From Candidatus Obscuribacter phosphatis (GTDB lineage: Bacteria > Cyanobacteriota > Vampirovibrionia > Obscuribacterales > Obscuribacteraceae), in the NCBI GenBank assembly GCA_001899315.1, contig MOYA01000003.1, positions 492,791-530,801 of the forward strand: a stretch of 38,011 bases of DNA. The letters run 5' to 3'. Below the pieces are notes generated by a model, which made no database searches, was not told the origin of the DNA, and worked only from the letters and a program-made list of their open reading frames with translations. A program made the translations under genes and the position numbers. Position 1 is the first letter of the stretch; every line of letters starts with the position of its first letter. Positions 1 to 38,011 of this stretch are shown here, one piece after another.

Positions 1-966
1 GGTCCAAAGAGTCGTAGCCAGGACAAAGACGCACTATCCGAACTAGCCGGAACCAGCCAAGAAAATCAACCGATATTGCCGCCGAAGCCACGCTCCATGA
101 CCCAACTGTGCAGCCTGCTTACCGAATCTGGTGCCGTGGATAGTCAAAGCATGAGCAACTATCTGGCGACGCAGCGCGAAACAGGTCTGCCACTAGGACG
201 CATCATCACCCATGCCGGAGTGATTGACCCGGAAGTGGTTATGGCGGCACTAACTGCGCAGGTGTACGAAAGAGACGGCTATCTGACCCAAGTCGATATA
301 TTGGAAATCTTGGTGCTTTGCTATAGAAGAGGCATCGATTTCGAGACCGCGCTTAAGCAAACTGGTCGCACCCTACCGGTGCAAATCGCACAGATTCGCA
401 CCGGCGAAATCCTAGTGAAAGCTGGCCTGGCGCAAAAATCCTCGATAATATCAGCCCTCGAACTAGCCTTGCTGAAGGGCAGCCAAATTGGTGTTGAACT
501 CATAAACATGGGACAGATAGACGAAAACACCCTAAGCCGCACCTTGCTGCTGCAAGACCTCGTCAGACAAGAGCGCCTCGCCATGGTGCACGCTCCGTCA
601 GTCTTGAAAAGGTCAGTTCTCAACAGAGAAGAACTAAGCCAATCGCTGGCTGAACTGGCAGCACTGGTCCTTGACACAAGCGACATAGAAAACCTCGAAG
701 CGCTGCTGAAAGCAGTAGGCGTATGCAGTCACGCCAATCTAGAAGCCATCAAAACAATGCTGGGCGAAAAGACATCGTTCACTGAATATCTAGCCGCCCT
801 GGTGCACAAACAGCATCTCGATGACGGTCTGGCGCTCTGCACAGCGCGCCTGCTCTACCTGCTGCGCATGGAAGCCATTAAACCCGAAGAAGCAATCGAT
901 GTTCTGAAATACTGTAAAGACTTTGGCGTCGATGCTGATTCAGCCCTCAACCGCCGTCGCGGTTGA
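1..966 (+). CDS. MshEN-like modular protein, 3' part (truncated at window edge)
   Basis: The frame is open from base 1, so the true start lies outside the window; the first visible in-frame start-like codon is a TTG at 76. About 321 residues are visible. After a polar linker there are repeated helical modules of roughly 90 residues, each of the form short hydrophobic stretch - G - x - I/V - ... LxxAL ... LGR/GxxL. Examples are the parts around LPLGRIITHAGVID and GEILVKAGLAQ. This pattern is that of MshEN (T2SSE N-terminal) domains, some of which bind cyclic di-GMP. No ATPase domain follows. The same modules occur in the large protein at 26739-29177, so the two are paralogues. The gene ends 4 bp before the convergent pirin gene. 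A role as scaffold or second-messenger sensor is inference. Confidence 0.75.
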   Translation, partial: GPKSRSQDKDALSELAGTSQENQPILPPKPRSMTQLCSLLTESGAVDSQSMSNYLATQRETGLPLGRIITHAGVIDPEVVMAALTAQVYERDGYLTQVDILEILVLCYRRGIDFETALKQTGRTLPVQIAQIRTGEILVKAGLAQKSSIISALELALLKGSQIGVELINMGQIDENTLSRTLLLQDLVRQERLAMVHAPSVLKRSVLNREELSQSLAELAALVLDTSDIENLEALLKAVGVCSHANLEAIKTMLGEKTSFTEYLAALVHKQHLDDGLALCTARLLYLLRMEAIKPEEAIDVLKYCKDFGVDADSALNRRRG

Positions 967-970
967 GCAA

Positions 971-2011
971 TCAGCCCAAGGCCCCGCCGGAAGAAGCCGA
1001 TACAAAGTTGCCGCTCTGAAAATCAAGCACCGCCTGCTCAATCTCTTTCCTAGTATTCATCACAAAAGGACCGTACCTTGCCACCGGCTCACCAATCGGC
1101 TTTCCGACCAAGAAAATGAATTCCAGCGTGGCATCAGACTCATTAACAATACGAACAGGCAAATCTGACTGCTCGAAAACAGCCAACTCTTCGGCTTGCA
1201 CTTGCACAACTGGCTCGGCAGCCGAAACCAACACGGAAGAAGCCTTGAGTTCGACTGAAGCGCCGGCGGGTCCAGACAAAGCGCTCTCCAGATTTTCCTG
1301 AGACACTCGCAGAACAGTTTGCCCTCCGAAAAAATAGGCAAGAACTGTCTGCTGAGGTTCCGGCTGGTACTCAAAGACGCCATTTTTTAACAAACGCACA
1401 TGAAGATAAACTATGGGGATTTCTGTAACGCAGGCAGATTGGTGATTTTCAAATTTTCCGGCTATTAACCGAACTCGCTTAAGGCCGTCTTCGCTTTCAA
1501 TTTCTTTGATTGATTCACTCTTTAGATCCTGATAGCGCGGCGCCATCATCTTCTTGGAAGCCGGCAAATTAACCCAGAGCTGAAAGCCATGCAAGACACC
1601 TCCATCTCTGAGCAGAGCTTGGGATGGCATTTCAGAATGAATCACACCAGACCCTGCAGTCATCCACTGCACATCACCAGGTCTTAAGAAACCACTATTC
1701 CCAGCAGAATCTCGATGCTCCATTTCACCAGCGAGCAAATAGGTAACTGTCTCAAAACCTCGGTGCGGATGATCTGGAGCCCCTTTCGCCTGACCAGGCA
1801 AAAGTTTCTCGGGTAGCATATGGTCCAAAAGCAAGAACGGGTCAAGCTGCTCCAAGCCTGCTAAAGGAAACGGTCGAGCGACAGCGAAGCCAGCCCCCTC
1901 TCTAACAAAGCGACTCGATACCACCGAAGAAACAGCCCGGGACGCCTCGAAATCAGAACAGGCTAAACCCTGAGTAAGTTGGACCTGGGCTGAATTACTA
2001 CTCTTCTTCAT
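971..2011 (-). CDS. Pirin family protein (cupin)
   Basis: 346 residues, slightly longer than usual pirins (about 230-300). The first cupin carries the pirin signature: DHPHRGFETVTYLLAGE, followed by HRDSAGN and then GDVQWMTAGSGVIHSE, supplying the usual His/His/His/Glu metal site. The C-terminal half ends with the typical pirin pattern EFIFLVGKPIGEPVARYGPFVMN. Bacterial pirins act as quercetin dioxygenases or as redox-linked regulators; which applies here cannot be read from sequence. The ATG at 2009-2011 lies inside the 3' end of the upstream marR-like gene (14 nt overlap) and is preceded by GGAG, so the two are probably co-transcribed and translationally coupled. The N-terminal ~30 residues are polar and not part of the cupin. 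Confidence 0.93.
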   Translation of the reverse strand: MKKSSNSAQVQLTQGLACSDFEASRAVSSVVSSRFVREGAGFAVARPFPLAGLEQLDPFLLLDHMLPEKLLPGQAKGAPDHPHRGFETVTYLLAGEMEHRDSAGNSGFLRPGDVQWMTAGSGVIHSEMPSQALLRDGGVLHGFQLWVNLPASKKMMAPRYQDLKSESIKEIESEDGLKRVRLIAGKFENHQSACVTEIPIVYLHVRLLKNGVFEYQPEPQQTVLAYFFGGQTVLRVSQENLESALSGPAGASVELKASSVLVSAAEPVVQVQAEELAVFEQSDLPVRIVNESDATLEFIFLVGKPIGEPVARYGPFVMNTRKEIEQAVLDFQSGNFVSASSGGALG

Positions 2012-2447
2012 TTGATTCCACTCCTTTACCGAGCTTCTTCAGCAAAGCAATTAGCTGAATCTGCTCTCTTTCCGAAAGAACTTCCATAGACTGATGAAGG
2101 TGTCGCTGATGCTCTTTGAAAGATGTCGAAGCAGCGCGAACTCCATCTTTTGTTAAGGCAACTAACCGAATTCGACGGTCGGCAGCATCAAAACTGCGCG
2201 AGACAAGACCCCGAGCTTCAAGCCGGTCTACAGCAGTCGTTATAGAACCACTCGTGAGGAGTATTTTTCGTCCTATCGTATTTATTGGTAATGGGCCTTT
2301 ATGCAATAAGACTTCCAATATTGCAAAGTCAGTGCCAGTAATTCCTAGGCTCTCAATACTCCCGAGGGCCCTTCGCTCTAGAGCCCGTTCAGCTTTATAG
2401 AGAACGAGCCAGAGTTTAGTTGCCAAATCTAATTTCTCATTGTTCAT
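1998..2447 (-). CDS. MarR family transcriptional regulator
   Basis: 149 residues, the normal size for the family. The winged helix is clear: a recognition-helix region around LLTSGSITTAVDRLEARGLV, then the wing with DAADRRIRLVALTKDG, whose D-x-R-R pattern is the most conserved MarR feature. Flanking helices would form the dimer interface. It overlaps the downstream pirin gene by 14 nt, so the two form one operon. A palindrome just upstream (2467-2480) is a good candidate operator, implying autorepression and possibly control of the divergent D-threonine aldolase-type gene at 2615. The ligand is unknown; phenolic or oxidant sensing is common when MarR regulators accompany pirins, but that is inference. 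Confidence 0.93.
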   Translation of the reverse strand: MNNEKLDLATKLWLVLYKAERALERRALGSIESLGITGTDFAILEVLLHKGPLPINTIGRKILLTSGSITTAVDRLEARGLVSRSFDAADRRIRLVALTKDGVRAASTSFKEHQRHLHQSMEVLSEREQIQLIALLKKLGKGVESNEEE

Positions 2448-2466
2448 GAATACATACTACCAGTTC

Positions 2467-2480
2467 TCTTGATTTCAAGA
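2467..2480. promoter_or_regulatory. Candidate MarR operator (palindrome)
   Basis: TCTTGA-TT-TCAAGA: two perfect 6-bp arms around a 2-bp centre, 20 bp upstream of the marR-like start and in the intergenic space shared with the divergent gene at 2615. MarR dimers typically bind AT-rich palindromes of this kind. On the minus strand a TTGAAA within the palindrome, then 17 bp, then ATGTAT, could be a weak -35/-10 pair, which would place the operator on the promoter. Binding is not shown by the sequence. Confidence 0.5.
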
Positions 2481-2614
2481 TACTTTACTTCTAGATTCTT
2501 TACATCAAACTTTCAGGGGCTAGCTAGAGCAAAACAGGACAAAACATCTGGTATTCTTTGCCAGGCGAATTCTAGTTTGGCTTGTTTGGGCAGCGAGGTC
2601 TCGTTGATTGAGTC

Positions 2615-3883
2615 ATGGCAGTGCAAGATTTTTGGCTGGAGAAACTGAGGAGAGACAACCTACTTAAACACCCGGATTTCGATACTCCAGCACTACTACT
2701 CGACCTCGATCTTTTCGTAGAGAATGCACAACTTGCCTTCTCGGCCCTGAAGAGGATAAATTCCAAAACCAAAATTCGGCCGCATTGCAAAAGCATTAAG
2801 TCGCCGCAATTGGCTCGAATTCTACTTAACATGGGCGCTAATGGCATCTGTGTTGCTAAATTAAGCGAAGCCGAAGTGATGATGAATGGTGGCATCGACG
2901 ACATACTTGTCACCACAGAGATAGCTGGGCCGACAAAGCTAACCAAGCTCATGATTCTCGCAGCAAGGAATCCAGAGCTAAAGATTGTAGTCGACAACCA
3001 TATCTCAGTTGCCACACTGAGCGACTGGTGCGCCAAAGCAGGGCTAAAGCATCAACTCAAAATTCTCATTGACATTAATGTCGGACAAAATAGATGCGGG
3101 ATAGAACCAGACTGTGACAAAGTGCTTGCCCTCACTGAGACAATTTTGGCTTCCGGACATCTACAACTTATCGGACTGCAAGGCTACGAAGGTCATATTC
3201 AGCAGGCAAAACCTGAGCAAATGCAAGAGCACTGCCTAAAGGCAATGCAGTTGCTCACATCGCTAAAGCTACAAATTGAAAGCGCCCTGAAATCCCGAGA
3301 ATTTGTATTTCAAACAATCACTACGGGAGGAACCGGCTCATTCCTGACTTGCGCCACCAATCAATACATAACCGAAGTTCAGCCCGGCAGTTTCTGCACT
3401 ATGGATAGCTCATACAAAAGTTCGAACGGCACCCAATTTGCCAACGCCCTCGCGGTTGCAACAACTGTAATCAGCACCTTTGCAGATCGGATAGTAGTTG
3501 ACGCCGGTCTGAAGAGCTTAAGCACCGACATGGGCAATGCTAAAGCGATAGAGCCCTATCAAGGCTATCATTACAGCCCGGCGGGTGACGAACATGGAAT
3601 ACTATCAAAGTCAGAAGCACCATCGAAGCCTGACACTCCATCAGAATTAGATGAGGTGAAGAGTCTCGATAGTGGACTCAAACCTGGCGACCTGGTTATA
3701 CTGCTTCCCAGTCACTGCGATACCACTCTAAACCTGCACGACCATCTGTTTTTGGTCGGCGATGAAGAAACCCTCAAAACTCAATTCGAGCCAATCATAA
3801 CTGCGCGAACTGGCTCCGCTGTGCCCGAGCATTTACGGATTGATCGCAAGTTAAAGATCGAAGGACGCGGCAAAAGCCAATGA
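2615..3883 (+). CDS. D-threonine aldolase-type PLP enzyme (alanine racemase-like barrel)
   Basis: 422 residues. The N-terminal TIM barrel starts at DTPALLLDLD and has the PLP lysine in RPHCKS (K59), the position seen in characterised D-threonine aldolases. The glycine-rich phosphate-binding stretch TTGGTGSF follows at about 236-243. In the C-terminal beta domain, LPSHCDTTLNLHD gives His367-x-Asp369. D-threonine aldolase uses His-x-Asp for its divalent metal, whereas the related D-serine dehydratase (DSD1) uses His-x-Cys. I therefore favour aldolase (D-threonine to glycine plus acetaldehyde), though the neighbouring Cys368 keeps some doubt. A polar insert of about 28 residues (SKSEAPSKPDTPSELDE region) separates GDEHG from KPGD. 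The gene is divergent from marR, so it may share regulation. Confidence 0.85.
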   Translation: MAVQDFWLEKLRRDNLLKHPDFDTPALLLDLDLFVENAQLAFSALKRINSKTKIRPHCKSIKSPQLARILLNMGANGICVAKLSEAEVMMNGGIDDILVTTEIAGPTKLTKLMILAARNPELKIVVDNHISVATLSDWCAKAGLKHQLKILIDINVGQNRCGIEPDCDKVLALTETILASGHLQLIGLQGYEGHIQQAKPEQMQEHCLKAMQLLTSLKLQIESALKSREFVFQTITTGGTGSFLTCATNQYITEVQPGSFCTMDSSYKSSNGTQFANALAVATTVISTFADRIVVDAGLKSLSTDMGNAKAIEPYQGYHYSPAGDEHGILSKSEAPSKPDTPSELDEVKSLDSGLKPGDLVILLPSHCDTTLNLHDHLFLVGDEETLKTQFEPIITARTGSAVPEHLRIDRKLKIEGRGKSQ

Positions 3884-3896
3884 CCAATCCACAATA

Positions 3897-5342
3897 TCAA
3901 GCCGCAATAAAATAAAGAGCTGAAACATCCGGGCGCAATTTGCGCAACTGGTCATCTTCAACTGGTCCAAATTCTAGACATGTGTGAATAAGTTCCTGCA
4001 TTCCATTCATTTCAAAACTAACCACTTCAGTCAGATAGCGCTGGGCGAGATACAACTCAAGCCTGCGCCTGCTTATGCCAGCACACATATTTTGCAGTTG
4101 ATTGACAAAGCCAAGAAGCGATAACACCACAGACTTCGAAGAGACGCTGTGCTGCGCACTATTCCTTACGTTGACACTCACCAAAGCTTGAGCACCGCCC
4201 TTGAGTAAGTCTGGATTCTGCTCCAACTCCAAACAGAATTGACATCCCAATATCCTACACATCGCCTCCCCGTCTGAAGCTCCACTAGAATCAAAAGACG
4301 AAAATGCATGAGACCCAAACCCTTCACGGGCCCAATCACTGGCAGAACTTGAGCCAATATTCACCAAACTTGATCTCACATTAGGCCTTTCTCTAGCGGG
4401 AATCAACTCAAATAGACCACCGGGCAAAGCCCTTATCCAGCCAGCGAACTCAAGCATAGTCAAGGCTTGATTTAACCTGGGCACATCAAAACCACTTATC
4501 TCAATCAGCTGATCCAGAGATACTTTTCCCCTCGAAATAACCTCCAAGATTGTTCTCTCGTCTTCGCCAAAACCATCATCATTCGCGCCCGATGATACGC
4601 ACTCGCCTTGAACATTAGGTTCGCGTTCAACCGATGAGTCGCTATCCTCGAACCGACAGCAACATGATGCTGTGCACTCGCCGGTCTGGCAGGCAAGAGG
4701 CTCTTGCTCCTCTGCATTTTCACAAGAACCATTCGCAGAAGCATCACCAGTGGAGCCAGGAGATCTGCGTTTTTGCCAGAACTCATCCTGGGCATCCGCC
4801 TCTTCTAGAGCCGGATGAATAAACTTTGAAGACGCAATACTTCTTTTGACATACAGGTCTATGAAATGTCTAGTTGATACTAGAGCACCACTCTGCCCCC
4901 AGCGGTCTCTTACAACAAAGAGAATAGACTGAAAGACGTTAAATGACGTAGACTTTGCAATACCAATGAAGTCAGCGAACCAGCTAGCGCTAACCACTAC
5001 GCCGCGACTACAAAGCCACATTGCCGCATACCAAGGGCGCAACTTCCGCACCCTCTGAAAAAAGGTCCCGGCTGTCACACGTCCGTCAATAGAGCAATCT
5101 GGACAGTACCATATTCTGTGTCCATCTCTAAATTCCAGATCAACTTTTCCGCATTCCCGGCAAAGTAGCAAACCGGAAGCCTGTAAAGACGAAACCAAGT
5201 CATTCCAACAGTGCTCAGAGCTCGGAAATTCCTTACAAAACTCTACCCACTCGTGCATCACGCGCTCTCTTATGTCTAGCGACTTATGATTTGACATCTT
5301 TATACGATACAAAACTGAAAGGTTATCTTGTGAGACAGACAT
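3897..5342 (-). CDS. IS1595-type zinc ribbon + DprA-like winged-helix protein
   Basis: 481 residues from the ATG at 5340-5342, chosen because AGGAGG lies 9 nt upstream; a TTG at 5402 would add 20 residues without a good site. Residues 61-83 are a CxxC...CxxC zinc ribbon (CREC...CPDC), followed by TAGTFFQ, a tryptophan-containing helix and an HTH (SASWFADFIGIAKSTSFN). This is the order found in the DNA-binding half of IS1595-type transposases. No DDE nuclease domain follows. Instead there is a polar linker with a cysteine cluster (CQTGECTASCCCRF, about 218-231). Then, at about 261-315, comes a winged helix resembling the DprA C-terminal one (DQLIEISGF...ALTMLEFAGWIRALPGGLFEL), and an unassigned helical C-terminus. 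It is probably a domesticated DNA-binding protein; target unknown. Confidence 0.7.
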   Translation of the reverse strand: MSVSQDNLSVLYRIKMSNHKSLDIRERVMHEWVEFCKEFPSSEHCWNDLVSSLQASGLLLCRECGKVDLEFRDGHRIWYCPDCSIDGRVTAGTFFQRVRKLRPWYAAMWLCSRGVVVSASWFADFIGIAKSTSFNVFQSILFVVRDRWGQSGALVSTRHFIDLYVKRSIASSKFIHPALEEADAQDEFWQKRRSPGSTGDASANGSCENAEEQEPLACQTGECTASCCCRFEDSDSSVEREPNVQGECVSSGANDDGFGEDERTILEVISRGKVSLDQLIEISGFDVPRLNQALTMLEFAGWIRALPGGLFELIPARERPNVRSSLVNIGSSSASDWAREGFGSHAFSSFDSSGASDGEAMCRILGCQFCLELEQNPDLLKGGAQALVSVNVRNSAQHSVSSKSVVLSLLGFVNQLQNMCAGISRRRLELYLAQRYLTEVVSFEMNGMQELIHTCLEFGPVEDDQLRKLRPDVSALYFIAA

Positions 5343-5607
5343 ATGGCTCTCCCTCCTCAGGGTCTCATCAACATAAACGTAAAATCCAGACAAAAAGTTC
5401 AAAGTTGCGAAGTTAATTTTGAAGTAAAGGGTTATCGTTTAATTTCCAGAAACAGATCTCACTTAAATCAATAAAGCCACCCAAAGCCACGTATAATCAT
5501 AGGTCCAGCACTCATAGTCTAACCCTCAAGAACATTAACTAACCATTCGCAAAAGAGTTGTATTTAATCCCGCCCGACACGAAGAACAAATTACCAGAGA
5601 GAGAAGA

Positions 5608-5949
5608 ATGCTAATTTACGAAGTCAATCTAGAAGTAAAAGATTCGGTCAAGTTCAAATATGCCGGCTGGCTTCCCTCACACCTAGAGAAAATGCTTAAA
5701 TTCAGAGGATTTAGACATGCATACTGGTTTTATCGAGATCCGCAAATAGAAGGACTTGGAGAAAACTTAACCCTTTGGACAATCCATTACATAATCGATG
5801 ATCTCGGATGCCTGAATGAGTACTTGCACGGTCCAGCCAAGGAAATGAGACAAGAGGCTATTGAACTATTCGGGGACCAATTTAAAGCAACAAGAAGAAT
5901 CCTGACCCCTCTCGCTGGAGCCGGTATCGACACCGAAACCAGCACCTAA
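5608..5949 (+). CDS. DUF4286 family protein
   Basis: 113 residues, the usual size of DUF4286. Matching features are the start MLIYEVNLEV, a central hydrophobic strand (LTLWTIHYII), the helix LNEYLHGPAKEMRQEA, and the closing FGDQFKATRRIL. The fold is expected to be a small ferredoxin-like alpha/beta domain; no activity is established for the family. An AGAGAGAAGA purine stretch precedes the ATG. The 265 bp upstream, back to the divergent zinc-ribbon gene, is AT-rich and contains no other gene that I can support; it must hold both promoters, but no convincing -35/-10 pair stands out. Confidence 0.8.
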   Translation: MLIYEVNLEVKDSVKFKYAGWLPSHLEKMLKFRGFRHAYWFYRDPQIEGLGENLTLWTIHYIIDDLGCLNEYLHGPAKEMRQEAIELFGDQFKATRRILTPLAGAGIDTETST

Positions 5950-6083
5950 CCAGGAACACGAGCAGATTCAGATGCGTATTTCCCCCCTGTTACTCAGAGC
6001 GGATGGCATGTACTATTCATGACAACACAACCTAGCTAAATCCAGCGAAGTCGCTACTCTTGCCTTAAAAACAGGTGCAGAGA

Positions 6084-8156
6084 ATGTCCAATCCGAGGTC
6101 TGCTCCCAATAGATTTCAAAGCATGCTTGTGTCAGCAGCAAGCAACTTATTGCAGTCATTGAAAGATAACAGTGCGAGCTTCAGAATACTCGGAAAAACC
6201 GATAATGCCAGACCCAAATTCAATGATGAAGATGATGACAGCACGGCTTACACAAAGGAAAACCCAGCAAGTGAGCTGCCTGAGTCCGAACTGCAAGAAC
6301 AAAGAATCCAGCTAAAGCTTTTAGTCAAGCAAAAGAATTATTTAGAGCTGGCTGCCCGCGCTTCCAATTGCTCAGACGAAGAGCTTTCGATGATTGCGGT
6401 GCACGGACTTGCCGACTTCGAAGAGTATGATTTCAAAGCCAACCCACATGCCTATAGGACTCAAGTCCTGCTTCTAGAAAAGGTAGCTAGAGGCTATTCA
6501 AAGTCCGCCATCAAAGCTCTAAAGGTACTGTTCAACAAGGTGAACAAAGTTGCCGCACGCAATTTGTTCATCGAGAGACTAGAGCAAGAACATTGGCAGT
6601 ATATGGTCTTGAACGGGTTGACCGTGCCTGTAGACATTCTTCTGCTAGCCACAGAGATTGATAAACAATTCTCCAGTGAGATCTGCCGAGACGTTTTCCA
6701 AATGCTCTGGTTGACCTTGCAGAAATCGCAAAACAGCCGCATATCAATGATAGGCGAAATGCTAGGAGATCCCGAGCCTTTAGGATTCAGGTATAGCCAC
6801 AGCCAGACTGAAATCACCGAAAATATAAAGCTCACAGCTCTTGAGCTGGCGGACAAGTTTCCGGCTAAGGACCGCGAAAGGATACTGCTGTATGCAGCCC
6901 AAGACTGCAATGAAATTGTTTCAAAAGAAGCTACTAGAAGACTTATAGCCTACTGGTCGACGCCCGAAGGTCAAAGCCCAGAAGGCTTGGAATGCTCCGG
7001 TATGCTTAGGCTTGCAGACAATCTGAAAATTGCAGCCATTGCCCTAAATTTTGACTGGAAGAAAGAGAGTGAAGCGACCGAGAGTGAGATTCAGACCCAG
7101 TTAGCGGAAGCAACTCGGCTGCGAGCTGAACTCAATTCAGCGATGGATTCTATGCAAGGTTCGCAGATAAAACGACTCAAGTTCGATCTTGAACAAACGG
7201 AAAGACAGATTCAGTCACTCGCCCAAAGACGCTCCGGCTGCTTGCAAAAGTTGGTTAATCTTCTCTGCCGGGCCATGGATATTCCGGAGGCCGTCGTAGA
7301 ATTTAATGAACACAGCCTTTTATGTGCCTCATACCAGGTGGGCACTGGCAGAATAGCTGTTTCAAGAGAACTTTTGCTTTCGCAAAACCCGCTCTCTGAC
7401 AACCTGCTTTCAACGCTGGTTCATGAGCTCGTTCATATGGAGCAGGATGTCACTACGATTAGGTTGATTTGTGATTCGATTGACCTGACATTCGGCAAGC
7501 ACGCAGGCGACCTCAATTCACTGATGCAACTCTATAGCAAGGCGGTCGGCTATCCGCCAGAGCCGATTTTCCTACTTGCCACGATGAGAAAGAGAGATGA
7601 CAGAAGGCTTACGGCAAAAGAAAGACAACGAGCGGAAAGACTTTATCAGGGCAGTATGGAAGCAGCCCAAATTCATGAACGGACAGTAAGACTAGAAGCA
7701 AGGTTGGAGAAAATCGATAAAGCGCGCACCAGGCTTGAGTCTGGAGATAGCGACAATGAGCTTCTCTCCTGTCTTCTTGACCAGAAGGGTATGGCACGTC
7801 TATTCAGGAATGGCAGGGTACCTGCGATTTTGCTGGATGAACTGGAAGAGAGCAGATTAGACTTGGAAGCCGTTGTGACCAGCTTCTCTATCAAGATAGA
7901 GACTGGTAAAGCAGAGAGTCTAGTACAAGCGGCTCACACTCTCATTAGACAAGGCTATGGTCGCCACTTTGAACCAGTGAAGATGCGCATTAAAACAGTT
8001 CTGGTGCAAGTTCTCAAGGAAGAGCAGCGCCGACTGAACAAAGCACTTGTTGTGTCTAGGCGTCAAGGCTATCACGAAGAGGAAGCCTACTATATAGATG
8101 ATCGCACTCAAGTTCTGGTCCGTTGCCTCGAGAAAGAATGGCTCAAGCCGCAATAA
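6084..8156 (+). CDS. Large helical protein with HELVH metallopeptidase motif
   Basis: 690 residues from the ATG at 6084 (AGGTG 6 nt upstream); a GTG three codons earlier is possible. There is no signal peptide. Residues 1-70 are polar and probably disordered. About 70-320 is all-helical and may be an alpha solenoid (HEAT/TPR-like). About 335-390 is a predicted coiled coil (QLAEATRLRAEL...). After a short alpha/beta segment (IAVSRELLLSQNPLSDNLLS) comes VHELVHMEQD at about 446-455, a zincin HExxH motif in the position expected for a minimal gluzincin fold. The rest is charged coiled helices. I do not recognise the family. A zinc-dependent peptidase acting in the cytoplasm is inference, and the third metal ligand cannot be assigned by eye. 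Confidence 0.75.
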   Translation: MSNPRSAPNRFQSMLVSAASNLLQSLKDNSASFRILGKTDNARPKFNDEDDDSTAYTKENPASELPESELQEQRIQLKLLVKQKNYLELAARASNCSDEELSMIAVHGLADFEEYDFKANPHAYRTQVLLLEKVARGYSKSAIKALKVLFNKVNKVAARNLFIERLEQEHWQYMVLNGLTVPVDILLLATEIDKQFSSEICRDVFQMLWLTLQKSQNSRISMIGEMLGDPEPLGFRYSHSQTEITENIKLTALELADKFPAKDRERILLYAAQDCNEIVSKEATRRLIAYWSTPEGQSPEGLECSGMLRLADNLKIAAIALNFDWKKESEATESEIQTQLAEATRLRAELNSAMDSMQGSQIKRLKFDLEQTERQIQSLAQRRSGCLQKLVNLLCRAMDIPEAVVEFNEHSLLCASYQVGTGRIAVSRELLLSQNPLSDNLLSTLVHELVHMEQDVTTIRLICDSIDLTFGKHAGDLNSLMQLYSKAVGYPPEPIFLLATMRKRDDRRLTAKERQRAERLYQGSMEAAQIHERTVRLEARLEKIDKARTRLESGDSDNELLSCLLDQKGMARLFRNGRVPAILLDELEESRLDLEAVVTSFSIKIETGKAESLVQAAHTLIRQGYGRHFEPVKMRIKTVLVQVLKEEQRRLNKALVVSRRQGYHEEEAYYIDDRTQVLVRCLEKEWLKPQ

Positions 8157-8164
8157 GAATGCGC

Positions 8165-8272
8165 CTCAGGCAGTCCGCCCAGTTTGAGGCCATGGCTACG
8201 AGCAGATCGTCTCAGGCAGTCCGCCCAGTTCAAAGCCATGGCTGCGAGCAGATGGTCTCAGGCAGTCAGACC
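8165..8272. repeat. 46-bp tandem repeat (about 2.3 copies)
   Basis: Units start with CTCAGG at 8165, 8211 and 8257, exactly 46 bp apart. The first two are near-identical (CTCAGGCAGTCCGCCCAG, then GCCATGGCT.CGAGCAGAT). The third is partial and contains the TGA stop and last codons of the minus-strand gene ending at 8258. The repeat therefore seems to have grown from the 3' end of that gene into the space between two convergent genes. A 6-bp inverted repeat (GCCTCA/TGAGGC, 8163-8190) lies in the first unit only; it is too weak to call a terminator. Confidence 0.85.
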
Positions 8273-8845
8273 CAATTCCTTAATAAGATTGAAATTGGTC
8301 CGCAAAAGCAAAAGCGAAGTATTGGCGTCCATTGTCTGCAGCTTCTCGCTGAAATAGCGCTGGTCTTCAGGCAAGAACTTCCACGAGACCTGTGTTTCGC
8401 CGGCACGCTCGGTTATGTCCACCTGTATACGCAGCGAGGTAGAATGGCGTCCTCGCCCTGCACCACGAGCTTCTGTCCGACTGCGATGCATTTCTTCTTC
8501 CGGGCTTTCTTTCAGGATCGATACACCTTCAAGCCTAATTGCCTTTTCTAGGGGCTCGTCAATTCTCACTTGGTGCAAATGCCAGCGCTGATTGCTCTGC
8601 CGCGCTGCCAAAGCTTTCTTGACTGAGTCGTAGGCGGCAGAAAGATTGCGACCGACCTTAATGGAGCGTGGGCGCAGAGTGCTATGCCCTGTGACATTCT
8701 TTACTGTTCGACTCAAAACACGGTACTCGATAAAGTTAGCCAGTCGAGGCCAGAGAATGAAAAAGGCACCGCCTACAGCAAAGCTACAAAGCAGTGACTC
8801 AGGGCTGACAGCCGGCATGGCGAAAAATTCCGGAATGAAAGGCAT
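8258..8845 (-). CDS. Membrane-anchored protein of unknown function
   Basis: 195 residues with a single hydrophobic segment near the N-terminus (LLCSFAVGGAFFILWPRLANFI, about residues 18-39). The rest is soluble and of mixed charge, ending in two segments that look like beta strands (TSLRIQVDI, TQVSWKFLPEDQRYF) and a helix. AAGGA 8 nt before the ATG supports the start. The family is not recognised. The gene converges on the HELVH protein and its stop codon lies in the third unit of the 46-bp repeat. Confidence 0.7.
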   Translation of the reverse strand: MPFIPEFFAMPAVSPESLLCSFAVGGAFFILWPRLANFIEYRVLSRTVKNVTGHSTLRPRSIKVGRNLSAAYDSVKKALAARQSNQRWHLHQVRIDEPLEKAIRLEGVSILKESPEEEMHRSRTEARGAGRGRHSTSLRIQVDITERAGETQVSWKFLPEDQRYFSEKLQTMDANTSLLLLRTNFNLIKELGLTA

Positions 8846-8877
8846 AGTAAAGTCCTTTGAATAACTAACGGCTCGGG

Positions 8878-8964
8878 CAAGTCAATTTTTAAAAGTCGAT
8901 ATCGGACAAGTCAATCTTGCAAAGTCAATATCGGCAAGGTCTATTTTTAAATGGTCAAATTGGC
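8878..8964. repeat. 29-bp degenerate tandem repeat, three units
   Basis: Three successive 29-bp units (8878-8906, 8907-8935, 8936-8964) share the form CAAGTCAATnTTnnAAAGTC followed by nATATCGGn. A decayed continuation (AAGGTCAAAGTGGGAAGGTCAAT) follows to about 9000. The repeat lies just upstream of the minus-strand gene at 8258-8845, where it could carry direct-repeat binding sites (AAGTCAA core), or it may only be a slippage product. Confidence 0.7.
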
Positions 8965-9022
8965 AAAGAACCAAAGGTCAAAGTGGGAAGGTCAATTTAG
9001 TATAGTATGTGCAATACAAAGT

Positions 9023-9047
9023 AAATTTCTCGTGAAATGAGAAATTT
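9023..9047. repeat. Perfect 9-bp inverted repeat
   Basis: AAATTTCTC, 7-nt loop, GAGAAATTT. The arms are perfect and AT-rich, and no T-run follows, so an operator is more likely than a terminator. It sits in the long spacer between the divergent genes starting at 8845 and 9257. Confidence 0.6.
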
Positions 9048-9256
9048 CGAAATGGGGCATCTACGAAAAAGTGTCGCCAATCTTTCTGTTTGGGCGGCAT
9101 TTTTGAACTTTTTAACTTCCTTAACAGAGCCTAAGCCGCTCTTTCTTTGATCACGTTTTGCACACAAGCAAAATTAATAATGGTCATAGGTAAAGAGCAA
9201 TGGATGTGCGATCAAAAATTCGAAGCTTAACTCGAAAGAATCGAGGAGGTAGATAT

Positions 9257-9793
9257 ATGCAAGAACTCAATCAATCACAGGGCGCGCGCAGAGACCTTTG
9301 GCACAAAGACTACATAAAAGCCGCCCAAAACAATATTTCAGTAACAGATTTGAAAAAACTAGCCAGCCACAACCACTACCGCGTGAGAGCCAGAGTAGCC
9401 GAACATCCACATACACCAATTCAAGTTCTCTACAATCTCGCGCTCGATCCCCACTTTGAAGTGCGTTCCGCCCTCGTGGCTAGAGATTGCATCCCTGCCG
9501 TCATCTTCGAACTTCTTTTGGCTGATGAATGTCCAGAAGTGCGCTACGAACTTGCTGAAAATCCCTATTTGGAAATGAACCGCCTCCTGCGTCTAACCGA
9601 AGACACCAATCCCTATGTCTCCGAGCGCGCTTGGCGAACACTTAATACAATATCTCACAGAAGAAAAAATACGGTATCGGTCGCTAAATCCGTGGTGGCG
9701 GACAAAAAGTGCATGCCGGTCAATAACTGCTCTCCGGAAGAAGACGCTCTAAAGGCAGAGACTGCGATCACTCGCAAATTATTGGCTAGCTAA
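9257..9793 (+). CDS. Leucine-rich repeat variant (LRV)-like protein
   Basis: 178 residues. The start at 9257 is chosen over the in-frame ATG at 9200 because a near-perfect GGAGGT lies 6-7 nt before it. Four consecutive repeats of about 26 residues run from about 30 to 135. Each has the form LxxLAxDxxxxVRxxVAxxxxxPxxVL (for example ALDPHFEVRSALVARDCIP and LADECPEVRYELAENPYLE). This is the pattern of LRV repeats, short two-helix solenoid repeats used for binding. The N-terminal cysteine cluster of the Azotobacter LRV protein is absent. The C-terminal 45 residues are charged. A partner is not evident from the neighbours. The gene is followed by its own terminator, so it is likely monocistronic. 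Confidence 0.75.
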   Translation: MQELNQSQGARRDLWHKDYIKAAQNNISVTDLKKLASHNHYRVRARVAEHPHTPIQVLYNLALDPHFEVRSALVARDCIPAVIFELLLADECPEVRYELAENPYLEMNRLLRLTEDTNPYVSERAWRTLNTISHRRKNTVSVAKSVVADKKCMPVNNCSPEEDALKAETAITRKLLAS

Positions 9794-9811
9794 ACTTGCG
9801 ACCGAAGTGAA

Positions 9812-9854
9812 GGAGCCCACGCCAGTCCTCGCCGGCGTGGGTTTCTTCTTTTTC
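9812..9854 (+). terminator. Rho-independent terminator
   Basis: CCCACGCC (9816-9823), a 10-nt loop, GGCGTGGG (9834-9841), then a T-rich tail TTTCTTCTTTTTC. The 8-bp GC-rich stem and the tail orientation fit termination of the LRV gene 20 bp upstream. On the other strand the T-run is missing, so it is not an obvious terminator for the convergent gene at 9883. Confidence 0.9.
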
Positions 9855-9882
9855 AAATTACATTCGGCAGCTCTCTTATAGT

Positions 9883-10833
9883 TCAAGTAAGGCTCAAAAC
9901 CGGCGCCAAAGCCTCAAGTACTTGCCTATATCGAGAATCTTTCAGTGGCGACAGCAAAAACTGCACTTCGTCGAGCAAATGCATGTCACCGCCCGGTAAA
10001 AGTAAAGGCAAGAGCCTTTCATTGATGGCTTCCTTCGGCAAAAGATAGAGCTGTCCGCGTTTCTCGCCGTCAAAAGCCAGACAATCGACGAGAGGCACGA
10101 GTACACCTTGTTCAGCCGGACAATAGGCGGCGCTTAGACCAGAGGCACCTTGGCTGCGCAGCTGGTAAATCGTACTTTCACAATACCCGGCGAAAGCTTC
10201 TCGCTGCAGAGCATACTGGGTATCAAGCATGGTTTCTTCCAGCGCCCGGGCAAAATCGCGCAACTCACGCCCACCCATGAGGGCGGCGCCAGGTGAAAGC
10301 AACAAACTTTGCTCAAGTCGTGCCACCAGCCTTGACCCCAGATAAAACTTGCGCACCGGTCCGGAAAGAGTAAGAACCGCCCCCGGGCGCTCACCCAACA
10401 TTGCCAGAGCTTCTTTGAGCGCCTCATAGCAAAAACCGTCGAACCATGACTGACTAAAAATCTCTTTCAATTGAGAGCCATTGGCGGCGGTCAAACCGTC
10501 GCTGGAGCGAACCGAACCGCCGCCGTACTGCAAAAACTCGCGCAAAAGCTCGAAAGCCAGTTCATAATCGCCCCTAGAACTAAAGGGCAAGATAGAGACA
10601 TGGCACTCTTCCAGATCGAGCCTGACCTCTATGCCTCGGCTCGAAACAAAAGGCCTGTAAAAGTGATAAAGATAATCCTGCTGCCAGCTCTTAGAGCGAT
10701 TGCCGAGCTTTCCTTCAATTTCAAAAAAGTCGGGACAAGATATGGACGCCCAACCAAGACGAGCCTCCAAGTCTTGCAAAAACAGCAAGGGTGGGGGCAA
10801 ACTGCCGCATTGCACTGAAAATGTGCTGGACAT
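9883..10833 (-). CDS. Uncharacterised protein, 316 aa
   Basis: No family recognised. The protein is acidic and rich in leucine, with no signal peptide or membrane segment. It alternates likely beta strands (GIEVRLDLEECHVSILPF, AVLTLSGPVRKFYLGS) and helices (ELAFELLREFLQYGG, ELRDFARALEETMLD), suggesting a two-domain alpha/beta protein. The last 60 residues are leucine-rich (RLLPLLLPGGDMHLLDEVQFLL). The ATG at 10833 lacks a clear Shine-Dalgarno. It converges with the LRV gene and diverges from the TPR gene at 10980. Frame length and even composition support a real gene; function is unknown. Confidence 0.65.
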   Translation of the reverse strand: MSSTFSVQCGSLPPPLLFLQDLEARLGWASISCPDFFEIEGKLGNRSKSWQQDYLYHFYRPFVSSRGIEVRLDLEECHVSILPFSSRGDYELAFELLREFLQYGGGSVRSSDGLTAANGSQLKEIFSQSWFDGFCYEALKEALAMLGERPGAVLTLSGPVRKFYLGSRLVARLEQSLLLSPGAALMGGRELRDFARALEETMLDTQYALQREAFAGYCESTIYQLRSQGASGLSAAYCPAEQGVLVPLVDCLAFDGEKRGQLYLLPKEAINERLLPLLLPGGDMHLLDEVQFLLSPLKDSRYRQVLEALAPVLSLT

Positions 10834-10876
10834 GAGAAGCGAAAAGCCTTGTACTACAATAGTAAGTCTCTATGGT

Positions 10877-10903
10877 ACACGATAAGCTAGACACGATAAG
10901 CTA
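10877..10903. repeat. Direct repeat of ACACGATAAGCTA (13 bp, two copies)
   Basis: Perfect copies at 10877-10889 and 10891-10903, separated by one base, in the 146-bp spacer between the divergent genes starting at 10833 and 10980. The position is where a regulator-binding direct repeat would be expected; a simple tandem duplication is equally possible. Confidence 0.6.
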
Positions 10904-10979
10904 ATATGGTAAAGAAAAATCGGCAAGCTCTAATAGACCACGTATATTAGCGCGGCGGGGGCAAAGCACCAAACCAGAA

Positions 10980-12407
10980 ATGAAGCGGAAAAAGCCACCT
11001 CAATATCTTAAGCCGGCTCCCAAGCCAGTTCTCAAGCCGGTTCTCAAGCCAGTTCCCAAGCCGGCTCTGAGCCATCTAGCTGGTCTAGTCTCATTGGTCT
11101 TGCTGAGCCAACTAATGGGCGCAGATGGCTTAGATGGCTTAGATCGCTTAACTAGTTCAGCTGGCTCAGATTGCAGATACGACGGTGACGCCAGTAAAAG
11201 TTCAGGGGCGCTAGCCAATTGGGCGCTGGCTGCAGAGGCTAAAGACTCTAAGCCAGAAAATCACAGATCAGAAAATCTCAAGCCAGAAAATCACAGCCCA
11301 GAAAATCACAACTCAGAAAATCTCAAATCAAAAAATCTCAGCTTAGATAGCCTGGCCAAGCTATATAACCAAGGTCGTTATTCAGACAGTGCCAAAATCG
11401 CCCAAAAACTAATCGACCAAAATCCCAAAAATCTAACTGCGCGCTATTACCTGGGCAATAGCTATTTAAAGCTAGGCTTACCCCATGAAGCCCTCAATCA
11501 GTATTCTTTCTGCGTCAATTTCGGCAAGGGCACCCAAATTGCCACCTACGCCCAAGAAGCCATCGCTGGTATCAACGACATTCTTACTGGCGCAGAGCCA
11601 AAGACCAACGCAGGCTCTGCCACCGCTCGCGGTAGCAATCCCAACTCGTACAATTCAAGACAAAATGCCCCTGGCGGTAGCACAGGCAGTGGCTTGGATC
11701 AAACACCTCAAGACCGCAATTACACACTCAAAACCGAGATATTGACCAGGGGCTCTCAGAAAATAGAAGACCTCAAAGCAAAATTCAAAGAAGACCTAAA
11801 GCGGCTACAAAAAGAATTCGAAAGTAGAACGGCAAGCATCCCCCCGGAAAAGCGCCCGACGCCCGGCGGCATGAAAGCCAAAGACCAGCTGCTTCTGGCA
11901 GAAGATCCCCAAACCAGGCGCTATCTAGAGGCTTTGGACTTGCAAGAAAAAACCAGCCTCAATCTCAGTTCGAAATTGGCTGAGGACATAGACCGCATCA
12001 CCTCTGAATGCAAGCGCCAAGTGGAAGCCCTAGACAGCGGCGATCCGCATAGACTGAAAATGAGCGCCGGCAGCGCCAATGTCAGAGATTATGTAAACTA
12101 TGGTGATTCGGTTTTTGACACCATCCCCGACCAAGCCCCCCTAACTGCAAGGGCAAAAGCGCTTACACCAGACAAAGTAAAAAATATGACTCAAGTCAAA
12201 GGCCAAGGACAAAGACAAAGACAAGGACAAAACCAAGCTCAAAGCCAAGTCCAAACGCAAGCCCAAAACCAAGCCCAAAACCAAGCTCAAAACCAAGCCC
12301 AAAACCAAGGCAAAGAAAACGCACACACCCGGTCAGATATTGATATTCAAAAACGAACTCAAAATCAGTCTCAAAGTCAGCCTGAAAATGCAGTAAAGGC
12401 TGAGTAA
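10980..12407 (+). CDS. Exported TPR / coiled-coil protein with low-complexity tracts
   Basis: 475 residues. A basic Lys-Pro repeat (KPAPKPVLKPVL..., residues 10-30) precedes a hydrophobic segment (LAGLVSLVLLSQLMGADG), which together look like an unusually long signal or anchor sequence. An ENH/ENL repeat follows (about 92-121), then a TPR region from about 125 (LAKLYNQGRYSDSAKIAQKL, YYLGNSYLKLGLPHEALNQY). Next are a polar linker, a coiled coil (about 250-350) and a Gln/Asn-rich C-terminus of QAQN repeats. Three separate tandem repeats in DNA underlie these tracts. The stop overlaps the next gene's ATG (TAATG), so the two are translationally coupled. The likely role is a scaffold in the envelope. 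Confidence 0.75.
   Translation: MKRKKPPQYLKPAPKPVLKPVLKPVPKPALSHLAGLVSLVLLSQLMGADGLDGLDRLTSSAGSDCRYDGDASKSSGALANWALAAEAKDSKPENHRSENLKPENHSPENHNSENLKSKNLSLDSLAKLYNQGRYSDSAKIAQKLIDQNPKNLTARYYLGNSYLKLGLPHEALNQYSFCVNFGKGTQIATYAQEAIAGINDILTGAEPKTNAGSATARGSNPNSYNSRQNAPGGSTGSGLDQTPQDRNYTLKTEILTRGSQKIEDLKAKFKEDLKRLQKEFESRTASIPPEKRPTPGGMKAKDQLLLAEDPQTRRYLEALDLQEKTSLNLSSKLAEDIDRITSECKRQVEALDSGDPHRLKMSAGSANVRDYVNYGDSVFDTIPDQAPLTARAKALTPDKVKNMTQVKGQGQRQRQGQNQAQSQVQTQAQNQAQNQAQNQAQNQGKENAHTRSDIDIQKRTQNQSQSQPENAVKAE
11010..11069. repeat. 12-bp coding tandem repeat, five units (KP-rich)
   Basis: Five units of AAGCCGGCTCCC / AAGCCAGTTCTC type at 11010, 11022, 11034, 11046 and 11058, encoding Lys-Pro-x-x. 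It lengthens the basic region before the hydrophobic segment of the TPR protein. Confidence 0.9.
11254..11343. repeat. 15-bp coding tandem repeat, six units (ENH/ENL)
   Basis: Six 15-bp units starting CAGAAAATC at 11254, 11269, 11284, 11299, 11314 and 11329 (the last one decayed). They keep the frame and encode (S/P)EN(H/L)(K/R/N)-type repeats. Confidence 0.9.
12195..12312. repeat. 6/12-bp coding tandem repeat (Gln-rich)
   Basis: Many copies of CAAGCCCAAAAC-type 12-mers, each built of two related 6-mers. They encode QAQN repeats near the C-terminus of the TPR protein. Confidence 0.9.
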
Positions 12408-13552
12408 TGGAGCCCAAAAGCAATCGCGTAATTGGCAAAAGCAGACTGGGCTCTATCGTTACTATGTCTGCGCTCTTACTCTCGTCCGCCCTCCCCCTGT
12501 CGCAGGCAGCGCCGTCCAAGCAAGTGGAGAAACCTAAACTCTATGGAAGAGTCGACCAGGTTTCCAGCACCATGAATGGTGCCGGCATCAAGATTGAAAG
12601 TCTCGCCCTACCTAGTAAAGTCACCGGTGTACGACTGGGCTCCCCGGCTTACTATGCCGGTCTTATGCAGAACGACTTGGTGGATGGCATCAAGCTCAAC
12701 GGCGATGTCTTGCAGGTCACTTTTCAAAGAGCCGGCAAGCGCTACGGCATAAGTGTGCGCAGTGCCCCTGAAAACGAGACTGAATCAAACCCGAGCGGCT
12801 CGCGTCGCAACAACACCACATTGCGCAGTCAAGCGGTAAAAATAGCCGATTGGAAATATTTGAAAGACTATGAAATCTATCTTTTGATCGACCGATCAGG
12901 TTCTATGGAAGACGAAGTGGATGGAGATCCCCGCTACCGATCTCGCTGGGAATGGGTGCAAAAGGTTACCGCCGATTTTGCTGGCGAAGCAAAAGATTTT
13001 GCCGGTAAATCACTAACAGTGGTGCCTTTCAACGATCAGATGAGCGTCTACCGCGATATTACGCCGGCAAACTTGGGTTCGGTGTTTAGAGGAATGCGAC
13101 CACAAGGGGCAACCAATCTCATGACCCCTCTGCAGTTTGCCTTTCAAGATTTTGAGAACCGCACTAAAGGCTCTCAGCCGAACCAGCCGGTCGGTCGAAA
13201 ACTTTTGATTGCCGTCATCACAGACGGAGAGCCTCAATACTATGAAACCTGCGCCAGAGTAATCGTCGAGGCGACCCAGAAACAAACCGAACAGTTCCAG
13301 AAAGAGCTTATCTTTCTTGGTATTGGTGAAAACACAATCGGCGAGGGGGTTTTCAACTTTTTCGATGACGCCCTCATGGCCCAGGGCGCTAAATTCGACA
13401 TTGTCGATGTAGTCAATTTCGATGAGCTGCAAGATCTTGGTATTGCCGGTGCGATGATGGAGGGCTTCAGACATGCCAAAAAGCAGTCAGGCGATTTCTC
13501 TGATAATGAACTGGCAAGAATGCTCAAGAAGCTGCAAAGAAAAGGACGCTGA
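12407..13552 (+). CDS. Exported PDZ-vWA domain protein
   Basis: 381 residues. Residues 1-35 form a signal peptide (ALLLSSALPLSQAA). About 45-118 is PDZ-like (VTGVRLGSPAYYAGLMQND followed by IKLNGD). About 155-360 is a von Willebrand factor A domain with a complete metal-ion-dependent adhesion site: DRSGS (D162, S164, S166), T236 in GATNL and D273 in ITDGEP. vWA domains with an intact site bind protein ligands through a divalent cation. The start overlaps the stop of the upstream TPR gene by one base, and AAAGG lies 9 nt upstream. A TPR protein follows 70 bp downstream, so all three are likely one operon acting outside the cytoplasmic membrane. The PDZ-vWA order in one exported chain is uncommon. 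Confidence 0.85.
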   Translation: MEPKSNRVIGKSRLGSIVTMSALLLSSALPLSQAAPSKQVEKPKLYGRVDQVSSTMNGAGIKIESLALPSKVTGVRLGSPAYYAGLMQNDLVDGIKLNGDVLQVTFQRAGKRYGISVRSAPENETESNPSGSRRNNTTLRSQAVKIADWKYLKDYEIYLLIDRSGSMEDEVDGDPRYRSRWEWVQKVTADFAGEAKDFAGKSLTVVPFNDQMSVYRDITPANLGSVFRGMRPQGATNLMTPLQFAFQDFENRTKGSQPNQPVGRKLLIAVITDGEPQYYETCARVIVEATQKQTEQFQKELIFLGIGENTIGEGVFNFFDDALMAQGAKFDIVDVVNFDELQDLGIAGAMMEGFRHAKKQSGDFSDNELARMLKKLQRKGR

Positions 13553-13622
13553 AGCGGGTAATATATTGATCAATCAAGCCAAATATGCCGACACAGATCT
13601 AAATAAGACTTCAGGTAAAGAA

Positions 13623-15143
13623 ATGCCGTCAAAACGTCCGAATTCAAAGAGATTTACGTCCTCCTCTAACTTAGTTGCGGCAATCGCCTTAGCAGCAAGC
13701 CTTTCCTCTTCCATCATTTACAGCAGCACCACCAGTGCAGCCCCGGCAGCCAACTCTGAAATGACTGTTGATCAAGCCATAGTAAAAGCAGCCATGGCCA
13801 GACAACAAAAAAACCATCACGAAGCACTGCGCATTTTGCGACAGGTGGAAAGCAAGGCAGGCAGCGTGGCCGGGTTTTATGCAGAAAGGGCGGCTAATTA
13901 CATAGATGCCGGCGATCTGGAAAAGGCAAAGGCAGACTGCCTTAAGGCTATAAAGCTCAATCCACGCCTTTCTGATGCCCATGACCGACTCGCTTACTAT
14001 TATGCCCAAACCAACAAGCCGCTCTTGGCTATCAATGAATATTCGCAAGTTATCAAGCTCAATCCCAAATCGCCAAAGCCATACTACAACCGGGCTCTAG
14101 CCTATAAAAAACTCGGCAAATTACAAGAAGCCGGAAGAGATCTGCAAGAATTCGACAAAGTCTCAAAAGTGTTAGCCAGAAGAGAAGAAGAAAGCTCGGT
14201 GCTGGAAACAGTCAATAAACAACTGCGAGAGGGCAATAAAAAGAACGCCATTGAAGCGCTGGAATCGGCTCAAAAATTCTTCCCCTCGGCTGCATACGCA
14301 TATAATCTAGCCGTGCTGTACGAAGAGCAGAAGCAATATCCCAAAGCACTGAAATATTTCAATGAAACTATAAAGCTAGCCAAGGGTGATCAAGAAAAAA
14401 CATCAACCCTGGCATTCGCCTTTCTAGACAAAGGTAATCTTCTTTCAAAGTTGAAAAAGTACCAAGAGGCGGTGCAAAGTTTCAGCGATCTTTTGGCTCT
14501 ATGTCAAAAGGGGCATCCGGTAAACTCGGTCAACGCTCTTTTAAAAGAATACAAAAAGCTGGCATTGGGTGAGAGAGCCCGCAATTATCTTCTCTTGAAA
14601 GATATCGACAAAGCCCTTGCCGATTGCAATGCACTTCTCAAGTTAAATCCTAAAGCCGGGATTGCTTATCAGATCAGAAGCGCCATCTACAAAGTACAGG
14701 GCAAAGCAAGCCTGGCTGCAGCAGATGAAAGCAAGGCTAAAAAACTCGGTATCAATTCGGTAATTGATACTTCTCTTTTGCTCAGCTCTCCAGACGGCGG
14801 TTATAAAAAAGCCTACGACGAAATCACCAAGGTAATCGAAGAGCATCCTGACCATCCCCATCCTTACAAAGACAGAGCCTATTTGTCGCTGCGGTCTAAG
14901 TACTACAAACCGGCCATCGATGATTTCACTACTGTTTTAAAAATGACGCCTGATGATGCCAGCATTCTTTTGGTGCGCGGCGAATGTTACTTTATGCTCA
15001 ACGATTTCAAAAATGCCAAAGAAGACTTCAACAGAGTAATCTCAATTAGTCCGGAAAAATCACAGGCAGCCTACGCTTGGAAGCTCAAGATCGATAAAGC
15101 CACAGGTCAGGCAAAAGAGACAACAAGAAATACCGCCGACTAA
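13623..15143 (+). CDS. Exported TPR repeat protein
   Basis: 506 residues from the ATG at 13623, chosen over an in-frame ATG at 13473. The latter lies 80 bp inside the previous gene, whereas 13623 begins a clean signal peptide (KRFTSSSNLVAAIALAASL...SAAPAA) after CAGGTAAAGAA. The mature part is TPR from about residue 45 to the end, with many good repeats (AERAANYIDAGDLEKAKADC, KPYYNRALAYKKLGKLQEAG, ILLVRGECYFMLNDFKNAKE). It probably forms a periplasmic or surface-exposed superhelix for protein binding, working with the PDZ-vWA protein encoded just upstream. This pairing is inferred from position only. Confidence 0.9.
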   Translation: MPSKRPNSKRFTSSSNLVAAIALAASLSSSIIYSSTTSAAPAANSEMTVDQAIVKAAMARQQKNHHEALRILRQVESKAGSVAGFYAERAANYIDAGDLEKAKADCLKAIKLNPRLSDAHDRLAYYYAQTNKPLLAINEYSQVIKLNPKSPKPYYNRALAYKKLGKLQEAGRDLQEFDKVSKVLARREEESSVLETVNKQLREGNKKNAIEALESAQKFFPSAAYAYNLAVLYEEQKQYPKALKYFNETIKLAKGDQEKTSTLAFAFLDKGNLLSKLKKYQEAVQSFSDLLALCQKGHPVNSVNALLKEYKKLALGERARNYLLLKDIDKALADCNALLKLNPKAGIAYQIRSAIYKVQGKASLAAADESKAKKLGINSVIDTSLLLSSPDGGYKKAYDEITKVIEEHPDHPHPYKDRAYLSLRSKYYKPAIDDFTTVLKMTPDDASILLVRGECYFMLNDFKNAKEDFNRVISISPEKSQAAYAWKLKIDKATGQAKETTRNTAD

Positions 15144-15151
15144 GACGGTTG

Positions 15152-15176
15152 TTCTTGCCCATTTTTTTGGCGAGAA
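15152..15176. terminator. Weak hairpin between convergent genes
   Basis: TTCTTGCC (15152-15159) pairs with GGCGAGAA (15169-15176), with one G-T pair, around a T-rich loop. It lies 8 bp after the TPR stop and 25 bp before the convergent EF-hand stop. No T-run follows the stem on either strand, so termination is only a possibility. Confidence 0.3.
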
Positions 15177-15200
15177 TATTGTCGAGAAAAGCTAGACCAA

Positions 15201-15578
15201 CTACTTCATCGAGGCTAGAAGTAGCTTGAAATAAGCATCTAGATCTAAACGCGAAATGCCCCCCTTTGGTCCGGTGGGATCTTCTTTCACTTGATCCGAA
15301 ATCGCTTCTTGATTGCTCAGCAAGAAAGTAATGAAAGACTTCTCTCTTGCAGGTGTAGCATCCGATTTGAGAGCAGCCTCTAGTTCAGACCTTTCTATAA
15401 AGCCGTTACCATTGGCATCAAGGGCATCAAAAGACTTGTAGGCATACTCCTTAATCTGGTTGATACTGTCTTGAACGGTTCCTTTCGGCACATAATTGGA
15501 AACCCAGGCTTTTTCAAATTCATCAGGTTCTGACACAGGACCCTCGCAGTTGGTTGATTGGAAATGCGCATAAAGCAC
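15201..15578 (-). CDS. EF-hand domain protein
   Basis: 125 residues from a GTG; an in-frame TAG lies five codons upstream and no ATG is available. Residues about 53-64 form a canonical calcium loop, DANGNGFIERSE, with acidic or amide residues at positions 1, 3 and 5, glycine at 6 and glutamate at 12. A second region (DPTGPKGGISRLDLDAYF) looks like the partner hand with an altered loop. No signal peptide is visible, so the location is probably cytoplasmic. It starts 38 bp after the secreted esterase gene on the same strand and may be co-transcribed with it. Calcium buffering or sensing is inference. Confidence 0.8.
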   Translation of the reverse strand: MLYAHFQSTNCEGPVSEPDEFEKAWVSNYVPKGTVQDSINQIKEYAYKSFDALDANGNGFIERSELEAALKSDATPAREKSFITFLLSNQEAISDQVKEDPTGPKGGISRLDLDAYFKLLLASMK

Positions 15579-15616
15579 ACTGCAATAGTTCTACCAGAGT
15601 AAAGAGCTTGATAAAC

Positions 15617-16918
15617 TCACCTTGAAAAGTTTCGAAAGAATTCCCACATCTCTTCGCTGGCATCGATGTCTTGGCTGATGGCACCGCTCACATCAGAAAT
15701 AGCCTTGAGATTCAAGCAACCAGGCCAAGTATGCCCACCCCCTTCAATCTTATAGAGCATCACCTGGCTTGAGCCGCTGCCCCAGACGGTCTTTTCCACA
15801 TGGGTACCGTCGTTGGCAGAGCGATCCGGCAATCTGGTAGAGCGCGGTGTCGGTGCAGCGGCATTGCGCGAGACCCAAAAATCGATTGTGTCGGGGGCTG
15901 TACTCAAGCCGCCCAGTCGGGCTATCGCCCCGTCCAGTGCAATGTCGCCGCCCACACCTAAGGCCTCGCCCAACTTACCCATTTTCTTAGAGCGTCCGTC
16001 ATCCCATGGTATGAGAGGGTCTTCGCTGCCCAAAAAGAAAACAATCGGCATCCGGTTATGGGTGCTGTCCCGACTGGCACCGCCTCTGGTCAAGGTTGAA
16101 GCGACCACACCGCAGGCGGCGATTCGCTCAGGAATAGTAAGTGCCAAAAGCTGGGTAAAATAACCACCATTTGAAATGCCGCAAGCATAGACCCGGCGGC
16201 GGTCTATCTTGAACTGCACCGCTAGTCTATCGAGCATAGACTGCACAAAAGCCACGTCGTCATTGCCTGTTGCGGTCAAACCGTCCTGCCAACGACCGCC
16301 CAAGGCAGTGGGAAAGACAACTATAAAGCCTTTGCGATCTGAAAGTCCGGTGAAGCCGGTCAGACCAAACATCATATGACCGTTCATGCCCAGACCATGA
16401 AAAGCCATGACAACCGGATAAGCCTGCTTGCCATCGTAACCAGCCGGTAAGTGTACGAGAAACTCACGGCGCTGCCCAGCCACTAAAACCGAGTCAACAA
16501 AGTCCCGATTTGAGACTAGAGTTGAGCGGCCAGCACCCTGTGCTTGCTGTGATGCAGGCAACCGACCGGCATCAGCTCTCTGCAGCTGGCTTTGGTATTG
16601 GGTCTGATTGAGATACTTAGTATGATTCTGCACTTGCCCCTGATTTGGATATTGCTGCAAATACTGACTTTGCCTGCCCTGCTGCAGGGTGCTGGTGCTA
16701 TTTATGCTGGTGCCATTTGTGCCTTGCGTCGAATCGACCCAGCGCGCCTGCCTTGAGCCTGGCACCCATTCATAGCGCCTTTGCCCGGTGTTGCCGCTTT
16801 GCGCCAGAGCTGCATTGTTAAGGCAAGGGACTAAGACAAGCCCCAAAAAGCCTAAAAAGACTGGGCTAAATAAGAACAATCTGGAAAAGATAGAAAAGCC
16901 CCTAAAGAGTCGCTGCAT
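15617..16918 (-). CDS. Exported PHB-depolymerase-like esterase (alpha/beta hydrolase)
   Basis: 433 residues from the ATG at 16918, which begins a typical signal peptide (MQRLFRG..., then a long hydrophobic core ending in NNAALAQ). Upstream in-frame starts at 16951 (ATG) and 16999 (TTG) would run into the divergent gene's promoter space. After a Gln/Tyr-rich linker (about 75-130) comes the catalytic domain of the polyhydroxybutyrate depolymerase/LpqC esterase group. It has the oxyanion region AFHGLGMNGHMM, the nucleophile elbow GISNGG (S249), the acid in LGSEDPLIPW (D300) and the base in GGGHTWPGCLN (H396). It likely hydrolyses an ester (polyester or feruloyl-type) outside the cytoplasm; substrate not determinable. 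Confidence 0.87.
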   Translation of the reverse strand: MQRLFRGFSIFSRLFLFSPVFLGFLGLVLVPCLNNAALAQSGNTGQRRYEWVPGSRQARWVDSTQGTNGTSINSTSTLQQGRQSQYLQQYPNQGQVQNHTKYLNQTQYQSQLQRADAGRLPASQQAQGAGRSTLVSNRDFVDSVLVAGQRREFLVHLPAGYDGKQAYPVVMAFHGLGMNGHMMFGLTGFTGLSDRKGFIVVFPTALGGRWQDGLTATGNDDVAFVQSMLDRLAVQFKIDRRRVYACGISNGGYFTQLLALTIPERIAACGVVASTLTRGGASRDSTHNRMPIVFFLGSEDPLIPWDDGRSKKMGKLGEALGVGGDIALDGAIARLGGLSTAPDTIDFWVSRNAAAPTPRSTRLPDRSANDGTHVEKTVWGSGSSQVMLYKIEGGGHTWPGCLNLKAISDVSGAISQDIDASEEMWEFFRNFSR

Positions 16919-16992
16919 TACTCTAAACAAGACCGTATAGTTATTTAGCATGCTGGGTATGTCAATATCGTAGATATACAGGTGCGCCCAAA

Positions 16993-17649
16993 GTGACAAA
17001 ATTTAAGCTGGCTACTTCACTTTCTTGCGGACTCTTTGCCGCCATCGCTGCCGCTCTCTTTGATTTTAGCAGGGCACTGCCTGCCCTGGCGCAAATGCCG
17101 CCCGGCCCCGAGAGCATGGAGCCGCCGCCGGTGATCACCAAACCAGACCTCAACCTGGAAGCGGCTGCCATTCCTGCCGAAAACCTCAATGTCGTGGAAG
17201 GCTCGCTAAAAGAAAAGCGCCTTAACGTGCTGCGCAAAATAATGGCGGCGAAAGCGCACGGCATCGGCATTACGCCCTATATGAGCGCCTTCAATTTTGT
17301 AGAAGAGATGGTGAAAGCCAAGGACAGCGAGGCCAACATCGAAAAAAGACTGACCTCTATAGATGACGGACTGAACGATCAGCTCAAGCGCAGCGTCGAC
17401 CTAAAAACCCAAAGACCGACACCACCGGTGGCGGCAGGTTCCCCCATGCCCAGTGCGCAGTTCCCGGGTATGGCTGACGCTTCAAGCGGTGACATCATCA
17501 ACAAACTAAAGAACAAATTCGGCGGCAAGATACCAGGCAATATCATGGACAAACTGCCTCCCGGCATAGCCGATAAGTTTGGCGGCGATCCCAGTCAGCT
17601 CTTGAATGATCCCAATCTTAAGGACCTGTTGAAAGGTCTTAAAAACTAA
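16993..17649 (+). CDS. Exported protein of unknown function
   Basis: 218 residues from a GTG with AGGTG 8 nt upstream. Residues 1-34 are a signal peptide (LATSLSCGLFAAIAAAL...ALPALAQ). The mature protein has a Pro-rich start, a helical part around RLNVLRKIMAAKAHGIG...YMSAFNFVEEMVKAKDSE, and a C-terminus of short Gly/Pro-punctuated amphipathic helices (IINKLKNKFGGKIPGNIMDK, LPPGIADKFGGDPSQLL). The family is not recognised. It is 55 bp upstream of the Ser/Thr kinase gene, so the two may share a transcript, and it is divergent from the esterase with a 74-bp shared promoter space. Confidence 0.75.
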   Translation: MTKFKLATSLSCGLFAAIAAALFDFSRALPALAQMPPGPESMEPPPVITKPDLNLEAAAIPAENLNVVEGSLKEKRLNVLRKIMAAKAHGIGITPYMSAFNFVEEMVKAKDSEANIEKRLTSIDDGLNDQLKRSVDLKTQRPTPPVAAGSPMPSAQFPGMADASSGDIINKLKNKFGGKIPGNIMDKLPPGIADKFGGDPSQLLNDPNLKDLLKGLKN

Positions 17650-17704
17650 CCTTCATGACCCATTGGCTTGTGCCCGACAGACAAACGCAGACCCAAGTAG
17701 AAGA

Positions 17705-19819
17705 ATGAAGGAAGACCAGGAGAAATCGCAATTCTTTAAACCCGGCTCGGACACCTTGCCGGTGGCACTCGGCGACTCACCCCTGGGCGGGCGCTCGCGC
17801 ACTATTGAAAAAGCGGGTTTGCCATTCAAAAGCGGCGATGTCATCGACGGCAAGTTTCAAGTAGTCGACTTTCTTGGCGAAGGCGGCATGGGCGCGGTCT
17901 ACAGAGTCAAGCACCTGACACTGGGCAAAGAACTAGCCCTGAAAACATTTCGCTCCAATCAAATCGACCAAGAAGCCTGGCTGCGCTTCCAAAGAGAAGC
18001 CCAATCGATCGGACGGCTGCAGCATGAGAACATCATTCGTATTTATGACTTCGGCATCAGTGAAGGCAATCGCCCCTATTACGCCATGGAGCTGCTGCAC
18101 GGCCAAGACCTAGCAGAGAAACTGAAAAGAGAAGGGGCTTTTCCCCTTAAGCTCACCCTGCAAGTCTTTATACAAACCTGTTCAGCCCTAGAGCACGCCC
18201 ACAAAGCCGGTGTAGTACACCGCGACATCAAGCCGGCCAATATCCACTTAGACCTTACAGATCCTAAACGGCCGGTGGCCCGCCTGGTAGATTTCGGCAT
18301 AGCCAAACTAGCCTCAGGCGAAAGCCAAAGGCTGACAAGCGTCGGCTTGGTATTCGGCAGCCCTCTCTATATGAGCCCAGAACAAGCCATGGGCAAAGAA
18401 ATAGACGCGCGCAGCGATATCTATTCACTAGGCTGCGCCTTGTTTGAATGCCTTACCGAAAAACCGCCCTTTCTAGGGGAGAACATTGTCGAAACCTTGA
18501 CCAAGCATCAGTGCGAAGAGCCGCCTACACTTTCGGCAATTGATATTGGTTCGAGATACCCGCAGAGGCTGGAAGGACTCTTGAAGCGCATGCTCGAGAA
18601 GGAGGCGGCTGCGCGCGTTTCTTCAATGACCGAAGTAAAAAAAGAATTGGAAGCAATTTATCAGAGCTTACTCTTGCCGGGGCAAGGACAGACTTTGCAA
18701 AGCAAGACCATCGGGGAGTTCAGCGGCAGCACCACAGGTGTACGAAAACCAGCGGCGAGTAATCGCGCTGAAGACGAAGAGGCAGGGGCAACCAAGCTCG
18801 AATCAAAAAAGAATGCGATACCAACAGCGGTGCTAATGATTGTAGGCACTTTAATGCTTTTGGTCGCGACAGTGGGCTTCACAAGCTTTATGAGCAAGCC
18901 AACCTCAACAATTCAAAAGATACCGACAAACAACAACGATCTAGCGGTCATTCCAGGCGCCAGCCTGACAAGAGACAAGCACGGCAACAAAATCATTAGA
19001 ATCAATTTCAACGCCTTCGATTGCGGACTCGTCGGCTTGGTTGGAGAAAAGCCGCACCCTCGCTCGGGACTTGAGGATTTCCCAGGAACAACCAAACTCC
19101 TGTTTCAACCAACTCATGAATTTATAAATAACAAGGAAAAATGGTTTGCTGTAGCAGACATTCCCTTCTGGGAAGTCCGATTCCTGCAAGGTGAGAACGT
19201 TACAAGAGAAATGATCAGAGAAGGACTAAGTGCGATGCCCGATTCTCGCAGCTTCGTAATTCGCAAAGGTGTCATTGAAGGACAATTGAGCAAACTCAAG
19301 GAAAACAAACTCTTCAACATAGATATTGGTCACTCTAGGCTAACCAAAGAGACCCCTCAAGATGTCCTCAAACTGGATGCGCATCGCTTTGCCCTTGATG
19401 GTCTCAGCCCCGATGAAATGGACGAATGCATTGATCAATTGAGGGGTAAGAAGAAGATTTTCGCCCTCAGGCTAGATGATTGTGATATCAAAATAAGGAC
19501 ACTAGAGAAACTACGCACTATGCCAAACCTTGCCACTCTAGAGTTGCGCAACTGCAAAATAGACAATGCCAAACTAGAAGAGCTAAGCAAAATAGGCACC
19601 CTGAAAAGACTGCACTTGGGCAAGGCAAATTTATCTGCAGGAGCAGCAGAAATCATTAGAAAAATGCATCTTAACTTACTCACTATCGAACTTGACGACG
19701 ACGAAAAGCTCAATGAAGAAATCAGCCAAATCTGTAAAGAGAAAGGCATAAACCTGGAAACAAAAGATGACGGCAAAGATGATTACACAGACATTATCAA
19801 TCTGCCAGTCGAAAACTAA
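17705..19819 (+). CDS. Membrane Ser/Thr protein kinase with leucine-rich outer region
   Basis: 704 residues from the ATG at 17705 (a TTG at 17663 is possible). The kinase domain at about 50-325 is complete: glycine loop LGEGGMGAVY (57-66), Lys80, HRDIKPAN with catalytic D174, DFG D196, and SPLYMSPEQ. It is of the PknB/PrkC type. A polar linker and one transmembrane helix (IPTAVLMIVGTLMLLVATVG, about 373-394) follow. The outer 310 residues end in leucine-rich repeats (LATLELRNCKIDNAKLEEL, LKRLHLGKANLSAGAAEI). No PASTA repeats are present. This arrangement suggests an outside sensor driving cytoplasmic phosphorylation; ligand and targets are unknown. Confidence 0.93.
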   Translation: MKEDQEKSQFFKPGSDTLPVALGDSPLGGRSRTIEKAGLPFKSGDVIDGKFQVVDFLGEGGMGAVYRVKHLTLGKELALKTFRSNQIDQEAWLRFQREAQSIGRLQHENIIRIYDFGISEGNRPYYAMELLHGQDLAEKLKREGAFPLKLTLQVFIQTCSALEHAHKAGVVHRDIKPANIHLDLTDPKRPVARLVDFGIAKLASGESQRLTSVGLVFGSPLYMSPEQAMGKEIDARSDIYSLGCALFECLTEKPPFLGENIVETLTKHQCEEPPTLSAIDIGSRYPQRLEGLLKRMLEKEAAARVSSMTEVKKELEAIYQSLLLPGQGQTLQSKTIGEFSGSTTGVRKPAASNRAEDEEAGATKLESKKNAIPTAVLMIVGTLMLLVATVGFTSFMSKPTSTIQKIPTNNNDLAVIPGASLTRDKHGNKIIRINFNAFDCGLVGLVGEKPHPRSGLEDFPGTTKLLFQPTHEFINNKEKWFAVADIPFWEVRFLQGENVTREMIREGLSAMPDSRSFVIRKGVIEGQLSKLKENKLFNIDIGHSRLTKETPQDVLKLDAHRFALDGLSPDEMDECIDQLRGKKKIFALRLDDCDIKIRTLEKLRTMPNLATLELRNCKIDNAKLEELSKIGTLKRLHLGKANLSAGAAEIIRKMHLNLLTIELDDDEKLNEEISQICKEKGINLETKDDGKDDYTDIINLPVEN

Positions 19820-19928
19820 GGCTATTGGGCTCTTACCCGCTCAGTCTAAAGTAGTAAAACTGATAATCAGCCCAAAGAATGAAGGAAAGGCAAGCCTCGC
19901 GGTCTAATATAGCGTCGAGGTGGTTGCC

Positions 19929-20144
19929 ATGAAACTTTATGTCTACAAAGAATTTGCCTATATCTGGCAAACCGTGCTGGGTGTTCTCTTTCTTGCCCTG
20001 GCTTATTTCCTAGGAAGAGAAGACGGCTCTGGAGACTTCACAAGGCTGCTCGCCAGCTGGATACTCACCTTACCTGGACTAATCTGCCTGCTTTTTGGCA
20101 TCACCACTTTTGTATTGAGAAGAGAGCCGGACATCTGGGCTTAG
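19929..20144 (+). CDS. Small two-helix membrane protein
   Basis: 71 residues from the ATG at 19929, with GAGGTGG 5 nt upstream; the GTG at 19920 lies inside that site and is unlikely. Two hydrophobic helices (TVLGVLFLALAYFLG and WILTLPGLICLLFGITTFV) are joined by a short polar loop (REDGSGDFTR). The family is not recognised. It stands alone between the kinase gene and the pseudopilin cluster. Confidence 0.7.
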   Translation: MKLYVYKEFAYIWQTVLGVLFLALAYFLGREDGSGDFTRLLASWILTLPGLICLLFGITTFVLRREPDIWA

Positions 20145-20282
20145 AGCACCTGACTCAAATGCCTGAATAAATCGAGACCTCTAGATAAAGTAAAAGAGCA
20201 GCGGCAAGCTGAAAGCATCTGCCCTCACAAACTCTTTACACTGCGGTGGTATATACAGATCATCGGTGCTAATCGGCAAGGG

Positions 20283-20918
20283 ATGAATACTGTGAAGATT
20301 AGAGCGGCTCAAACCTTTCAATTAGGTCTTAGAGACAGACCTGGTTTTTGTTTGCCGGGCGCGCATCGTAAGCAGGAACGCAGACAAGAACTCAGACAAG
20401 AACCCAGACAAGAACCCCGGCAAGAACTCAGACAAGAACCCAGGCAAGAACTCAGACAAGAACCCAGACAAGGGCGCAGGCAAGGCTCAAGCATCGCCGA
20501 ATTTGGTCCGGCTTTCTTCTTTCTCTTCATATTTGCCGTCTTTCCGGTACTCGATATTATCGGACTGGGCTTCGGCTACGTCAGCTCGATTTCGCTAAAC
20601 GACCTGCAGCTCCGCCAGGCTGTGAAGGTACCAAGATCAGAAGCAGAAGACAAAAACGGCTCCGTTAAACTGCTCATTCCAAAAAAATACGTCAGTACAC
20701 TTGCCGGCGGACTGGCCAGTATCACCCAGCTGCCTTCCACCCAGGTCATTTATGAAAGCGGGCCCGGCGGTATCTTTGTCACAGTCACAACCCAAGTCAC
20801 TGTCTCGCCCTTCCTCACCATTCCCTTCTTCTCTTCGGTGCCCGGACTAGGCGCCCCGGCCACCTATACGGTCAGTAGTACCCGGCTACTGGAGAATCCA
20901 AGATTTTATGCCAATTAG
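20283..20918 (+). CDS. TadE-like pseudopilin with expanded basic leader
   Basis: 211 residues; a GTG at 20292, with AAGGGATG upstream, may be the real start. Residues 28-66 are a charged repeat (RQELRQEP). Then GSSIAEF (G68, E73) followed by a hydrophobic helix (PAFFFLFIFAVFPVLDIIGLG) matches the prepilin peptidase site, Gly before the cut and Glu at position 5 of the mature helix. The C-terminal part has beta-type strands (GIFVTVTTQVTVSPFL). This fits minor pseudopilins of Tad pili (TadE-like). A leader of nearly 70 residues is far longer than usual. The next gene overlaps by 11 bp, indicating an operon. Confidence 0.75.
   Translation: MNTVKIRAAQTFQLGLRDRPGFCLPGAHRKQERRQELRQEPRQEPRQELRQEPRQELRQEPRQGRRQGSSIAEFGPAFFFLFIFAVFPVLDIIGLGFGYVSSISLNDLQLRQAVKVPRSEAEDKNGSVKLLIPKKYVSTLAGGLASITQLPSTQVIYESGPGGIFVTVTTQVTVSPFLTIPFFSSVPGLGAPATYTVSSTRLLENPRFYAN
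20370..20489. repeat. 12-bp coding tandem repeat, about nine units (RQEL/RQEP)
   Basis: Units AGACAAGAACTC and AGACAAGAACCC start at 20382, 20394, 20406, 20418, 20430, 20442, 20454, 20466 and 20478, with small changes at both ends. The period keeps the frame and encodes Arg-Gln-Glu-Leu/Pro in the leader of the TadE-like protein. Confidence 0.93.
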
Positions 20919-21315
20919 AAAAAGACGACGAGTTCGAGCCCAAACACTGATAGAAGCCATCGCAGGCTTTGCAGTTATCATTCCGCTTGCTCTTATGGCT
21001 CTTGATTTAACAGTTCTGGTCACAACTTCACAGTCTAACGAGCAATGGGCAGAACTAGCTGCACGCAGCGCCGCTTCTCAAGCCAATGCCCAGAATGCCA
21101 GGCTGACGGCTGAAAGCTGTCTAGCCAAAGCCAAAACATCCAACATCGTGCAAAGTGTCGCTCTAGAAGGTGTTGACTATGACTTAGGCAAAGGCCAGGT
21201 CACAATCAAAACCAAGATGCTGGTGAATATGCCTGTGCCGTTTCCCTTTCTTTCTCAAGTTGAATGTCATGCCAGCGCCATTCAACCAATAGTGGCAACG
21301 CCGGCCCCACTCTAG
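20908..21315 (+). CDS. TadE-like pseudopilin
   Basis: 135 residues. A short basic leader (MPIRKRRRVRA) is followed by QTLIEAIAGFAVIIPLALMALDL. Glu16 is the fifth residue after a cut following Ala11, as in type IVb pilin-like TadE proteins. The remainder carries a helix with many alanines (WAELAARSAASQANAQNARL) and a two-strand end. It overlaps the preceding TadE-like gene by 11 bp and is 9 bp from the TadG-like gene, so all three are one operon. No pilus ATPase, secretin or prepilin peptidase gene is in the window. Confidence 0.8.
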   Translation: MPIRKRRRVRAQTLIEAIAGFAVIIPLALMALDLTVLVTTSQSNEQWAELAARSAASQANAQNARLTAESCLAKAKTSNIVQSVALEGVDYDLGKGQVTIKTKMLVNMPVPFPFLSQVECHASAIQPIVATPAPL

Positions 21316-21324
21316 GAAAATCAC

Positions 21325-22920
21325 ATGACACCACCAGTGATATCAAAATACAAAAAGACAGTGCCGCGAAGAAAGCAGGGCGCCGCCACCGGCTTGGTCA
21401 TTTTCAGCACCTTTCTCTTAATTATCTGTATTGTCGGCTTATTTCAATTGAGCATGGTCATGGGCGGCTCAAGACAAGTAAGAAACGCAGTTGATGCCGG
21501 GGTACTCAATATCTCAAAACGCATCATCGAAGTAAAAGTACCGGCCAGCCCCCAGTACAAAGACGTTGCCGACTCGACAGGCAATATCGGCATATCAAAT
21601 ATCAATCGTATCTGGGGCAAGGCTTATCTAGTCAACGCCAATGCCGAATCAATGAAAGCAGACGGACAAGCCGGTTCCAATACCGAAACGGCAGCCGAAG
21701 CAGCATTTGGTCATGCCAAAAACTTAAACGACATGCTCTTCAATAAAGTTTCAGACGAGAATGTCTTGAACATGTACTTTCAACAATTGGCGCACCAACG
21801 CCAAGCCAGCATGGTAAAGGCAGACAAGGTGGAGCGCTCGCAGGCAGACACGATTTCAATCGCCATGATCGATAGAGGACTTGAAAGCAATCTCAGCTAT
21901 ACCGCAGGACAACTGCCAGATCGCATCACCGCCCAGGGCACCACTTTCGGCAACAAGTCTTATCTAAAAGGCTATGTGCCTATGCAGGCAAACAATCATC
22001 AATTCGCCTTCACTTCTTTTCGACAGGGTGAAATGCCGCACCTAATTGATGATACCTATTTTGAAAACAACAATGCCGCCAAGCCTATTGGCGGTGCCTA
22101 CACTCCCCTACCCAATGCCTTCAAAAGACACGGCGAGGTCGACTCGGTATCGGGCAAACTAACGGCGGTGGCATGCGCCGCTGCCAATCCGCAGCGCACC
22201 TACACCTTGGCTATTCCCTATTCTTTTGTCACAATTCAGGTAGGTAATACTGCCAAATGGCATGTCGACCAAAAGAAAATCAAAGAAACAACCTATGGTT
22301 TCAAACCAGAAGAACAAAAGGGCATTAAAGACTATCCTCTGCCTAGCGGCGGCAAACTATACGGCAATGCCAGCCTGGGCAACGAATACTCGGCAGCCAC
22401 CACCTTGCTGGAAGTAATCGAAGCCTTACCGGGGGACCATAACCAAGCTTTCAAAAAGCTCTTGCAGCGCATCAAAGAAATAGATCCTGATTTCAACCAA
22501 GAAAGGCTCAATAAGCTATTGCAGAGCGCCGCTTTCAACAAAGAAGAAGCCCCCTCGGCTTCAGGAGAAGCCCAGCCCCGCAAATACTTTATCTATCCGG
22601 TTTATTCTTCGGCGGACAATACCGACCCTACTATCAAGATTGGCTCCGACAAACAAAACCTTCCCTCTTGGCTCAATCCAGACAATCCGCCGGAAGGGCT
22701 GGATAAAACAGTGATTCAAGAGAACAAGCAGAAAGACAAGCCGAACTACTGCTGGGGTTATGTTGTGGGCGGCAAATCGAGCTCGGTCAAACACTGGACC
22801 GAAGTCTATGGCGACGTGCTCTGGCAGCCGGGCACTGGATTTGGCCAGCACCTAGGCGAACTGCGCTTTGCCCGGGTGACCGACATTTATTTTGCAGACG
22901 AACCAGATTCGGGACCATGA
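21325..22920 (+). CDS. TadG-like pilus assembly protein
   Basis: 531 residues; AGGAAA lies before the ATG. A basic N-terminus (RRKQG) leads into a single membrane helix (LVIFSTFLLIICIVGLFQLSM), followed by SRQVRNAVDAGVLNIS. That pattern corresponds to the RxxLQNAADAAALA region of TadG proteins. The large outer part has no recognisable vWA domain and no obvious repeats. TadG-like proteins anchor or regulate Tad pili or related surface machinery. The tight spacing with the two TadE-like genes supports a joint function. Confidence 0.75.
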   Translation: MTPPVISKYKKTVPRRKQGAATGLVIFSTFLLIICIVGLFQLSMVMGGSRQVRNAVDAGVLNISKRIIEVKVPASPQYKDVADSTGNIGISNINRIWGKAYLVNANAESMKADGQAGSNTETAAEAAFGHAKNLNDMLFNKVSDENVLNMYFQQLAHQRQASMVKADKVERSQADTISIAMIDRGLESNLSYTAGQLPDRITAQGTTFGNKSYLKGYVPMQANNHQFAFTSFRQGEMPHLIDDTYFENNNAAKPIGGAYTPLPNAFKRHGEVDSVSGKLTAVACAAANPQRTYTLAIPYSFVTIQVGNTAKWHVDQKKIKETTYGFKPEEQKGIKDYPLPSGGKLYGNASLGNEYSAATTLLEVIEALPGDHNQAFKKLLQRIKEIDPDFNQERLNKLLQSAAFNKEEAPSASGEAQPRKYFIYPVYSSADNTDPTIKIGSDKQNLPSWLNPDNPPEGLDKTVIQENKQKDKPNYCWGYVVGGKSSSVKHWTEVYGDVLWQPGTGFGQHLGELRFARVTDIYFADEPDSGP

Positions 22921-22953
22921 GATATAACTAGATAAGCAGCACAAATAAAACTA

Positions 22954-23904
22954 ATGAATACAACTCGACCAAAACTTGCTTTTTCTTTACGCCGTTATTT
23001 TATGACGGCGACTGTGTCTGCGGCGTGGTTTGCCACTGTGCCGGCGGCGCTGCTTGCCACTTTACCTGCGACCCTGCTTGCCACTTTACCTGTGACGCTG
23101 CTGGCGTCACTATTGCTCATCCAAATGCCGGCCTTGGCACTCAGCCCCGACCTAAAAGATGGAATCTCCGCCTACAACAAAGGCGACTATAAAGAAGCCG
23201 TTTCGCATCTGAGCGCCGCGCTCTCACAAGATTTCAATAATGCCGTTTTGCACTACTATCTGGCCAATTCTTTCGTCAATCTCGGACAGAAAGAAAGCGC
23301 CATCAGAGAATTCAGAATCGCCTATGCCCTAGAACCAGAGAAAGAGGCAGGCAAACTTTCTAAATTAGCCCTCAAGTATCTCGGTGCCGAATCGGCAGAA
23401 GCCGCCCCCGAGAAGAAAGCACCGACGCCGCCGCCCAAAACAGCGGAAGAGTTGAAACGAGAGGCGGCCATGCAAAAGTTGAAAGAGCAGCTCAGCCGAG
23501 ACTCAGAAATAAATCAGAAGTCAGCCAGCCAATCGGCAGAAAGCACAAGTCGCCACGGCAATGCCTCTGTAGATGCCCAACGCCAGGCTATTCTAGAGGG
23601 TCTACGTTATTACCGGCGCGGTAGACTGCAACAGCTTCCCATGCCTCAAGACAGCGCTAGACAGCTGGAACTACTAAAATCACTTTGGGAAGGGCAAGCC
23701 AATTCACAATACCAGCAAGCCGAACAAAGACGATTGGAATTGGAGAAAACCGCACAAAATCTCAATGAACTAATGCAAGACAAGCGCAAAGGCGGACACA
23801 AACTGGTTCCCGAAAGCTCGAATCTTTATATAAGAACCTATCAAAGCCATAAAGAAGAGAGTAAATCGAACGATAAGACCAAAGAAAAATCTGGCGATAA
23901 GTAA
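22954..23904 (+). CDS. Exported TPR protein
   Basis: 316 residues. The N-terminal 54 residues form a long, repetitive hydrophobic signal (PAALLATLPATLLATLPVTL) that looks expanded by a 27-30 bp internal duplication around 23041-23105. A TPR region follows (ISAYNKGDYKEAVSHLSAAL, LHYYLANSFVNLGQKESAIREF). Then come a Pro-rich linker, a charged coiled coil and a lysine-rich tail. It begins 33 bp after the TadG-like gene and 27 bp before the S9 peptidase gene, so it probably belongs to the same transcript. The Shine-Dalgarno is weak. Confidence 0.8.
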   Translation: MNTTRPKLAFSLRRYFMTATVSAAWFATVPAALLATLPATLLATLPVTLLASLLLIQMPALALSPDLKDGISAYNKGDYKEAVSHLSAALSQDFNNAVLHYYLANSFVNLGQKESAIREFRIAYALEPEKEAGKLSKLALKYLGAESAEAAPEKKAPTPPPKTAEELKREAAMQKLKEQLSRDSEINQKSASQSAESTSRHGNASVDAQRQAILEGLRYYRRGRLQQLPMPQDSARQLELLKSLWEGQANSQYQQAEQRRLELEKTAQNLNELMQDKRKGGHKLVPESSNLYIRTYQSHKEESKSNDKTKEKSGDK

Positions 23905-23931
23905 AGTATCAAAGGCAGTAGCAATAAAAAA

Positions 23932-26658
23932 TTGAAGCAACCCAAAAAGTCGGTCCAATCTCAAAAGAAAGAAGAAGCGCTCTTTCAGGAGATGCGCCGA
24001 GAAGGCGATCAAGCCTGGCGAAAGCAAGATTGGCCGACGGTCCATAAAAGCTATTTAGAAGTAGCCGAAAACCTACCGGCGCTCAAGCTCAACAAGCAAA
24101 ATCGCTGCACCTACATGTACGAAGGTGCAGCCTATGCCTGCATTTGCCAAGGAAAGTTCAGACTAGCCCTAATGCATATGAGACAAGCTTTCGAGAGCAC
24201 CCAAAAGAAAGAACCTTACTATTCAGAAGGCTTGAACTATATAGCCCAACATCTAATTGAGCTTGACTCTTACCGAATGCTCAAGAACAAGGCAGATTTG
24301 GCTTCAGCAGACGCGCTCAGAAAAGAGCTTCGCCAAGCCCTGAAGGCAGAAATAGAAAAAGCAGAAAAAAACATCGAAGCAGCACCACAAAAAAGAGGCA
24401 GCTATAGACTTGGGAAGGAACGCATTAACGATCCCTTCCTTCATTTCGAAACTTATTCAACCTCTTGCCGAGAATGGCTCGAGGAGCTGTCTTGGCTCAG
24501 CTCACTGAAAACAACCTACTATTTGCTCGGCTTTACTCTGCCAGACTGCTTCTGGAAAAGCTGCCACAGCGAATACCAAGCAATTCCCTGGCGCTTTGGC
24601 AATTACTTCTACATCAAGACCAAACCACAAAATCAGCAGCACGAGGTCTTTTATCGCACTTTGTCTCCAGAGAGACCGCGAAGAAGAAAGCTCATCTTCG
24701 ACGCCAACAAGTATCTACCGGAAGGTCATTTCCTATCGGGCTACAGCTTTAGCACAGACGGCAAGAAGATTGCCATCGGTATTAGCAAGGGCGGCTCAGA
24801 CTGGCAAAGCTGGAAAATTATCAATCTAGCCAGCGGCAAAACCCTTAAGCATTTTCGCCTGCACACCCACCGCACAAGCATGTTCTTCGCTAAACAGGGC
24901 GAAGGACTCTTCTTTCAAAAACCAGGTCGAAGAAGCAAAGACGGACGCCTCACCGGAGCCGGCAGCTTCTGTTATAAGGCGCTCAAGTCGGGGGCAAAGA
25001 CTGTCACTCTAGTTAGGTCGAGAACTTCACAAGGCAACTGGTTAAGCGCAATGGGACTGACCGGTACAAGGTATATGTTGGTCAGAGAAGAGATTGCCTC
25101 TTCACTTCATCCAAATTACTATCTGTCTCGAAAATGCTCAGACAAATCCCCCTTAATTTCGCTCTTTGAAGAAGACGGACCTAATATCTACTTAGGCAAT
25201 ATCAAAGAGAAACTCTGCTTTCTAAGCTATCAAGAGAACGACAAAGGTGAAGTAATCACTCTTGCCCTAGACAAAAAAGAACTTAAACAATACGAAAAAC
25301 AGAAACTCGGTCGCAGCAGCACAAAATTGCATCCAATCAAAATAGAGCGCCGAGTGCTTATTTCGGCAGGCAAAGATATTATTAAAAGAGTCCTGTTTTC
25401 CAGTCGCTATATTTTTATTCTCAGCCTCAAACAAGATGGCAGCAGACATAGACTGTCTGTATACAGTCATGCAGGCAAGCTGAAATGTCATATAAAAATA
25501 CCGCGCCCAGGTTTTGTCTCAGCGCTTTCCCCAGGTCGCACCGCCAGCAGTATCATCTTTCAAGTCGATCATTTCGATTTTCCCAGCACTACATATCACT
25601 ACAATTTAGCCAACAAGCGCACCACGATCTTAAGCAAAAGACTGGCCAAGTTGCGCTTACCAGCCACAGAAAAGAAACTTGTCCAAGTGCAAAGTCGAGA
25701 CGGCAAGAAGATACCGATGTGGCTTTACTATCTCAAAAAAACCAAACCATCGACTGACACTCCGCTTTTGATGGATGTATACGGCGGCTTCGAGGTCGAG
25801 AGCCTTCCCGCGTTCAACTATGAGAGCCAAAGCTTTCTAGAGATGGGCGGAATTGTCGCCACACCTTATTTGCGCGGCGGCGGCGAACTTGGGCGGAATT
25901 GGCATAAAGACGCCACCGGCGTCAACAAAGAAAGGACTTTCGATGATGCCGTCGCCTGTCTGGAATATATAGTCAAAGAAGGCATCTCGAGCCCGGCGCA
26001 CATCGCGGTGCAAGGTAGCAGCAACGGCGCACTAACTGCGGCGGTGCTCATGCAGCGAGCACCTCATCTCTTCCGCTGTTCGATCTTGCAATCGGGGCTT
26101 TTCGACATGCTGCGCTTCTCAAGCCACACCATCGGACCGATCTGGCAGGCTGAATACGGTAATCCAGAGCTAGATGAAGATCGAAAAGTCCTGAAAAACT
26201 ACAGTCCATACTATTGCAGCCTCAACCCCGAGACAAGCCGTCCATTGCCTCAGTCAGACCGGGCGGGCGAATCTGACTGGACGGGCGAGTCGGATTGGAA
26301 GGGCGAGTCAGCCGGGGATGGCGAGTCGGTCCGGGCGGGAAGAAAGCTCAAAGGTTCCGAACATTTGAAAAGCTTCGAGAAGTTCAAAAGTGCAGAAAAG
26401 TTCAAAAGTGTAGAAAAGTTCAAAAGTGTAGAAAAGTTCAAAACTTTCAAAAATTTCAAACACTCAGCTTTGGTTTGCGTTGTGGTCAATGACGACCGAG
26501 TGCCGCCTTGGCATAGCTATAAGTTGACGGCGGCGCTGAGCAAAAGAAAAAATCTTGACCTCACCCTTAGAATCGAAGCCGCCGGCGGACACGGGCATGT
26601 CGGCTATAGCTGGCTAATACGCGATGTGCTCGCCTATCTCAAAGAGATGCTGTTTTAA
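23932..26658 (+). CDS. Prolyl-oligopeptidase-like (S9) peptidase with N-terminal helical repeats
   Basis: 908 residues from a TTG, which fits the spacing but lacks a strong site; an ATG at 23992 is the alternative. About 15-150 looks TPR-like (MRREGDQAWRKQDWPTVHKS). About 190-600 is beta-rich, as expected for the S9 propeller. The C-terminal alpha/beta hydrolase has all landmarks: LLMDVYGGFE, LRGGGELGRNWH, nucleophile GSSNG (S697), NDDRVPPWHS (854 onward) and GGHGHVGYS (H887). A low-complexity insert of about 60 residues lies between the Ser and Asp parts, at roughly 775-842. No signal peptide is evident with this start. It likely cleaves short peptides. Confidence 0.85.
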   Translation: MKQPKKSVQSQKKEEALFQEMRREGDQAWRKQDWPTVHKSYLEVAENLPALKLNKQNRCTYMYEGAAYACICQGKFRLALMHMRQAFESTQKKEPYYSEGLNYIAQHLIELDSYRMLKNKADLASADALRKELRQALKAEIEKAEKNIEAAPQKRGSYRLGKERINDPFLHFETYSTSCREWLEELSWLSSLKTTYYLLGFTLPDCFWKSCHSEYQAIPWRFGNYFYIKTKPQNQQHEVFYRTLSPERPRRRKLIFDANKYLPEGHFLSGYSFSTDGKKIAIGISKGGSDWQSWKIINLASGKTLKHFRLHTHRTSMFFAKQGEGLFFQKPGRRSKDGRLTGAGSFCYKALKSGAKTVTLVRSRTSQGNWLSAMGLTGTRYMLVREEIASSLHPNYYLSRKCSDKSPLISLFEEDGPNIYLGNIKEKLCFLSYQENDKGEVITLALDKKELKQYEKQKLGRSSTKLHPIKIERRVLISAGKDIIKRVLFSSRYIFILSLKQDGSRHRLSVYSHAGKLKCHIKIPRPGFVSALSPGRTASSIIFQVDHFDFPSTTYHYNLANKRTTILSKRLAKLRLPATEKKLVQVQSRDGKKIPMWLYYLKKTKPSTDTPLLMDVYGGFEVESLPAFNYESQSFLEMGGIVATPYLRGGGELGRNWHKDATGVNKERTFDDAVACLEYIVKEGISSPAHIAVQGSSNGALTAAVLMQRAPHLFRCSILQSGLFDMLRFSSHTIGPIWQAEYGNPELDEDRKVLKNYSPYYCSLNPETSRPLPQSDRAGESDWTGESDWKGESAGDGESVRAGRKLKGSEHLKSFEKFKSAEKFKSVEKFKSVEKFKTFKNFKHSALVCVVVNDDRVPPWHSYKLTAALSKRKNLDLTLRIEAAGGHGHVGYSWLIRDVLAYLKEMLF
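26365..26454. repeat. 18-bp coding tandem repeat inside the S9 catalytic domain
   Basis: TTCAAAAGTGTAGAAAAG-type units begin at 26383, 26401, 26419 and 26437, with decayed units on both sides. They encode KFKSVE repeats. A second set of GGCGAGTC-bearing units of about 18 bp (26267-26340, encoding GESDW-like repeats) lies directly before them. Both keep the frame. Confidence 0.9.
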
Positions 26659-26661
26659 TCA

Positions 26662-26737
26662 GCTTGAGTGACAAGGGAGAGCTTGAGCGACAAAAGAGGT
26701 CTTAAGCGACAAGAGAGGGCTTAAGTGACAAGAGAGG
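26662..26737. repeat. 19-bp tandem repeat, four units, between convergent genes
   Basis: Units of GCTTGAGTGACAAGGGAGA type start at 26662, 26681, 26700 and 26719, exactly 19 bp apart, with the beginning of a fifth (GCTAGA) at 26738. The array fills the whole gap between the S9 peptidase stop and the stop of the MshEN-TPR gene. No terminator is visible. Confidence 0.9.
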
Positions 26738-26738
26738 G

Positions 26739-29177
26739 CTAGACCTCAAACAGAGCCTGAGACGAATCCCTAGGCAAAGTGCGCCAACTACCTGTAATCA
26801 CACCCAAATTTATGTTGTCTCGAAGCCCAGCCTTTTCTTCTTCAGCCATAGCATTCTGCAGAATTTCGTAGCTGCGCTTCATCTGAACCGTGGCTGGGTG
26901 AGAATCACCGAGACCCTTCTCACAAATATGAATACCAACCTGATAGGCTCTTTGCGCCTGCAGATACTTCTTCTGCGCATAAAAGATATTGGCTAAGTTT
27001 TGCCATCCGCAGGCAACATCTGGATGCCCTTTGCCAAGATTGCCGGCAATCGTCTCAATAAATTTGCGGGCATATTCTTCGGCGTTTGCAAAATCTTTCA
27101 TAAAGTACGAAACCTTACCCATATTGCAATAGCCCTCAGCTACAGCCGTAGGGCTAGATTCGCTCTGACTGAGTCTCAGTTCAAGCGACTTTTTGTAATA
27201 CTGCAAAGCTTGCTCAAGATTCAAGCGCTGAATATAGAGCGCCGCCACCTCATCAATAGCTGCCACTACCCGCTCTGGAAACTTTTCCTCAGCAAGCTGC
27301 AGCATGCGCACTCTGGTATCCAACGCCTTATCAAGCTTGCCGGAAAGAGTTAAATGCTGAACCCTCTTATGCAAAGCTTCCCACTCTTCTTGCGGAGAAA
27401 TCTGCACTTCTTGCGCTGCCGCAGCCTCGGCGCCGTTATTGTTCTCTCCAGTATTAGTTCCGGCGCTAGTTCCGGCATTGGTTGCGAAACTATTTCCGGC
27501 ATCGGATCCTTTTGAGCCCGATTTAGACTTAGCAGCTTTTTTCGTAGACGCAGAATCAAATTTCTTTGCAGTTTCCAGCTTGGAAGAAGCAGCAGTATCG
27601 TCCCCAGAACTGGCATCTGAAGCCCTTTTCACTGGAGCAGTTTCATCATCCGAGTCAAACTCGATTTGATCATCTTCCGGACGCCCCCATTGCAATTCCT
27701 TCAGCGCCTGCGGTACATCGATAGCGAACCGCTCAGCATAATCGAAAGCTATATTTGCATGCTCTAGAGTCAGACGCTTGTCTTGGGCAAGCTTTCGACA
27801 ACGCTCCGCTCGCTCAATCGTATCAGCATCCAAAATACCAGCAATCAAAAGCACCTGTTTGAGCACATCCGAATTATGCATTGCCACCTGGAAGGCCTCT
27901 TGCACCTGCTCCTCATCTGTGCGCCCTAAACTCTTCAAAAAGTCAAAGAGTGAAAGAAACTTCTTCTGCCCCCGCACAGATTGCGTCCCCACCGAACTCT
28001 CTGAACTGCTGGCATTGGCAACAGATGCCAACGCCTTAGCGGCAGTGACAGTGGCATCTGCTTCAGAGCCTTCGTTGGCTGCGACTGCAAGATTGACGTC
28101 GCCATTATCATTGGCATTCCTATCGGTATTACTTTCTGCGTTGCTGTCAATTTCAGCTGCCTTTGCATTATCGGTAGCAGTTCGCTTTGCTGATAAAGTA
28201 TCGACTTCAACAACCTCATTAGCAACTTTAGAGATAGCATCTGAATCGGCGAGTTCTGCGCGATTGGTTGGTATGGAACCTGAATCTTGACCATCTTCAC
28301 GCTCGGCATACAACTGAGAAAGGGCATCCTCAAATGAAGAGCCCTCCTTAACACTAGAAATGACCGAGCGAGCATCAGTTATTGAAACCTTCTGCTCCGA
28401 CATCAATCTCTGCAACTGCAGAGCGGCATCCATTATTCTTGCTGAGACCTGGTTTGATGAGGTCAAAATATGACCCACGGGCATCTTCTTCATCAGCCCC
28501 ATCTCAAGCGCGCCGACCAAATCAGACTGCGATATGACCCCACAAAAGAGCAGAAGTTCCCCAAGTCGCGGACAGCTTCTGCTGGGCAAATCGTAAAAGC
28601 CCTTCTCTTTGAGGTGCACTTCCACTGTCACCTGACGGTTCTTCGCCTCTTTGAGCGCCTCAACCGCCTGACTCTTGCTAAGTTTTCCATCTCTAATCAA
28701 TATTTGCGCATTGAGTGCACCGGTCAGCAAACCTTCGGTCAAAACCCCCGAAAAAACCAATAATCGACCAAAGGGTAGTCCGCTGGTAGTCGATTTCTCC
28801 AGAGCCGCCTGCAACTGCTCTCTGGTGGCGTAACCAGCGTCTATAAGCAGTTCACCTAGAGGAGTAGTATCCTGTGTCGCTTCGTGATTCCAGCCAAGCT
28901 TAAACAAAGCGTCGTCAACAGAGACTCCATCTCTAGAGACCATTTGCATTGCCTTCCTAGCCAGCTCGATATCGACAAGATTTTGCTTAATTAGGCTCTG
29001 GCAACGAAGGACTCCTTGCAAAACCTCCTCACTAAGCATCTCTGACAGCACTAGAACCCTTCCAAGAGGCAGGCTAGTCTCTTGCGCGATAGAAAGAGCT
29101 TGTCCTAAGTCGCGATTGTCCAGAAGCCCTAGTTCAACGATAAAACCCCCAAGCTTCTTCTTCTCGCTGGCTTCCAT
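26739..29177 (-). CDS. Multi-MshEN-like / TPR scaffold protein
   Basis: 812 residues. The ATG at 29177 is chosen because AGGAGA lies 6 nt upstream; the ATG at 29207 would add 10 residues. Three consecutive modules of about 90 residues (about 8-97, 105-195, 203-292) each contain a pair of LGxxLxxxGxxxxxxLxxAL hairpins, for example RLGELLLFCGVISQSDL. They resemble MshEN domains, whose RLGxxL motifs bind cyclic di-GMP in type II secretion and pilus ATPases. A more divergent fourth module lies at about 405-495. Ala/Ser/Asn-rich linkers separate it from a C-terminal TPR region (about 593-775, AEGYCNMGKVSYFMKDFANAEEY). No ATPase is present. It is paralogous to the gene cut by the left window edge. 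Confidence 0.8.
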   Translation of the reverse strand: MEASEKKKLGGFIVELGLLDNRDLGQALSIAQETSLPLGRVLVLSEMLSEEVLQGVLRCQSLIKQNLVDIELARKAMQMVSRDGVSVDDALFKLGWNHEATQDTTPLGELLIDAGYATREQLQAALEKSTTSGLPFGRLLVFSGVLTEGLLTGALNAQILIRDGKLSKSQAVEALKEAKNRQVTVEVHLKEKGFYDLPSRSCPRLGELLLFCGVISQSDLVGALEMGLMKKMPVGHILTSSNQVSARIMDAALQLQRLMSEQKVSITDARSVISSVKEGSSFEDALSQLYAEREDGQDSGSIPTNRAELADSDAISKVANEVVEVDTLSAKRTATDNAKAAEIDSNAESNTDRNANDNGDVNLAVAANEGSEADATVTAAKALASVANASSSESSVGTQSVRGQKKFLSLFDFLKSLGRTDEEQVQEAFQVAMHNSDVLKQVLLIAGILDADTIERAERCRKLAQDKRLTLEHANIAFDYAERFAIDVPQALKELQWGRPEDDQIEFDSDDETAPVKRASDASSGDDTAASSKLETAKKFDSASTKKAAKSKSGSKGSDAGNSFATNAGTSAGTNTGENNNGAEAAAAQEVQISPQEEWEALHKRVQHLTLSGKLDKALDTRVRMLQLAEEKFPERVVAAIDEVAALYIQRLNLEQALQYYKKSLELRLSQSESSPTAVAEGYCNMGKVSYFMKDFANAEEYARKFIETIAGNLGKGHPDVACGWQNLANIFYAQKKYLQAQRAYQVGIHICEKGLGDSHPATVQMKRSYEILQNAMAEEEKAGLRDNINLGVITGSWRTLPRDSSQALFEV

Positions 29178-29522
29178 AAAAATCTCCTGTGTGATCACCG
29201 CCACCATTGGTGGACTCCAATGGGCAATGTACCCAGGAAAAGAAAAAACAGAGCACTTTGCAAACCCCGGCGGTTGGCAAGAGAATGCTTCAGAAATTCA
29301 GAGAATGCGGAATGGCAAATCAGTCAGTCAAAAAAAAAGAAATCCCAGGGAATTTCTTTTTTTTGAGTTATGCGTTGACCGAGAACAAGCAAAAACCGAA
29401 TTTAATCTATCCAATTGAACTTTTTGACCGGAAAATCCGTCTTAGAAATATAGCCCGTCGAAAGAGACAGTAACTCTGCCTCGCAGCATTGCCACGCAGA
29501 AACATACGGAGGGAAATCGAAT
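29178..29522. other. Divergent intergenic region with hairpin
   Basis: About 345 bp between the divergent MshEN-TPR gene and the AbiEi-like gene. It holds a strong A/T-flanked hairpin (29331-29364). An 88-codon plus-strand frame (29207-29473) crosses it but has no ribosome site and an unlikely composition. Promoters must lie on both sides, but no clear -35/-10 pair was found. Confidence 0.5.
29331..29364. terminator. Bidirectional terminator-like hairpin
   Basis: A run of eight A then GAAAT (29331-29343) pairs perfectly over 13 bp with ATTTC plus eight T (29352-29364), around an 8-nt CCCAGGGA loop. On both strands the stem ends in a U-run, as in bidirectional intrinsic terminators. The position is odd: it lies upstream of both flanking genes rather than between convergent ends. 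It may terminate a small untranslated transcript or act in a leader. Confidence 0.65.
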
Positions 29523-30308
29523 ATGAAGCCTAACGCTCATCAGAAATCAAGAAAGAAAACCAAAAAGCCCAGCGCCCTTGAATATGTAAAGCGTTATATT
29601 GCCCAGCTACCAAAGAGCTATATATTCACCACAAGAGAGCTACTTCCCCTAGTTAAACGACGCTCAACCCTAGACGTTTATCTCTCTGCAGAAGTCAAAG
29701 AAGATCGCCTTGAACGCCTTGCCAGAGGGGTATTCAGAAAAAGTTCCTTCAAGAACAAGCCAGTCACGGAAGAAAGAATCGCAGCAATCAAGCGCCTGGC
29801 ATTCGCCGGCAAGCTGGCAACTACTCCAAATTCAAGGATAGAACGTGAAGTAGAGAACAGATTGTTTGAATCAGGCTATCCCGACTTCTCGATTCGCAGA
29901 ACCCTTTTCCACACCACAAACTCAGATTGCGGGTTCCAAGCCTATCAGTTTATAAACGGATCTAAAGACTTAGGTTACGGAATTCGTTTGGCAGAAATTG
30001 ATATTTCACCAATCGGAAATCGGAAGATGGCGCTTGGCGAAACAAACGCCGGACGCCAGATGCGCCAATTGTGGCTGCGTGGTGAAGATAGATGCGGCAT
30101 TGAGGACATATTGGAAGTTTGGGCAAACTTGACCAATGCAGAAAAGATGGAAGTAACTGCGCTGAAAAAGTTTATGCCGCAATGGCTGAGTGATCATCTT
30201 CCAGAAGCTCCCAAAGAGGCGCTTTTAATTCTCAGCGACTCCCTGCGGTTGAAGAGAGACGGGAAAGACCATCAATACAAGAGACCAGGTCAAAGAATAC
30301 TAAGGTAG
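29523..30308 (+). CDS. AbiEi/DUF6088-like antitoxin-type protein
   Basis: 261 residues with GGAGGG 9 nt before the ATG. The N-terminal winged helix (YVKRYIAQLPKSYIFTTREL ... LERLARGVFRK) has the arrangement of DUF6088/AbiEi-type antitoxins. The middle part (TPNSRIEREVENRL, then AEIDISPIGNRKMALGE) and the end (ALKKFMPQWLSDHLPE) also fit that family. In type IV systems such proteins repress their operon and counter a nucleotidyltransferase toxin (AbiEii). No such toxin is encoded next to it here: the following gene is on the opposite strand and is an acetyltransferase. It may therefore be a solitary regulator. Family assignment is by pattern only. Confidence 0.55.
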   Translation: MKPNAHQKSRKKTKKPSALEYVKRYIAQLPKSYIFTTRELLPLVKRRSTLDVYLSAEVKEDRLERLARGVFRKSSFKNKPVTEERIAAIKRLAFAGKLATTPNSRIEREVENRLFESGYPDFSIRRTLFHTTNSDCGFQAYQFINGSKDLGYGIRLAEIDISPIGNRKMALGETNAGRQMRQLWLRGEDRCGIEDILEVWANLTNAEKMEVTALKKFMPQWLSDHLPEAPKEALLILSDSLRLKRDGKDHQYKRPGQRILR

Positions 30309-30403
30309 TCGAGAAACCAACCCAGTAAAGGCCAGGGAACGCGCCAGCACGCTCAAACAAGAAGCTGCCTCAAGAGGCACCAGAAACCAGAAAACAGAAT
30401 CCA

Positions 30404-30431
30404 GAATCGAGAATCGAGAATCGAGAATCGA
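30404..30431. repeat. 7-bp microsatellite, four units
   Basis: GAATCGA repeated four times without change, in the gap between the convergent AbiEi-like and GNAT genes. A perfect palindrome, TGCCTC-AA-GAGGCA (30366-30379), lies just before it but has no T-run. Confidence 0.9.
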
Positions 30432-30445
30432 GAAAGAGTTTGCCT

Positions 30446-31012
30446 CTAGGTTCGCAATTTGCGATAGAGAACATGCTTCTTGAGAGGACCTGCCGGCACA
30501 TACGGATGTTCGAAGTCATCCTCGGGACTGGTTTGCATGCCGAGTTTCTCCATAACGCGCCTGGAGCGCAAATTGTTTACTGCTGTCATACTCACTATTT
30601 CAGTTAAACCAAAGTCCTCGAAGCCGGCTCGCATGACTTCTGTTGCTGCTTCAGTCGCCAGACCCTTGCCCCATTGATCAGAAGCAAGCCGCCAGCCTAT
30701 TTCTACAGCCGGCGTAAAATGGGCATTGAAACTTGGCACAGATAGACCGACGAAGCCAATGAAAACGCCAGACTCTTTCAGCTCGGCAGCATAAAGCCCA
30801 AAGCCGTGCTCTTCAAAGCCACGCTCTATGCGTTGTATGAGCGCCTGGGTTTGTTCAGCATCGAGCCGGCAAGGGAAAAACTCCATCACCATTGGATCTT
30901 GATTCATGCGCGCGAAAGGTTTGAAATCTGACTTCCGCCAGCGCCGCAAAATCAATCTTTCAGTTTCTAGTCCCAAAGGTTCCATTGGACTCAACGGACT
31001 GAAAATGCTCAT
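30446..31012 (-). CDS. GNAT family N-acetyltransferase (RimJ/RimL-like)
   Basis: 188 residues from the ATG at 31012, with GGGAG just upstream; the TTG at 31063 would add a 17-residue polar lead. Family features: ETERLILRRWRKSDFKPFARM at the start, the conserved FIGFVGLSVP strand, and EIGWRLASDQWGKGLATEA, whose R/QxxGxG/A-type loop binds acetyl-CoA. MTAVNNLRSRRVMEKLGM follows, with the Asn-x-x-S/R pattern typical of this branch. Members acetylate ribosomal protein N-termini or small molecules; the substrate is not predictable here. Confidence 0.92.
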   Translation of the reverse strand: MSIFSPLSPMEPLGLETERLILRRWRKSDFKPFARMNQDPMVMEFFPCRLDAEQTQALIQRIERGFEEHGFGLYAAELKESGVFIGFVGLSVPSFNAHFTPAVEIGWRLASDQWGKGLATEAATEVMRAGFEDFGLTEIVSMTAVNNLRSRRVMEKLGMQTSPEDDFEHPYVPAGPLKKHVLYRKLRT

Positions 31013-31240
31013 AATCTCCCTTTGCAATTCGTTCGACCAAGTTGCAGCTATAAAACCGGACAAGTTTCCCTTATCTTAGCCCAGCCAGCCAAATCAGTCT
31101 TTACGAGACTTACATAGAGCCAACTTCATAGAGACAACTTTGGACAGGTCAAGGCAGGGAATTGTGAATATTTCATGATTGGCTAGCTTATCAATGTTGC
31201 CAAGTGCAACAATTGTAATTGAGTTACCGAGAATAAATAT

Positions 31241-31846
31241 ATGCCAAACCCAGAAGAATCCAACAAATCTGAGAAATTTCTGGTTATGCTGCGCCTTCTC
31301 TTTTTCGCTTCCATTCTTATGACGGCATTTGCACTTCCAGCCGTGCTAATTGTGCTTCAGGCTTCGGTCTGGATGTTTATAGTAGCAAAACTACCTGGGG
31401 TCTATTTCACCCTCAGATTTATGGAAACCTGCCTTTTCGTCACACTTATCGGACTTTTGTCGATTTGTATTAACTGGTTGATTCTCACAATCAAGCTAAA
31501 GAGACTCAGCAAGGATGTCAAAGAATACAATCTAGAGCTACAGCAAAAAGCTGAAGAACTAAAGCGAAAGCGCATAGAAGAAGGCAGAGAGGACGATCTT
31601 GACCTGAGCACACTTCTTTCGACCGTTAAAAGCATCTCGATACACTGCGCAGTCTATGCAACCAGCTTCTCGGTTATCTCTTACTTTCTGCCAGGCAAAG
31701 TAGAGTTCAGCGGCGCGATACCGTTCGCCTGCGCTATTGTTCTAATGGTGAGCACAAGAGAAATATACACTCGCTCAAGCGTCCTTTTTATGAATATCCT
31801 GACCAGTCGAATGAAGCAGCAATACGAAGGCGCGAGCAAAACCTAA
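31241..31846 (+). CDS. Four-helix membrane protein, unknown function
   Basis: 201 residues. There are two N-terminal hydrophobic hairpins (about 15-45 and 65-87), a charged cytoplasmic coiled coil (KRLSKDVKEYNLELQQKAEELKRKR, about 88-120), then two more membrane segments (about 133-150 and 160-173). The family is not recognised. The ribosome site before the ATG is weak. Upstream spacer 31064-31240 contains GTTGC-CAAGT-GCAAC, a 5-bp inverted repeat, but no clear promoter. Confidence 0.7.
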   Translation: MPNPEESNKSEKFLVMLRLLFFASILMTAFALPAVLIVLQASVWMFIVAKLPGVYFTLRFMETCLFVTLIGLLSICINWLILTIKLKRLSKDVKEYNLELQQKAEELKRKRIEEGREDDLDLSTLLSTVKSISIHCAVYATSFSVISYFLPGKVEFSGAIPFACAIVLMVSTREIYTRSSVLFMNILTSRMKQQYEGASKT

Positions 31847-31906
31847 GTAGCCACTTAAGGGGTCTCATCCAACTGAGCCGATGAGCCCGATTTGTCTCGC
31901 ATTTAC

Positions 31907-31999
31907 ATGATCAGCAGCTCTCAAGCGCAAGAGTTACTTAACTTGCTTAACTGGTCGGGCGGCACGCGCTTAGAATTGATGCGACTGGGCAAGGAATAA
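31907..31999 (+). CDS. Candidate 30-residue small ORF abutting the C-DES-like gene
   Basis: ATG at 31907 to TAA at 31997-31999, directly followed by the GTG start of the next gene (TAAGTG). The product, MISSSQAQELLNLLNWSGG followed by TRLELMRLGKE, could form an amphipathic helix. No strong Shine-Dalgarno precedes it. It may be a leader peptide coupling translation, or just a chance frame whose end supplies the AAGGA site for the next gene. Confidence 0.3.
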   Translation: MISSSQAQELLNLLNWSGGTRLELMRLGKE

Positions 32000-33202
32000 G
32001 TGATACGACCAATAACAGCGAAAATGAGTCCCAGAGAAGAACTATTCCCAGGTCTACGCAGTAAATATTACTTCAATTATGGCGGCCAAGGCGTCATGAG
32101 TGAAAGTACTCTTGGCGCGATTATTGACGCTTACCGTTTTGTTCAAAGCGAAGGACCTTTCTCGACGAGCATGGTGGGATGGATTAGAGACCAACTCAAC
32201 GATACAAGGGCAAAGCTTGCCAATCGCTTTGGAGGCAAGGCTTTCTTATACGCTCTCACCCAAAATGTTACTGAAGCTTGCAATATTGCCCTCTGGGGGC
32301 TGAATTGGAAGCCCGGCGACGAAATTATGATTTCGGATGCCGAGCATCATGGAGTGCGCGATGCCGTGCATAACTTAGCTCAACGTTTCGAACTGACCGT
32401 GGCAGAGATTGCCCTTTCGAAACTGGATGGCAAGGCACTCGAAGCAGAAATGGCGCAGAAGCTGAACAAAGATGGGCGCACTCGCATCTTCGTTTTCAGC
32501 CATGTCCTATGGAATTCCGGCAAAGTGGTCGATCTGCCAACCATAGTTGAATTCTGCCGCAATAACAATGTCTTCACGCTGGTGGATGGCGCGCAGTCGG
32601 CAGGAGTTCTGCCACTAGATGTGGAGGCTAGCGCGGTTGATTTTTATGCCTTCACTGGACATAAGTGGCTCTGCGGGCCGGAAGGTACCGGTGCGCTCTA
32701 TATCTGCGAAGACCTCATTGATCAAATTCGACCGACCTATATGGGTTGGCGCCACCATCTGCAAGGTGCAGTCAAAGGTGCCGAAAAGTTTGAAATCGCC
32801 ACCTCCTCTTATCCTCTCTTGGCGGGGTTTAGAGAAGCACTCACCGTGCCGGAAAGACTGGCTGGAGATTCAGAGCGATACGAAAAAATAATCGCTCTGG
32901 CTAAGCAACTAAAAAACAGGCTGGAAGATAACCAATTTAAAGTAGTACCAGGTGCTGGTCAATCGGGTTTGCTGAGTTTCTATGTGCCGGACTACGCAGC
33001 AGAAGACAACCTGGACCCAGGCAAGATAACCAATTTAGACAATCTGGTCAAAACTCTTGAAGAAAGAAAGATCTATCTGCGCAGTATTCCAGAACCTAGA
33101 TGCCTGCGGGTCTCGCTCCACTATCTCAGCGAGCAAAGTGATATCGATTACTTGCTCAGCGAGCTGCAAACACTCTGCAAGAGCCAAGAATTGACTCTCT
33201 AG
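32000..33202 (+). CDS. Class V PLP enzyme, cyanobacterial cystine C-S lyase (C-DES) type
   Basis: 400 residues from the GTG at 32000 (AAGGA 4 nt upstream); an ATG at 32024 is the alternative. The start KYYFNYGGQGVMSE, then TQNVTEACNIALWGLNW and SDAEHHG, DGAQSAG (D196) and the PLP lysine in FTGHKWLCGPEGTG (K222), all closely resemble the cyanobacterial L-cysteine/cystine C-S lyase (Synechocystis slr2143). The mobile Cys loop that SufS and NifS need for persulfide transfer is not seen near the C-terminus (IPEPRCLRVSLHYLSE). A cysteine desulfurase role is thus less likely. C-DES cleaves cystine to cysteine persulfide, pyruvate and ammonia. Confidence 0.82.
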   Translation: MIRPITAKMSPREELFPGLRSKYYFNYGGQGVMSESTLGAIIDAYRFVQSEGPFSTSMVGWIRDQLNDTRAKLANRFGGKAFLYALTQNVTEACNIALWGLNWKPGDEIMISDAEHHGVRDAVHNLAQRFELTVAEIALSKLDGKALEAEMAQKLNKDGRTRIFVFSHVLWNSGKVVDLPTIVEFCRNNNVFTLVDGAQSAGVLPLDVEASAVDFYAFTGHKWLCGPEGTGALYICEDLIDQIRPTYMGWRHHLQGAVKGAEKFEIATSSYPLLAGFREALTVPERLAGDSERYEKIIALAKQLKNRLEDNQFKVVPGAGQSGLLSFYVPDYAAEDNLDPGKITNLDNLVKTLEERKIYLRSIPEPRCLRVSLHYLSEQSDIDYLLSELQTLCKSQELTL

Positions 33203-33257
33203 TTTCTCAAAAGAGCACAAGCAAGAACGAAAGAATCAGTTTCACTGCTCAACTAGA

Positions 33258-33386
33258 ATCTTATCTGAAATCTTTGTCTTAAATCTTTGTCTGAAATCTT
33301 TATCTGGCATCTTTGTCTGAAATCTTTATCTGGCATCTTTATCTGAAGTCTTTATCTGGCGTCTTTGTCTGAAATCTTCTATTGAG
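33258..33386. repeat. 13-bp tandem repeat, about ten units
   Basis: TCTTT(A/G)TCTG(A/G)(A/C)A units begin at 33259, 33271, 33284, 33297, 33310, 33323, 33336, 33349, 33362 and 33375. The period is 13 bp after the first step of 12. Two unit types (…TCTGAAA and …TCTGGCA) partly alternate. The array occupies most of the 221-bp gap between the convergent C-DES-like gene and the gene ending at 33424. The period is not a multiple of three, so it is not coding. Confidence 0.92.
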
Positions 33387-33423
33387 GCTCTATCAAGAAT
33401 CTATACGAACCTCTAGCAAGCAT

Positions 33424-33891
33424 TTATTTTGCCACAGCGCGGCTCTCGTCGGCAGGCAATTCAAAAACAGCCAAACCATCGATATTGACCTGGTTGGCTT
33501 GCCAACGCAGGGGCGGCACTTTGTCTACATTACTGATGGGCACTTGATCTAGTGGGCGCCCGTCCCGTGTCACAAGTCGCAGTTTACCCGGTCCGCCACC
33601 TTGGGCGGGTCCGGCAAAGAGCTTGGGATAAGCCAATACTTGTACGGTATAGCGACCGTCCGGGCTTTCGTACTTTTTTATGCAGGCAGCCTGATAATCA
33701 AATACTATGCCGCCAATCATGACGACAAACAGGCATACACCCAGCACGAGCAGTACGATTTTGCCCGGTCCGACGCTAACTTTTGTACTTTGAGGGAGGT
33801 CTTGCGCTGATTCTTGAGAGAGCTCTTGGTTCTCACTAGCTGGCACTGCCGGCGATGCCGGTTCGTCTTTCGACTGATCGTGACTGGACAC
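33424..33891 (-). CDS. Single-pass membrane protein, unknown function
   Basis: 155 residues from a GTG with GAGGT 7 nt upstream. An acidic, Ser/Gln-rich N-terminus (about 1-40) probably lies in the cytoplasm. One membrane helix (KIVLLVLGVCLFVVMIGGIVF, about 44-64) follows, then an outer domain of about 90 residues with likely beta strands (GRYTVQVLAYPKLFAG, GKLRLVTRDG). The family is not recognised. Confidence 0.65.
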   Translation of the reverse strand: MSSHDQSKDEPASPAVPASENQELSQESAQDLPQSTKVSVGPGKIVLLVLGVCLFVVMIGGIVFDYQAACIKKYESPDGRYTVQVLAYPKLFAGPAQGGGPGKLRLVTRDGRPLDQVPISNVDKVPPLRWQANQVNIDGLAVFELPADESRAVAK

Positions 33892-33999
33892 CTTCTACCT
33901 CAAGAGAGTTGACGCCGAATTCTGAACTACATCTCTGAATATATCAGGACGCTGCCGCAGTGTCTCGCGTCGAGGTGCACAAGTACGATTACTTTGATT

Positions 34000-34320
34000 T
34001 TAGTGATTATATAAAACCGACTCTTTGTAGAGCACATCATCTTGGAAAAGCCAGTCATTACTCTTCCGCAAGAGGGCAATATCTCTAAAATCGCTGTCCG
34101 GGAATACCCGCTGTTCTACGGCCAGCCTAGGCACCCTGCCGCTTCTAAATCTATTGTCGTTATTCATTTTCTCGATGCGCTGCAAGACTTCCAGTCTTTC
34201 CTGCGCATTATTCAGTCGATTCAAAAACCGCGTAAGCGCGCTCATATTGCCGCTTTCCACTGACTCAGTCAGCTCACGAATTCTGTCATCACTAACCCGA
34301 GAGAGTTTTGCATCTGCCAT
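34000..34320 (-). CDS. Small soluble protein, unknown function
   Basis: 106 residues from the ATG at 34320, which has GGAGGG 7 nt upstream; an ATG five codons earlier lies within that site's context and is less likely. It is helical and charged: SDDRIRELTESVESGNMSAL, FLNRLNNAQERLEVLQRIEK, then a short C-terminal part rich in Asp/Arg and aromatic residues (FRDIALLRKSNDWLFQDD). No membrane segment is present. The family is not recognised. Confidence 0.6.
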   Translation of the reverse strand: MADAKLSRVSDDRIRELTESVESGNMSALTRFLNRLNNAQERLEVLQRIEKMNNDNRFRSGRVPRLAVEQRVFPDSDFRDIALLRKSNDWLFQDDVLYKESVLYNH

Positions 34321-34651
34321 TGGGAAACCCTCCATTCCGCCATCTACAAGCCCATAGTACGCTCTTGTAATAAGTCTTCAAGTGGTAAAAATACTAATGA
34401 AGCCTGAAAAGCAAATCACCGCTTGAAAATCAATTTTTAGCGAATAAATTAGTGTTAAATCTGACTGTTTTTGAAAGGAAAAAGAATCGAACTCGATCAG
34501 GCTAAAGCCGCTAAATAAGCCAGTTATACGAGCATTAAAGCAAGCCGGAAAGAGCACTTGACAGCGTCAATGCTTACAGGCGATGGCTTTCCAGATTTAG
34601 AACCTTCTCTAAATCAATTTGCGCTAGCAAACGGCTCAGATCAAGTTCTTT
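34321..34651. other. Intergenic region, AT-rich, no supported gene
   Basis: About 330 bp between two minus-strand genes. It holds a perfect 8-bp hairpin (34594-34615) and a short palindrome TTGAC-AGC-GTCAA (34558-34570). A plus-strand frame at 34558-34857 exists but lies mostly over the gene on the other strand, so I do not call it. The promoter of the gene at 34000-34320 should be in the first part. Confidence 0.5.
34594..34615 (-). repeat. Perfect 8-bp hairpin downstream of the 34652-35398 gene
   Basis: GATTTAGA, 6-nt loop ACCTTC, TCTAAATC. It lies 36 bp after the stop of the minus-strand membrane protein gene, where a 3' hairpin would be expected, but no T-run follows. It could stabilise the message end or be a protein site. 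Confidence 0.45.
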
Positions 34652-35398
34652 CTACAATCTTCCATTCAGTTCTTTTAGCCGCAAAGCCAGTGGTTCAATT
34701 TCTTCTTTTCTTTCCAATTGGCGAAAAAGATTCATTTGGCTCTTCAGCGCTTGGCTCAAAACATTCCGAGCCTGCCCATCTATACCGCGAGGCAAAGCAG
34801 CTTGCTCAGCCTGCAAAATCTTCACTCGCGCAAGCACGGCTTCAGCTAGTTCTATAGACTCGCTTTGGGCCTGCTCGGCAAGACTGGGCTTAGCATGGGC
34901 ACGATAAATCTCGCCCAAACTATTGAGTGCCCGCGCCAGAACTAGAGTTGCTGCCAGATCTTTGCCCGCGCATCGGCGCCGGGCTGAACGAGCCGAGGCC
35001 CTAGCGCAAGCCTCCGCCAAGCTATCCAATTTCATGCGCGAATCTAAAATTGTGCAGGTGGCCTCCAAATTAGCACAAGCAGCAGAGGCATCGCCCGGAC
35101 TAAGCTTGTCACCTTCAACTTCAGACAATTTTGCTAAATGCTGGTCAGAGCCCAAGTCGGCAAGATAAGAAAGCAAATACAATGAGCCAGCACCATTATC
35201 CTGACTCCATTGCGGCACCACCGGCAGTGCAGCAGTCTGCACCAGGGTGGCGGCTTCTAGATAGTTAGTCTTCTTGATTTGTTCGTCAATTTCTTTGGCT
35301 AAATTATAGTAATGCCCATAGAGAAAAACAGCGCCCCCGACTAGCGCCACCAGAAGTAGTACCACCGCCAAGTGAAACTTCCATCTCGCCGCTTTCAA
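34652..35398 (-). CDS. Membrane-anchored helical protein, coupled to the J-like gene
   Basis: 248 residues from a TTG at 35398. The choice is supported by GGAGG 5 nt upstream and by the TTGA overlap with the previous gene's stop. Residues 9-28 are a membrane helix (LAVVLLLVALVGGAVFLYGHY). The rest is helical with TPR-like features (AATLVLARALNSLGEIYRAHAKPSLAEQAQSESI), likely outside the cytoplasm. It is translated from the same message as the membrane J-like protein, suggesting a membrane complex of the two; function unknown. Confidence 0.75.
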   Translation of the reverse strand: MKAARWKFHLAVVLLLVALVGGAVFLYGHYYNLAKEIDEQIKKTNYLEAATLVQTAALPVVPQWSQDNGAGSLYLLSYLADLGSDQHLAKLSEVEGDKLSPGDASAACANLEATCTILDSRMKLDSLAEACARASARSARRRCAGKDLAATLVLARALNSLGEIYRAHAKPSLAEQAQSESIELAEAVLARVKILQAEQAALPRGIDGQARNVLSQALKSQMNLFRQLERKEEIEPLALRLKELNGRL

Positions 35399-36618
35399 TT
35401 GCGCCTCCGTTCATGTCTATTTAGCAATTCCAAAGCCTTAACATTCTCACCGCCATCACCGCCTGTCGAGATAGCCTCAAGCACACGGCGTGCCTCTTTT
35501 AGCGAGGCACGGTCTGCATCCAACTGGCGCAGACGTTCGGCGCGAAAGTCATTTAGCTGACGCAGACGGAAAGGCGTATTTCCCTGGCGGCTTATCTCGT
35601 TATCCAACTCAGCGACATTGTCCTCATTCTTCTTCACTGCTTTCTCAAAGCGGTCGACAGCCGACTTAGCCTTGATTCGCTCCAAATTATTCTGACCATC
35701 TGATTGACCATCTGATTGACCATCTGATTGACCATCTGATTGCCCATCTAATGAGCCAAGTGAGGGCTGGTCTCGAGGCGAAAGACTTTGCACCGGTTGC
35801 TTTGCAGGGTTAGCGACAGTAGCATCGCCTGTAGCGTCAAATGTAGCATCGACAGGAACACTAGTATTGGCAGATTCACTCTTATTAGTAGATTCACTCT
35901 TATTAGCAGGTTCACTCGTATTAGTAAATTCACTCGCATTCACAGGCACTGGCGGGCGTGTCGGCGAGGGCAGAGACATTTCAATGGGCTTAGGGGCGCG
36001 TGCAAAGAGTATGCGTAGCGAACCCCCAACAAGAATAATCACGACGAAGAAAGCTAGAACATTCACTGCCACTTTGTTTTCTGCCGATAGGCGGCTGTAG
36101 AATCGGCTCACCTTTCCGGCTTTGCCCGGCTCAGTGCCAGAGTTGTTATATCCAGAATTCTCAGCACTATGACGTTGACTCTGGCTAGCCTGACGTTGAC
36201 TCTGGCTAGCCTGACTCTGACTTGTCTGACTCTGACTCTGGTTTGTCTGACTCTGACTCTGGTTTGTCTGACTCTGACTTGTCTGACTTTGGCTCGCATT
36301 AGTCTTGCTCGATTTAGCCTGGCTGCCATAGGTCTTATCACTTGCAGCCGCGCCCGCAGCGCTGCCCTCGCTGAGGGGCTTGCACAAGCAACCGGCGCCG
36401 CCGTGGTGTTCATTACTTTGATAGTGCTCTTTGAGAACGTCGCGAGCATGGTTAAAGCGCGCCATTTCTTTATCGGCGATCTGACGGTCTTCGACCCGAG
36501 CCTTGTCCGAATGCCAGAAACGCACCAAAACTTTATGGCGGGCGACAATCTCTTCCCAGCTGGCGCCAGGTTCTAAGTCTATAGCGGCAAGTGCCTTATG
36601 AATATGATTAGGCTGCAC
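35395..36618 (-). CDS. J-domain-like membrane protein with low-complexity linkers
   Basis: 407 residues from a GTG. Residues 6-66 look like a DnaJ J domain (ALAAIDLEPGASWEEIVARH, FNHARDVLKEHY), but the HPD tripeptide needed to stimulate Hsp70 reads HSD (36-38). A Ser-Gln repeat (about 104-150), a membrane helix (NKVAVNVLAFFVVIILVGGSL, about 181-201), Asn/Ser/Glu and DGQS repeats, and a coiled coil to the end follow. The start codon context is modest, and its first codons overlap an upstream ATG of the divergent TPR gene. The next gene starts within its stop codon. Confidence 0.7.
   Translation of the reverse strand: MQPNHIHKALAAIDLEPGASWEEIVARHKVLVRFWHSDKARVEDRQIADKEMARFNHARDVLKEHYQSNEHHGGAGCLCKPLSEGSAAGAAASDKTYGSQAKSSKTNASQSQTSQSQTNQSQSQTNQSQSQTSQSQASQSQRQASQSQRHSAENSGYNNSGTEPGKAGKVSRFYSRLSAENKVAVNVLAFFVVIILVGGSLRILFARAPKPIEMSLPSPTRPPVPVNASEFTNTSEPANKSESTNKSESANTSVPVDATFDATGDATVANPAKQPVQSLSPRDQPSLGSLDGQSDGQSDGQSDGQSDGQNNLERIKAKSAVDRFEKAVKKNEDNVAELDNEISRQGNTPFRLRQLNDFRAERLRQLDADRASLKEARRVLEAISTGGDGGENVKALELLNRHERRRN
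35694..35753. repeat. 12-bp coding tandem repeat, five units (DGQS)
   Basis: GACCATCTGATT units start at 35694, 35706, 35718 and 35730, with a variant at 35742. On the minus strand they encode Asp-Gly-Gln-Ser repeats in the outer part of the J-like protein. Confidence 0.93.
36170..36300. repeat. 6/15/21-bp coding tandem repeat (Ser-Gln rich)
   Basis: Nested units of CTGACTCTGACT and CTGGCTAGC or CTGGTTTGT type, giving 21-bp and 15-bp steps. On the minus strand they encode SQSQTNQ and SQSQASQ repeats between the J-like region and the membrane helix. Confidence 0.9.
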
Positions 36619-36699
36619 AACCTCGAACTCAATAGAAACCTAACAAGCGGGTACAAACTATTTGTTCCAGGCAGTATTTTAGCAGGGGTAAAGAACAAA

Positions 36700-37929
36700 T
36701 TGGAAAAGCGATTCCCAAGAAAACAAGCACCGGTGAGGCTCCTCAGACTTTCCACCCTGCTTGCTTTTCTATCTGTTGCCGGGCCACCAGCTATCGTGCA
36801 GGGTAAAGAGCCCGAACTGAACTTTTCAGCCAAAGACCAGCAAACCCTGCAAAAAGACATGGTCGAATTCGAAAAGAAACTCTATTCGCCTTACTTTGCA
36901 GAAGGGGCTAACGGCATGAGCAAAAGCACAGCCGACAAAGCTTATGGCGAAGGGGGAAAACTCATGGCAGCCGGGCAATACAAACTGGCTCTAGCCCAGT
37001 TTGACAAAGCGGCGGAAAGATACAAAAGCAAAGAAGAAAGAGCACTATATAAAAACAAGGATTTCCTCAACTTCCGAATATCAAGGGTTTATTTAGCCAG
37101 AGCCCTGGCGCAGCTTAAGCTAAACAAAGGCGAAGAAGCCGAAGCCGATATCACCGATGCCATCACATTTTGTCCCGACTATGCCATGCCCTACAAAATA
37201 CGAGCAGGTCTCAGCAAAGCCAAAGGCGATCGCAAGGGCTATCTCGACGACCTGGCTAAGGCTTCAAGCCTTAGACCAGTTCCGCCCTTCCTCGAAAAAG
37301 ATATGGGCAAACTGGGCATGGAAGGACGACTAAGCATCAGCAAAGACTCCACCGAACTGCTTCAAAGGAAGCTGCATTCGTTCTGGGAAGAGCGCGCCAA
37401 GCGCTATTACAAAGAAGGCAGCGCCGGTGCCAAGAAGAGCAAAGCCCTCGAATATTACGAAAAGGGTCGTGCCACCAGAGACGAAGGGCTTTTCGACCGA
37501 GCCCTCGCCCAGTTCGACAAAGCCATTGCCGAATACAAGAAACCGGCTGAGCGAGCCCTTTTCACCAGTGACAAGTATTACAAAAACAGCATTGCTAAGT
37601 GCTATCAAAATCGAGCCTACTGCTTGCTCAATTTGCAAAAATTCGAACCAGCAATTAAGGACCTCAATGAAGCCATTAAGCTAGAGCCTGAAGTGCAAGA
37701 AAATTATATCAATCGCGGTAAGGCTTATGAACACCTAGGCAAGAAAAGCGAAGCCGAGAAAGACTTTGAAAAGGCAAAGACGCTCAAACCCTCAGAGCTT
37801 GAATGGTCGCATCCGCACCGAGAGCGCGGCGATAGAAGGCATGAAAGCGGCATGAACCCAAGCGGTATGAACCAAAGAGATATCACAGGTAAGGGCGCCC
37901 AAGCCGGTGCAGGAAAGAGCGCCGACTAA
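36700..37929 (+). CDS. Exported TPR protein
   Basis: 409 residues from a TTG at 36700. The longest frame starts at an ATG at 36598 (443 residues), but that start lies inside the divergent J-like gene and would put 34 extra residues before a normal signal peptide (KRFPRKQAPVRLLRLSTLLAFLSVAGPPAIVQG). The TTG lacks a strong ribosome site, so the start remains open. TPR repeats occupy about 80-190 (EGGKLMAAGQYKLALAQFDK) and 255-375 (RATRDEGLFDRALAQFDKAI, YINRGKAYEHLGKKSEAEKD). The two halves resemble each other, pointing to an internal duplication. The Gly/Met/Asn-rich tail is probably disordered. Confidence 0.85.
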   Translation: MEKRFPRKQAPVRLLRLSTLLAFLSVAGPPAIVQGKEPELNFSAKDQQTLQKDMVEFEKKLYSPYFAEGANGMSKSTADKAYGEGGKLMAAGQYKLALAQFDKAAERYKSKEERALYKNKDFLNFRISRVYLARALAQLKLNKGEEAEADITDAITFCPDYAMPYKIRAGLSKAKGDRKGYLDDLAKASSLRPVPPFLEKDMGKLGMEGRLSISKDSTELLQRKLHSFWEERAKRYYKEGSAGAKKSKALEYYEKGRATRDEGLFDRALAQFDKAIAEYKKPAERALFTSDKYYKNSIAKCYQNRAYCLLNLQKFEPAIKDLNEAIKLEPEVQENYINRGKAYEHLGKKSEAEKDFEKAKTLKPSELEWSHPHRERGDRRHESGMNPSGMNQRDITGKGAQAGAGKSAD

Positions 37930-37948
37930 GGGCAACAACCAATTTAGA

Positions 37949-38011
37949 GCATCTGTTTCTCTTGCATCTGCTTCTCTTGCATCCAGCTTGTCTTGCAGCT
38001 CTGCTTGTCTT
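37949..38011. repeat. 15-16 bp tandem repeat at right window edge
   Basis: GCATCTGTTTCTCTT-like units start at 37949, 37964, 37979 and 37995, drifting from 15 to 16 bp, and run to the end of the window. The repeat follows the stop of the TPR gene by about 20 bp. Confidence 0.8.

Follow-up and report, generated by a model that had tools for sequence, protein, structure and literature searches.

We found that the coding sequence at 3897..5342 (minus strand) of the window, the whole 38,011-nucleotide stretch of Candidatus Obscuribacter phosphatis DNA that was analysed, encodes a 481-residue chimera. Judged from its sequence, the protein is an IS1595 transposase that has lost its DDE core and in which a DprA-type winged helix stands in the core's place, since both of its ends are IS1595-derived and the winged helix lies between them. 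It belongs to a family of up to 20 genes per genome, of which we counted 218 in all, spread over 38 of the 50 Obscuribacteraceae genomes surveyed, and new here is a predicted ECF-sigma-type promoter shared by the family genes and by genes of DNA uptake and recombination. From these sequence comparisons we consider it probable that the family members are catalytically dead, IS1595-derived DNA-binding regulators that act through palindromes, on their own genes or on one another's, as part of a regulon for DNA uptake and recombination that an ECF sigma factor controls.

The chimera gene has an ATG start and a GGAGG-like ribosome site, and its orthologue is full length and 74% identical. All parts of the gene given here are on the minus strand. 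Residues 22-57 (5172..5279) form an N-terminal helical region, helical in the model and lying mostly within the IS1595 match (residues 28-146 by HHalign). A Zn ribbon, CxxC...CxxC, with the start of TAGTFF, assigned from the alignment and HHalign, occupies residues 58-92 (5067..5171) and is followed by an IS1595-type HTH (residues 93-146, 4905..5066), the part most conserved between orthologues (93% amino acid identity, dN/dS 0.045). The ribbon, TAGTFF and HTH recognised in a preliminary description of this DNA are indeed present: the ribbon cysteines are C61-x2-C64 and C80-x2-C83, and among 35-54 relatives C80 and C83 are invariant and C61 and C64 more than 90% conserved. A KRS..Tp..HP..Ee motif (residues 147-182, 4797..4904; R167, P177 and E180 conserved) takes the position at which IS1595 transposases have the start of their first DDE strand, and no DDE match is found there. 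The linker that follows (4578..4796) is mostly disordered and fast-evolving (low pLDDT, dN/dS 0.50) and holds the Cys-rich stretch described earlier; the stretch is real, with 7 Cys, but it is not conserved as a family feature, being shared only by the 74% identical orthologue (5 Cys). The DprA winged helix spans residues 260-309 (4416..4565), and the C-terminal region, residues 396-481 (3900..4157), is homologous to the IS1595 transposase C-terminus by both HHalign and HMMER. An alignment of 35 relatives shows one architecture throughout, consisting of N-terminal helices, a CxxC..CxxC ribbon, TAGTFFhrVRKlRaW, the HTH, KRS..TPa..HP..Ee, the winged helix between two linkers (the first of them variable) and a C-terminus that contains GISRKYLQ.YLa.

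The IS1595 ancestry of both ends is supported by profile comparison. Against eight IS1595 transposases, the family profile aligned over residues 28-146 (118 columns) with 99.6% probability and an E-value of 1.3e-24 in HHalign, which bears out the earlier assignment of the N-terminus to the DNA-binding half of these transposases, although the window protein alone does not reach Zn_ribbon_IS1595 (PF12760) in Pfam. That assignment had confined the IS1595 part to the N-terminus and missed the C-terminus, which aligned with 95.7% probability (E 1e-8) and a score of 54 against a maximum of 14.9 in 40 column-shuffled controls. Independently of HHalign, HMMER with the family profile returned both stretches, in order, on IS1595 proteins. 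The region from the HTH to the winged helix gave no IS1595 match in the profile comparison. PF12762 (DDE_Tnp_IS1595) has no match in the window's own genome, and its weak matches in 4 of the 35 relatives (best E 0.11) presumably arise through the C-terminus. Real IS1595 transposases occur in 17 of the 50 Obscuribacteraceae genomes, and there is none in the window's own genome.

The winged helix is the only domain that the window protein shows above Pfam cut-offs, with 45.5 bits for DprA_WH (PF17782) against a cut-off of 22.9 and an E-value of 7.5e-12. All 35 relatives match this model, and the family winged helix aligns with the DprA winged helices of the same clade at 99.5% probability in HHalign. 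The DNA_processg_A Rossmann domain (PF02481), present in true dprA, is absent from the window protein and is not among the families listed for the 35 relatives, so the family protein is not a DprA. The AlphaFold model is confident in the ZR-HTH (Zn ribbon and HTH), winged-helix and C-terminal regions, with disordered linkers. The winged helix is a very common fold, and a fold search gave a match for this domain alone (Z 9-10) and barely covered the ZR-HTH and C-terminal parts. No RNase H fold appears in the model and no DDE/RNase H domain was found by sequence in Pfam, as the preliminary description had proposed in placing the winged helix where the DDE domain would be. The best reading of the sequences and the predicted structure is that the family members are catalytically dead. 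Nor did a search for a frameshifted DDE domain in a relative reveal one; the relatives share the DDE-less architecture.

The family has a single origin, with one branch of the tree parting all members placed in it from all IS1595 proteins (support 100/99). The window's own genome (5.49 Mb) holds about 20 family loci, dispersed and mostly single, with 26-37% identity between copies. Among the matches listed from a 386-genome sample of the phylum, in which at most a few candidates were scored per genome, none outside Obscuribacteraceae has the full architecture; the other listed matches are confined to the region in common with DprA or to that in common with IS1595 proteins. Nineteen of the loci have orthologues in a second species, each with 6-14 conserved syntenic neighbours, and in this two-species comparison no neighbour family was common to most paralogous loci, nor were near-identical recent copies or variable insertion sites seen. 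Over 18 orthologue pairs dN/dS is about 0.19 (0.19-0.196), from 0.045 in the HTH to 0.50 in the Cys-holding linker. Family genes are therefore at fixed syntenic loci and under purifying selection, and with about 218 relatives of one architecture the earlier suggestion of a transposase turned host gene has held. At locus L027 (G000:C2, 7704-10076), a masked stretch reading as N interrupts the HTH of one family member, whose orthologue, L089, is intact. An origin from phages or plasmids was rejected, as no family match was found in phages and the plasmid matches were to IS1595 transposases only, at the N-terminus; a single scan of IMG/VR with short patterns found nothing.

Words over-represented upstream of the family genes of the genome led to the promoter GAACTTTTT-N12-CGTYT, that is, GAAC-N17-CGTC, a form typical of ECF sigma factors (SigW/SigX/RpoE-type promoters). 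The de novo search recovered it from 14 of the 20 family upstream regions as against 7 of about 200 background regions, and all 19 family loci checked in the genome carry it. At the chimera gene it lies at 5377..5400 (minus strand; GAACTTTTT-N12-CGT) and is conserved in the orthologue. The strict pattern GAACTTTTT-N12-CGT has 48 genomic sites, compared with 2 for a reversed control, and by the next gene these divide into 19 family loci, 12 members of a second winged-helix family and 17 others. The genes at the latter include comEC, comM/yifB, a ComF-like gene (its highest-scoring model is comF, short of the cut-off), radC, dnaE, DUF1800, two Spy-like proteins, and an ECF sigma factor with a zf-HC2 anti-sigma next after it. 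The promoter of dprA is a one-mismatch version, GAACTTTTT-N12-TGTCT, and at dprA of two other loci a promoter of the GAAC-N17-CGT class was not seen. Family genes adjoin neither dprA nor comEC, the physical neighbours that had been suggested as a check; the link to competence is instead a predicted shared regulon, which gives support to what had been a guess at a competence-linked factor. The inclusion of envelope-type genes (Spy-like, DUF1800) indicates that 'competence' may be too narrow a term. In the window, a match to AAAAAGTTCAA at 9103-9113, before a HEAT-repeat open reading frame (9200-9793, plus strand), has no CGT element at the right distance and is probably not a promoter of this class.

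The promoter recurs in other genera. A slightly looser form precedes 60 of 71 relatives across genera and was not detected in the remaining 11, and of 30 comEC loci examined, 9 carry the promoter. The genes that it precedes in genus g24 are a family gene, two second-family genes, radC, dnaE, DUF1800, Spy-like genes, priA, recJ and yraN; also under it in this genus (L259, L257, L264) are a PLD-like protein with an HTH and two short, seemingly related proteins without an assigned family. Over the 50 genomes there are 883 promoter sites against 155 in controls, and family copy number correlates weakly with promoter count (rho 0.27, p 0.054). Promoters of this class are also present in several genomes that lack the family, and we infer that the regulon probably came first and then recruited the IS1595/DprA_WH family. 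At L172 (718-2959, minus strand) the ECF sigma factor, zf-HC2 anti-sigma and a Spy-like gene are consecutive genes preceded by the regulon promoter, and this ECF sigma factor is a candidate for the regulon's master regulator.

A second promoter of this type in the window, a strict-pattern site at 29417..29440 (plus strand), precedes a member of the second family, a DUF6088/AbiEi-like winged-helix gene at 29523..30308 (plus strand), of which 12 copies are under the promoter. The other copies are at L158, L160, L165, L166, L171, L175, L176, L179 and L182-L184. One second-family relative matches DUF6088 above cut-off, and the second family scores 16.6 bits with the type IV AbiEi antitoxin model NF047376, for which the cut-off is 150. 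Some of these genes have long palindromes of their own, which look like terminators.

Most genes of the IS1595-derived family have a palindrome upstream of the promoter, with a common core, ACCGATATCGGT, and symmetric arms that vary by gene, for example TGGAAGTGGAACCGAT/ATCGGTTCCACTTCCA. At least 10 paired arm bases are found in 11 of 18 genes of the genome as against 0.3% of shuffles, and in the set of 71 from several genera, 43 have 7 or more paired bases, with up to 24. Arm identity is 87% between orthologues and 36% between paralogues. The window gene has a degenerate version, AAACGATAACCCTTT (5426..5441, minus strand), which is kept in the orthologue and centred 33 nt upstream of GAAC, the same distance as in the family; it is weak on its own and recognised by position only. 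The distance from the palindrome centre to the promoter downstream takes preferred values, and the helical phasing of these distances (R about 0.45 at 11 bp) is only suggestive because the set includes non-independent orthologue pairs. Dozens of further sites in the genome have the core, some of them within open reading frames and others forming tandem arrays, so that its role is not confined to that of an operator for family genes; 27% of 52 such palindromes match a family arm well, compared with 2.7% of shuffles. Tandem ACCGATATCGGT-core arrays with a period of 40-57 bp are seen at L025 (272-404), L187 (962-1194), L203 (975-1201) and L215 (3587-3778). Arm similarity is related to protein similarity (Mantel r 0.21, p 0.001), also for the winged helix (p 0.02) and not significantly for the HTH or Zn ribbon, a relation that may reflect joint duplication of gene and promoter. 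IS1595 ends were rejected as a source of the core, which was not seen in the IS1595 loci tested, where the ends are only loosely delimited.

In the mechanism that we favour, one ECF sigma factor would express all family members along with comEC, comM/yifB, the ComF-like gene, radC, dnaE and dprA, and this predicted co-expression would place the family in a DNA uptake and recombination programme, with a possible effect on transformation. Bound as a dimer to the palindrome 30-56 bp before the promoter of the family genes, the protein would exert auto- or cross-regulation. The shared ZR-HTH would read the common core, and the winged helix and/or the C-terminal region would add paralogue-specific contacts to the gene-specific arms. 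Support for a regulator comes at the sequence level from the two DNA-binding-type domains and the enriched palindromes. More tentatively, the roughly 20 paralogues per genome might make up an address system, in which each one recognises a private palindrome, both at the promoter of its own gene and at matching sites elsewhere, and all are switched on by the ECF sigma factor together with the DNA uptake and recombination genes.

The main rival, which we regard as rather unlikely, is that these proteins act directly on incoming or recombining DNA as DprA-like accessory or architectural proteins, with the winged helix working as it does in DprA and the palindromes serving as hairpins or landing sites. 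The same predicted co-regulation, extended by priA and recJ in another genus, would suit such a role, as would the alignment of the family winged helix to the clade's own DprA winged helix, the perfection of some palindromes to 24 bp per arm and the occurrence of core palindromes away from promoters. In Helicobacter pylori, moreover, the C-terminal domain of DprA has a role in the assembly of the nucleoprotein complex (PMC4489622). However, bulk DNA processing would hardly account for some 20 divergent paralogues whose upstream palindromes are paralogue-specific, the palindrome centres keep preferred distances from the promoter, and the family has no DprA Rossmann domain. It is also unlikely that the palindromes upstream of the family genes terminate transcription of the gene before them or are unrelated repeats, with only the ECF promoter link being real: A and T tracts flank some of them, those of the second family look like terminators and the core recurs elsewhere in the genome, yet the palindromes are strongly enriched before family genes at preferred promoter distances, and long ones sharing the core also stand between divergent genes (L014, L017, L021, L024, L027), which argues against terminators.

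Two further readings start from the transposase ancestry. Immunity-like repression of IS1595 or other mobile DNA, in the manner of truncated-transposase inhibitors, would agree with the IS1595-derived DNA-binding ends and with a genome that has 20 copies and no IS1595 DDE gene. We consider it very improbable, as IS1595 elements occur in genomes both with and without many family copies, with no apparent trend between copy number and their presence, the IS1595 loci tested have no core palindrome, and the promoter and partner genes point elsewhere. That the genes are transposon copies, either decayed or mobile to this day, that play no part in the host, as ancestry and high copy number might suggest, is scarcely credible in view of their syntenic one-to-one orthologues at fixed loci, strong purifying selection, low inter-copy identity, conserved promoter and lack of a DDE domain in about 218 relatives with the same architecture, and we rejected it.

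Transposases domesticated as gene regulators are well documented for animals and less so for bacteria. Our literature search brought up no paper that treats the bacterial domestication of IS1595 or competence among Obscuribacterales. The Zn ribbon, TAGTxF, HTH and extreme C-terminus of IS1595/ISXO2 transposases (PF12760 and PF12762) are homologous and colinear with the family, which unlike them has the KRS motif, linker and DprA winged helix in place of the DDE core, is not mobile and has an ECF-type promoter. Its winged helix is clearly homologous to that of DprA (PF17782, winged-helix/DML1 domain), from which it differs in lacking the Rossmann domain. Bacterial TldR (PMC13418256) and the metazoan families and ZBED6 (PMC10027918, PMC2780926) are likewise transposon-derived DNA-binding-type proteins kept by a host (or phage) without transposition; the present family, whose regulatory role is predicted, comes from a different transposon superfamily, has no guide RNA, is fused to a DprA domain and has expanded within an ECF regulon to some 20 copies per genome. 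SigW-like ECF sigma/zf-HC2 regulons similarly have a sigma gene with an adjacent anti-sigma and their own GAAC-N17-CGT promoter, whereas the regulon here carries DNA uptake and recombination genes, and two expanded DNA-binding-type families dominate it. The one competence-related paper on an alternative sigma factor that we found concerns sigma-H, not an ECF factor (PMC3364868). If our reading is correct, this is a large, lineage-wide bacterial domestication in which both transposase ends were kept and the catalytic core was swapped for a domain of a DNA uptake protein, and an ECF sigma factor would run DNA uptake genes in non-photosynthetic relatives of the cyanobacteria. The promoters, genes and predicted binding sites named here make the proposal directly testable in laboratory hosts. 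Short stand-alone ZR-HTH proteins of cyanobacteria (L099, L101, L104, L115; 124-138 residues) also share the IS1595 N-terminus without a DDE domain; unlike the family they have neither the winged helix nor the C-terminus, and they form a separate branch of the tree, possibly another domestication.
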